Assembly (NCBI GenBank): GCA_020091685.1
Contig: CM034595.1
Coordinates: 42,215,351 to 42,279,350 of the forward strand
Origin: Lutjanus erythropterus
Taxonomy: Eukaryota; Chordata; Actinopteri; Lutjaniformes; Lutjanidae
DNA: 64,000 nucleotides
Reading direction: 5' to 3'
The number at the start of each line of letters is the position of its first letter. The first letter of the stretch is position 1. Positions 1 to 64,000 of this stretch are shown here, piece by piece. Made by a program: the position numbers and the translations under genes. Below the pieces are notes generated by a model, which searched no databases, was not told the DNA's origin, and saw nothing but the letters and a program-made list of their open reading frames with translations.

Positions 1-354
1 ACAGCCCGCAGGAATCCAAATACAAATCGGAGTTGCCAGCCTGGAGAGCCACTTGATATTCTGCGTTGGATATTTAGAGAAAATTTAGAGAGAAAGGCCC
101 CCTCCATTAGTTTTTATGGAAGAGACTGGAGGAGGCTTAGGGAGACTTAATGCGCGAGCGGCTTCTCGTCAAGTGCTCTTCTCACGGCTGGCTTACAGTC
201 ACATAGGAGGAATAATTACACAGGGATCCCGAGTTCTGAGGGGGTGATTTGTTAAATGAAAGACTCTTCCTTTTTTTTTTTTTTTATCCCGGGGATTAAA
301 GCGATCTGAAGTTACAGACCGTAGCTTGTAAGAGCGAGAAGGATTTTCTCTTGT
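1..354. other. Window start, no gene recognised
   Basis: Mixed composition with a 15-base T run near 271. Nothing recognisable; presumably upstream intron or 5' flank of the znf385d-like gene. Confidence 0.4.
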
Positions 355-560
355 TATGCCATACACAGAGGAGGAGGAGGGGGAGGAGGAGGACGGAAGA
401 GGAGGAGAGGGTGGGGGTGGGGGGGGCGAGGAAAAGAGAGCTGGGAGCTTATAAATGAATAAGCTGTCAGGTGCAGAGACAGCTTCAGCTCTTTGAGATC
501 CGCCACCGATGTCGGTCAGGTGTGCGACTTCTGGAAAAGCGAAGAGAAAAAAGCAAAGGT
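355..560 (+). promoter_or_regulatory. Purine tract with TATA-like box, possible promoter or alternative first exon
   Basis: A GAGGAGG/GGGGGG tract (366-445) is followed by TTATAAATGAATAAG at about 449, then TCAGGTGCAGAGACAGC. At 509 an ATG in good context (CGCCACCG before it) opens an 18-codon frame ending at 562. A GT donor-like site (AAAG/GTGACG) is near 556, but its phase (two bases over) does not fit the exon at 15501. So a promoter is possible, but coding linkage to the znf385d-like exons is not supported. Confidence 0.2.
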
Positions 561-562
561 GA

Positions 563-2030
563 CGCAGGTCTGGCTGCATGGATGGGTTTGGAATGTGGCC
601 CCGTTTAACCCAAAATCACGACAAGTGGAAGAGGAGACTCAAGCGGAGAGCAGTTCAGGGTTGCTTGTTTTGTCTGCAACAAAGTATGAAGCATCTTATC
701 TCAACTGCTCAGTGTGAAACACACACACACAAAAAAAACCTCAGGAGGAGTAAAGGTCACTGTTTGCGTACAGGATGTGCATCGTTTTAACATTTATGAG
801 TGCGATCCTGAGTGCACTGCACGGAGAAAATAGATTGTATCTCTTAAAAGATTAATAACGCTGTTTGTTCACCAGCTCTTCAGTGCTGCTGCTTAACTGG
901 AACATGTTTTCTGTTGGAGTGATTAATATCAGGTGACATATCACGTCACGCTCTTGACCTCTTCTTAAACAAGACCACAGAAAAGGGAAAAACGAAACAA
1001 ACAGATGAAAAGATGTCCCTCTCGCATTACATCAAAAACAAGCAGCAAAAGACCCGTAACCCAGCAGGCTAATAGGTCTTGAGCGTGTGCTGCAATCATA
1101 CAAGCTATTAGTGTTGTTGAGTTGAAAGGCCCGGAGGAAATCTATCCGGTGTGTCTGGCTTTGCGGTCGGCGTTTAGCAGCACGTAAACGTCTTTTTGGT
1201 TAACCTCAGATTACAGAGCGCATTGGGAAGTGATTGTTGGAGCCGAGTCAGAGACAGCTGTGTTTATTAGTGAGCTACACTCATGACAGCAGCGGCAAAG
1301 ACGGAGCTACAGTATGCTAATCTGAAGGGGATGGAGGCAGCGTGTGTTATGTAGCCTGGAGCCAAAATGCTGTATGCCACACGCTGGTGAGATTTATAGA
1401 CTGTCATAAGAATACAGAGCTTATCCTGGAAAGGTTAATTGGAAAATCGGCGAGAGTGTAGCTTTCAAAAAAAAAAAATATATATAAGAATGTTTTAAAT
1501 CTACCCTTTGTAGTCACTTTGTTCAGTTTAATAGGGGTGAAATGATTTTATCCTCCCTGCTTGAAGTGAAGTGGTGATCTCAGAGCACGATAAGGGTCAC
1601 AGAGTACAATCAGCAAAACTGCATGAAAACACAAAGGTGTTAATCACATCCGGAGCGTCATCAGCGTACGAATGAATTCCAGTGGAATACAGATTTATCT
1701 AATAATTGGATTTATGTTTGCTGAGAGAAAAGGAAGCGTGTGTGAGAGCGATCTTCTTATTTTTCTAGTAGTCTCAGCCTCTCTGGACAGATCTTATCGG
1801 AGGAGCAGCCAGGTTCAGGACACTATAAGAGGAGGCGGGAGGTGGAGGAGAGCGGCACAAGATGATTAATTATTAATGCCAGTCGGCGTCCTCCAGACAT
1901 CATTTTTACTCTCTCCCGTCTCTCGACGTACTGCCGCAGGAGTAAAAACGCTTGAGCCCAGATAAGTGAATTTTTCAGGAAGGGCAATGCAGAGGACAGT
2001 CCGAGTCCAAAGCACGTCATGATACAGTAG
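563..2030. other. Non-coding stretch, GC-richer patches, no gene
   Basis: Short reading frames only, none resembling a protein I know. The part at 1060-1340 and 1780-1950 is less AT-rich than its surroundings and has no repeat signature, so it could hold a regulatory element, but nothing specific is seen. Confidence 0.35.
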
Positions 2031-2036
2031 TCGCGT

Positions 2037-2083
<47 letters not shown>

Positions 2084-2084
2084 A
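2037..2084. repeat. (CA)n microsatellite
   Basis: A CA run with one AAAC interruption at about 2066-2070. Confidence 0.97.
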
Positions 2085-2459
2085 ATGAGCTGCTCTTAAT
2101 GTCTCACACTGTATGTGCTGCATCATTAAACACAGCCTCAAAGGGAATGGATAAACAAAGGCCAGTGGGTAAAAACGTTCATCAATTTTGATCTGTTCCA
2201 AATATTTCCAGAAGTCAGATCTCATCTCAGTTCTACATCATTACACTTCTGGGGAAAACAGGCAAAAAAGCATCTCCAAAAGCCCCGGGTTCAGCGCGTC
2301 AACTGGTTTGTGGTAATTTGATTAATTAAAATTATGTTTTGGAATGTGCGCCCCTAAAGCGTAATATCAGCTGACATGATGAGGTCTTCAGTGCTACAAT
2401 GATTAGTTTAGTTTAGCCACTTGCAGGAAGAACTGTGAAAGGAAGTCAAAATAACACAC

Positions 2460-3065
2460 GTTTAACAGAATCAGATTCATTTTTAAGGCCGCACTGTTCA
2501 CACCACAGGTTCTCAGGGGTCCAAGGGGGGTTCCAGTGAGTCCCCAGCAAAAAGGGGAACAGTTTAGATTAATCGTAGTTTATTTTCAGTGTAATTCCAT
2601 GTATGAGTAACACAATGACATAACGTACGTCTATTTGATGATGGGTTTCATCGACCGGTGTTGCCTCTGTATTCATTCAGCAGTGGTGCACCACCACAGC
2701 AAGGAAATTACCACCACTGCAATATGTATAAACATTATAATTTACCATTAATGTTATTTATAACTAAACTAAGCGTAGTCCAGATGCTTTAGAGGTAATG
2801 ATTATATAATTTAAAAGATTTTAAACATTAGAACACTAGAACCCCGAGACCTGAACAGCAACAGAGACGAAACTGAAGTGATGCCCAAGGCGCCACAGCT
2901 GAATTAAAATTACAGAGGAAACCATGTAAACTTTATGTAACAAAACATCTAAAAGTAAAATCTTTTCAGGTGGGGATCTGTGGTCTAATTTGTGTTTAAG
3001 TTTAAGGGTCCTTGACATGAAAACATTGGAGAACCACTTTTTTAAGCATCCAGCAGACATGAAAT
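2460..3065. repeat. Pieces of a dispersed teleost repeat
   Basis: AGGTTCTCAGGGGTCCAAGG near 2508 and GGTCCTTGACATGAAAACA with GGAGAACCACT near 3006-3037 are the two typical ends of a repeat common in fish. Similar end words occur at 42785-42850 (CCCCAAGGGGTCGCAAGA). Between them the sequence is AT-rich and non-coding. Confidence 0.4.
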
Positions 3066-3120
3066 GTATTAAAATATGTTAAAAATTTTCAACTGGCCAG
3101 CCGTCAGTATTTTTTAGCTG

Positions 3121-3187
<67 letters not shown>
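3121..3187. repeat. (GT)n microsatellite, about 33 units
   Basis: A perfect GT run that also produces spurious Cys-Val-rich reading frames. Confidence 0.98.
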
Positions 3188-3188
<1 letters not shown>

Positions 3189-3489
3189 CTCCCTCCTGGA
3201 GTTTCAGCTGTGAGATGTGTGCAAGTGGCGAGTTTGCCATCTTAAGTACGCTATGTGTTCGCTACATTCAAAACATAACGAAAATAAACTCAAAATGTCA
3301 AGAAAGGAAATATTCTCACACGTTTTTTTTTTTTTTTTTTATGAACTTAAAAATAGCTTTTGTCTTTTACTGAACATGTCCAGAAAGGAATCCTTGATTT
3401 GTGAAACTCACAAGATGTGCATGTGTTGTTTCTTCATTACACGTTATATACAAACTAATTCTGTCTTAAAATGTGGCAGTGCAAGTTCT

Positions 3490-3610
3490 GGGTAGGTTTA
3501 GGGACAAGAAACACTTGGTTAGGTTTAGGGAGTGATCATGATTTGGGTTAAAATGATCACTCTTGTCAGATGTTTTGTGGGTGTGGGGTTCCCTCTTTGA
3601 TACAACCTTA
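3490..3610. repeat. GGTTAGGTTTAGGG-type repeat, related to 62735-62800
   Basis: GGTTTAGGGACAAGAAACAC and AAATGATCACTC followed by GGGGTTCCCTC are shared in order with the stretch near 62750-62795 (AAATGATCACTCTCGCAGGA, GGGGTTCCCTTCTAGA). It is a fragment of a widespread teleost repeat. Confidence 0.5.
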
Positions 3611-3619
3611 CTGAACTAA

Positions 3620-4205
3620 GACTAACTGCCTCATAAAGAACACTTCATTCAAACTCAGCAGCAACAAAATTAAACTCACCAAAACCATCTTAGTTAGTCT
3701 TTCTGCTCTTCAAAAAATCACCAACCCTGCTTTGGTCAAAATAGATCCTTATTTCACCATGTAAAATGTGAAAATATTCTAGTGGCTCAGACCATTAAAT
3801 TAGTAAAATCAAATTACAAAATCCCCTGAAAAAATAACTGTCCTGCCTCCCAACCCTAATCTGGTGTCATATTTCTGATAAATGTAGGTGTAGTTCACTT
3901 TTCTTCTAGATCTGATTTGGCGTCTGATTCTGTTGCTGCTAACTAAGTCCTGACATCTGGTGCTGGGCTGGCTGAGTAGAGTTGGGTTTTTTCTTTGCTG
4001 CCTGTTGCAGTTAGAAATGTCAAGGACAAACGAGTGAAACAAAAACAGTGAAGCTGAAAGATGCTAAAATGTGTTATTAGGAGAAGATGGGTGATAAATT
4101 TCTGTGGGTTTGTCACAACAGCTTTCAGATCACAGGTAGAAATTTTATCTGTCGTATCTGTGTCTTTAATGTCCTGCTTTATTACCTGATTTTGAGGTTT
4201 TGTCC
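3620..4205. other. AT-rich stretch, no gene
   Basis: No splice-bounded exon, no RNA gene and no clear repeat were recognised. Reading frames here are short and without known motifs. Confidence 0.4.
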
Positions 4206-4207
4206 TG

Positions 4208-4480
4208 AGGAGATTCAAGATGTTTATTGTCACTCTGGTAGTAATCGTGTGAAACAGCTGGGAGGCTCCATTACGAAAGAACAAAGTAATAAAAGACAGA
4301 TGAGCCAAGTAAAACACGTGTAAGAAGACATGTAAAAAAGAACGATAAAGGATCAATAATTAAGTAATAAAAGACAGAAGAAGACACATAAATATAAAAG
4401 AATACATATAAATTTAAAATAAAAGGTAATAAAAATGTTGCATACACGTATTTGTGAATATTGGTTGGTTGTATTGCATT
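4208..4480. repeat. Dispersed repeat beginning AGATTCAAGATGTTTATTGTCAC
   Basis: The opening words followed by GAAACAGCTGGGAGGCTCCATTAC and many TAATAAAAGACAG words match a teleost interspersed repeat that I recognise in outline. A related opening (AAAATCAGAATCGGCTGTATTGG) is at 7970. Class uncertain, probably a non-LTR element remnant. Confidence 0.45.
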
Positions 4481-4489
4481 TGTGTGCCT

Positions 4490-6400
4490 GTGTGTGTGTT
4501 TGACTTCCTGCTGTCCATGTTGGCCTGTGCTTATGAACAGCAGAAGTGTCAGAAAATACTTACCCTAATATTTCCTAACTTAACTGGGCACTAAAGAACC
4601 TAAAAATTAAAAGTCAACCTCAGTGCCAGTCTCCTGCCTGAGGCGCACAGCACAGGGGGAGACGGCGAGATGCAGTGTTGCTGCCAGAAGACTGCTGACT
4701 GAGATTACAGCATGCATGGGAATAAATTAAGTATAACAGATTATTGTATATTTCTCATCTTCCCCCTGAATGTCTGAATAAGTTGCTAGATTTGTCACTG
4801 GTCGCTTAATTCATATAGTATTTAAATACTCTGGCAAAAGAAAGAGACTATAAGGAGGCAGTGGACTAAACCACTGTGAGGCATTTGAGGGGGAGCATGC
4901 AATCTTTCAAAACTTACAAACATTTATATCATATATTTGATCAAATTTATTGCTAAGGACAATTCAGTAGTCCCTAGATATTGGTAGGAATATTGGTACC
5001 TAATTTTATGCCCTTGAAAGAACCTAAAACTGAGATTAATTTGCTCAGCTCAGATTAATTTACATCTAATCAAATAATCATGCAGCGGATCGGGCGTTCC
5101 TGTACAGAGAGGAGCTGAATGCGTGTGGTTAATAAGCATCCAGCAGCTGATTTTTTTTTTTGGGGGGGGGGGGGTGGTTTGCAGGTAAATCAGGCCATGA
5201 TCACATCCCATTTTAAATATGTTTTTTTATTTGAATATGTGGTTTAAGTTGGTTTGGGGTTAGAGCTGCAGACAGAAAGTGGCCACTGTTTGCAGCTTTC
5301 TGTGTGGCCTCATTCAAATCTGTGGTTGTGTTTTGCATAGACAAACATTTCACAACCTCAAACACTTATAAATCTCACATTAAACCATCACATAGCTGCT
5401 GTCAGTGGCTCATAGTGAGTGAGTCTTCCCTCAGCCACAAGGTTTCATTCACTATGTAAGAAACTCAGTACTGAGGAGACTGTATAAGGCAATGCTGTCA
5501 TATAACCAGGCTTTTCATTTGAATGACATTTTGTAATTTGTTTGGCTTGATAACTTTCATTTGAATCATCTCAGTGATGCTTCTGGCAGAAAAAATAGGA
5601 TAAGACGAGGCTGAAGATGGTCCTCTTTTTCCCATGTTTTTATGCTCCCTGACTCCCAGGCTGCTCAGACAGTCTTCTTCTGGTTATTTTAATGACTGTC
5701 ACCTGCTGACCTTTCAGCACGGAGCAACTCTCCTGAGCGACTTTCGATGTAGATGACGGTGTCAGCTGGGGACGCTCAGCCCACCTGGGCCCTGCACTCT
5801 GCACACGGCGCAGTCTGACTGTAGAAGTCATCCACAGAACTCAAATATTAACATTTTTACCCAAACTCAAGTCAAATATTGACACTTCTAAAGAATTGAT
5901 AATTACGGACGCCATCTGTGCTTCCTCTGCCAGATCCCGCTGTGACAGGCTTTTTCTGTTTTAGTGCTGGAGTATATTGAGTCAGTGTGCTGCTCTCAAA
6001 GGGTTAAAGTTCAGATTAGCAGCCGCGGCCTCATTTCCCTGCTCTGCCTTATATTCTGCACTTTTGCTAGCGGTGACAGATGATCAGGCTGAAGAGGGCT
6101 GAAACTTTAACCCTCCCTGCAGGCTGGAATGTGCTTTTGTGTTTGGGCATGTTTGCTGGATTTCCATTGTTGCCTTACCTTTAACAGCAGGAGACAAAAG
6201 AAAAACAATTTGTCTTGTTGTACCTCAGACAGCATGAGTTTCAGGAAGGTGAGTGAGGTTAGGAGAGGTTAAATCCAGTAAACAGTTGACTCTGCGCCCA
6301 GTGAGGAACAGTGACTACATTCACGCAAACAAGTTCTCCTTTTACCTGACAGGAATTTAAAAAAAAAAAAGAGAGAGACTTTCGAGACTGATGACAATTG
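4490..6400. other. Non-coding stretch; GC-richer patch near 5930-6110
   Basis: A T/G homopolymer junction lies at 5150-5174. The patch at 5930-6110 (AGCAGCCGCGGCCTCATTTCC, GCTAGCGGTGACAGATGATC) is GC-richer and repeat-free, so it is a weak candidate for a conserved element. No gene seen. Confidence 0.35.
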
Positions 6401-6410
6401 GGGCTTTTCC

Positions 6411-7010
6411 ATTGGCACTTTTGGCTGCGGCAAGTTAAACTGCACTGTGCTGATTTGCATTTCCATTAGCTCTTATAAACACCAAGCTGTGCTGAGTCTC
6501 GCCTGAGGGGGACCATCTCCAGAGTGGGGCCAAAGTGAGCCTGACCCCAAGTGGGCTTTAGCGACGCCTCGCGGACTGCGTCTAAATCTATGACAACCCT
6601 TCTTCTGAGTGAATGTGTGTGTGCAGGAGAGCAGGGCGAAAGAAGTCTTTACAAAAATACTGAGAGCTGAACACATAGACACTTTTAGCTTCTGACTGAA
6701 TCTCTGTGATTTGAAGTTGGTGTTTGTACTTTCAGGCATCCGCTTTATTTTACTGTTTCATTTTCGCTTTCATGCGGGTATGAGTTGTGTTAAGTTACTG
6801 CTGATGAAAACCCAACAGCTGTTTCAAAAGCTTTTAAATAACAAAATAACAGGGGACCTTTACAGTGAAGGATTTATTTGCCAGTTTATAGCTGTTATAA
6901 GCTCATCTTTAATTAAAAATCACACCTTCTTTGTTGTAATGGACATGTAAATACCTGGCGTGCTGGGTTGATGTGTCAAGCCTGCACATGTGTATAGAAA
7001 AGTGGTACAA
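6411..7010. mobile_element. Non-autonomous DNA-transposon-like repeat, about 600 bp
   Basis: The left end reads GGGGCTTTTCCATTGGCAC and the right end, reversed, reads CTTTTCTATACACATGTG, a weak terminal inverted repeat. Inside are CGCCTGAGGGGGACCATCTC and GTTAAGTTACTGCTGATGAA. A second, shorter copy is at 58555-58870. I recognise the interior as a teleost repeat whose intact ends read TTTCCACTGCATGG-type. Superfamily (hAT or other) is not determined. No transposase is present. Confidence 0.55.
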
Positions 7011-7769
7011 GTCACTCAGTCCACCCCTTTGGTCTTGCTACGACCTCAGCTCTGGTTTGAATTATGTCTTAAACACTGGATTCTGGATGCAAAGATTCAG
7101 TCCTGTGAGAATTGCTCGACTGGTGCACAACCCAAAAAAGGTTTTTTAGCTCTCTGGGTTTGCTTCCAGGGATTGCAGCCCACTTAATGTGTGCAGTAGT
7201 GTTTCTCCCACTGGTCCCACCCACTCCCACCCATCCACTCAGCCTATAGACTTTACATTGTGATGACATCATAGACTTTTAAATCACTTATCTTGGCTTT
7301 AGGAATGTTTTACAGATATAAACCTTCATGGATGAAAAATTCTTAGTGGAAAAAGTCACAAATGAGCTTGTTTGCAGTTTGAGGTGTCCTGTCAACACTT
7401 TTATAGATATCCCTTTTCCCCATATGCCACAATTATAAAATGGCTTTTGGGAAAAACATGGGCAAAATTGGGAGCAAGGCTGAGTGATGACACCATATCC
7501 TGTGTTAAACACATCCACATCCTCAGCTGTAGCCGCCTTTGTGTTTAGTGCTAACTAGCAGCATCAGTGCTCCACTGAGGCACAGCAGGTCACCTGCAGT
7601 TTGGCAGTGCTCACAGCCTAACACACAATCACTGGATTTATGGGCTACGTGTAAAACTGAAGAAAACAGTGTGAAACGTATTAATTAAAATGGAATTGTA
7701 TCTGTTCACTCAATGAAACAATAAAAAAAAAACATGGACAAAAAACTTTCCTGCAGACACACTTCAGAT

Positions 7770-7965
7770 GTTGAATGTTGTAAACATCATACCTGCTAAA
7801 CTTTAGCTTGTTAGCATTGTCATTGTGAGCATATTAGCATGCTGACTTAGTGCTTGTTTATTAAAAACATATGATCAGCATGTAAAATTTGATGCATTGC
7901 TATGGATGAAACTACACACAATATGGAAAGTAGTTAAAACGAGCTCCTCGCTGTCCAGACGCACA
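7770..7965. repeat. Two adjoining dispersed repeat fragments
   Basis: 7780-7855 reads CATACCTGCTAAAC, TTGTCATTGTGAGCATATTAGC, the end of a percomorph repeat also seen at 35640-35860 and 55380-55830. 7860-7960 reads CATATGATCAGCATGTAAAAT and GATGCATTGCTATGGATGAAA, from the stepladder repeat seen again at 63480-63780. Confidence 0.55.
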
Positions 7966-7969
7966 TTAA

Positions 7970-8110
7970 TCAAAATCAGAATCGGCTGTATTGGCCACAT
8001 ATGTGTAGACAGACATGAAAGGAATTTTCGCTAAATGTACACAAGAATAGACATAAGAGCTAAGAACAAGAACTACAAAATAAAGATGAAGATTAGACAG
8101 GACTGTTATG
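7970..8110. repeat. Dispersed repeat beginning ATCAGAATCGGCTGTATTGG
   Basis: The opening plus ACATGAAAGGAATTTTCGCT is a common teleost repeat start. It stops near the LINE remnant at 8130. Confidence 0.5.
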
Positions 8111-8129
8111 TATGCAAGTATGTGAAAAG

Positions 8130-8690
8130 ATTATAGTAATAATAATGATCTGCATTTATAGGGGATCTTACAAAATGCAGCTAAATAAAACATACAGGTC
8201 ATAAAGAAAACGTCTAAAACAATTTAGTATATAAAAACCATGCAGTGTTCAAGGCAGGAATAGGGACAATAAGAGCATTCTGAAAAATAAAAGCAGTTCA
8301 AAAAACGGTTAAAACTCAGGAAATCAGGAAAAGCTCTTCGATAAGTGTAAGTTTTAAGAAAGGATTTAAGAGAGATCACTGACACGGCTGACCTGATTTA
8401 CTCGGCCAGATTGTTTCAGAGTCTCGGAGACTCGACATGCAAACACTCTGTCCCCTTTAATTTTACAAAAACAGGCAGAAGACCTCTGCCCGAGGATCTT
8501 AAGGCACGTCACTGTGTCTATAGGTGCTAAGAGGTCTGTGATATATGAGGGAACAAGGCCATTAAGAGCCTTTAAATGTAATAAGTAAAATCCTAAAATC
8601 TATTCTAAAACATACTGGGAGTCAGTGAAAAAGAAGCTGAGACAGGAGAGATGTGATCACATTTTTTTAGGTAAAGGATCTGAATACTTC
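8130..8690 (-). mobile_element. Decayed minus-strand LINE 3' fragment (CR1/L2/Rex group)
   Basis: Translated on the minus strand, 8640-8590 gives LPVCFRIDFRILLITF. After one frameshift, 8575-8524 gives KALNGLVPSYITDLLAP, and further on KGDRVFACR appears. These are hallmarks of the region after the reverse transcriptase in CR1/L2/Rex-type LINEs. Stops and frameshifts show it is dead. The lower-coordinate end runs into the expected AT-rich 3' tail near 8130-8200. A flanking word (GTAAAGGATCTGAATACTTCT, near 8670) belongs to another dispersed teleost repeat. Confidence 0.75.
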
Positions 8691-8699
8691 TGCCAAGTG

Positions 8700-9900
8700 T
8701 CAGAAGAAAAACTTTAGACTTCGCTGTGAGTTCTTGTGCAGCGGGGGAACTAATCACCTCCGAAAACTCACAGACTTCAGCTGCGGTGACATTTCAGATT
8801 CAATCTCCCATCACTCAGCGAACACGACCCCATCACACAAATTCACGTTTCAGTTTGTCACTCTTCATCCCGCTGCAGACTAATCCCACACATCAGCCCC
8901 GGTGTATTCTGAACGGGATCTGTTTTGACTGCGCACGTCGGAGCTGTGAATGGTGGATTTGGCCGGGCGGGAGGCGAGGCGTGCCTGTGGGCTGACGTCA
9001 GGCCGGCATGTCGAGAGATGGCACGGTTGGATGATCTCTACAGAAGGACATGCTTTGCTAAAGTTGGGACTAGGACGTGCCTCCACATGAGAGACGGCAT
9101 GTGTTCTTTTTCCAACAGATGGCAGCGCTTCGGCGACTGGAGGGAGAAGACAGAAGACGGAGTGAGAGAAGGGGGGACAGTCTGTGGTTTTTCCCTCTTC
9201 ACTTCTCGTCTTTATGACTTTTGCTTTTTATTTACCCCTTACCACTGCCTGGGGACCGAAACGTGGCAAACCTTGTTTTTATTTGTCTCAAGACGGTGGT
9301 TTGATACTGTATCTGCCAGCTCTTTAGAGCCATGCTGGCCCAGAGTTCCACTGTTGTTAAATGTGTGGCGATAAAAAAAATCATCCCTCTGTTTCTCATT
9401 ACAGCTTTGTGAAATGGCTTCTTTAATTCCTAATGTTTTGGAAGGCTGCGACGGTTTTCTCTGGCTTTTATTTTTTTGGTTTTTTGATCCCGCCGTGTTG
9501 AAATGAGCCCTGTGCTGTTTCCAATTGGTGGTTTATAAAGCGCTCTGCTGGCGTGGCGCACTCACATGACAATAAAAGTGAAGTATTTACTTTTGTTTTT
9601 CCTAGAGATGTGTGGGCCAGGCCTCTCTTGCCATTGAATCATCGCATAAGACACACTGTGCCTGCTGCAGTCATTCCACATCAGCTATTTGTGGGGACAA
9701 TTTTAGAACGAGAACATCTGTTTTGGAGAGATAAACATCATCGCGGCATCATGCAGTGGTCATCCACACATACAACTGCTTCTCAGTACATAATTTTTGT
9801 CTGATTGTGATTAAAAGAAGAAGCTGGATCCACGAGTCTGTACTTTATCACAGATGCGATCTGGGAGCCAATTCTCAGTAATAGAGACCAGTGTCTTAAC
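8700..9900. other. Less AT-rich stretch with a 149-codon frame, not believed coding
   Basis: A plus-strand frame runs 8925-9374 but has no recognisable domain, no homologue known to me and an unlikely composition (Cys, Trp and Arg-rich). The 8930-9180 part is GC-richer than average and repeat-free. Possible regulatory DNA; no gene call. Confidence 0.35.
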
Positions 9901-9904
9901 CATG

Positions 9905-10335
9905 GTGGTGGTGGAAGTGTTGAAATACTTTTGTTAAGTACAAGTAGCAACCTCAGACTGTAAAAACAAAAAACCTCGGTTACAAGCAGGGTCGAAAGTA
10001 GGCGGGTACCGTCCGGCGGTCTGTGGATTCAGTGCCAGTACACAATGCCGGGGAGAGGGGACAGCTGTGGAAAGCCAAAACCCACATTCAGCAACCCGTC
10101 ACAATCACATTTGATCATGTCTGATAACATTAAGTTGATAAACAACAATAAACAACAGTTGACAAAGTTTGACAGACCTGTGGGTTGTTAATGCTGGAGG
10201 TAACCCTGCTGCCTTCCATCACTAAAGCTTGTGGCTGCGATCAGACGAGGGATTAATATTAGTTTAGAAAATTAGACTTTTTCTATCCCGGGAAAAGAAG
10301 CCAATTTTCCTGGGAATCCTGGGAAATAAACTTTT
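9905..10335. repeat. Short repeat remnants
   Basis: 9908-9960 (GGTGGAAGTGTTGAAATACTT, GTTAAGTACAAGTAGCAA, CAGACTGTAAAAAC) is an end of the stepladder repeat. 10285-10325 (CCCGGGAAAAGAAG, TCCTGGGAATCCTGGGAAAT) resembles another fish repeat with stacked GGGAAT words. Confidence 0.4.
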
Positions 10336-10339
10336 TTTA

Positions 10340-12640
10340 GAGGCAGAATTACGCATATATGTGTTCCTAATCTGACCTTTATTATGTATTATCTTGATCA
10401 TTATCAACACAAAAGAACACAATTTGTGTCCATCAACATTAGAATTAATATAAGCTTAACATCCAGCTTGAAATTCATTACATCTGCTGCTCGACTGCGA
10501 CTGCCAGAGTTATGAAATGTCAAGGTTATTGTCTGTGATTTGTCTTCTGACATTAACAACCTCATGAAAGTGATATTTTGCAAGTCATCATTATATAAAC
10601 TAACAAAATTTGTAGTATTCTACGGCTGCTCCGCTGGTGCGAGCCCAGGAGCTACCTGCAACACATGAATTCAGTGAGCCGACTGTATTAACTACGGTAT
10701 TGTGCAATCACAAGAGGTCAGCCTGCAACAGAATGAATCTGATGGTGTTACCGTACTACCTACAATAGAGGCGCAATCCCACAAGGTCAGACTCAGAGCA
10801 TGCATGTGCTTTTTAATCATAAATCAATAGGCTGTGTTGTGTTTTACCGGTGCACAGCATGCACACACACATATCTGCTGCATGTTTTATGACAGTAAAA
10901 TATATTAAGAAAAATGTAAGCTGACAGTTTACTATGCTCTGTGTTTAAAAAAGATAAATCAGTAAAACATTTTTGTTTCTCGTCAACAGGAAATGTTCTC
11001 AATTAGATTTCTCTAGATCAGACAGAATGCAGTTTCTGCAGAGAGATACCTTTGTGAATTTCGCATTAGCATGTTGCTACACAGGTTGGGACGATGTAGG
11101 ACTGATGTCGTAACACTGACAGACAGTCAAGAGAAACTGTGTGAATGTTAAGCCTCATTTGAAGTCAAGTAAATAAAAAAACTATTTTTTTCATGTTACT
11201 TTTTGTGGACATTTGTACTTAAACGCAAGCTGTGTTAGCTCTGAGCTCTGTTTGTGTACAGAAGCCGGTGTGACCCTCATCATCGGTGTGTATGTGATGT
11301 GTATGCGTGTTTGTTGTTGCAGTATGTAAATGTACTTAATAGACATGCCCTGAAGTAACAATTTAGCTGAAAAAAAAGAAAAAGAAATGGTAAAACTGCA
11401 GGAATTTGTGTGCTTGGCAAAGCTGTGTGTGCACCAGATTGAATCACTCAGTCCACTGTGGCTGATTTAATTAATCTAGAGATAACATGCATTTTATTTT
11501 CCCATCGATCAATCGATTGGTTGAAGAGCGGGTAGAATTTCAGTTGAGCAACATTTTCTTTGGTTGACTACTGTTGTTTTTTTTCCCAGTTGTGGTCTAT
11601 AGGCAGCTATCGCACCGTGTGCTTTGTGTTTCAGACGTCAGTCTAATATTTGAGCGTGTGTTCAGTTGTACAGTAGTTGTCTAATTTAAACTTGCCACTG
11701 TAGGAACAGTGGTAAAATGACCTGATAGGAGTGTGCATGCTTGTGACAGGCTGCTGAGGCTGTGGATCATTTCTTGCAACAAATAAAATGTTAGAATGTG
11801 TTTCATGATGTCCAGTTTTGTTCCAACACCACAAGCAGCAGGTTAAATATATGCAACTTCCACTGGTTGTTCTAACTCTGGCATGATAATGGTGCATCTT
11901 TATTTCCTAAACACACAGTGCATTAAAGGGTGTGTTTGATTTATCGTTCCTGTACTTTCGACTTTTACACGACCAAATCAACAAAAATGCTTAAAAGTTA
12001 TCTTCCGTATTGTAAGAGGCATTTTAGCTATTCATCATCTTCAACATCTCTTCTCTCATTTATGCACCCAATGTTCTGATAATTCAAAGACAGAGACTTG
12101 TAAAATGTTTAACTATTGTAGATCAATTTAGCTGTAAAACAAAATGTAATTTTAATTCAGAAAGATTTGTCAGCATTCACAAATTATTCTGGCTGTGCCA
12201 TTCAAAGAAAACATTTGTAATGCATAATGTCATGTAAGAGTTTCTAATTTCTTTCTATACCAACGGAGGTATAAAAGAAATGAATGCCTGTCTTCAGGGA
12301 TGCATGAAGCTGAAGGCAGGAAGGAACAATGTGAAGCACTGGAGAGATGAAGGTTCCAGTCGTGTTACCAGCAAGAACATTAACATACTTTCACCCCAGT
12401 ATTAATAGATACAGTAAATAAACTTGCATCAGTGTGGCGCAAAATGACGTATCCAAAGCAAAACAAACCAAACATCACAGCAGGTCTCGTTATTCCTGTT
12501 GTGTCGACTCTTTTGTGAGTTTCTGTTTGTGAACTTTTGAATAGATATTTGCTTGTGATTTGTTTAATGCGTTCAGGTAATGTGTTCCAGAGGCAGTGGG
12601 TTAATGTTAATGAGTTGTTAAGCTGATTTTGGCTTTGGAA
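10340..12640. other. AT-rich intron or flank, one repeat fragment
   Basis: At 11500-11575 the words ATCGATCAATCGATTGGTTGA and CTTTGGTTGACTACTG are an end of a common fish repeat of the form GTCGACTA...ATCGATTAG. Elsewhere nothing is recognised. Confidence 0.4.
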
Positions 12641-12654
12641 GTTTAACATGACCC

Positions 12655-13690
12655 ATCGTGACCTGTTTATAATGATTATCATACTTGTCAACCCTCCCAA
12701 TTTTAATGCCCCTCTCCATATTTCCTCCCAGGACCACATGTCTCTTGTATTTCTTCTGATTTATGATGAAGTTTTTCCTTTTCATGATCACAACCTGTTT
12801 CTGACACTGTACAGTGTCTGTAACACTATACGACTCTAAAAGTCTACCCAGACAACAATTTAGCTGCACCAAAACAGACTTCCTAAGAATAATTCCCATT
12901 TCTTAAGGAAAGTTTTAAAGAAAACCAGCAGGAATTTTGTGAAATCTGTTGCATCAAACTTCTTTTATGGGGGCAAAGGTAAAAAGAAAGAAAAGTGATG
13001 AATGTTAGTTTATGCCAAGTTCATGCTAGAGGGGCAAATTATTCTGTATTATTTCCTGAAATGTTGTTATTTCCATGATTACGTTTGTTCGATGTGTCTG
13101 TACAAGTTCTTCTGTGTGTCCAGTTTAGCATCTACAATTGCATTTCTGGCAAATATGAGAAGACTGAGCTTTAATTTCTCCTCCATGGTCAATAATGACT
13201 GACTGTGGTGCATCTTTGCCATATTAGAATTAAAAGGAGAGGTACACAGCTGGTGTTTTGTGCAAGCTTGAGTCTTTTGATATGTTTTTAGCTGCACAGG
13301 ACCACCTACTGTATACACAGTATGCTGATACAGAGAGGCTTTCTGCATGATCGCAATAAACTGCTCCCTTAATAGCATATATATGGTCTGACTATGCCAA
13401 GCCATTATTGATTATGATGCAAAGTAATTCAGATTCTCTAACTTGCTGTATCGGATTGCTGTGATGGATGTGTGTGATAGTGTGTACTTATAGAGTAAAA
13501 GTACTCATTGTGAAGAATGGCCCCTGTCATTATCAGTGTCTTAACATGCGTGGTTCACTGTTGCACTGAGAATGAAAAATTGGAGATGTCAGTTGTGAGA
13601 TTCGAGGCGTTTTTTTGTTGGTTTTTTTAGCCAAACACTGGAGTTATCCATTTATTTATTTATTTTTTTCAGTTTATTGTGTGTGTGAAA
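12655..13690. other. Repeat remnants, no gene
   Basis: 12680-12790 (CATACTTGTCAACCCTCCC, then TTTCTTCTGATTTATGATGAA) looks like a decayed copy of a fish repeat. 13488-13530 (GAGTAAAAGTACTCATTGTG, GAATGGCCCC) is a stepladder repeat piece. The rest is unremarkable. Confidence 0.35.
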
Positions 13691-13694
13691 GTTC

Positions 13695-13985
13695 AGCTTG
13701 GGATCAATACGTGTGACAATACAATCTCAAGGTCCAGTTACTGGCTTTTATTTGAGCCCACAACTCCATCAGCCGAAACGAAAAAGCTCTGAAAAAGCAG
13801 GAGCTTGAGTTGTTAGTTCGTTGCAAACACCGGACAGTTAGTGTGAAATCGTTGAAATCCCCAAAACCTGAGATAGAAAATAAAGTTGTGTGAAAGCTTC
13901 TTCCATCTGGACGGAGGTTTATGGTCTCAAGATGTGGAAGAAAGTGGTATAAAAAAAAAGCTTTGTCATCACTCAGATCCCAAAA
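13695..13985. repeat. Dispersed repeat, left copy flanking the foldback element
   Basis: Contains AATCTCAAGGTCCAGTTACTGGCTTTTA and later GAAATCCCCAAAACCTGAGA-like text, split here for length. A related stretch is at 14885-15180 in the same orientation, with CTCAAGGTCCATAACTAGC and GGAAATCCCCAACATTTGAGA. The similarity is patchy. The class is unknown. Confidence 0.4.
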
Positions 13986-14310
13986 GTCGTAGCAAGAATA
14001 CACAGATTGCCTTCATTACCTAATTTATTCCGGTTATTTGTTTGAGTGTTTTTTATATTATTTCTCAATTTTTAAGTCCAGGGAGCCTTGTTCAGAGGAA
14101 ATAATTCAGTTTTTTGTGGTAGTATTTTTTATTATGTTTGACTGATGCCTGTTGTTTGTGTGTCAGGATCAATGCCAAGTCTTCTACTGCAAATCAAATC
14201 TACCTGAGTACAAATAACCTGAACCTAAATTGATGTAATGACATAATGACAATTTTGTGATCAAATGATATAAAATTAAAATCTGCCATCTGCCAATTCA
14301 AAACTGCCAA

Positions 14311-14849
14311 ATCAAAAAATGCACATTTTCCTCTGGCCTGTAGTGTTGTTTATCCATCTACATATTTTTGGTGTGAGTTGCCTAGTTTTGGAAATATCCG
14401 CCATAGAGTTGTCTGCCTTCTCCCCAAAATAATGGAACAAGATGACACCAGTCCTGATGTGCACGAGCGCCAAACAAATGTTTGAAAAGCTCAACAGCAG
14501 TGTCTGTTTCCAGAAATCGTAACCAGATCATTCAAAATAATCCACAGACTTTACTGTGAGCAGTTTCATGTGGGAACTACTTTCTCTCTGCAGCAGAATC
14601 TACCGGAACTACTTTCTTTCTGAGAGAAAGGAAGTAGATCCTACATGAAACTGCTTACAGTGAGTTTGTGGAGTATCTTGGCTAACTGAGACATTGGTTT
14701 AGAATTTTTCAAATGTATTTAGTGCCATTATTTTGGAGAGAAGGCAGACATCTCTGCAGCCAGTGTCTCCAAAACTCTGCAACTAACATAAAAACTGATC
14801 TAGATGGATAAAAAATGTATTCTTCATTTGGAGTGAACTGTCCCTTTAA
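14311..14849. mobile_element. Long foldback (palindromic) MITE
   Basis: Two inverted arms of roughly 240-290 bases meet near 14607. Examples: 14411-14435 is the reverse complement of 14725-14749 with one mismatch in 25, and 14555-14571 pairs with the word at 14643-14664 around CAGTTTCATGT. The right end reads GTGAACTGTCCCTTTAAA, the usual terminus of this teleost element; the left terminus is decayed. The centre has short pyrimidine and purine stretches that pair with each other. It has no coding capacity. Confidence 0.75.
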
Positions 14850-14884
14850 AACCTCCTATTTATGTTTTTGAGCATGGAAGGCCA

Positions 14885-15180
14885 CTATGTGTGACAAACT
14901 AATCTCAACTCAAGGTCCATAACTAGCTTTTTGGGAGCTTTCAACTAGTTTTTTGTAGCTTTTGAGTATTTGAAAGTACAGAAAAACCTTGAGATGAGAT
15001 GAGTTTTTCATAATTGTTATGCATCGGCTGCAAAAGCCTGGAAATCCCCAACATTTGAGAAGGAAGCTATGTAATGAAATAATACAAACCTTTCTTAAAA
15101 AGTGATGAATGATTTTACTTTGAAATGATAGAAATCTCCAAAAAGGTATAAGATTCAAGCTTTTTCCTGGGCTGAAACAT
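14885..15180. repeat. Dispersed repeat, right copy flanking the foldback element
   Basis: Related to 13695-13985 by the shared words CTCAAGGTCCA and GAAATCCCCAA at similar internal spacing. With the foldback element between them, this may be one larger element interrupted by an insertion, or a direct duplication. Confidence 0.4.
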
Positions 15181-15184
15181 TAAA

Positions 15185-15500
15185 ATCATCCACAGTGGAG
15201 ATTTTGGGGATTTCCATGCTACCAGCTGAGTCACAACACACTCTACAAAATTAGACACGTCGGTTTTACTCCTGGCATGAATTTAAATCAAATCAAGACG
15301 CACTGTGAGCACTGGAACTAACACAGTAACACAGATAAGATGTTACACCGTGCAAAGAGACAGTGTGATACGGCCGACACAGACTAAACAAACACACACT
15401 GAAGGCTCTCTTGGATGTAAACTGAAAGATTTTGGCTCGAGCTTCGGTCTCTGCTGCTGTCTGCAGTTCTAACATGCTGCCTTCGCTCTCCCTCCTGCAG
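15185..15500 (+). other. Last part of the upstream intron
   Basis: Intronic sequence leading to the acceptor at 15498-15500. No first exon with the expected phase (ending in one leftover G) was found here. Confidence 0.5.
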
Positions 15501-15643
15501 GTAACACATGTCAGAATGGTCTCATGCCCGCCCTGGTGCGTCCCACCCTGCCTGCCGTCCAGAGCTCGCTGGGCATGAAGCAGTTCCTCCCGTTTCCATT
15601 GGATACAGCCTCAGCGGTCCGCCTCTTCCCGGGATTCAACACG
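15501..15643 (+). CDS. znf385d: Internal coding exon of a ZNF385-family zinc-finger gene (znf385d-like)
   Basis: The exon follows a strong acceptor (pyrimidine-rich stretch ending CTCCCTCCTGCAG) and ends at ACG before the donor GTGAGTG. Read with two leading bases of a split codon, it gives 47 open codons. The peptide begins NTCQNG, contains PALVRP and KQFLPFPLDTASAV, and ends LFPGFNT. From memory of the family, human ZNF385D has GGTCQ, PALVRP, KPFLPFPLDTAAAV and LFPNFNA at the same place. The GTCQ start separates D from the A and B paralogues as I recall them. This segment is the proline-rich linker before the first zinc finger; it has no finger itself. ZNF385 proteins are nuclear factors with JAZ-type C2H2 fingers that bind RNA or DNA. 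The exon is phase 1 at its start and phase 0 at its end, so a short first exon ending in a lone G is expected upstream; I did not find one. Arg in place of a small or Asn residue before LFP is a difference from the mammalian proteins. Family call is firm; the paralogue is less certain. Confidence 0.85.
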
Positions 15644-16970
15644 GTGAGTGTCATGTGACCTGCTCACAGGCTTTAAGATGACCCTGGTGAAGGTCACTCT
15701 GATGGATAGCGGCGTTTTAAGTAGGAGAACTTTGAATTTCCAAGGTGCTTTTCCATCTGTCGAGGATTTCCTATCTCTTCTGCTAATCTCCATATATCTA
15801 CAAAATATTCATATTTGGAGACGTCTTTATTTCAAGCTGTTATCACAGACTCAGATCCACATACAGTAAGCAGCTATTAGCCTTGAGGCAGTGAGGTCTG
15901 ACCTTCCTCAACCTCATCTGGTCAAGTTCTCTTTTATGCAATGCTCTCTCGTTGTTACCCATGAAACACCTCATTAAAATGATGCTTTTAAAGCCTTTAT
16001 GCAAGAAGGACGACGTTTAATGATGTCCACAGTCCACTTACAGTAAGAGGAGTATTTCTCTGTGGGAGAAATGTACGTTTTATTATGCAAACATTTATGC
16101 AATGACTGCAAGATAGAAGCCGTGCAAATTGATTTTAGACCATTGCGGTGATTTGTGTGATTTCTCTTTTAGTAATGCAAAAATGTAGAGATGCATTCAC
16201 TGAAAACTTGTGACTTTTACGACGGAGCGCTTACTATCCTGATCGTTTCTATATTTGACTTTGTCCAGCTGATTTTCATGACAGTTTTGTCTTTAGGCTG
16301 TAAGACCAGGACTCATGAAGGGAGAGCTGGTCATTTCTCTTTGAGGAATTCGGCTGCTGAGCACATCTCATCCCCTTGTTAACGTTCACATCTGTTTTTA
16401 TTTTTACACTCCAACACAGGAACATAGTTTATCATAGAAAATGCTGAAAACCAGTTGGCATCCTTGTTGTCTCGCTGTAGAGCACAACAGCTTTTAATCT
16501 TTGGTGAGGAGTTCTTCTCAAACTTGCAAATCGTGCTCCATGTTGCACCAAATGGCAGGTTGGAATATTACAGTGTCAATGTATGTCACCTCCTCCTAAG
16601 TGCAATATGGTGTGCACCATCTGGAGGAAGCAACAGCTCAACCGCAGAAATGTTGCAAAGCAGTGCAAATAATTTGATGTTGCTTTATTTCACCGGTCTG
16701 TTGCATCTAAAATAATTTACTAATAATTTTCTAGATTCTACCTGGAGAGAAAAGCAGTGCTCAGCTGTTACACTTTTATTAATTAATTCTGTTTGAAAGT
16801 TTGTGTGACCTAAAGATTCAGCACACAGCAGGTCACTTAGTAGCAGTTAATTTGTGTAGGAAACAGTGGAGCTGAAAAAATCTGCACAGTTTGGTATCAG
16901 GATATTTTGCCTGCCAATATTATATAGAAATATGGATGTCAAGCATCAATCTTTTATTATAGAAATGATT
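15644..16970. other. Start of the large intron, nothing recognised
   Basis: Ordinary AT-rich intronic sequence. Short frames only. No repeat family was recognised. Confidence 0.4.
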
Positions 16971-16973
16971 AAT

Positions 16974-17130
16974 GGGACGCCCCTATAGCTCAGTTGGTGC
17001 ACGCTTCATGTATTGAGGCTGCAGCGGCCGCTGGTTCAGCTCCTGCCTGTGGTCCATTTGCTGCATGTCATCCCCTCTCTCGCTACCCCTGTCCTGTCGA
17101 ATCTTCAGCTGTCACTGTCAAACTATACAT
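16974..17130 (+). mobile_element. tRNA-derived SINE
   Basis: A tRNA-like head holds an A box (TAGCTCAGTTGGT, 16986-16998) and a B box-like GGTTCAGCTCC (17033-17043) 35 bases apart. It is followed by a body with CTGCCTGTGG, TTTGCTGCATGTCATCCC and CTCTCTCG, then a short decayed tail. This body is that of a SINE common in percomorph fishes. It is degenerate; the acceptor stem does not pair well, so it is not a functional tRNA gene. Confidence 0.75.
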
Positions 17131-19550
17131 AAATTATTAATATTGCTAATTCAGCTTTTTGGTACTATAGAAATATAAAATCAGTTGCTTTGTCAGTCCA
17201 CTGGACGGTGCTCAGTTTTTTTCCTGGTGAGGTCAGCAGAGTCCGACTGCTTGACGCTCCAATTTTTGCAGGAAATTAAAATGACTGAAGTGAGATGAAC
17301 AAACTGAAAACCAAAAAACAAAGTTTGCTATTTATTACCTTTTCTATTACCTATTCTTCAACTGCACATTTTGTTCCTAAAGGAATTCAGACTTGGGAGA
17401 GTTACTAAAAAACTATTAACACTCGTTAACCTAATCCAAGTATCACAATATAAAAGTAATGTAACCTGATTACTTTCTGCAACTTTTGGATGATCTCAAT
17501 ACCAAACAACTTCAAATAGTTTAGCATAACACATTTTATGTTCATTAATTGTTTGCCCAGATATTCCTTCCTTTGTTATGTGCAAATTCCCATTTAGATG
17601 AATTGTAGTAATTATGCACATTTAAATGTTCTTCGTTTAATAACACTTTACACTCTAATTCGATTAAAGTGCCGTCCTGGTCACCAGCATCACCACCTAC
17701 AGTCCCATCTTTACAGGAGTAGCAATATTGACAGCACAGCAAGCTAACTTGGTGTCTATGCTAACATTAGCGATTGGTCCGACCTGTGACATTATATGTT
17801 TTTGTAAATTAGATGTTCATGATGATGGCAGGATTTTTATAGCTGGCAGCAGAACTTCACCATACTGTGATGTTATTTCCTGATTTCATGTTGAAATTTC
17901 CAGCCAGTGAAGCGTTTTATTCACCAGAAGCTGTGATAATGAAGTGACTGCAAAATCGCATCAACATATGTGGATAAAGAAGTTTCAACAATTATTAGTT
18001 ACTTTGGTTTAAATTCAGCTTTTCTTTCAACAGCTGTTCATTTGTTTCTGCTCAATAAGTTTACATTGAATTCAGCCCAGCTCCACTGTGTGGTTTTTCT
18101 CAGGTCTGGTGTTTAATGAAGAAACACGATCCTTCATTGTGTTTCTTTTTTGTTTGTGTCTTTTCTGATGCTTGTCACAGACTTCCATCATCACCACATT
18201 GTTTGTCAGTGCTGATGCAAGCGCTCACAACAACAACTCTCCAAAATGACGCCAACATCAATGAAAGCTATCACACATTTACACACTCAATATTGGCCAC
18301 GTCGATGACTGAATGATCATTTTGGAGCTGTTTCACCGTCAATGAAAACGCTGCAAAAGGCTGTTTGCTACTGTAGAAACACTGCAAATGTGTTTAAGCA
18401 CATTACAAGAAAAAAAAAAAAAAACAGGACTTAAAGCTGCAGCAGAAAAGAAAGGAGGAGGAGGAGGAGGAAGAGGAGGAGCGACAAAATGCTCCAGTAA
18501 CCAGATCCTGAATATTTACCATAATAACTGCTCTGTTTTTTAATAAGCATGTGATTAAATGATTAACGGAGGATGGTTACAATAATGCTTCATGTTTGGC
18601 AAATATTGATAGTTATGTAAACGTGTTCAGAAGTAGCTTATTAATTATGCATTTACATGATAAACTGTGACACGTGGCTCTACTATAATAGTATTATAAT
18701 AGTAAGTCACTTTTATTCAAGAAAAAATTATGAATATCTTGATACTGATCCTAGTATGACTCACCTGCTCTTAACGACCAAGTCCATTATTTTCTGGTTT
18801 GATGTTATTACTATTAGTTGAGGTTTTTATATCATTTTGTTATATCATCAGTCGTGTTCCTTATGTATTAAAATCTGATCATATTTTGACATTCGCCTAC
18901 ATGAGCTGATGTAGGTTTCTGCAAGATGACGAGGGCTGGTTATTGTTTAAAAATGACATTAGCACAAATAGAGTTGTTACGTTTTTTCCAAGGTTCCTCT
19001 TTATGAAGAACGCTTGCGGTGATTGGCTGCATGAAAAAACATATAGATTTGTTTTTTCTTTCTACATCTGGGTGCAAAAAGGATTGAAGCAGGTGTTGTC
19101 TGACTGGAGAAGTGGATTATTTGAATTGATACCCAGTCCTAATCACGACGTATATACTATAAACCCATACAGGCTGAAGGAGGAAAGGGCATCAGCACTC
19201 TTATCTACGTCACTACTTTTTGCTGACAGCTGAGTGCGAGTTTGCGTTTGAAAACCCCCAGAAAACAATAGTGTAGTATAAAAATCTGTTCACGTGACAA
19301 AGGAGGTTATTTGTTGGGGTTTATGGTTTTTACCATTTTTCGACACCGTCTACTGGAAATTACATTTATATGCAACTAAATATAGTCTGAAAGAAACATA
19401 ATACATCACAGATTACATTAGTTAAAATCATGATGAGGAATTTAATTAAATTAATGTGTATGGAAAGTTGAAAAATGTTCATAAATAATGTATCAGAACT
19501 TCTCACTGACAACATGTTTTATTTATTTCATACAATATCATTGATTGTGA
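17131..19550. other. Intronic, minor features only
   Basis: 17385-17475 (TTACTAAAAAACTATTAACAC, AAAGTAATGTAACCTGATTAC) may be a piece of the AGTAACTxGTAACC-type repeat also at 29940-30085. A GGA/GAGGA tract is at 18453-18482. Otherwise nothing is recognised. Confidence 0.35.
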
Positions 19551-19552
19551 TA

Positions 19553-19850
19553 CAATTAGAGCTGGAACGATTAGCAGGAATTAATCAGCAACTATTTTGA
19601 TAATTTTTCAAGCAGAAATGCCAAAGATTTCCTGAGTCCACCTACTCAAGTGTAAAATTGCTAAATTTCTTTGTATAATATTTTATTAATCTCATTATCT
19701 TTGTGTTTTGGACTGTTAGACGGACAGAAACACACCATTTGTAGGCGTGAATTTTTGGCTTTTGGAAATCATGTTGGCCGTTTTTCAGGGTTTTTCTGAC
19801 ATTTTACAGAACAGTTTTTCAATGAAAATAATTATTAGTGGAAGCCCTGA
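19553..19850. mobile_element. MITE-like repeat with AATTAGAGCTGGAACGATTA end
   Basis: Left end TTAGAGCTGGAACGATTA and right end ATGAAAATAATTATTAGTGGAAGCCCTGA are the decayed inverted ends of a roughly 300-bp teleost element (intact form TAGGGCTGCAACxAxTAA). Internal text includes TCAGCAACTATTTTGATAAT. A second copy is at 29595-29910 in the other orientation. Confidence 0.6.
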
Positions 19851-19859
19851 AAAAAAAAA

Positions 19860-21480
19860 TTACTCGCTCAAAGCAGCTGAAGAAGCACGATGAAAAGTGT
19901 TTTTATGTTTCTGCACTTGGTTAACGATTGGGAAGGATTACCATCTGGGTTCAATACAGAAAAAAGTCACAGTAATTTCCAACAGGACACAGCATGTTCA
20001 TTGTATTAAAATTTAACCAAAACTTTTCCCAACCTTTAACCAAACTGCTTCTGTTGCCTAAATCTGATCTCATGAGTCCTACAGGTCCTGACGCCTGGTG
20101 TCAACACGCTTTGTGACTCACTGATCCTTATGCTATGATTGTTTTTTGCATGTTTTTCTGTTTATATGCTATTATTACATTCATCCACTGTTATTTTGAT
20201 GAGAAAAAAGTTTCATCACATTTAAAAATTTGTTCTGTGGAGTTCATTGTTTCTCAGAGACAAACTCTTTAATTGAGCATTTCTGCAGTATTGATAACTG
20301 CAGTAAACAGCTCTCTGAAATGCAGGGGTAGCATGTGGCTACAGAGACCTTATTGGATTTGCGATCGGTGAGGCGCTACCTTTTAAATGGAGCACTCACC
20401 CGATGTGCACTTACTGTACCAGGACTTGTGCGTATGCCCGTATGGATCTATTGATTTTCTTTTTGAAAGTAGAAAGTAATTATGAGGAAATATGTGGCCT
20501 CGCGCAAACTCGAAATCAGCGAGGTCATCAAAAAAATATGATGACTCCTGGATAAAAGAGAAACCCTGACAGATAAAAGCCTTAAAGCTTTTTTTCTCTG
20601 TGTCGTCTTTTGAATTACAGGGATAGCTCAATTTAAAATCGTCTGGAAAGAGAGGTTGAAATATGGAGCACAGCTGGACAAGAGCGAGAGAAAAACACAC
20701 ACATGAAGGAAGAAGAAAAAGTGGGGACATCAGGGAGAAAAGTCCAGATAACCCATGGGAAGACGGATTGTTTCAGCGAGGAGAGTTTCATGAGAAAGTT
20801 CAGGAATACTGCGTTTCTTTTCTCACCCCGTCTAATCTGTATTTAACAGACTTGTCTGCAGATAATGAGTAATACACTGGGAAGCCTCCAAGTGGTGGAA
20901 AGCTGATACTAGATTAACACAAAGTAATCACCTCTCACTCTCAGACACACTGACACACACCATTCCTGCTCTTTCAACCCTTTGCTTTTCTCTCTCAGCC
21001 TCTTTCTGTTTCCCTTTTTTGTCTGTCGAACTTTTCCTCCGAGCTCCCGATTTCCTCGCCACCAGAAGAATATGGTGTAAAATCAGGAGCTGAGCTCTAC
21101 AAAGGAGCTCAAACACGAGTTACTGTCCTACATTCTGTTCCTCTGCCCACACAAGCCCCTTCTCTCGGCGGCTTTCAGCACCGGTGTAAGTTTGTTTTCA
21201 AGGGTGCAACAAAGGAGCCTGTTTGCCAGCTCGTAGGTCTGATCGGGTGTCTTTGTGTCACCCAGCCTGTGTCTCACCGGGTGGGAAAAGATGTTTTTAC
21301 AAATCATACAAACAGCTCTGGAGGAGCTGAAATGTCAAATCAGTTCCACGGCGGAAAAGTCCTGGATTTAAATTGGTGCTTGAGAAAACTGACAGAAAAG
21401 TGTACTTTAGTGTCTGAAGTAAAAGATGAAGAAAGTGAGAAAGTGGAAACCTTGAATCTTCAAGGATTTTTTTGCTTTCA
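19860..21480. other. Intronic, one repeat-like piece
   Basis: 20010-20110 (TTAACCAAAACTTTTCCCAAC, TTGCCTAAATCTGATCTC) is like the AACCAAAC...CTAAACCTAA repeat at 36790-36915. Nothing else is seen. Confidence 0.35.
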
Positions 21481-21487
21481 GATTATC

Positions 21488-21488
<1 letters not shown>

Positions 21489-21569
<81 letters not shown>
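21489..21569. repeat. (AG)40 microsatellite
   Basis: An uninterrupted AG dinucleotide run of about 80 bases, a mirror-symmetric purine tract able to form triplex DNA in principle. Confidence 0.98.
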
Positions 21570-21573
<4 letters not shown>

Positions 21574-21759
21574 TATAGATGGAAAAGAAGGACAGACAGA
21601 AAGAAATAATAGAAGCAGCTGATGAGGGTAAAGTGAAGGTCAGGTTGAAGATTGAATAAAAGCAAGGTAAGAAGGATAGAAATAAGAAAAATAAGATAAA
21701 GAAGCAGAAAAATAAATGTGATATGTGTTCCTGGGTTTGTCGAATGTTAAAAAGACATT

Positions 21760-22532
21760 TTATGGGTTTATCTTATCTTAAATGTAAAACACGGATCACA
21801 ATGGACAATATTTTCTCCCGAAATGTAGCAAAGCTGCACAAATGGAAAATATTTCCTTAAGAGCAATAACTTTCTTAACTTTAACTAAAAATTAACTTTC
21901 CACATCGACATACGGCTGTTACGGACCAAACAGCTGAAGAAGGAAAGAAATGAAGACAAAGACAAGGACAGAAATAAAAAAGAAAAGAAGGTAATTAAGT
22001 TAAAATGATGTTCAGGTTGAAGAGAGTGGAACAGGAAAGTAAGAGGAAAATAAGAAAAGGTTGTGTTGGGGCAAAAAGGACAAGGTTCCCCTCTGAACTG
22101 CAGCAGAGTCTAAAAGTAAAGCTGCACAAATGGAAATACTAAAGTTGCATTTACGTAGAGGACGTCAGTGGCTTTTTGCCTGTTTGTGATATTTTATTTA
22201 TTTTATGTTACATGAAAATATGGAATCAAAGGAGAATATTTCCATCTGAAATGTAGATTTTGGCTATAAAGCTGCACAGATAAAAATACTAAGTAAAGTA
22301 AGTATCTTAACTGAGAAAAGGAAAGTAACAAAGAAAATAAGAAAGAAACAGAAATATACTAATATATTTTGTTAAATGTAAAATATGGAGTAAAATAGTC
22401 AATATTTCCATCTGAAATGTTATGAGTTCGACTATAAAGCTGCATAAATGAAAATACTAAAATCACAAAACTACATCCATCCAACTTAAACTGAAGAAGA
22501 AGAAGAAGAAGAAGAAGAAGAAGAAGAAGAAG

Positions 22533-22564
<32 letters not shown>

Positions 22565-23030
22565 TTTGGGTGTATTTATTATCAAATGTAAAATATAGAG
22601 TAAAAGGACAATATTTCCTTCTCAAATGCAGAGTTTGCTTATAAAGCTGCACAGATGAAAATACAAAAATACTTCAACTAAAAAGTAACTTTCACCTCCA
22701 CATCCGGCCATACGCCTCCAGTCAGACTGTTTATTAGAAGACGCAGATCTCTGATTGTAATCATGCACAGATATTGTGATATTTTATGGTTTATCTTATG
22801 TTAAATGTCATAAAATATGTAGTAAAAGGACAATATTTCCCTCTGAAATGCAAAGTTTTCATATAAAGCTGCACAGATGGAAATTATAAATAAGATCTTA
22901 AGTAAAAGCATCAACAACATTATAAACTTTAACCAAAAGGAACTCTCCTCGACATGTGACCGTACGGATCCAGCCAAGCGTTTTATTAGAAGATGCAGAT
23001 CTCTGATTATAATTGTGCACAGAAACCAAA
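21760..23030. repeat. Degenerate tandem array of about 150-290 bp units
   Basis: The block (T/C)AAAGCTGCACA recurs near 21830, 22118, 22268, 22437, 22643 and 22864, each time after TATTTCCxTCTGAAATG-like text and before a TGAAAATAC-like word. Spacings are about 288, 150, 169, 206 and 221. The last two units also share TTTATTAGAAGA(C/T)GCAGATCTC and CTGATTxTAAT. The consensus resembles part of the stepladder repeat (AAGTACAATATTTCCCTCTGAAATGTAG) dispersed in teleosts. Units are strongly diverged, so the array is old. Confidence 0.75.
22493..22561. repeat. (GAA)23 microsatellite inside the degenerate array
   Basis: A perfect GAA run of about 69 bases lies between units of the degenerate array. 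Long GAA tracts are known to form triplex DNA. Confidence 0.98.
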
Positions 23031-23112
23031 CAGCTGTCTGATTGAGTGCAGCAGATTTTGTGATTTACAAAATCGAGCTGAAGCTATAGTTTCCATCTGA
23101 ACTCGCACTGAA

Positions 23113-23114
<2 letters not shown>

Positions 23115-23175
<61 letters not shown>
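23115..23175. repeat. (CA)30 microsatellite
   Basis: An uninterrupted CA run just after the degenerate array. Confidence 0.98.
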
Positions 23176-23177
<2 letters not shown>

Positions 23178-23945
23178 ATGTCTGCTCAGATGAGGTCAGA
23201 TTTGCTTACGTGCCTCCGGGCTCAATAAACATTTACGCTGCCTTATTCAGAAAAATACCAAATGATCCTATAGATGATGATGACAGTTCTTCCATTAACG
23301 CACCAAGAGGGCGAGGACACACTTCATCAAGGAACATTCACATTATTGCAGGTATTATTCATATGTGCTGCAAAAGAAAATAGAAAGCGAAAGTGCGCGG
23401 CGTGTCCACACCTGCATGAAATGGGACTAATACCAAAGTCTCTTGTTGAGCTTTTGCGCAATCTTGTTCTGGGCTGAGTGACTGACACAATCAAAGTCCT
23501 TAGCCGGAGGGGAAGAAAAGATGTTTGTCATCCAGCTATTCTCTCTCTCTCTCTCTGTCTCTTTCTTTCTTTCTTTCTGTCTATTATCCTGACGGGCCTC
23601 TTTATTTGAGGAAATGTAACAGAAAAAGACTTCATGCATGTAACTACATGTGCTCAGAGACACGGGGTGAAAAGGTCTTCCTGGAGGCTCCAGATCGAGA
23701 GGCTTTCAGACAAACAAGGTGATGGTGCGGCTGAGCGGGTGAAGGTGGAGGAGGATCAGGAACACGCCGTCTTGTAGAGCTCATGCTTTTATTACCAGGT
23801 GTTCAGCAGTTTACAGCTTCTTCTGCTTCTTCTGCGCTAACAACACCAGAGGCTGCTGATTGATTTTAACAAGTCTGTTTTTAATTGATGTGTTATTTTG
23901 CCATGTTTATGTAGGTGTTGTTTTGTTGTGTTTGATACTTGAAAA
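23176..23945. other. Intronic, CT-rich tract, no gene
   Basis: A CTCTCTCT/CTTTCTTTC tract lies at 23540-23580. No gene or repeat family was recognised. Confidence 0.35.
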
Positions 23946-23948
23946 CAA

Positions 23949-24055
23949 CTCTTGCACTTGTGTGTGCTAATCAACACACAGACTAACATATTAGAGAGCC
24001 GTGTCTCACCTCTGAGACGGAGCTTGAGTTTGAAATCATCGTGTTGACGATAAAC
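23949..24055. repeat. Direct repeat, copy 1
   Basis: CTTGCACTTGTGT, CTAATCAACACA and AGACTAACA, then CTCACCTxTG and GTGTTGA, recur in order at 25519-25635. Similarity is about two thirds by eye. Confidence 0.6.
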
Positions 24056-24109
24056 AAAGAGTTTTCAGGAGACTGATGGTTAATGGAATTTATTTGGCTC
24101 CATTTTGTT

Positions 24110-24860
24110 ATTTATTCAGTGGTGGACAAAGTTCTCTACCCCAGAACTTGAGTCAGAGTATAGATACTCCTGGTCAAATATTACTCAGCTACAAGTCAAA
24201 GTTGATCAGTCAAAATTTTGCTGAGTTAAAGTTCTAGAGTTCTTGCTTTTTCAGTACATGCTGTATTTTTCACGATGCATTTGCAGAACCTCGAACTCTG
24301 TGAAACCACCTGATGATGCACTGACCTGCTCATAGATCCACTCTGCTACACAAAGTCCATAGAAACACCTATAAAAACTTCAGTGTAGAAATGCAATCAG
24401 AAACAAAAGGACAGCTGTTGTCATTTCTGACATCTGTATTAAAATCACCACATAAAATTAAATTGAATCAATCCAACTTTAAAAGCCTACCAGAATTATT
24501 TCTTTTTTCTAATTATAATAATATATTATATTATTATAATCTTGAGGTTTAATTTTGTCTTTCTCCTGCTGTCACCATTACGAGTTTTGTTTGAATGAAA
24601 GAGGAGAGGTTACTTGTTCTTGTTACAGAGTGCCTGGATGACGTATTTTGCTTTTAAGTCAGTCCCAGTTGAGATGGTACTGTGATTAGTTTCCTTTCCT
24701 TCTGTGAGGAACACAGCATGTGGCCAATCGCATTTTAGAAAGAAAACCACAACAGCTGACTTCAGAGCTGTGCTCAGTCAAAAGTAACAACAACCTTCCT
24801 AGAAATGTAGAGGAGTCAAAAGTACAATATCTGTCTTTGAAATGTGGAGAGAAAGTCAGA
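24110..24860. repeat. Stepladder-type repeat pieces
   Basis: 24117-24240 (GTGGTGGACAAAGTTCTCTAC, AACTTGAGTCAGAGTATAGA) and 24820-24850 (AAAAGTACAATATCTGTC, TTGAAATGTGG) are ends and middle of the repeat behind the array at 21760-23030. The 24250-24780 part is less clear. Confidence 0.45.
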
Positions 24861-24958
24861 AGTTTGTAATAAGTTTTAAATAATAATAATTGTTATTATT
24901 TAGTAGTTTTACACAGTCAAAGCATTTTGATCTGTAAGAATTAAACTTACAAGGAACC

Positions 24959-25045
<87 letters not shown>

Positions 25046-25047
25046 AA
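24959..25047. repeat. Compound (TAA)11(CAA)18 microsatellite
   Basis: TAA units change abruptly to CAA units near 24992 and end with a short ATAACAACAT stretch. The sharp switch suggests expansion on both sides of one T-to-C change. Confidence 0.97.
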
Positions 25048-25518
25048 CAACATAATATCAAAATTATGTAAAGAAAATCTCCTGCTTCTTTTTAACTGGC
25101 TAATTTCTCCTCACAGTAACTTTGTCTTAGAAAATGTAATTTATTTCAAGGAGAACTCAGGCGGCAGGAATTAAGAATAAGTAGAAACAGCTACAACCGG
25201 TTTCATAACCAGTTGAAAACTCCTGTAGTACTGAAACTAATTTAGAATGGCATTTACTTAAAATAAAACAAGCTCTGTAACAAATTCCACACAGAAATTC
25301 TTTGTAACATGTACTTGGGAAATCCTCAGGTAAAGTTTATTTACTCGTAAGAGTAGTTAAATACTGTAGTAGATTTTACAGGCAAATTTATTTCTTAGAC
25401 ACAAAATGTACTCACCTTTGATAGTAAACGTCACTATTTCATTAACTTTGTATCTATTTTCAGAAACTCTAAGGTTTTAAGGTGTACTTTTCATGTAGTG
25501 ATGGTGTTATTTATGAAT

Positions 25519-25635
25519 ATCCTTGCACTTGTGTAGCAGGAGCTAATCAACACAAAGACTAACACGTCAGATTTAACCTGTTGTCTAGCTGCGCCTCACC
25601 TGTGGAAACTTGATTTTGTTAACGCTGTGTTGATA
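25519..25635. repeat. Direct repeat, copy 2
   Basis: Partner of 23949-24055, about 1.57 kb downstream in the same orientation. The intervening segment holds stepladder repeat pieces and the TAA/CAA microsatellite. Confidence 0.6.
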
Positions 25636-25639
25636 CGAC

Positions 25640-26340
25640 CCCCAAATTTGGGCCGGGGAGGAGGGTGTAACAATAAATTAAAGTAACTGAAAAATGGAAG
25701 AAGGGAAATTAGATAGAAAGTGTAGACAAAGTTTCTTTTGTGCTCGCTGACCAGCAGGTTTGAGCTACAGGACGAGGCGTAAACAATAATTAAAAGTAAC
25801 CAGAGAAAAGAAAGAAGGGAAACTGAGACAAAAGTCTAAGCAAAGATTCTTTTATTAACACACTTGAGTTCAAATTAGGTTAACATCAAATTAAGTAAAT
25901 CAAACATTAACCTACTAAATCTAACAACAAAACACACGAAAGACAATGAGTGTCTCTGCTAGCCTGAGCGCTAACAAAACACAGAGACAGAAGACATCGA
26001 GTGTCTCGCAAGCAGGGAAGTGTACAAATCAAATGAGGAGGCAACATGTGACCAACATGTGACCTTGCTAGCTGGGGAAGCTAGCGAAACACATAACACA
26101 CAAAAGACATACAGTCTATCCTGCCCCTGCAGGATGATTCTGCAGACATGCAGACCTCAGTCTGCTGAACGGACTACTGTCTTTTCAGCTGCAGACTCTC
26201 TGCTTTAAAACCACCAGGTCCTGATTGCAGACTCGACTGCTGCTGCAATCACTGCAGCCGCTAAGCTGGGGAGGGGCGGACCTGGGAACAGGAGAGCTCA
26301 GCAACACACAGTTCAGACTGAATCAGTGCTTCATGTTGAG
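25640..26340. other. Unclassified segment, possible LTR-like remnant
   Basis: Begins ACGACCCCCAAATTTGGGCCGGGG, later GAAACTGAGACAAAAGTC and repeated AGACATxGAGTGTCTC words, then CTGCAGACTC words and a GC-rich end (GCTGGGGAGGGGCGGACC). Its composition is unlike the neighbours and it has paired internal words (GTGTCTCTGCTAGCC, GTGTCTCGCAAGC). It might be an LTR or other retroelement remnant, but no primer-binding site or TG/CA ends were established. Confidence 0.25.
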
Positions 26341-26474
26341 GAATTGCATTTGTTTTTTGTTTATTAAGTAACTGTCAGTCTGAATGCTTTCCAATTAAAG
26401 GCAAGAAATGTAATAAATAATATTATTCTGTGACCTGTGAGAATTAAGGATTAAGATTTAGTTTTACATTTTAA

Positions 26475-26590
26475 AAGTTTTAAGATTCAGTGTCAGCCTG
26501 GCGACTTGTCCAGGGTCTACGTCTCGCCCAGTGTCCGCTGGGATCTGTCATAGACTCCAGCTAATTCACTGGATTAACCAAAAACTACAG
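26475..26590. repeat. Dispersed retroposon tail fragment
   Basis: CAGCCTGGCGACTTGTCCAGGG, TCTCGCCCAGTGTCCGCTGGG and GACTCCAGCTAATTCACTGG, in order, match a well-known vertebrate/fish retroposon segment (GGCGACCTGTCCAGGGTG...CTCGCCC...GCTGGGATAGGCTCCAGC). The class is not certain. Confidence 0.6.
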
Positions 26591-26712
26591 ACCTCAGTGA
26601 GTGAAAAAGAACAACAAACTTCTGCACACAATTGACTGTGTTCTTGAATTGTGTTGTGTGCAAACATTAAATTAAATAGCACAGTGTTGTTTATATGTGA
26701 AAATTGCAACTA

Positions 26713-26714
<2 letters not shown>

Positions 26715-26787
<73 letters not shown>
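26715..26787. repeat. (AT)36 microsatellite
   Basis: A perfect AT run ending in ACACACAAC. It is self-complementary and can extrude a cruciform. Confidence 0.98.
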
Positions 26788-26789
<2 letters not shown>

Positions 26790-26793
<4 letters not shown>

Positions 26794-28980
26794 ACAGCAT
26801 TTATTTATTTATTTTTTTTAATTTGTAATCCCTAATTATTTTTTTCTCTGTGACACCTTCCAGACATTCACCTACTGTTATTTGATCTATGAAAAAAAGA
26901 AAGAAAAAAAAACATTTATATGGTCAAATCTTAAATTAATCTTAAGTTACCTGATGCAAAATGAAAGCTAACTAGCTAGCTAATGACTGATGTAGGACTA
27001 TGCTGCGTCTCAGTACTGATACTTTTGTCGGTACACTGTCATGTACACTTTACACACACTGTGCTCACTTGCGTAGTGTGCACATTTCGACAGGGTAGTT
27101 CCGTCTCAAATCCAGGACGTCTGTTGTGCCTTTAATGGAAATGCCAGTTGCAGCTTCTTCATCTTTACTGCCACCCGCCAAAATGTCTGCCGGCTTGTTT
27201 ATTCATTTGTGTTCAATTTCAGCTGAAAACGTACCAATATGTTGATTTATATTGGATTAAACAAACTCAGCCAAATAAATTGGTGGCTTCAATCCGGCAA
27301 CAGTATAGTGGTACATATTGATAAAAATACATGCATGAGTTAGTTGAGCTGTAGTCAATGCAGCTGCTCCCTCGGCTGCCTGGGCCTCCATGTTCACATG
27401 TTTGGTAGCCCGGCCACTGTGTGTTTGAAGCGTGTGATGTGTGTTTAAGGAGCATCACTGAAAGGCTCTGTCATTCACAAGCAAGGATGGGGTGACGTTC
27501 ACCACAACTATATGGGCTTTGGAACACCTGACAGTAAACAGTTTATTTTGTATAATACATTGACTGAACATCAACATTTCAATATAAATTCCATTATGGA
27601 GAATTTGATCTCTATTTTCCAACCTAGTTAGACCATAGGCTGTGTATTAAATTAAGTGTATTGGACATTAAGAGTATATTAGAGTATAATAAATTATTAT
27701 TAGAGGTAGGCCTATAAGAGTTAGGAGCCTGTAAAATAGTCAAGGAATGTGAAATTCTTAGCAACATCTCAGTTTTTATGTTTGGAGATAAATAAATCAG
27801 TGACAAATCTAGATGAAATTAATGAAACTGTATCTGGTGCAATCAGATTCTTTGGCTTTGTCCAAGTCCAACAAAACATTCATCATCATCAAGAAAGAGA
27901 TTCAGTGTTTGCTTTGTTTCACTCCGGGGACAGAAGTTGGACTGGAAGCAGCTAAAATAAAGGCTAAAACAACGACGAACAACGTGTCATGTTTCATTGC
28001 ATTCCCTTATTGCTGTTGGCCGAAAGAATTCGGGACATTTCTTAACCATTTAAGGAGAAAGTTAATCCTGAAACTAATGTGAACTTAACACCAAAACAAC
28101 CTACACCTGTTAACCTAAAAACACTGTATGCGTCCGGATGTGTCGCGCTGATGGATGTGTTGACGGTGGCACGCAGTTACTTTGCAGCGGAGAGGCCAGT
28201 TCACAGTAACAGAAACAGAAAGTGAGCTCTGGAGAACTTTTGGGATTGCTCTGCAACTTTCAATTGATTCAATCGTGGAGGAGTTATTGAAATTGCCACC
28301 TTGAAAGAAATGGAGCAAACCAGAGGAGAAAAAGAGGGGGGGAGAGCTCAACAGGAACAAGTGAGTTTTGGAGTGTAATGAAAGAGAAAAGTGAAAGGGG
28401 GGGAAAAAAGTAGTTTTCAGTTTAACGGAGTGGGAGGCCATGGGGAGGAAGAGGTGTGTGTTTCTGTGTGTGTGTGTGTGTTTGGGTTGTCTTTCTGTGG
28501 CCCTGAAAATAAGATCTATCTTGCCTGGAGCTTACATTTGTCTTTGAGAAACAATACAAACTCCATTTCCCCCTGCAGAGTAATCAGGAATGTGATTTAT
28601 CGATTCTGCGCACAGATCTGCACGCCGGGAAATTGCTTTGTAGTCCTGCAGCAGCGGTGACACACGGGCCTCAGTCTGCACTCACGACAGCATCACAGTC
28701 CATTTCAATGTGTACCCACCCTCGCTAAGTCAATGTTAGTATCAATGGCTGTAATGGAAATGTGCTCTTTGACAAAGCACACAACACAGTGAAGTCAGAG
28801 CAGTTCTTTTGTGCGCTCGGGGTTCTGGATGTAAAAAACCCAATTTATTTTTTTGCACAGGCGATGTTACGTGACTGACAGTCAGAGCGCTGACCTCTGA
28901 ATCGCTGAATCACACCTCCAATTCCTTTCTGATTCATGGAGGTTGGTGCTGTGCTCACTGATTGTTTCCTTTATTTTCTG
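26790..28980. other. Intronic, no gene
   Basis: 27000-27260 has features (CTGCGTCTCAGTACTGATAC, GTCTCAAATCCAGGACG) of a fish repeat. 28340-28480 has purine tracts and a short GT run. No coding exon was recognised. Confidence 0.35.
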
Positions 28981-28984
28981 GGTG

Positions 28985-29250
28985 ATTTTAACCCTCCTGT
29001 TGCCTCGAGGGTCAAAAATAACCTGCTGGTGAGTTTAATCACAGAAAAAAAAATATATTTTCACCATGAAATATGAGGACTTTTACTGAACTTAAAATGA
29101 TTATCAGACAAAGTGCATCATTGCCTTTTTCTTATTTATATAAAAGCTGTAAAACATCAGAGTACAAAGATGGTCTCTGGGTCTTTTTTGACCCAAACCG
29201 TTTACAGATGAATTTAAGTATAAACAAAATTATTTACAGCAACTATAAAA
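28985..29250. repeat. Partial repeat with AACCCTCCTGTTG end
   Basis: AACCCTCCTGTTGCCTCGAGG and GGTCAAAAATAACC at 28989 match one terminus of a common fish element; GTCTTTTTTGACCC near 29178 may be an internal part. No matching inverted end was found. Confidence 0.4.
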
Positions 29251-29594
29251 CATAATAAAGAACAAACCAACACGCAATCCTAGTGCATGACGAAGCTTTG
29301 TGAATTCGCTGCAGCTTTGATTTGCCCTTGTGATTTCCTCTCCATGGCAAAGGCTGAGGCTCATTGGTAGTGTAGTATTTATAGATGACATAATGAAAAT
29401 AATAATAAGAACGTTATACTACCATGCACAGGACACACACAATCATTATCATGGCCTATAATGAAAAAAAAATGCTTCACTGGTTGGAAGATTCACCATT
29501 TTCTGTCTTTAATTCAGTCAATAAATACATAAATTAAGCACAACAAAGGAAGGAACAGCTGGACAAATTAATAAACCTAACAACAAACATAAAA

Positions 29595-29910
29595 CACTAA
29601 GACCTGCAACAATTATGATATTACTAATCTACTATTAAATTAATCTGTTTTGGTAATTGTTTGGCATCATTTTTTAATTAAAAATAATATGAAATTTCTC
29701 TCATTTCTGTTTTTTGTACTCCTCTCTGGCAGTATATAGTATATTTATGGGTTGGGGGAAAAAAACAAGACATTAGAGGACATCATTTTGGAGTTTGATC
29801 AACATTTTTCACCATTTTCTCACACTTAATGGACCAAACAACCGATTGATTAACGGAGAAAATGGTCGACAGATTGTTAGACGATGAAAATAATCGTTCA
29901 GCCCTAAAAA
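29595..29910. mobile_element. Second copy of the GGGCTGCAAC-type MITE
   Basis: Starts AAGACCTGCAACAATTATGA and ends GATGAAAATAATCGTTCAGCCCT, inverted ends of the same element as at 19553. It contains CACCATTTTCTCACACTTAATGG and GACCAAACAACCGATTGATTAA, here in three pieces. Confidence 0.65.
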
Positions 29911-29934
29911 CACTTCATCAGGCTAAACAATTTC

Positions 29935-30085
29935 ACCATATTTTATAGTGAGGTAATCCAAAAGTAACAGAAAGTAATCGAGTTACATTACTTTAATATT
30001 ATGATACTTTAGGATTAGGTTACTGACTACATTTTTTAACAGGTAACCAGTAACTGTATCGTATTACATTTGTAAAGTAACCCGG
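29935..30085. repeat. Fragment of an AGTAACTAGTAACC-type repeat
   Basis: AAGTAATCGAGTTACATTAC and CAGGTAACCAGTAACTG with GTATTACATTTGTAAAGTAAC are typical of a common fish repeat. Ends are undefined. Confidence 0.4.
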
Positions 30086-30559
30086 TTTCATCAGCTGGCC
30101 TGCAGTTTGTTACAGGAAGAAAAACAGAAAACATGAAGCCAGAACTGTTCCCCTTTTTTATTTCATTGAAAATAACATTGGATATTTTAATGATACATTC
30201 AGTGCCAAACAGTTTTCACTTCAGAAATCTGATTCTGACTTCAAATGAACGCTGGTGTTGTCATGTGGCTGTAAACAGGCTGTTTGCTAACACATTAGCC
30301 TTAACAACATCATTTCATAAGTCAGTGTTTTGTTAACAGTTTGTCAAGTTGTCCCCTAAACAAATCTGATAATTCTGCTATAAAACTGCTGTCTAATTAA
30401 TTAAATTTGTTAAAACAGCTGGAATTAATGTTTCAGAGACATTGATTTTTGTTTTATAATACAAAGGCAACTTTCTGACATGGTTTGATCGAATCTAATC
30501 TAGATCTACGTATTGTTTTATTACCCAGGAGGCTCCACGTTTTCAAAAAGGGATTTAGA

Positions 30560-31210
30560 GTGGTAATAAATACTTCCAGCACCAGCGTCTCCTCCCACTC
30601 TAGAGCTTTATCATTTTTGTTTTGTTTTTTATTGTTGACTTCTAAATGACAAATGTTTGTTCAAAGCGTGCTCTGTATGATGATAATAATGAAAACAACA
30701 AAGGGTGAGTCAGGGCTGCTTCACAGACTCTCATTTGATTTACACATGTCCCATAAACATCTAATGGACTCTATAAATTGTATTCCCGGGGGGAAGCGTG
30801 CGAGCCCACGAAACGGCGAGGAATGATCAAAGCAAAGAGCGCGAGCGGGACCACCACGGCGCCAGCCGCTTTGCTTCCAGCGAGTCACACCTGCCGGAGT
30901 GGAGTGGAGCGCGTATCTGTCTAATGTTGGGTGCAGCAGCCCTTATCATTTAGCTCGTGCTCTGGGGCTTTTTAACCCCCTGAACTGAGTGGAAGCTTTA
31001 TGTTGGCGGAGCTCGTCTTGATGTGTTCTCCCACGATAATATTTCACTCTCGCTGGATATCTGCCAGCTCGGTGCTCTCTCGCCGGTGGAATGCAGAGAT
31101 AATAGCGGGGAGCTCAAGATGATTTTTTATGGAGGTGCTTAGTGCCAGCTTCCCAGGCGAAGCCAGGCTGATGCTGTGGTCCGCTGTCTCCCCCTCGTCT
31201 TACTAACCTG
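30560..31210. promoter_or_regulatory. Candidate conserved non-coding element or enhancer, GC-richer island
   Basis: In AT-rich intron, 30785-31110 has many CG dinucleotides (GCGTGCGAGCCCACGAAACG, GCGAGCGGGACCACCACGG), no repeat signature and no long frame. Developmental transcription-factor genes of this kind often carry intronic enhancers, so conservation is plausible. Nothing in the sequence alone proves function. Confidence 0.3.
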
Positions 31211-31219
31211 ATGGTACTG

Positions 31220-32170
31220 TACACCGGAGTCAGGCTCAGAGCTCGTCTGGGTGTGAAATGTCAAACACAGTCTGATAATTGATGAACAAAGAGGTTTAAA
31301 TCGAAGGACTGTGATATATATGTTTGTTTCAGTGCACACTCTCTGCTCTGCACATCAGAGGCTTGGATGTAGGAGAGAAATGGAAGACAGGAGCAATCTG
31401 TTTTTGCTTATTTGATGGCGTTGCCATGTGCTTGGGGTTCTTTGAGGCGATAACAAAAATATGTCAGCATTAACAGCCCATCTGGTCATCTTAAAACAGG
31501 GAATACTACTCAATTTGAGAATTTAAGAAGGTATGTAGCAGTTAAAAATAGAAGAGCGTGTTTTAGATTAAAGTATTTTTTAAATAGAACTGTGCACGGC
31601 CACAGCGAGTGACTTTGGTAGGTTTGTTTAAAAGCACCGGACCTGCAGGATGTACAAAGTTTTAATCATCACTGCCTGACAAGTTCATTTAAAACTTATC
31701 TGCTAGAAAACAAGAGCCTGAAAAGCCAGAGTCTGTTAAAAAATGCTGTCTTTTCAGTTGGTGCATGCTGACAAAGCTTGGTCGAGGTGAAGACGCTCAC
31801 AGTTTGGGCCCATTGCTGCACATCAGTGTGGTCACCCCCACGCTGTGAGGATGTGATTAAAATAGAAGTTAGATTTGATTACATTAAACTAGATTACATT
31901 ATGCAGTCCAGTTGAGTGCACGGGTTACCCTTTACTCTCAGATGTATTTGGAATGTGTGTTTTTTTGCTACAAACATTTGTGTTTTGCATAAAAGGAAAG
32001 GAACCTGAACAAGCTTGGCACAGAATATACAACCAGGATTTCACACCAAACACTCACAACAGCGCAGAGGAAGGAAAGGCAGGAGGAATGTAGCTATTCT
32101 CTTAAAAATTGTGAAACAGCACTCTTGATTTTCCTGAAAGTGTTTTTATCTTAAAGTTAAATCACAGATG
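31220..32170. other. Intronic, nothing recognised
   Basis: Short frames and AT-rich sequence only. Confidence 0.4.
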
Positions 32171-32171
32171 G

Positions 32172-33210
32172 TTTGGTTACACTTTATTTGAAGGGATACT
32201 GTCATAACCATGTCATGCCATCACATGTGGCTGGTTTTGACATGAGACCATCTTAAGTGTGTCATTAACATTTCCCTTGACCTCAAGTTAAGTGCTACAT
32301 TTTGGACTTGTCGTCGAAAGGTCATTAAGTTTTATTACACTGACAAATGCTTTTGTAACTGAGTCATGCATGAATAATTTCCTGGACTTTAACTAAAGTG
32401 GTACCATTTGAACTTGTCGTAAAGATGTCATTAAATGTTGTAAGGCCAGTGTGACAACAGAGTACAGTACCAAGGTGATTTAACTGATGGACAGACAGCG
32501 GTTAGCTTGTTTACTTGTAGCTAAAGTAGGCTAGCTGCTGTCTGCTGTTACCTGTAGCTGGCATTAGCTATTTAGCTTGGTTAGCTGTGGTGCTAGCCAC
32601 CTAATTACTTGACTCAGCATTTCAATTTGTCATAAAGATGTCATTAAATGTTATAAGGCTAATGTGATGACAGAGTACAGTACCAAGGTGATTTAGCTGA
32701 TGGATGGACAGCGGTTAGTTTGTTTACTTGTTGCTAAAGTAGGCTAACTGCTGTTGTACCTGGCATTGTACTAGCTACCTGACTCAGCATTTGGACTTGT
32801 CATAAGATGTCATTAGGTGTTTTAAGGCTAGTTTGATGACAGAGGACAGTATCAAGGTGATTTATCTTACAGAGTTACCCAAATTAGCTAGTTTACTTTT
32901 TGCTAAATTAGGCTAACTGCTGTCTGCTGTTACCTGGAGCTGGAATTAGCTAGTTAGCTCAGTTAGCTATAGAGCTAGCTGCTTAATTAGCTGACTCAGG
33001 CCTGGGGTTTCAGGAGCCAAACCCAGAAAGAAAACCATCTTGGTACTGTATTCCCTGTCATCAAAGAATGTACACTGTGCATTAAAATTGACACAAGTGG
33101 CCGAATGACACTTAATGACAGCAGTCATAAACATTCATAAAAACTCCCTCATGTTCATGACAGGCATCATGTCTTATGAACGCCCTTTCAACAAAATAAA
33201 ACTGAGGCAC
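32172..33210. mobile_element. About 1-kb terminal-inverted-repeat element carrying a minisatellite
   Basis: The left end (GGTTACACTTTATTTGAAGG) is roughly inverted at the right end (GAACGCCCTTTCAACAAAATAAAA). Subterminal text includes CTGTCATAACCATGTCATG on the left and TCATGACAGGCATCATG on the right. The middle is a tandem repeat listed separately. The end sequences resemble a common fish MITE. No coding capacity. Confidence 0.6.
32405..33000. repeat. Three-unit tandem repeat, units about 170-213 bp
   Basis: The word GATGTCATTA recurs at 32424, 32637 and 32806, giving periods of 213 and 169 bases. Each unit also carries ACAGAGxACAGTA, CAAGGTGATTTA, TTTACTT(G/T)T and GCTAAA(G/T)TAGGCTA, in the same order. 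Unit 2 is shortened. Many GCTAGC/TTAGCT words give short local palindromes. Confidence 0.85.
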
Positions 33211-33214
33211 AAAT

Positions 33215-34690
33215 TGACAGGTAAAAATTAATTAGATTAGATTAGAATATGTTTTTCTCATTTTTTGTTCATGTGAAATTGAGGCTAGTATTATCTCTTG
33301 GGACCTCTGAAAATTATTCAGATGAAACAACCTGAGACAGGAACACCCCTTTTTGATTACTCAGGTCATAAACAAATACAACCTGTACTAAAAGGTTGTG
33401 AGTCAGCTTTCCCTAAAATGGTCACAGACCAGAAAGGTTGGGAAGTATTATCACAGAGGATTATGGGATACTGGCTGGGATGAATTTGGAAGTTTATTAG
33501 ATTTAGTTTATAAGAAGAGCACTGGCTTCAGAGTATTATCCTCCGTCTCCCTCACGTTAACAGCCTGTCTCACCGGAGGCTTGAGGCTGATGTTACTTAG
33601 CCAGAAAAGTTGTGGTTCGTCTTTTCCCACTGAGATTTAACTCAACCGAAGATCGTGTCTGCCTCCAAGAAATGTTTATGTCAATGAAAATATAACAATC
33701 TGCACATTGCAAACATATGAAAACCGGTAAACTGAGAGCCATTACCCTTTAAGACAGCTGTTTCTGAGTTTCCCAGAGCTGAACATACTCTGTCTCTGAC
33801 ATCCATCGTTCAGTAATCTCCTCCACTGTGTGTGCGTGCGTTTGGGTTGGCCTCGTACTGTACCATGTTTCACCGTCAAAGCAGAACCAGCTGGAATGCG
33901 AGCGTGAGCAGTTTGCACCTGCAACACCATTGTTCCCATAATGAAAAGCACACCAGTCCCACAGGGAGAATTCAACGGGGTCTTGTAGCACGGAGACAAG
34001 GTTGACCTGTGGATTTAAGAGAGTGACAGACTCCCGGGACTAAATCATCATCTCGATGAGGCGGCCTGGGGCTGGCGCAGCTGCGTGCCAGTGGTACGAG
34101 GTCTTCGGACACACCCTGTTTGTCTGCAGTGATACTCCCCCCTCTGTGAGGTTTTCTCATACGTATTTTTCTCATGAGCAGTGTTTTTCTCTTCATGAGC
34201 TTACATAAATGTGTCCCCTGTGTGCCCAGAGAACTCAAACAACGTTTAACCGTAAATCACTTAGACCGCAAAGCCCCCATAAGAAGGTGGTAGTCGACTT
34301 GGAGTTGAGGAGACTGGGCTGAAAGTTAGTGGTTTGAATTCCTAGCTGTGCATGGGAAAGTCTGTGTGGAGAAAAACGCAGTAACTGTCATTGTGTTGCA
34401 GTTTGACGAGCACAAAACCACAAGGGCAGCCCCCCAGACGCGGCCCATGAGTGCAAGTGCTCAGTATTTAACTGTATGAGGCTTTACTGTAGGAGATAAT
34501 GTGCGTAAATATGTATGACTGCATAAATGAGAGGCAGGGAGCGTTGATAAAGAGCATGCTTGCTCAGCAAACTTCTCCTGCATTAAGTGAAGCTAAAGAA
34601 TACCAACATCAGTGAAAGCAGGATTAGGAACTTGATGCCCCGCAGGGCCTGAGAGGAAAGTTACAGCGAACACGGCGCATACGTTGCATT
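33215..34690. other. Intronic, two overlapping minus-strand frames, not assigned
   Basis: On the minus strand, 33749-33991 stays open for 80 codons with a Trp- and Glu-rich, protein-like composition (for example GETWYSTRP and TEYVQLWETQKQ). I recognise no family, and no splice sites or start support it. It may be a remnant of an unknown element or chance. Confidence 0.2.
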
Positions 34691-34694
34691 GTTA

Positions 34695-34910
34695 AGATTC
34701 AGTGTTTGCAGGTGGCTCATGCATTTTTCTATCCGAGGGCATTGATTTTGGAAATCCAATAGATGGCCACACTCCTCGGGCTCCTCTCTCATTACCACGG
34801 TATCAGCCCCGCTTGATATTCATGGTGGAATATTATGAGAAGATAAATCGTTTAATCTTAGTTTTTATTGAACCGTGTCATGAGTGAGACACTCCCCTCC
34901 ATCCTGTGGG
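34695..34910. promoter_or_regulatory. Candidate conserved non-coding element
   Basis: A repeat-free segment with even composition (AATCCAATAGATGGCCACAC, AAGATAAATCGTTTAATC) stands out from the AT-rich flanks. Guess based on texture only. Confidence 0.2.
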
Positions 34911-35639
34911 TGTAGCTGAAGCGCTTTGATAGAATGATGGATTAGAAATTAGCCTGTGAGGGAATTTAGCAAAAACAGGATCGAACTCCAATCCGCTTGA
35001 GTTTCACCACACGCACGGTGATTTATATGCAAAAAGACTTTCAGTGTCCTGACATTGCACTATTCCACAGCTCGTTACGGTATGTGCTAAAAGCTGAATA
35101 CATGATTTTTTTTTTAAAGTACTGTACCTTATCAAAAAAAAGTATCCCACCGTAAAAGTGTCTTTCAGTGTTTTTCAAAGTTTTGGCTGACAACTTTTGC
35201 CTGTTTCTGTGTTGTTTTCGTCACTGCGTGTCAAAGAGATCAATCAGAAAAAGGGGACGGGTCTGTAACAGCCTTTTCCTCGGATTTCCTGTTAAAATTT
35301 GGATTTCTGTAGGTGATGCTTTTTGCTTTTTGTGTGCAGATACATCGTACTCATATCAGCTTTCCAGCTAGATTTTACAGCGACGCCACCTATTGGCTGG
35401 CTGCAATGTCTAAAATCTAAATCTTCACATTTACAGATGACACAGTTGTGTTCGTTTTCTGTCAGCTGTAGTTGTCCTGTGATGTGGGAATGTCAAGCAT
35501 TTTGATCCGTTTTGGAGTCCAGTGTGCTTTGAGCCACTACAGGCTGTATGTAGTCATGTGTTTAGTCAGGCTTTAGTGCTACACTGTATAAAATTACTGG
35601 TTAGGCGACCAAACTGGTCTTCATGAAGGTTACTGTCAG

Positions 35640-35870
35640 AGCAAAAACTTGCAAAACCAAGCAAAAACTCTGAGCCCGAAGCCAAAAGTATCAGCGGTGT
35701 TAGGATCTTCAGGGAACCATGAATGTCTGCACCAAATTTCATGGAAATTCATCCAGGAGCTGTTGAGATATTTCAGTCTGGATCAAAGTGGTAGCCTAAC
35801 CGAACCTGCTGTCCCTGGAGCCATGCTGCAACCATCGCTAGAAAATGTGAGGGAGCATGCAATTTTATTT
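35640..35870. repeat. Percomorph dispersed repeat, partial copy
   Basis: TGAATGTCTGCACCAAATTTC, ATGGAAATTCATCCA and GTTGAGATATTTCAGTCTGG, with CCATGCTGC at the end, are the typical inner words of a repeat seen across percomorph genomes. Related pieces are at 7780-7855 and 55380-55830. 4865-4905 shares GAGGGGGAGCATGCAAT with 35848-35865. Confidence 0.65.
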
Positions 35871-36574
35871 TAAAAATATATAAACTGGAATACATTTTAA
35901 AAATACTACTGATAGACTGCATGATGCAGCTCTAAAACATGACACATAATAAAATTAAAAAGACATGCACAGATGAGCATAGCACATTTATTTATTTATA
36001 AGAATCAAAATTAAGGGAGATTAGAGTTTTAATTAAATTCTAGTATTCCCAAAGATTCCCTCCTCTCTTATCAGTTGAGCTCAAAAATATCATGAAAAAT
36101 CTGTTCTCTGGTTTTTAGTGCTTGTATTTGTCATAAAAAAAGGAAAAAGGAAATGCAAAAAAAAAAAAAAAACCCTTCTGGTTAAAGGAGATCTTTCTTG
36201 AACATTGTAGCCCTAAAGGCATGCAGTCAGACTAAATTGTCACTTGCAGATGGCTGTCACTGTATTTTACTGGTTCTACCTGACGCAGGAGTTTTTTTAG
36301 AATGGCAGATGGAAAAGTTTCCATTCACTGGACAGACAAAACTGATGGATAGGTTATTTTATACCAATTGTCCTCAGAGAGAAGCCTGCTGGACTTTAAA
36401 TCAGACAGCTCTCACCAGAAAAATAACCACATAAGTTGTCTGTGTGAGCAGCTTAATATGACTTTTAATTACATTTATTTTTAGGCGTCGACCTCAGTAA
36501 TAACTGTAACCTGTAATAATTATGACGGGACCAAAGGATGAAGTCAGATAATGCAGCGAAAAGAACAACAAAAT

Positions 36575-36725
36575 CTACAAAGATGGAGGATACGACAGCT
36601 CCCCGAAAGTGAAGCCAACATATCTAACCCCTAACCCTCGCCCCCTGGTGGCTGGCTGCAGTATAGGTCACTCCCACCATGTTAGCAGATGGGACACGGG
36701 CCAAACTGAAAAACTGAAATCCACA
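36575..36725 (+). repeat. Inverted dispersed repeat, plus-strand copy
   Basis: GAAGTGAAGCCAACATATCT-like start, CCCCCTGGTGGCTGGCTGCAG, ATGTTAGCAGATGGGACACG and CCAAACTGAAAAACTGAAATC. The reverse complement of the same blocks is at 40380-40560. Confidence 0.7.
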
Positions 36726-36779
36726 TATTTTCCCAAAGACAGTTTCTGTTATTTTATGTAGTTTGTATCACGCTGATGT

Positions 36780-36960
36780 TTGGTTTTTTATCATTATGTA
36801 ACCTGTCACATACCTAATGTAACTTAACTTGCTTAACTAACATACTTATTTTACCCCAAACCATGATGTTTTCCTAAATCTAACCTATCAGTTTTGGTGC
36901 CTAAACCTAAAACGTGCCTCTGTAACCACATGATGGCAATGGTCCATCATTGGTGCCCTG
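36780..36960. repeat. AACCTAACCT-type repeat fragment
   Basis: CCAAACCATGATGTTTTCC, TAAATCTAACCTATCAGTTTTG and GTGCCTAAACCTAAAAC match a common teleost repeat. Similar to 20010-20110. Confidence 0.45.
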
Positions 36961-38088
36961 TTCTGTTGTTCAGGTATGAGGACTTGTTGCTTTAAATAGT
37001 CTACATGGAAGCATCGCAGCCAGCTTTAACACCATGCCAGGTGACAGTTGGACCACTGTGATGGTGCTGAAAGGAGTGTGATGTTTTAAGGTTGTGGGAG
37101 AACCTGGTGCAGCGGGGGTGGAGGGTGGAGGGTTACGGTGTTACATTTTTATCTCTCATCTGAGCTGGACGGGGTACAGACTGCGAGGCTGCCAAATGCC
37201 TTGAGGGAGCTCTCCCAGTTCAATATTTCATCCTGATGGGGTCCAGTGGTGTGAAAGGGGTCAGCGGTGAAGAGCGGTGGGGAAAATCCAGAGGGAACCT
37301 TCATACCTGGTGAAAAACACCGTGTCTGCCAAAGAGAAGTGCAAAGACAGCAGAGGGAGGAAGGACGGGGGCACAGAAAAAAGGGTCAGGGTTACAGAAA
37401 AATGGAGAGAGAAATCGAAAAAAAGCAGACAAACAAGAAGAGGTGTCTGAAGCGGCGGTGGAGAAAATATTCATGAGACAAAGAAGACAAAGAAAGACAG
37501 TGAAAGCAAATAGAGTGAAATGCTTGACCTTCTTCATTATAAAAAGAGCTACTTTCTCTTTAGTTTTTCTGTCACTTCATCTTAATTTTAGTCCTTAATC
37601 AACCATCACTAGCAACATGGCTTTAAAAAAAAATAAAGAGACGTGTTCATGTGAGTAAGTTAATTGAGCAGTCTGTTTTACATTGGTCACAGCTTCCAAT
37701 TATTTTGTGTGAACTAGCTGGAAAGAAAAACTACATTTTAGTAAAAAGCAGAATACACTTACCTGTTTGAGTGTCATGTACAAAGGAGCTTTTTTTCAGT
37801 CTGAGATGCCTGCGCACAAAAGAGAAGCAGATAAACAAGTATTATCATCAAGTGGAAACAGACTTTCAGACAGAGTTTGAAAGATCAAATAGATCTTTAG
37901 TAACTCAGTTAAAACCAACGGAACATGAAAGACGGGTCTGAAGGCAGAAAGCAGATTTTATGAATTTCATTCAAAGCACAGACAGTGTGAATTTTCCTAT
38001 CCAGTGAAGCGCCTAACAGTGAAATCTCTCGCTTCCTATATCTCAGTTTATACCCATTTTCTACACATAACTGCACACCTAAAGGTTC

Positions 38089-38350
38089 AGTGTGTAAGAT
38101 TTATGGGAAATTATTGGCAGAATATGGTATAAACTGAATATAACAATCCTAAATATGTTTTCATTAGTATATAATCACCTGAAAATAGGAATAGTTGTGT
38201 TTTTGTGCTTTAGAATGAACCGTTGTCTTCTTCAGAGGTTGGCATGATGAGCCGCCATGTTTCTACAGTAGCCCAGACAAACCAAACACTGGCTCTGGAT
38301 GAGGCCTGTCTTGTTTTTTTCTCATTTCATGGCCACTGTAGTTTCTCCTG
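38089..38350 (+). mobile_element. Partial copy of an AAAGGTxCAGTGTGTAAGATTTA MITE
   Basis: Begins AAAGGTTCAGTGTGTAAGAT and continues with TTTCATTAGTATATAATCACC, TTTAGAATGAACCGTTGTC, CCATGTTTCTACAGTAGCCC and AAACCAAACACTGGCTCTGG. This is the 5' two thirds of a very common percomorph MITE. The other copies are at 39283-39414 (minus) and 55085-55370. Confidence 0.75.
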
Positions 38351-38484
38351 CATCTATCCTCTGAGTTAATATTATTAGTTCATCCATCTTTCAAATGAGT
38401 TGGCACTTGAACCAAATTATCCCCAACTGTAATCCTTCACATCTGCTGTTGAGCCCCAAAACTGACAAAATGCGGTAAAATGTA

Positions 38485-38950
38485 GAGATGTCATTATTTG
38501 TTATCTGTATCTGTTCAACCAACAAAACGGTCTGTCTCTGTATCTGTATTACAAAAGCATAAACCATAAGTGGGCTTGGTTTATGCTTTTGTTAAACTGG
38601 GCAAATGTTTTATTTTATAACCTAATATTCACTGGAAATGCAATTGTTGTGTCTACAAAGCATCAAAATAATTTAAAATTGACATACAGTTAATTGAAAT
38701 ATATTTCCACATCCTTACACTGTACCTTTCATCTCTCTTTTTATTGTAATTTAAACTAAATTTTATGAACTGTCTGAAGCACAATCATCACGTCCCCTTT
38801 AACCTGGGGGTTAAAAAGATAATGTTTTGCATTTGAAACTCTACAGTAAAGATATACGACTAATAATCTGCATCACATGAGCGACTGAATAGCGTAGATG
38901 TGACCTTTTTTTTAACTACGCTGAGGTAATAATGGAGCTGACCTTTTCTT
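38485..38950. repeat. Dispersed repeat, copy 1 of 2
   Basis: GATGTCATTATTTGTTATC, CAACCAACAAAACGGTCTGTC, CTAATATTCACTGGAA, CTACAAAGCATCAAAATAAT, TGAACTGTCTGAAGC and GTTTTGCATTTGAAACTCTAC, in the same order as 48005-48540. About 470-530 bp in length. Class unknown. Confidence 0.75.
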
Positions 38951-38959
38951 AATAATAAT

Positions 38960-39002
<43 letters not shown>

Positions 39003-39005
39003 TTA
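38950..39005. repeat. (TAA)n microsatellite
   Basis: An AAT/TAA run with two TTAA interruptions, inside or at the end of the dispersed repeat at 38485-38950. Confidence 0.95.
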
Positions 39006-39282
39006 ACAATGAACTTTTGATAGAAGAAATATATGTTTCTAAACTAAAACTACAACTCCCTCTTTTTTCTCTTGGCATAGATTCAGTCATTTTATATATT
39101 TTCTCTTCACCACATTCTCCATTTTCCCCACGCTTGATTTGATTGGTGTGTCTATGCGTGTCCAGGGCAGTGATTGAAAAGAAAACTTAATTATTTAATT
39201 TTTTTATTTACATTATTAAATAACAGTGAATTTTTTGAAGTACGGGGTTGTGTTGTTGACGTGCCTCATAGATAAACAGCTC

Positions 39283-39414
39283 ATTCTAAGGTAACAAAAA
39301 TACAATGATACTCATTTTCAGGTGATTATACACTAATGAAAACATACTCACCACTATTATAATCTATTTTGCTCATATTATGTCAGTTAATCCCTGCACA
39401 TTGGCCCCTTTAAC
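39283..39414 (-). mobile_element. Short minus-strand copy of the same MITE
   Basis: TTCTAAGGTAACAAAAATAC, TTTTCAGGTGATTATACACT and ACATACTCACCACT are the reverse complement of the left half of the element at 38089; the terminus CACATTGGCCCCTTTAA is the element end. Confidence 0.7.
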
Positions 39415-39559
39415 GCTGTTTTATTTTTAACTTTTGAAACCTGACAGCTGGACTCGTCACTGCGTTTTCTCCCTGCCTTAATATTTTGGTGTTTCCCCGC
39501 TCGCCTTCCCTCCTGTATCATAAGGCTCTGTGTTTTCGTACGAACACCTGGAAGCCTGT

Positions 39560-39830
39560 TCTCGCTCATTATAAGCCAATGAAAACCCCTTTTGGATTTG
39601 ACTTGCTAATGTCTGAAGTCCTTCCCCAGTGGCAACGATCTACGACATCGGCTGATGATGAACTAACGGACTGGGTCAGGCGGCGGAGGTAATTGGGAGA
39701 CGCATAGAGGGGAGGATTACATTTGACAGGTCATTCATCCCACTTTAGTTAATAGTAAGCGAGGCTGGCGGCCGTGAATAGAGCATTTAGACCTCACCAG
39801 TGGAGCCCTCATTGACCAGTCAGTCTCTCT
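39560..39830. promoter_or_regulatory. Candidate conserved non-coding element
   Basis: A repeat-free, less AT-rich segment with CGGCGGAGGTAATTGGGAG, TTACATTTGACAGGTCATTC and GCGAGGCTGGCGGCCG. AATTGG and TAAT words resemble homeodomain sites and TGACAG is a TALE-type (Meis/Tgif) core. Suggestive only. Confidence 0.25.
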
Positions 39831-40379
39831 TTCTATATGTGTTCTGATAGATATGAATGTATATTTTAAATACATACTTTCCATTACAGAATAGACTCCC
39901 AGTACCTCCAGAGCATGTGAAGAGAGCGCTGAGTATAAACACTACATGCCTCACTCACGCACGAATTTCAATTATAGCTTAGAATGTATATAATAGATTA
40001 AAACAAAGGCGTCTGCAGGACAGTGCTACACACTTACTTACATGTAGTATGACACACACCTCTGTGAGACGCCAAACAGATATGCACTCCCCTTCCTCTT
40101 TTTTTCCCTCATCTCTCTCATGAGGCCCATTCTGAGCTGTGAGATGACAGTGTTTTCTGTAAACTGTGCTGTAATGCCGCAGACCATTGACTGTAAATAA
40201 AGATGGATGCCGTGTCTCTACTTCCTCCAGCTGTACAAAAGTCAAACCAAAAACATCCCTCAGCTGTCAATCATGATGTGAAACCTACTATTTATAGTAG
40301 TAAATAACTAATTAAAACCAAACTTATCAGAAAAATGAAATAAATGAAATAAAAATGGCATAAACCATGTTAGAGAAAA

Positions 40380-40560
40380 AATAATTTACGGAGTTGTTAA
40401 TTTGATTTTATTTTTAATGCGGCCCATGTCCCATCTGCTAACATGGAGGGGGCGGGGTTTATTAACTATACTGCAGCCAGCCAGCAGGGGGTGATCAAGA
40501 TGTTTTGGCTTCACTTTTGTGGATCTGATATGTTGTCCATCTTTGCATACATCATTAGTG
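40380..40560 (-). repeat. Inverted dispersed repeat, minus-strand copy
   Basis: GCGGCCCATGTCCCATCTGC, ACTGCAGCCAGCCAGCAGG and TTTTGGCTTCACTTTTGTGG are the reverse complement of blocks at 36575-36725, about 3.7 kb away. 40185-40250 (AAATAAAGATGGATGCCG, CTTCCTCCAGCTGTACAAAA) is part of the same family. Confidence 0.7.
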
Positions 40561-40574
40561 TAACACAAAATCAC

Positions 40575-42170
40575 AAAATTCAGTTGAAACTCATCTGCAG
40601 CTTTTAAAAAACACAGTGGAAACTACAGCTGATCTACAGCTGAGTTAAAGAGATGCTCAAGATTAAGCCACTTAATCTGGCTGCTCAAACAGATGACAAC
40701 AGCCAAAATGTTCTCGTCTACCAGCGTCTTTGTCTCGCTCTTCTGCGTTTCACACTGATGCAACAGGTACCCTTTAGTGACTGTGTGAGACGCTGTCAGA
40801 AAGACTTTTTAATGTGTGATTAAAATTGTGAAATGGTCGCAGTAGTCGGGTAAAGATTAGTAAAAGATCATGTTTTGTGTTAAAATCTGCATGTTAAGTT
40901 TTCTAGGTTATGTGACATAAATGAAGCTGCAAGATGAACAAACTCACGTGACACATGTAACCTTACCTTAAAATTTTTTGGGATCTGTAAAGTGATATAA
41001 TTTTATTCTGTTTTACCTGTTCTATCATTTGCTTTTAAACACTTAGTCATTACATCCACATTACTGATAATTATATATCAAAAAATCTCATTGGGTTAAT
41101 ATTTTGTGAAAGCACTAGTAGTCATCCTTACAATATTGTAGCGATATCAAGGTATTTGGTCAAAAATATTGTGATTTTTACTCATTTTATCACCTTTGCT
41201 GCTTCACACAACATGTAGTTATCGATATCGACCGATATGAAACCTTAGTATCATGGTTTTTCAGCCATATCCCCCAGGCCTACTTTATGCTACATCAAAA
41301 GCTGGTGCATCACATACAGTCGCCAGTGAGCACTTTGCCCGTCTGTACGAGTCACCGAGGGACACGACAAAACGTTTACCAGTGTTGCTCTGTATTTAAA
41401 TTGAGCTAGAGTATGTCATGACTCGCCGTTCTTTAAAATGAGACGATGCTCACCTCAAAAATGCTGATAGAGAGAGCAGATTTTACTCGTCCAAGGTCTT
41501 CAAAGCCCCAATCTGTAATTTGTTTGACCACATAAATTATGCAGAAACGCTCATACATAATGAAAAAGTTTGAGTTATATTGTAGATAGAAAATCACCAT
41601 CCTGTGTGCTGCTTATTAAATGATGAATGAAACCAAATGCACACCTGCTTTATTGCTTTGCTGACATAAACAAACCATAATGGCATCAATAAACATTAAT
41701 AAGTCAGAGATAGTTATCGTCTCATGTCCTTTGTTTGTTTTTGGTAGAAGAGAAATCCTTTTTGTCTAAATTCCCGTGGAGAGCAAATTACAAATCTACA
41801 TCACTTCAAGAAAACTAACCTCATACATGATGAGGGAACACAGATTCATCCCCTGTTGGAACATTCATATCCCACTTATTAAGGTTTAGGTAAATAAATA
41901 AGGTTATTGTTCACAAGAATATTTTAGCTTCAAAAAATTGAAAGCCAAAAATTTCAGCATCAAGCCAGGTAATCATGAAGTTATTAGTATTGATCAATCA
42001 CGCCCTGCAGTTGTGTTACAGTCTTTTATGCTGCAGGGCAGTAATAATGTGATTTACTGCTCCTTCAAAGTGATTGTAATCTCTCTAAAAAAAGAGCTCA
42101 GACAGCTGCATTAAACCAAAATGTCACGTAATTGATTATTTGAAGCTCTGTTGTGTATTTTAATGCCAGC
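40575..42170. other. Intronic, apart from one repeat fragment nothing recognised
   Basis: AT-rich sequence with only short frames outside 41085-41285. Confidence 0.35.
41085..41285. repeat. Fragment of a TATCGATATCGACC-type repeat
   Basis: AATATTGTAGCGATATC, TTATCGATATCGACCGATATG and CAGCCATATCCCCCAGGCC match a common fish repeat ending in GCCATATCGCCCAGCCC. Confidence 0.5.
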
Positions 42171-42174
42171 TTGT

Positions 42175-44480
42175 TTGCTTGACACTAACTCTTTCTGTCA
42201 CCAGCGAACCCGTATCAGAGAAGGCTGGCGTACGAAGGCTTGTGCAGCCGAAAACAGACAGCGCTCACTGTGTGTTTTTGTCCCTTTTATCAGTCGTCCG
42301 CCGTAAAAGTCAACCCGGTCTCGACCGCCATCTCAGCTCATCACTGTCTTGTCCTGTCACATTATCCGGCAGCGCTGAGTGGGGGAGCGTCAGCGGCGGC
42401 TGCTGTGCTGAACTTTGAGACGGACAGGCCTTCTGTGGGCTGTCAGATAGTATCCGGCAAATGACCTGCTTATTCTCCCTCGCTGTCGACATGCTGCCGA
42501 CGTCTCCCCTGACAGAGACACATCAGTGCAAATCACAGACAGATAGACGAATGAAAGGAGACACCCACAGACAGAGAGCAGGGGGAAATAGATTCACTTA
42601 TATTGTCAGGATACCTTGATACATTTTCTTTAAAGCTAACAAATGACATTAGCAAGTAAAATGTAATATTTCATTTGTCTACAAACCGTCTGCTTTAAGA
42701 TTAAACTTTATATTCAGATTCCTCTGAGATTTTGGAAATGGGATAAAAACCTCATATGAAGCATCAAACGAGGCAGCGGTTTTCAGCCTCGGCGGGGGAA
42801 CCCCAAGGGGTCGCAAGATCGTCTCTGGGGGTCGTCAGATGGCTGTGGAGAATTTAAAAAAAGAACCCATGGAGGGCAGCTCAGAATGAGAGCCAAGAAA
42901 CAGCTCTCAGCGACATCAGCTCCTTAATGACATTCGACATAAGGGACAAGTACTCAAAATACAGCTGCTCGCAACGGTTACGACCATAAACCAGCGACAA
43001 AACAACAAGTTCTGAACAGACACAAACACTAACAAAAAGTAATATTTCCCTGTTAAAACATAAAATTGAGCACTTAACAAAATACTCAAGCATGAGTACA
43101 CATTTCAGATTGGAGAACCGGTGATATAGTTGGACATACAGGTTTTGAGGAGCAACATATGCTGCCATCCAGACAACGTCTTCTCCAGAGACGTCCCTGT
43201 TTCAGTTTGAGCGTTAAACATCTTGTCATTGCGCTGCATTCAGTTGAATATAAGTGGAAACACTTTTGCAAATCACATCATTCTGATTCATTTGTGTCTT
43301 ACATAACGTCCCAAATTACTGAATTGGGGTTGTACATGTTTTGCCTTTGAAAAGATTTTATTATTTATGATTATACATTTTATAATGAGTGTGTTTGTGT
43401 GAGTTCTGCCACAGTTTTGTGTTTAACCCGGCAGCCAGTTTGGTGACCTATCATATGGAACGACCACTATGGAGCGTTGGCCTCTCAGGAAAAAGTATTA
43501 CAGCTCAAGACTCAAGCCAAAACGAGACTGGACAGAAAATGACAGTGTCTGGAGCAGCACCATCAGTTGGACCTGCCTGTGCTAAAACATGAAGGTTAGA
43601 AAAAGGAAAATTGTAAGGGAAAAAGGAAGCTATTTAAAGCAGTATTATATAACATTTTTACATTAAAAGAATAAATTAGCAGCACCACACATTACCGGTT
43701 GTGTGTGACTCTGTGTAAGATCCTGAGCCCACCTGAAAATGCTTTTTCTGATAACGTTAAGGATGTTTACGTGACTACAAGACCTGTTCAGAAACACTGC
43801 AAACATCTCTCTTTCTTTAATTGTAGATTGGTTGTTTTCGCCATCTGCTCTCTGATCGTCTGCGGTGGCTTAATGTTTACGTCAGCCTCAGGCGAGAGGC
43901 TGTTTCATGGCAGACAGCTCATCAGGATGATTGACAAGTGTTGATGCTGGAACTCGACCAACTGAGGAAAAACTGCATATCGGGGCTTTAGGAAGTGATT
44001 TGAAAGATGACACTGAATTTGCTGCACTGTACACGGCTGCAGGCTTGCAAAATGGGCATATGCGATACGCTTTGGCGTGTGTGGGTGTTTGCACTGTGTG
44101 TTTGCGCGTGGATTATATGTGTGTGTCGCGGTACATTTGCTCAGGCAACGTTTCCGTCCCTGGCAGGCGTGGCTCATGTGGAGTGTGTGGCTCAGTGGGT
44201 GGCTGATGGGAGCGGAGCTCGGGGAATAACATGTCCCTGGCACTGCAGCTGCTCTCTGCAGATGAGGCCTGAACACATCATGTTTCGGCGCGAGGAGGGA
44301 ACGCGATGCTACATCATGACGGGGGGATTTCTTAAGAAGACACATGGAAAGATGCACAGGAGGTGGTGAAATTTCGGCGCCGAATTTGCGCGTGAATTAG
44401 CCGCCAGTAATAGCAGAGTGGAATAAATTCATACAGAGAACGTTCAGTCCCCTTTCCGCACTTTAAACCCAGTGATTAAT
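42175..44480. other. Intronic; GC-richer patches and one repeat fragment
   Basis: 42180-42560 is GC-richer (AGCGGCGGCTGCTGTGC) and repeat-free. 42780-42860 (CCCCAAGGGGTCGCAAGATCG) is a repeat end. 44365-44470 (CGGCGCCGAATTTGCGCGTG) is CG-rich. No exon was recognised. Confidence 0.35.
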
Positions 44481-44484
44481 GATG

Positions 44485-45850
44485 TTGCCACGGATACGTA
44501 CTAAAATCTCTCCTGATCATTTTGCGCCATTTCTTGTGGCCTCATCACTACAGATTCATTTCACAGCATCTGCACCAGAGTGAAGGAGAAATAACATGTT
44601 TCTAGCCCAGTGCGTGTTTCTAGTAAGAGGTCATCCATTTTCTTGTGGCCCAGATGTTTTTAACTGGCGTTAGCTTTCCAGAGCTCAGGCCCCTGCTTCC
44701 CAGCAGGCTGCAGTGCGTCTGCTCCTCTGCTGTAGTGCTTCCCGTGCCAGTGAGCCTCGCCAACTCCATGTGTCATCCTCCTCTCTCTTCCCAAAAACTT
44801 GGGTGAGATTTACAGTACAAAGGTAGACTGTTGCATAACACGTTCTTTCTCTCCAGTCCAGCTACAAAGTGTGTCAGGGCAGAGGCAGAGGAGAGTCCAT
44901 GCTCTGGTAACGTAATGCAGAGTTTTCACTGTTTTCAGGGTGAAGAGCTGATCTCTCTGCCAGGCTACACATTTCACTGTGTACGACCACATGCATTTCA
45001 TTTAAAGAAGTGGGCTTTACTGCTTCTACCTCTTTGACATTGCCTACACATTTAATGCAGCATGTTTCATAACGCTGGCTCTGGGCATAGCATTGCAATC
45101 AACAAAAAGAGCAGATGTGGTTGATGTGAAAGTGATATAAACTCTGGTGTCTAACAGCAGCCGGTCACCTCTGATATTTTAGAGCTTCCTTCCTGACATT
45201 AGCTACTTTAAAATGGCCTGCTGTATATTTTAAACATTTCATTTTTGGGGAAACACTTTGTGTAAATGTATTCTCCATTAAAAGCCGATAATGTATCTCA
45301 TTTTTTTTTTTTTTTTCAAACTGTTGAGTAGGTGCGTTAGGTCATTCTGCCTTTGAATACTGCCGGAGCTGTAAAAGCTTTTATTAGCCTGGTCTCTGCT
45401 CCTCTCCACATGCATTTATGAGCCATACAGTTCGGAATAACTGCAAATTTCCACCCAGGTATAAAAAGTTCTAACGTGAGAGGACGTGACTTTGCTGCAG
45501 TTTGTTCTGCCTGAAGCACATCTGTGTACGTTTCCGTCATTCAGTTGACTTTGAATGCATTTATGCTGCCTCTAAATATAAAGCTAAGCAAACAGACTCT
45601 CAAGTGATTGTTTTTACCTCAAAGCCGCTCTGAGAGTTTTGGGGCATTTAACATATGTGACATATTATCACCTTATAAAGTTGACATGATGAATGTGTTA
45701 GCAAACATTTACCCACTTACACATCCAGCAGCAATATTGCAGCATTCATAAGAAGTACATTAGTAAAAGCTTTACATTATAATGTTGTAAATAATTGCAA
45801 CTTTCCCAGTCTGTTCTTCAACACAGCAGCCTGGTAAGTGCCCCCACGCT
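44485..45850. other. Intronic, nothing recognised
   Basis: Short frames only; a T16 run is near 45302. Confidence 0.4.
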
Positions 45851-45854
45851 TCAA

Positions 45855-46170
45855 ACTAGAGCTGCTACAATATCAGATTATTGTGGCCAAAAGGATTCAT
45901 GATAATGATATTGTTGGAACCTATAAAGTATGTGAAAAAAACACCATCAGTCAAAATAATCTTTAACGTTGTTTATTGTGCCATTTGTCTGTTTTTTGGC
46001 AAACGAATGTGAGTGTAATGAGGTGGAGAAAGGGTCTGTAACCGTAACAGTTCAAAAACATAAAGTGTGTATAAGAGGTGCTTATTTCCACAGTATTATC
46101 ATATGTGTATTGTAAACATGATGTCAATATTTGATATTTAAAATATCACGGTTACCGTCGCCCCTCCTGC
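45855..46170. repeat. Repeat with CTAGAGCTGCTACAATATCAG and ATCACGGTTACCGTC ends
   Basis: TTGTGGCCAAAAGGATTCATG and GATAATGATATTGTTGG follow the left end, and AAATATCACGGTTACCGTCG the right. It is a recognisable fish repeat about 310 bp long. Confidence 0.55.
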
Positions 46171-46174
46171 ATTA

Positions 46175-48000
46175 TGTTTTAATGTGCCATCAAAGTCACA
46201 TGAGATAAATTCCATGTATGGAGGAGGAAGAGTCGATGGAGGATCAAACATGGACGGGCCTTTTACCCAAGAGACTAGAGTTCATGAAATCGTGTGGAAC
46301 TAATAATCAGCACTCAACTTATGTTTTTTGTGCCTTTATTTTGAAACTCTACCCATACATTGAAACAGAAGTCTGCTGCTGCCTGAAACTGAGATAATGA
46401 GAGCAGTAAGAGTCAATCAAAACCAAAGCGATGAGCTGAAAGACTCTAAAACACACGTGATAATCATCTGTGTATTTGTCCAAGCACAAATGTTGGATAT
46501 TGATATTGTCTTGATACAAGATTTAATGTTTGTAAGAGTTGGCATTTTTTTCTCCCACAACATCCTGTATTTTGCTGATTCTGACACTCTAAGAATGAAT
46601 CATCTCAAACCATGTGTCATCTGTCCTGATTTTGGCAGTTTGTGAGTTTGATCCGGGCCTCGGTGCTGGAAACCACATGCGATCTCCCTGCAGACCGGCA
46701 CTTTTCTTCGAGGTTGCACATATTCTGTGTAAACACGCTCTGTGGAGACATTTTCAATCAGAAATATCCACTGGATCTGCTGTGGTGCTGAAACACAATG
46801 CCATTCCTCAAAACCTTTTCATGTTGAGTGCCACGGCGGATCATAAGTGTCTGAAAACACCCACCAAGGACTACTTTGTGATACTGGGTATTGTCTGTGA
46901 ACATTTCTGTGATTCTTGTGAGACTCCCTCACTTCGCTGACAGCTCAATTGCCGGCATTGTTTGAACATTTCATTGTAGCATGATTTTGATTTGAAAAAC
47001 AAGTGCATTCAATTTTGGCAGAAACTATTGATTGGATCCATCTTTTGAAAAGTGAACCATTCAGAATTATAGTTACAATTCACTTTATTTGAGACACATG
47101 GCACATGGAGGAATAAATAGATAGTTTTTGATTCATCCCTGCTTATTCACAGAGCATCTCTGCTTGACTGGAGCTCAGGGGAATACTCATGTGCTCTCCC
47201 TTTTTTAAAACTATTTATCTTTTTATTGTGCTTTCTGACATTAAATCTGATGTCAAAGTGGAACCATACTGGGAGCTCATAACTCCAACAGCAACCCATT
47301 GCAGTTTCCCTGGAATAAATCAGAAGTATGTCCCTGCTGTCCCTCTTTCTGAGCCTGAAGCCGATACTTTCTCTTTGTCTGAGCCTGAACCTGTGTCTGT
47401 GTCTAAAGGCACCAGTATACTTCATCAGAACTGCTTCAGAAACCCCCTCCCACCACGTCTTTCCTCACCCTGTCTTGACAGTTTTCGTAACTTTCCCGAA
47501 ACGGACGATCTGACATCCACACTGACTTCATGCAGCTGTGCAGAGGTGAGAACGTAACCCTGGTCTGAGCTTCTCACTCAAGCCAATGCAGCACCACAAA
47601 TGCCTTCCTTAGGAGACAGCCCGGAAATATTTACAGACTGTTTCTCTGTCTGAACCTGAGCTTGAACCTGAGTCAGGGTCCAGGTCTTCTTAGCCTGTGC
47701 ATCTGCTGGAGTCATCCCAAAACTGTTTTCTCATACAACCTTTAGCAAATGTCAGGAGAATCAGGTCTGAACATTGTGCAGGTTTGTCCTTTCACACAGC
47801 GGGGGATCGCACACGTTTTCACACACTCATTGCAGTCAGTTTGGTTTAGGCGAGGGACGGCGCCTGGGTAGAGCGTGCAGGAGGCTGCAAATGATGCAAA
47901 AAGTGTCTTCAGCATATAGGAGATGACAGCCGAGGCTTGCAACTCATCTGTAATTACGACTGCTTTGGCACTGATATCAATACTACATGAACATCTACTC
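46175..48000. other. Intronic, no gene
   Basis: 47330-47410 and 47640-47690 carry imperfect CTGAGCCTGAACCTG-type repeats, probably a decayed minisatellite. Frames are short with no known motif. Confidence 0.35.
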
Positions 48001-48004
48001 TCCA

Positions 48005-48540
48005 GTTATTGCAGAGATGTTATTATTTGTATCTGTGCGACCAACAAACTGATCTGTCTCTGTTTCTGTATTTGGATAGAAGACCAGAAGTGGACCTATA
48101 GTGGTTTATACTGGGAAAATATTTAATTTTCTTACCTAATATTCATTGGCAGTGCCTACAAAGCATCAAAATTATTTGATATCTGCATATAATTAATTAT
48201 AAAATATACTTCCACATCCTCTTGCGATATTTTTCATTTCCCTCTGTCTATTTAGTTTTAGCTTTATGAGCTGTCTGAAGCCCAATGCAACCTCCAATTT
48301 AACCAGGGGACATTGAAAAATCAGAAATTAAAAATAAATAAAGTTATATAAATCAAAAGATGTTATTTTGCATTGGAAATAAAAACTCTACAGCAAAGTT
48401 ATACAAGTACATGAAAATGTCCCTCAGATGAAGGGAATAATCTCAGTGCATTAAGTCAGTGATTGATTAAAGCAGGTGCAACCTTTTTGAACTAGGTAAT
48501 CATGTAGCTGACTTTTTCCAAATAATGAGCAACTTATCCA
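48005..48540. repeat. Dispersed repeat, copy 2 of 2
   Basis: Direct-orientation partner of 38485-38950, sharing GATCTGTCTCTGTTTCTGTAT-type text, CTAATATTCATTGGC, CTACAAAGCATCAAAATTAT, GAGCTGTCTGAAGC and TTTTGCATTGGAAATA. The ends are not clearly inverted. Unknown class. Confidence 0.75.
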
Positions 48541-48884
48541 AAATGAGCAACTAATCCAAAAATCTGTTTTTTTTTAGATGTGTCTCTAGTTAACAGACAT
48601 TTTTCTTGGCATCTTTGTGCAAATGATCCTTCTTCTTCTTCTTCACCCTTGGATGCTTGTATTCTTCTGATTTCAAGCCGGTTGTGTTCTAGAAACAACA
48701 CTGACATGCCTTCTTGCTCGCTGTGAATTCTCTACAGACAGTGACCTGCTCTATTCACACATGAGCTCAGTCGGACATTAGACAGGCTTTTTACCTGGGA
48801 GCTTGCAGGATGAAGTCTGTTTAATGTCTGGTCCAACTTATTCAGATTTGCATTCTCACATACACCTCCTCTGAGTAATATCTA

Positions 48885-49680
48885 GATCCGTGGATTTCAA
48901 AGTTTTCTGTCCAAGGCACACTAAAGGGCAAACCAAAATCTCAAGGCTCACCTGTGTTCATATCCATGAAAAATAGCCTCTATAACCAACGTGACCAATG
49001 AGGGCAACGAGTACTCGCCAAACAGAGGCATCAATCAAGGCCTTCGACGTGACAGACTGCACGAATGACAAAAACTGGGGTTTACTTTGATGGAAAGTTT
49101 TTAATAGATTTTTTGGGGTATGGAATTTTCCTCTGTACTGGGAAATGTGTGTACAAAGTACTAATATATTAAATTAAAACGGGGTGGCCCGCAGGCCAAG
49201 ATCAGCCTGCCAACAGGTCCAATCAGTGTGAAAATTTGCAGAGAAGTCATTAATTCCAATTTTCCAATTGAAACAGACTGCTCAAAAAATATCTGGACAG
49301 GGACACCTACTAAAAAATCACAAAAAAACTACAAGGCGCTCTCTGTTAAAACAATTAAAATGCCTTTATTGCCACCGCACCATGTAAGAGGAGAGTTTAA
49401 AATTTGACAAAGGCCTAAGGGCAAGGTCTAACATGACTTTTTTGTGATTTTTAAGTAAAATGCACCGCTGTTTTTGATTTATATTGTTGAAATTACACTG
49501 TTCATCGTCTGTTTTGTAAACCCTAACTCTGTGAATGCTTTCGTATTGTTGTTTGTTTTTCACTTCTTTGTACTAAAAAAGAGGAAAATCTGGACATATT
49601 GTCACTTATAGGTTATTTGAGATGTGGCCCATGACCTAAAATGAGTTTGACATCCATGAATTAAAAGTAATTTCATACAT
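48885..49680. repeat. Decayed dispersed repeats
   Basis: 48890-48960 (GTCCAAGGCACACTAAAGGG, AAACCAAAATCTCAAGGC) and 49175-49670 (GGTGGCCCGCAGGCCAAGA ... GATGTGGCCCATGACC, AAATGAGTTTGACATCCATG) match two teleost repeats, the second with typical ends (AAxATGAGTTTGACACCC). Confidence 0.5.
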
Positions 49681-50003
49681 TTTTGTGTGACGTATCTCGC
49701 GATAATGATGTAGTCACAAGAATGAGAGGGACTGTCCCTCTATCAGAGTTTCCACCAGTCTCCCCTTCAGATCCATGTCATGTTTCATTACCAGAACCTG
49801 CTTCTAATTCTCTTTAAGAGCCTGTATCTGCTTGGCCTGCCGTCTCTGAGCTTCAGTCCCAGTTTGTCTCCATCAGGCTCAAGTCTGTTTCCTCCTGCTC
49901 TCTGCCTCAGTCACTAACTCTTTATTCTCCTCTGGAACCACCATCCAATCCCCCAGAGCCAAGTCATCTTGTGTCCAACTTCTTGGAGGGATGTTTGGGT
50001 TTC

Positions 50004-50362
50004 TGTCATGACTGCACGGCTTCAGTCTCTTTCTTCTCCCTCTCCAGACGCTGTCTTTTCTGGAATTTTCCATTTCATGTTTTGTATCATGTGCCCTCCA
50101 CTCAGCCTCGGCGAGTTGACCTCCTCTTGAGATCACCTGACCCCGTCACCTGCCTACCCAGCTGCTCCTCATTCAGTCAGTCACAGTGTAAATACAGAGA
50201 CCAGTTTGCAGCCATTCTATGCCAGATTGTCTACGTGTTGCCAAGCTGCTGAAGCATTCCAGCCATCGCTGTCACCTGCACCTCATTACTTGCCTTCCTG
50301 CGTCAGTTCTTTTGAAATGGTTTGCCTGATTTTCTGCCTGCCTGTTGTCAATGTGGGTGACA
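50004..50362. mobile_element. Candidate solo LTR of a Gypsy-type retrotransposon, degenerate
   Basis: Starts TGTCATGACTGC and ends GTGGGTGACA, with inverted TGTCA/TGACA ends. In the middle CACCTGCCTACCC, AGCTGCTCCTCATT, and GTGTAAATACAGAGACC resemble the promoter part of fish Gypsy LTRs (CACCTGTCTCTCATT, GTATTTAAG). No target-site duplication or internal region was seen. A related opening (TGTCATGTTTCATTACC) occurs at 49788. Confidence 0.35.
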
Positions 50363-50686
50363 ATCAAAATATCAGAAATACCATTCAGTATAGACAGCAT
50401 TAACATATAAATGCAGAACTCCCATTTTCCCCACGTTTAAGTACAAAATCTAAGACTTATTTTATACTTAAAATTATTTATTTCTCTCGAACTGTGTTCA
50501 CTAATTTGTTTAAATCCATGTTAGTGAGCATTTCTCCATTGCCACAGTTATCCACCCACCTGATACGTGTGTAGGCATGTTAATTAAACATACCTTAAAC
50601 TGACCACCCTAAAAGAAAACTCAGAAATGTGCATTTTCTTCTTGAAAAAGTGAACTATGGATGTCACACCAAATTTCTTTTCTAGG

Positions 50687-50849
50687 AAGGCAAAGTCATG
50701 ACCTGCCCTGATCCGCCTCTGATTGGCTAGCGCCTTTTATGATTGGGTTGGTTAGGTTTAGACATGAGGAGTGATTGGTTAGAGTTAGGGGTAAGAATAT
50801 CATGGTAAGCCAATCAGATGCAGAGTCATGCAGGTCATGACTTTGCCTT
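50687..50849. mobile_element. 163-bp MITE with perfect 20-bp terminal inverted repeats
   Basis: The left end AAGGCAAAGTCATGACCTGC (50687-50706) is exactly inverted at 50830-50849. The pairing continues imperfectly inward: CTCTGATTGGCTAGC on the left against the inversion of TAAGCCAATCAGAT on the right, giving arms of about 45 bases. The core carries GGTTAGGTTTAGACATGAG. No clear target-site duplication is seen. It is non-coding and small enough to form a hairpin. Confidence 0.75.
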
Positions 50850-53800
50850 GCTGCAGGAAAAAAAGGTATCTGTATCTCTATGTGGAACAGACATAGTTCT
50901 GTGCCTAATAAAATACTTTTGTCTAAGGTAAAACGGCACATTTTAGAGTGTCCTTTTACTGCAAGCAGTCCAAAGTACACTTGTGTCATAATCATACTGT
51001 TTAATCAGCATTTTGGCATGCTGAGAAGCCCTCACTTACACAGATTTTTACAAATTTGTGAAATAAAGAAAAAAAAGTCTTTTACTTCAACTCATAAAAA
51101 AATGGGAACAAAAACAAAAGTGTTGCATTCCTATTTTTGTTGTATATACAACCACAAAAATTACTAAAAAGCTGAATCTGGTGGTGACAGCTAAACATTA
51201 TTAGCAGGTCACTCACACAGGAGGCCGTGTCCCTGCTCACATGCACACGCCACTGTGCCATTTTCTCCAGATATAACACGAGCGATGTTGCAGGAGCACA
51301 GCTTGTGATTTCCGCCTCTGCAGATGAGTCAGTTAAATGTATGTTTATTCATAAATAATGTTATTTTTTCAGTCGGTCTTGTTTCTGTGTAGTTAGAGGA
51401 CAGTTTATTTACTTACTTACTAGGATATTTCTATAAAAGGGTCACTGTGGATCATATAAAAGGTGCCGCTGTCCAGTATCACCATAAAGTAGTCCCTCAT
51501 GCATGCTCTGCAGCTGAGGTATATTCGATTTGATTTTCATCCTGGCACAAGGCCCTAGAGAGGGGTAAATACAGTGCACAGTGTGCACAGCCCATGCGAC
51601 GGTTCTGATTATTAGCTTAATAAAAGTAGGATTTGTTGTAGAGCTACCACACCACATTTCATTCGGCTGTACAGGTGCAATGATAAACTCTGATTATTCC
51701 ATGTGAAAAAAGGCAAAAGTTTGAAGAAGGCATGAAGCAGAATTCTGTTAATTAAAATGTGAAAAAGATGAAAAAGATGGTCAAATAATCCATCATATGA
51801 AATTATAATTTCAATCACCAACACTGACGTAGCATATGAATCAATAGAGAATATGAGAGGAGTTATGTATATGAAACTGTCACAGATGATTACTTTGTGG
51901 TTCTACTGTTGTTCCACTGTTGTTCCAGTGATGAATATCTGAGGAAACTATTTCTACTTCTGCACACACACACACTTTGAAAAACCCAAATTCTAACAAA
52001 AACAGCCCGAGTTCAGCCAAACAGCGTCCACAGAAAGCGACAGTATAACATCATTGTGCCTACCTTCTGCAGCACAATTGTCAGGGTGGATTAATCCTCC
52101 CACACAATGCCGGCACCTTTCCTCCTTCTGCAGCCAAGTGGTGCCTATTGAGACACTTTCTCAGCGAGGCAGGTGTGTTTGTTCATTCCCAAAAGCCCTG
52201 TCACCACACAGAGGGAGGCACGTACCAAACAGACAAGCGGCGTGCAGCCATGCAAGTCGCATGAGCACTCCGAGCTAGTCCTAAAGATGAAAATGTACAT
52301 GCTTGTTGTGTGTGCAGAGGTTTTTTCCTTTATTTCTTTGTGAATCAGCTCTAGGTAAAATAGCAGTGGTTATGGCATAATAGGCCTCATCTTCCAAGTG
52401 TTGTTGTCGTTGTGCTGTTGTTATGATTCAGATTCAACAAATTCTCAAACCAACAAAAAGTGACTGTTGGAGAGTACAAGCAGCAAGCACTGGGGAGGAT
52501 TAATGCACAGGCTGACCAAGGCTGCAGGAGACTGACCTATGCGAGGACCCTGGACAGACCAGACTACTTTTAATTATTTAAATTTACTTATGGAAGAAAC
52601 ACGACCCCTATTGACCCGTAAAAACGTTTAAAAAATTAAGCAGCTGTTTATGGAGAAAAAAAAAAAAAAATTAAGAAGCTGATTGGATCCGTGTGGGTCA
52701 CATTTACCCAATCAGCTGCTGACCGCATCCTGCAGCCTGGCTCATTTTGATCAATTTGTTTTTTAAATAGGAAGCTAAAAGCTGTTAGCAGCTTGCAGAT
52801 GCACTGTAATGCCTTTTTCTGTAGCATTTGTGTTTATAGTAAAGACTGCCTCAATGAGAGTTTGTACGTCACTGCGGGTGGGCTGTGTAATATCCCTAGT
52901 GCACTTTTACACAAGGACCTAAATTACTTTTTTCCTGGTAAATCAGTAAGCAGGACCACCTTAGCACTTAGCAATTAGCACCACCTGTGCTAATTGACAT
53001 GGCATCCATCAAAAATAGACTTGCTGGTGGAATTACAAGCATTGTGTACAATGGCTGCGATCAGCTCCGGCTGATGTGTCACAGCCGTAACGCGCCTGGT
53101 GGAGTTTAGCCATTATAGCAAACACAACCTGCTCTGGAGCAGGGTTAGGTGTGCAGCATACGTTACCATGGCAATGAATGTATCCCAGTAAGAACTGAAC
53201 AACCTGTGCAGGACAGAAAACCCAGGATTAATCTTGAAGTTACCTCACTAACCCCGAATCCTGCTGTTTGAACTCAGCAAACAAACACATCAAGCAAATC
53301 CAGCTGTATCAGTGATCATATTAGCGGACACATAATTAATACTGCCAACAATTTATCATCAGAGCAAAACTGTACTGTGGCAGAAATAAACTGGAAACAG
53401 GAAGTTAAAGCTAAACTGCTGAAAAGTAAAAGGGTTCATGAGTCACCAGATGCAGAGAAGATGATCAACCTCCACAGCTACTGATCTATATAAAATCATT
53501 ACACCTAAAAAACATTATAAATTTTATTTTGTCTGTTCTCCCTCTTGTTTAATTTTTGTACTGTTCTTGTTTTTCTTGTCATATGTTTTTTTTTTTATGT
53601 CTTGTTACATTAGCATACATTTTATTTCATATTTTTACTGACGTTTATTTTTCATACATATATGATATGATATGATATGATATTTCAACATATTTAATCT
53701 CCAAGTTCACTGAGTGAAAGAAATGTTTTTTTCATCTATGGAGACTGTCAGGCTGTTTACGACTCGTGTGACAGGCCTGAACCAGGTTTAAATTTATACT

Positions 53801-54130
53801 TAAGAAAAAATACTGGAAAATATGTCTCCTCTTAAATCTCTTACTTTAAAAACAAATATGCTTGTAGGAGAGGGTCATGTGTGAGGCCCCATGAATTTAT
53901 CTTGCCAGCAGGTATTATCTGTGAAGCCACAGCTTGATATTGCTTATATTGCAAACAGAACTCTGCTTCCAAAAAAAACCAAAAAAACTAACAGCATTAG
54001 GTGATATATCTCTTCACTGCAGTGCAAACAGTGAATTCATTTTGTTCTGAAGCCACTCGGCGGCTACGTTTTTGATTGCCAGAGAGTAGTTCCACACCAC
54101 ATCATCTCTCTTGATCCTTCCCTAGTTCAT
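50850..54130. other. Intronic, nothing firmly recognised
   Basis: A 14-base A run is at 52657-52670. 53030-53170 is less AT-rich (GGCTGCGATCAGCTCCGGC, GTAACGCGCCTGGTGG) and repeat-free. No exon or RNA gene was seen. Confidence 0.35.
53660..53682. repeat. Short (GATAT)4 repeat
   Basis: Four copies of GATAT/ATGAT in an AT-rich stretch. Confidence 0.9.
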
Positions 54131-54134
54131 TAGT

Positions 54135-54300
54135 GAAGCACTTGCATGTTACTTCATGCATCTGCAAGCTTTGTGGCACTTGTGTCAGGTGGAACTTATT
54201 CTTCAAGGTTTCTCCTTGAGCTCCTGTTGCTGCGATTATGCCTCATTTGTTTGTCGCTTTGGACAAAAGCAGAAATGAATACATGTAAATGCAATCAGGG
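54135..54300 (+). mobile_element. 3' tail of an L2-like LINE or its SINE partner
   Basis: AGCTCCTGTTGCTGCGATTA and CCTCATTTGTTTGTCGCTTT are followed by GGACAAAAGCAGAAATGAAT and ACATGTAAATGCAAT. The consensus is AAGTCGCTTTGGAxAAAAGCGTCTGCTAAATGA followed by a TGTAAA repeat, the stem-loop tail of UnaL2-type elements and their SINEs. Confidence 0.7.
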
Positions 54301-54653
54301 AGACATCAACCTTGTACCTGTGGTTCTGCTGGGGAACTGATGATAAGAAAAAGATACCCTGACAGTGTTCATGTGAGATTTTATCTATAGACGTATGGAT
54401 TCTTATATTCAAACACTGATGGCATTTGCCTTGAAAAGAAAATGGAAAATGAGGAATTAATTCTTGATAGGTTGATATCTGAGCCAGAAACCACCAGTTG
54501 AAGTGAAAGATGAATGACTGCCTCTCTGAAAAGCTCCAGGCAACCTGTTTCCTCTTTCCAGCCCAGTGAGCGATGGAGGAGTGAAGCTGATTTACAGGTC
54601 AGCTTTAGCACTGTTTTAATTAGCCTCTCTCTGTGTCTCCCATCGTCCTCCAG

Positions 54654-54761
54654 ATGGACCCGGTTCAGAAAGCCGTCCTCCATCACACCCTCGGCCTCCC
54701 CCCCACTGCAAAGAGGAAGCACGTCTCCTGCAGCGTTTGCCAGCTGAGGTTCAACTCACAG
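54654..54761 (+). CDS. znf385d: Second visible znf385d-like exon, start of zinc finger 1
   Basis: The exon lies between an acceptor (GTCCTCCAG) and a donor (GTGAGCG), is 108 bases long and phase 0 at both ends, and so joins in frame to the exon ending at 15643. It encodes 36 residues starting MDPVQKAV, a signature of the ZNF385 family, and ending CSVCQLRFNSQ. The two cysteines of VSCSVC are the zinc-binding pair of the first JAZ-type C2H2 finger. In mammalian relatives the finger continues SQAxAHYKG and then a second His, so the His pair must come from the next exon, which lies outside the window. The central part (LHHTLGLPPTAKRKH) differs from the usual NHTFGV form, so this copy is diverged and could be a teleost-specific duplicate. 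The ATG at the very start of the exon could also serve as the start codon of a shorter isoform, as the family has MDPVQ-starting isoforms by my recollection. Paralogue assignment to D rests mainly on the preceding exon. Confidence 0.85.
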
Positions 54762-55084
54762 GTGAGCGAGTTTTCCTTTGAAGACGAGGGAAAGTTCAAA
54801 AGTCGCGAGTGCTCCTGCCAGGGATACACACCAGACAAACAGAGGAAATAAACTTCGAACAATCACTCTGTTAGGACTGGATATATTTTATTTCACAGCA
54901 ACAGTAAAAAACAATAAGAAAGTAAGAAAGAATATCTGCTTGTTGGTCCACCGCTTTGGTTTGGTCTAAAATATCAAAAAACTCTGCATGGTATGTTGTA
55001 CAAATTATTTGTGGCTCACAGAGGGTGAATCCTCCCAACTGTGGTGGTTCCTTGACCTTAACTCTATTGTGACAGTTTTGATTT

Positions 55085-55370
55085 TTAAAGGAACAAAGTG
55101 TAAAATTTACTGGGATTTATCGGTGGAGTGTGGCAGAAATGGAATGTAATATTCAGGTATGTTTTCCCTGTCGTCTGATCGCCTGAAAATAAGGACTTCT
55201 GTGTTTTTGTTACCTTAGAATGAGCAGTTTACATCTGCAGCTGTAGATATGGCCTTTTCGGGGTCCCAGTAGATTCTCCTACACGCTTGGAAGAGGGGAA
55301 TGAGATGAAGTGTTTGCAGTTTACAAGCTCGCCATTAGATGCCACTAAATCCTACGCAATGGTCCTTGAG
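55085..55370 (+). mobile_element. Near full-length MITE, about 286 bp, with terminal inverted repeats
   Basis: Left end TTAAAGGAACAAAGTGTAAAA and right end ACTAAATCCTACGCAATGGTCC are decayed inverted repeats. Between are CTTAGAATGAGCAGTTTAC, GATTCTCCTACACGCTTGG and CGCCATTAGATGCCACTAAA, in the order expected. No coding capacity. Confidence 0.75.
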
Positions 55371-58300
55371 GTGAAATACCTTGACTTACTGTTTGATGGA
55401 TTGTTGTGAATTTTGCCGACAGATATTCAGGATCCCTAGAGATTAAATTCTAATGACTTTGACTTTTCACCCATTTATTATTCAGTGAAAGATTGTGAGA
55501 TTTTTTGGATGGATTGACATTAAATTTTGTGAAAACATTCATGTCCCCCTCGGAATGAATCGTAATATCTTTGATGATTCTTTGACTTTTGAATCTTGCA
55601 CCAAAATCAGGTCAAACACATGACTTTTCTATATCTTTGGTTTATGACCAGATACTTGCCAAACTAATGACATTACCATCAGCCTCAGCCTAATTAGCCT
55701 CACTAATTAGCAAATAGCTAACAGAAATTGTGAACCATTATAATGCACTTTCTTAAAATCGGCATGTTTGCATCGTCACTGTGAGCATGTTGTTATGCCT
55801 CACAGAGCATCAAGCTTGGTCGTAGTCTGATTTGTCAACCTGCGCAAGATACACAATGGTTGTATGTAAATATAAACAATTGCTGCCCAGCTGTCTCTGC
55901 AACCAATCTGTTATTTGCAGGAGGAAACTTCATATAAAATGAAGTCTTATATCAATAATAATGTGCAGCTTCTGCACCACAGAGCAGCCTTGAATGATTG
56001 GGATAAAACAGCATTTTGTTTTTTTTAAAGACAAAGCAGAAGTTTGTCTTTGCAGACAGATGGACCAAGTTACGCAATGCAGTGTCTGGTCCAGTCTGGG
56101 TCAGTCGGTGGTGACAGTCAGCCGATAAAATCATTTATTACTTGGCTTTGACGAACACTTGACTCTGATTGGTCAATTACGGCAATCAAAGGTCTGTTAT
56201 TTCTGTATAGCAGGCCGCTGCTAGAAGAACACACTGTTGCTATGGACACAGTTCTGATCATAGACTCTGGAGGAGCAAAACAAATGATTTTAAATTAATA
56301 TTTTCTATCAAACTCTTGATTTACCTTTAAAAAGTAGCCATGTATTACACTGTAAAAAAAATAGTTAAGACAGCTCAAAATTTCAAGGCAACAAGCTGCA
56401 ACTTATGTTTAGAAATAAACTTTTATTTTCGTACGTGAACTTGAATTTGAATTTGAATCTATTGCAGTGCATTTACCTGGCCGCTCTACATGACCCCTCA
56501 CATAGTGTGCGGTATGTAAAGATTCAGCCTTCAGATCTAGTTGCTACCGGTTGTTGTGATGTTGTCATGAAGACTTCGTGTCATAGAGACATGTTTACCA
56601 GCTGTGACAGCGTGGCTGCCTCTGTTTTCACCTTGTGAGTTTGTGTATACCCGCGTGTCATCATGGCAAAACGTGGTCCTGGCAGGTGTTTGTGTCTGTT
56701 AGCAACACAACTGTGCAAGATTCAGTCATAAAACTTTACAGGTGTGTAGTTGAGGTGAAAATGAAGGCCAGGTTTGAGGTAGTAATGTAATGCAGTAATG
56801 ACTACTAAGTACCAATGAGTCAGTATGTCAACATGCTGACGGCAGCGCGGCTCACCTCCAGTTCCCTCTGCAGGATTTACAGTCAGGGTTCAGGGTTCCC
56901 CACGTCTTTCCATCCAGGATCTCACCCAAACTCTGTGCTATTTTTTCCTCTTTTTTTGGCCTTGTCAGTGGACTTAATACAAACAGTGCAAGCTTCTGGT
57001 TGTTTGTTTTGATACAAGAACATGCGACAATTAGTGTCCTTGTGGGATCTGCGTGGTAGACGAACGCCAGAGCTCCAGTCATTACTGACTATTTATTCAT
57101 TGTGTTTGCTCGTGCATTCACTCAGATGTAAGATTCATGCTCCTTCATGGCCGTCGAAGACTGAAACAAATGTGCAAGGAGTCAATGGAAACGATCTTTC
57201 ACTTAGCCTTCAGGTTGTTTTCGAAATTTCAGTCTTAACTGCCGTACATTACGTACATTTTTAAAAGAAGTCAGATGAACTGTAGCATTGAAATTTGTAG
57301 GCAGCAGCAAACATGTTTACAAGGAATGAATAAAAAGGAAACATGATACTAAACCAGCAATTCCAACAATTTTATTTAAGAATAGTTAATAATATTAGGA
57401 CTTTAACATATTGTATGTTATTGTGGTAAAAATACATGAGTGATAAAAGCAGTGGAAGTAGAGTTTTTGAGGAATAGGAATAAAAACTAAATGAAAGTTG
57501 GTGCGGAGGTTTAAAGAGAAGAGAAAATATTTTGATCATTGTCAACAGGCTGTGGAGTATTTAATTTGATCTAATTTGTTCTGTAGCTGAGAGGGTACAG
57601 AAAACAGGCGAGTTACCGGGATGAACTCCAGTGAAGAGCAGAAACACGGCCTTCTTGAGCTGTTGGTGTTACATGTGAATCAGACAAAAGGTTGATAGAA
57701 ATCACACATTGTTAGCTGCTATTTTGCCATTACTGCGAAGCTTTGATTCGTCAGATGTGAGGGGAAAAAAAAAATCAGAACGTCTTTGGGTTTGTTTCAC
57801 AGTTCAACAGGTGACGGAAAAGGAGCAGTCAGTCAGATCCATCATGGAGACATAATGTGATATCCTGGAGGAGTCTTACCCAGTACACCATCTCTGAACA
57901 AGTACTTATACAAGACTTACACAAGCAAAACTGGAAGGTGCATTTGCTTGTCTGATTTATCATCAGGGTTTTTTTGTTTTTTTTGTTTTTTTGTAATTTA
58001 CGGTTTGATTCGGAAAAGGACGGGTGCAGAGGTGGAAAAGAAATCTGAAGTTCAGTGAAGTCTGCGGGGTGATTTTTTCTTTTGGTTATTTTTCTGATTT
58101 AACTCATAACCCTCTTCTAACAGAATAATTTCTCATTTTCTGTCTCTTACTTGCCCACTCTCTTTAAGTGCTTTTCAGGAAGGTAGCTACATAACTGTAA
58201 TATTGCAACTGTAATGTTTGATTTTATGTCCTCTGCTGCTCTGACTGCCTTTTGCTCTCTGTGTTTTAGTTTTTGTCTGTTTTTTGACTTGGTTAGTTGA

Positions 58301-58554
58301 CATGACAAGGAAATCAGTACGTATTTTCAGTGTGGTCATTGATGTGAAGATAGGAGGTAGCTCTATTCCACTACAGGAAGTTTTTTGAACAAGAAGTTTT
58401 GCAGAACTTGTGACACAGAGCTGGTGGTAACAGCACTGTAGCAGCAACACTGTCTGTGTGGCGACCACAGTTGTGGAGGAAACGGTAGTTCAGCATAGCT
58501 GTCATGCACAGGAACGTGCAGGCAGTGTGGCTTGGGCCTAACAATAGCTCTATG

Positions 58555-58870
58555 GGCCTTTTCCGCTGGTGCTCTTGGTCGCACTAAGCCAAGAGTCATG
58601 TTAAGTTACTGCTGATGAAACCCATGAATGAAAACATTTCCTGTTTGCGCTCCTTCATATTAAAAGCATTTAAATAATGAAATAACACTGGGCTTTTCTT
58701 GTGAAGAATTTAAGGAAAAAGTGTGTTTATCCCAGAGATGTGGGGTAAAAGACACACCTTCAAGTGGGTAGCCCTGTCATAATGGAAACGCAAACCCCTG
58801 CCACGGTGGGCTGATGTGCCGAGTCAAACCGAGTCAAGCTAGACCAGGTCTGTGTCTGTAAAAGGGTCAC
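58555..58870. mobile_element. Second copy of the 6.4-kb DNA-transposon-like repeat, internally deleted
   Basis: It shares GTTAAGTTACTGCTGATGAA with 6788-6808, then AGCATTTAAATAATGAAATAACA-like text and a right end with GGTGGGCTGATGTGCCGAGTC matching the end at 6958-6980. The left end reads GGGCCTTTTCCGCTGGTGCTC. The segment corresponding to about 6470-6780 is missing. Confidence 0.55.
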
Positions 58871-60379
58871 TGGTGTAGAGGCCATGAGTTCCCCCAACCC
58901 TTCAGTGGTGGTCGTTTTTACTAATTTATCATTATATGTCCTTGAGTAGCTAGAAAAATGTTCTATATGTTTTTTTGGTTACTATAGCCTCGCTAACGCT
59001 GGATTGTTTAGGCCAATAATAATATTTAGTTTAAAAAACATTGGATAATAATTTGATAACTTTCTGACATAAACCCACTGCACATAGAAACATTTGAACA
59101 ATTATTATCAGCTTGCAAATACATTGATACCAATATATCTGCAGTAAGTTCCCACAGTCAAACATTCCTACAATTCCTGAGTGTCTGAAATGTTCCTGGT
59201 TTCAGTGGCTACACTGCACTGTGGTCATAACGATGTGTCAAATGAACAATTACTCTATTTACAGAACAAAAACCATGTAATGTCAATGGGACACATCAGC
59301 GGTCAGCCCACAGAAACACATTCAGAGTGAAATAATGTGCCGTCAGCTTTACGACGGTAAAACAACAGAGGGGACTGAGTGAAGCACTCTGGGTGTTTTG
59401 TCCTGAGTTGCTTAAGTGTTTCAGGTCTGAAAAGGTCCTGTTAATAATTGGATGAAATATTTACTCAAGTACTGTCTTTAAGTACAGACTTGAGGCACTT
59501 GTACTTTACTTGGGTATTTCCATTTTATACAAAAATCCTCTTGGATTAGGTGGAATCACACAAAGCCAAACACAGAGCTGTTTTCTGAGCTCATGAGAAG
59601 TTGACTTTTGGTTCTCACAGGACAGTGATGCTATAAATGTTTAATGATCTCAAAGAATAGATTTTTCTTTTCATTGTAATCCACCGTATAATGTTTTCCA
59701 AGAGGCCAGGAACCATTTTAGGAACTCAACCAATTACTGAATTTGATCAGAGGAACCAGAGTTCAGCTCTTGGAAAGGAGCCAGGGGAGGAGGTTTCCAA
59801 AGCTATTCCATCATCTGACAAGGAGCACTGACGAGGCATATTGGAAGCTTAAGCAAACACCGGGTGCCACTAATATCAATAATTGAACTAGGGTAGACAT
59901 TTCTTTAATGATCTTTGACATAAAAAAAAAAACGTTTTGCTGAGAAAAACTAAACCAGAATGTGCATGGATGGAACAGGGGTAAAAAGAGCTGCAGTAGT
60001 TACTGATGGAGGCAAGACGCAGTCATTGCATTGGCCTGAAAATGGCAAAAAGTAGCGTGTCCACTCAGGTGTCATGTTTAGATCTCTGCTGATTGGAGCT
60101 GGAGCTGATAAATACCCATGACCACTGCTGAGTCACTTGACCCAGGAATGAATACTGATTACAGCCTTTCTCAAATAAGACAAAAGCCAGATGTTAATGG
60201 TTTTTTTGTCCAACTTAAAAAGGGGCTTTAGTTTCTGTTTCATCTCTTCACTGTAAAAAAGAAAACAGCTGACAAAACTCAATTTCAAAGCAACTAAATG
60301 TTTGAGAACAACTTTTTTTAACCCCCTCAGGTCAGTTTTCATTGTGCTCTGCTTTCACTAAGGTGATCCCTCATCCACT

Positions 60380-60505
60380 GAACACGCCCTCAAAATAGCA
60401 AAAGGTTTAAAAGTTCCCACCTACTCTTCCAGCAGCCTCTTTATATTCAAGCAGTAGCAGCCAGAGGAAAAGACATTCTCATTTGGCTTCTGTCTTGACA
60501 GAACA
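60380..60505 (+). promoter_or_regulatory. 5' flank of the tetraspanin gene with TATA-like word and possible 3' splice site
   Basis: A TTTATATTC word lies near 60440, about 65 bases before the ATG. The bases just before the start read TTCTGTCTTGACAG and then AACAATG, which would also work as a 3' splice site joining a distant untranslated exon. Both readings are possible and neither is proven. No CpG-rich promoter is visible. Confidence 0.25.
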
Positions 60506-61201
60506 ATGACGGCCACCATGGTCATCAAATACCTGTTTTCTGCCTTCAACTTTTTGTTTTTTGTGGGTGGAGGAGTTGTTCTTGATATAGCCATACGCAT
60601 CAGGAACAGCAAAGCAGACCACCAGATGACTGATGAACTCCTCACCGGTGTAAACCTGCTGATAATTATCAGTGGCGTTACCATGATTTTTGGCTTCCTG
60701 GGCTTCTTTGGAGCGATGCGAGATACCCGCTGCCTCCTGGTCCTGTTCTTCCTGGGCCTGCTCGCCATGTTCCTCATGTTGTTGGCCGTGGGAGCGTTGG
60801 GAGCCGTGTCGAGATCTGAAGCTGCCCGGGAGGCGGTGAAGGAACACGTGAAGTGGCTGCTTCCTCTGAGCGAACGGCCGAAAGAGGTCCAGGAGTCGTT
60901 TCAGAAGGTGGAGAGGGCGGCGTTCTGCTGCGGGTTCTTTGTTGGACATCTTGACTGGGGCAATTCAACAGTGGTGCCCGACTCCTGTAACTGCACAGAC
61001 ACGTCCAGAAACTGCACGGATCTGGACGGACGTGAGATTTACTCAACACCGTGTATGACGTCTATTATGACTTATATGAATAGACTATCAGACTCGCTCA
61101 TGTGGACGGCGTTTGGATTTGGCACCTTGATGATTCTGGGCTTGACCTTCTCTTTAGTCATGCTCTGTCCATGTAGGAGGAGTAAGAACAGCATCATTTA
61201 A
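60506..61201 (+). CDS. Intronless tetraspanin, TSPAN8-like, nested in a znf385d-like intron
   Basis: A single uninterrupted frame of 231 codons with the complete tetraspanin plan. TM1 is about residues 9-32 with the conserved FNFLFF and its polar Asn15, a short first loop follows, TM2 about 46-70, TM3 about 77-101, the large extracellular loop about 102-197, and TM4 about 198-221. The large loop has CCG at 141-143 and further cysteines at 161, 163, 170 and 183, the six-cysteine class. DWGN after the CCG and a PDSC-type motif resemble TSPAN8. Three N-glycosylation sequons are at Asn153, Asn162 and Asn169. Cysteines at 76, 221 and 223 are candidate palmitoylation sites. Tetraspanins organise membrane microdomains and bind integrins and other partners at the cell surface. 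The start ATG (ACAATGACGG) gives the expected short cytoplasmic N-terminus; the second ATG at codon 5 is also possible. There are no frameshifts or stops, and codon use is GC-richer than the flanks. Lack of introns suggests a retrocopy of a multi-exon tspan gene. A pyrimidine stretch ending TTGACAG seven bases before the ATG... could be an acceptor for an untranslated 5' exon. Confidence 0.9.
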   Translation: MTATMVIKYLFSAFNFLFFVGGGVVLDIAIRIRNSKADHQMTDELLTGVNLLIIISGVTMIFGFLGFFGAMRDTRCLLVLFFLGLLAMFLMLLAVGALGAVSRSEAAREAVKEHVKWLLPLSERPKEVQESFQKVERAAFCCGFFVGHLDWGNSTVVPDSCNCTDTSRNCTDLDGREIYSTPCMTSIMTYMNRLSDSLMWTAFGFGTLMILGLTFSLVMLCPCRRSKNSII

Positions 61202-61590
61202 GAAGGAGATGGAAGGCCTGATATTCACAGCTGTTGACTGATGGACAGACCATGTTATTTGTATCTTGTCTGAGCTTTGTCTCAGTAAATTTTAACAAAA
61301 TCTGGAAAAAGTCAAAATAATTAATAGAAATGTGTGTAGCTTTCTTACCCCACAAAATCATCCTATGCCCCACTTAGATTTATGTTATGACTCTTCAGAG
61401 GGGCCTGATGACAAAGGTTGGGAACAACTTGACTAAACTTCTATGACCACCTATAACAGGAAAATGCTGCTTACACAATGATTATGTTTACATGCACAGT
61501 CAGTTTCCACAATTGTCAATATGGTAATATTTGACATTTCATATGGGTCAAACAAAGAGCATTTTCCATTTGGATATTACTAATTAGGAC
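61202..61590 (+). other. Region just downstream of the tetraspanin stop, candidate 3' UTR
   Basis: AT-rich sequence without an exact AATAAA until the LINE tail near 62092. No long A-tract or flanking direct repeat marks a recent retrotransposition, so if the gene is a retrocopy it is not young. Nothing else was recognised. Confidence 0.4.
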
Positions 61591-62115
61591 TTATTCTGAT
61601 GGAGGTTTTAACAATTAAGACGTGTGTGATCCTGCGTATTCAGGTTTTAGGCACATCTATGGACACGTATATACAGTGTGTCCATAATATGCCCCACAGT
61701 TCTTTCTTTTGCAGTGCATGGTGTCTTGTCTGTTTACAGTCAGCTCCAAGTGGTTACTTTTCAATGTATCCCGGGTTTTCACTGATTTGGGGAAAACTTC
61801 ATTTTCCTACTCTGCACCGTGGGCTTGGAATAATCTGCAGACGGATCTTAGATCGGAAACACTCATATCCATTGATAAATTTAAAGGCATCATAAAGAAT
61901 GTGGTGATGGAGACGCGCTTGTTTTTCTTGAGAGGCCCACTATGTTTTAACGGTTGTTCTTGTTGTTTCATTGTGGATTTTTTGTTTAATTTGTTGTATT
62001 TGTGACATTTCAATAAGTTGTGATTAGCTGATACCTTGGCCAAGTCTCTCTTGTAAAAGAGATTCTGAATCTCAGTGGGACTTCTTGGTTAAATAAAGGT
62101 GAAATTAATTAAAAA
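61590..62115 (+). mobile_element. 3' end of a CR1/L2/Rex-like LINE, plus strand
   Basis: The stretch around 61800-61900 encodes a peptide with SYSAPWAWNNLQ and a following DKFKGIIKN. This is the APxxWNxLP-type C-terminal motif after the reverse transcriptase of CR1/L2/Rex-group non-LTR elements. It is followed by a tail containing CAAGTCTCTCTTGTAAAAG and CTCAGTGGGACTT, then GGTTAAATAAAGG, which I recognise as the terminal sequence of a common teleost LINE. The copy is 5'-truncated and its frame is broken upstream. The AATAAA at 62092-62097 could polyadenylate the tetraspanin transcript. Which LINE family this is cannot be settled by eye. Confidence 0.7.
62092..62097 (+). terminator. AATAAA poly(A) signal in the LINE tail
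   Basis: This is an exact AATAAA on the same strand as the tetraspanin gene, about 890 bases past its stop codon. It belongs to the LINE 3' end. Use by the tetraspanin is inferred only from position. Confidence 0.35.
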
Positions 62116-62379
62116 TATGAATATTGTCTTTTTGGGGACAACTGCAAAAACTGAAATATTTAATCCATGTAAACAGTCATTGATGAATCTGAATTAATCA
62201 TCAAATCAGCTACTAGAATGAGAGGTGTGTTTGTGTGTCCCACCAGTACTCCCAGTACTCTTATTTGGGATTGTTCAGGCGGATACTGATATTAATATTT
62301 GAGAGTTTAACAAAATGATAAAAACACACATAGCATTCAAACATTTCTATAAATAAATTTTGTAGAGTTATGACAAAGG

Positions 62380-62700
62380 TATGTACTGAGCGTTAGAGGG
62401 TGAGACAGGAGTGGATTTTCACTCCTGTCCCGTCCCTCTCTCACAGAAATACTCCGGTCCAATCCCAATCCCATGACAGAGTAAGAAAAACTTCCTGTCC
62501 CATCCCCATCCTGGAAGAATGATTCCCATGCCATCCTGTTCCCATCAATCCACAGTCCGCATGTGATATTACGCACATTTTTAACCATAAAAAATTGTCC
62601 CACTACTGCCTGCTCCCATTGACTTTTTTTCCTGTCCCGTGATTGATGGTGTAATTGACTCCGATCCCATGGGCATCCCACAGGAATCCTGAAAACATGT
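62380..62700. repeat. TCCCxTCCC-type degenerate repeat
   Basis: CTCCTGTCCCGTCCC, CCTGTCCCATCCCC, CCATGCCATCCTGTTCCC and TTTCCTGTCCCGTG, among others, recur through the stretch, as in a teleost repeat built of CCCATCCC words. It is too decayed for a period. Confidence 0.5.
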
Positions 62701-62829
62701 CAACTTCTACTGAAGTGGGACATTTTGCAGTAGATGCGGTAGTTTCAGTTAAATGATCACTCTCGCAGGATCTTTTGTGTCTGGGGTTCCCTTCTAGACA
62801 CCGTGTCTGCTGTTGCCCGCTGACAGTGT

Positions 62830-63465
62830 CCATGTAAACACAGTTACAGCCAGTGAGAGCATGGAGAGCTGGATTGACAACACTAGACGGTGGCCCTCAG
62901 TAACAGATGAAGGTACCTGTTTGGACAGAGATATTAAGGTTAGCTGTTGGGAAGAGAGAGAAGAAAAAAATAGAGTAGTACTGTGTAATATATAAAAAAA
63001 ACAGTTAATTCATATTTGTCATAGGTATTCAAGATTTTTGGTTTGTGTATTTTGCATTCTGTTAAATTTGGCCCTTAGTGTTGAAGCTGCACGGTTTCTT
63101 CCAAAACTTCACTGTCAAAAATAAGATACATAAAAGTAAAGCTAAAAGTAGGAAGGAATGGCAGCTTGTTTACTTCCAGTACTTTCCTGGAATTATCTAT
63201 GAAACAGGACTCTTTGTAATGCTTTTCCCCACTTTATTAGTTTTCATAATTGGAAAAAGAAACATTATGTGCAAAAGAACAGAAAAAAAAAACTTTTTTC
63301 ATTCAACCTGTGCTAAAACTTTGAAAATAAATTAAGTGTTTCTGCACTTAACAGACATAACTGATAAATGGGCTAATTAGCTTCTCTCTCATTTGAAGAA
63401 ATTATTTATTTATACTTTTACATATTACATATTTAGAAATGATCAAAGGGAAGGAGTGAAGTCAT
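62830..63465. other. Intronic, nothing recognised
   Basis: AT-rich with short frames; no repeat or exon was recognised. Confidence 0.4.
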
Positions 63466-63469
63466 TAAA

Positions 63470-63860
63470 GGGTCGGATAGGCCACCAGTAGAATAAGAAT
63501 GTTAGAATATGATGCACGGCTGTGGATTAAACTACACAACAGTATATAAAGTAGCTAAAATCAGCGAAAACTTGCACATCTAAAGCAGTAAAATGCAATG
63601 TACTCATGAACACAAACGTAATATTGACAGGGACCATTTTCTTACATAATGAGTACTTTTACTTTTGAGACATTGAGTAAATTCTGCTGATAATACTGGA
63701 CTAAAATAAGCTGATTTTGAATGCAAGACATTTACTTTTCATACTGTAGTATTAGGACTTTTACTTAAAGCTACAAGGAACTTTCATATTGTGTTGATTT
63801 TGGAGGCCCCTGTGGACAAAAGCAAAAAGTGAAACCAGAGTATATAACATCATAAATAAA
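63470..63860. repeat. Stepladder repeat, long right part
   Basis: GAATATGATGCACGGCTGTGG, TAAACTACACAACAGTATA, ATAATGAGTACTTTTACTTT and GGACTTTTACTTAAAGC occur in the order of the intact repeat. 63775-63830 (GGAACTTTCATATTGTGTTG, GGCCCCTGTGGACAAAAG) is a second common fish repeat next to it. Confidence 0.65.
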
Positions 63861-63864
63861 ATTA

Positions 63865-64000
63865 GCAAAAGTAAAATCTTCTCCTTCTGCCTGGGAGAAT
63901 GTAAACTTTGCCTCTGCATGTCATTTTAATCTGATCTCAAGGAGAATCCAACATAATGTCATTAAGAATTACTATATAAAAATGGCAAATCTTCTAGCTG
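63865..64000. other. Window end, no gene
   Basis: AT-rich intronic sequence cut by the end of the window. Confidence 0.4.

Follow-up and report, generated by a model that had tools for sequence, protein, structure and literature searches.

How does a tetraspanin gene whose coding frame lacks introns come to lie intact in what is very likely an intron of a zinc-finger gene, and is it expressed as part of that gene or in its own right? The question is raised by a stretch of 64,000 nucleotides from the snapper Lutjanus erythropterus (hereafter the window), which corresponds to C5:42215351-42279350 in the animal's own genome.

The tetraspanin frame and its host gene

The frame that raises the question, copy 1, runs uninterrupted on the forward strand from an ATG at 60506 to a stop codon ending at 61201 and encodes 231 amino acids, which is longer than expected by chance given that the longest ATG frame in 30 length-matched first-order Markov windows measured 171 amino acids. 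Its product aligns over residues 7-221 to nearly the entire Pfam tetraspanin profile (PF00335, positions 1-224 of 225, E 4.1e-36) and has four membrane-like segments by hydropathy (10-28, 51-69, 77-95 and 203-221), while the large loop carries the CCG motif, six cysteines (141, 142, 161, 163, 170 and 183) and three sequons (153, 162 and 169). With the whole profile, four segments, the CCG and paired loop cysteines, copy 1 is a member of the tetraspanin superfamily, and an intact frame with just these segments, cysteines and sequons, as given in a preliminary description of the locus, is confirmed by the reading frame, Pfam and hydropathy. Among solved protein chains, six hits were obtained, of which CD9 (E 2.2e-18) and CD81 are closest in sequence and none is TSPAN8; NCBIfam matched neither this frame nor the second copy described below. 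An AlphaFold2 model built on a two-sequence input shows long helices and a large loop mostly below a pLDDT of 50, and with a mean pLDDT of 54.8 its quality was too poor for it to be used as structural evidence. On the reverse strand, an open frame of 156 amino acids at 60479-60949 overlaps the tetraspanin and is probably a by-product of codon composition.

The host was searched for by tblastn with a human ZNF385D query of approximate sequence. Two forward-strand matches stand out, one at 15500-15646 (63% identity, E 7.7e-15) and one starting at 54654 (E 4.2e-10) whose alignment overruns the exon, while the remaining hits in the window have E values of 0.056 or worse. The matches define an upstream znf385d-like exon at 15501-15643 and a second one at 54654-54761, each preceded by AG and followed by GT on the forward strand. 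The second exon ends in the middle of a zinc finger, with the CxxC inside and the His pair absent, so that an intron must start at 54762 and the host gene must continue. Copy 1 is located 5.7 kb beyond this donor on the same strand as the host. No subsequent host exon came to light within the window, where scanning all open segments with 30 or more amino acids for zinc-finger-like patterns gave four hits, all on the reverse strand. It is thus very likely that copy 1 is nested in a znf385d-like intron whose donor is seen after 54761 and whose 3' edge probably lies beyond the window; of the nested, intronless gene previously described, the absence of a coding intron, the sense orientation and the position past a host donor all hold, though the acceptor is not seen in the window. 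Our literature search returned no paper that joins znf385d with a tetraspanin. Neither PMC8207432 nor PMC3136929 contains the terms tetraspanin or tspan in its main text, and the available portion of PMC3192792 mentions ZNF385D only as the human host of an L1 element.

Several repeats lie around these genes. A tandem repeat with a 169-bp unit in 1.9 copies is located between the two host exons (32606-32923), and a short dispersed repeat with at least three other genomic matches (L003, L004 and L005) lies just past the tetraspanin at 61340-61436. Farther on, a stretch at 61780-62110 with a TTAAATAAAGG-like tail at its end presumably resembles the 3' terminus of a fish LINE, and a TCCTGTCCCGTCCC-like 14-mer occurs in four imperfect copies at 62423-62643. 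Rfam gave no match in the window at the gathering level or at E values up to 1 and, at E up to 10, eight chance-level hits of which none lies past 52018; none was obtained at E up to 0.01 for L001 and L002, and no tRNA was found in the window.

A second copy downstream and probable selection

When 60300-61500 was searched against the animal's own genome (937.6 Mb in 444 contigs), at least five matches were found including the query itself, a lower bound since the search scored the best candidates and skipped very common words. One match on the same strand (C5:42282277-42283136, 81% identical DNA), outside the window, contains another intact and intronless tetraspanin frame, copy 2, of 230 amino acids (L002:1667-2359). 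The start codons of the two copies are 6,587 bp apart, and their proteins are 67% identical. Copy 2 matches the Pfam tetraspanin profile with an E value of 2.9e-41, has no counterpart of the third sequon (169) and shows its fourth hydropathy region as two overlapping peaks. The locus therefore holds a tandem pair of intact intronless tetraspanins, a finding beyond the preliminary description, whose picture of a single nested copy gives way to one with an intact same-strand near-twin ca. 6.6 kb downstream. Because both frames are intronless, the introns were most simply gone before the duplication.

The two frames differ at 127 of 690 aligned bases, for which the NG86 method gives a dN of 0.175, a dS of 0.347 and a ratio of 0.504 (dN 0.179 and dS 0.326 by YN00). 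We compared this ratio with 300 neutral simulations that started from copy 1, introduced as many differences as separate the two frames with transitions in their observed proportion, omitted indels and had the original codon restored at stops before the ratio was computed. Their mean ratio was 0.85; three of them reached a ratio as low as the observed one, and eight remained without a stop codon. Conservation is uneven along the protein, with 28 of 30 residues kept in the cysteine loop at 151-180 and 13 of the first 30 identical. This one-pair comparison supports purifying selection of moderate strength that acts on one of the copies or on both. Estimating dN/dS had been proposed in the preliminary description, and the value of ca. 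0.50 obtained between the copies, seldom matched under neutrality, agrees with its view of a retrogene kept by selection as far as maintenance is concerned, as do two intact copies and the few stop-free simulations; the retrogene origin itself is plausible.

That copy 1 is a non-functional retro- or duplicate pseudogene left open by chance seems very improbable to us. A ratio of 0.50 is not very low and the N-terminal 30 residues have indeed diverged, as such a pseudogene might show, but both copies are intact at a dS of ca. 0.35, a state to which few of the neutral simulations came close in either stop codons or ratio. We also considered gene conversion between the copies and found it unsupported: at most nine four-fold sites in succession are identical, a length that was matched or exceeded in 79% of 10,000 shuffles, so that identical four-fold sites are not clustered and conversion is unneeded. 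The longest identical nucleotide run of 41 (p 0.022 in 5,000 shuffles) is confounded by protein constraint.

A shared upstream block and candidate promoter

Similarity between the copies extends upstream of the frame over a block of ca. 200 bp (60304-60505, forward strand) with 155 of 186 ungapped columns identical (83%), which we propose to be the copies' own promoter and 5' leader. Four-fold sites differ at 19 of 73 positions within the frame, and the upstream block is kept at least as well. Farther upstream, 82 of 196 columns (60100-60303) and 74 of 161 columns (59900-60100) are identical in alignments that may be forced, and the same caveat applies downstream, where 28 of 39 columns agree right after the stop codon and 31 of 77, 89 of 219 and 107 of 229 beyond 61261; the far flanks are 40-47% identical. 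A blastn comparison of the far flanks found no match between the copies other than two forward-strand stretches. The first, 59849-59923, is similar to L002:179-256 (79%, E 2.6e-10) and lies 657 nucleotides from the ATG in copy 1 versus 1488 in copy 2, making it a candidate for a shared regulatory element, a trace of the duplicated unit or perhaps a dispersed repeat. The second, 61224-61293, shows a weak similarity to copy 2 (68%, E 0.014) and might mark the end of the shared unit. In addition, L002:2482-2565 matches 59451-59532 out of order (67%, E 0.005).

Within the block, copy 1 has no ATG, and its TATA-like TATATT at -64 overlaps in the alignment with TATTTAA at -70 in copy 2, while a second TATA-like motif of copy 1, TTTAAAA at -100, is not retained as such in copy 2. 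Judged by these sequence features, each copy is probably transcribed from its own promoter in the shared block. Expression through either the host promoter or an own one had been envisaged before, and between these the shared block favours the latter, in a role that its position and motifs suggest. The tetraspanin might instead lack a promoter and enter the host transcript as an alternative exon by splicing at an acceptor-like tract that ends near 60330; TTTTTTTAACCCCCTCAG does lie upstream of the copy 1 frame and the orientation is sense, but copy 2 reads CCCCCTCAAG at the aligned position, TATA-like motifs occur near -65 in both copies, and independent promoters account better for tandem copies with an upstream block each, so that we regard such a host exon as improbable. 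That the copies share sequence upstream of the likely transcript start suggests an origin of the pair by duplication as DNA over a second retroposition.

Origin of the pair and comparison with known systems

We provisionally call copy 1 TSPAN8-type by its loop cysteine pattern (TSPAN8 is also named CO-029). The pattern of TSPAN8 is given as CCG-[DN][WY]-[P]xxCxC-C-GC in the available part of Table 1 of PMC2965184, and the loop of copy 1, with CCG, DW, PDSCNC, C and PC in this order, fits it except for the last motif, which is PC and not GC. Copy 1 and the TSPAN8 group thus share four hydrophobic segments, the CCG and a six-cysteine loop of the form CCG-DW-PxxCxC-C-C, but the final loop cysteine follows G in the TSPAN8 group and P in copy 1, and the position past a znf385d donor further sets copy 1 apart. 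They also differ in gene structure: passages of PMC2650405 report intron 1b in all of the Tsp8 group beside ancient introns, whereas the coding frame of neither copy has any. Despite this intronless frame, copy 1 may still function as a TSPAN8-type protein. More numerous genomic copies of a tspan8 have been reported for Nile tilapia males (PMC4176596, available portion). Searches of two contig collections not meant for fish, one viral and one of genomes, gave 17 and 49 pattern matches, respectively, with no relative among them by tblastn.

Given the multi-intron structure published for other tetraspanins in the accessible sections of PMC2650405, a retroposed origin is plausible. By our own inference, the six-cysteine loop would place Tsp8 in the six-intron group and hence give it about seven introns, and for a simultaneous loss of all introns retroposition is the simplest explanation. 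On the opposing side, a poly(A) tract is not obvious by eye at 61202-61340, and stepwise intron loss or descent from an ancient intronless lineage may be alternative origins. The latter could make copy 1 the local member of an already known old intronless tetraspanin lineage and not a fish novelty, and indeed Huang et al. 2010 (PMC2965184; note 4 in the legend of Figure 4, as far as this text is available) state that bony vertebrates all share a divergent tetraspanin of retrotransposition origin, though the wording there leaves the gene unnamed. TSPAN10 (oculospanin) would be a candidate, as it resembles copy 1 in being a tetraspanin without ancient introns. On its introns, the available passages of PMC2650405 conflict, one calling TSPAN10 intronless and another giving a Tsp10 intron 4e, and "none" in the former could mean no ancient introns. 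However, TSPAN10 belongs to the eight-cysteine group (PMC2965184, Table 1, available part), whereas the loop of copy 1 has six cysteines near the TSPAN8 order, and we consider membership in such an old lineage unlikely.

The explanation that we favour, with reasonable though far from full confidence, is that a retrocopy in the znf385d-like intron gained or kept a promoter and was then duplicated, resulting in genes with promoters of their own. A multi-intron TSPAN8-type mRNA would have been reverse-transcribed and inserted in sense orientation into the long znf385d-like intron, where the retrocopy would have gained or kept a short promoter. The unit of promoter and frame would then have been duplicated, most simply as DNA, into two intact intronless genes ca. 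6.6 kb apart. Each copy would be transcribed from its own TATA-type promoter while the host transcript splices over both tetraspanins, and the products, judged by their family, would be glycosylated four-pass membrane scaffolds that organise surface partner proteins. More tentatively, and with the odds somewhat against it, the fish znf385d intron might house a small intronless TSPAN8-type cluster that arose by one retroposition, grew by DNA duplication with a compact portable promoter and came under selection of its own as a supplier of new tetraspanins for the cell surface.

Annotation of the host gene could fuse or overlook the two protein-coding genes to which the locus points. Since few lineage-specific intron changes are reported for tetraspanin genes in the available part of PMC2650405, an intact, duplicated pair of intronless genes whose upstream block is conserved would offer a clean case for promoter gain by a retrocopy followed by multiplication. 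A parallel is S180r of the green swordtail, a retrogene for a long-wave opsin that lies within an intron of gephyrin (PMC3087554, available portion), which is likewise a retrocopy in an intron of an unrelated teleost gene and illustrates that nested retrocopies do persist in teleosts. According to the same source, S180r has retained one intron and does not share the orientation of its host, whereas the tetraspanins lie in sense orientation, have no coding introns and are present as two copies.
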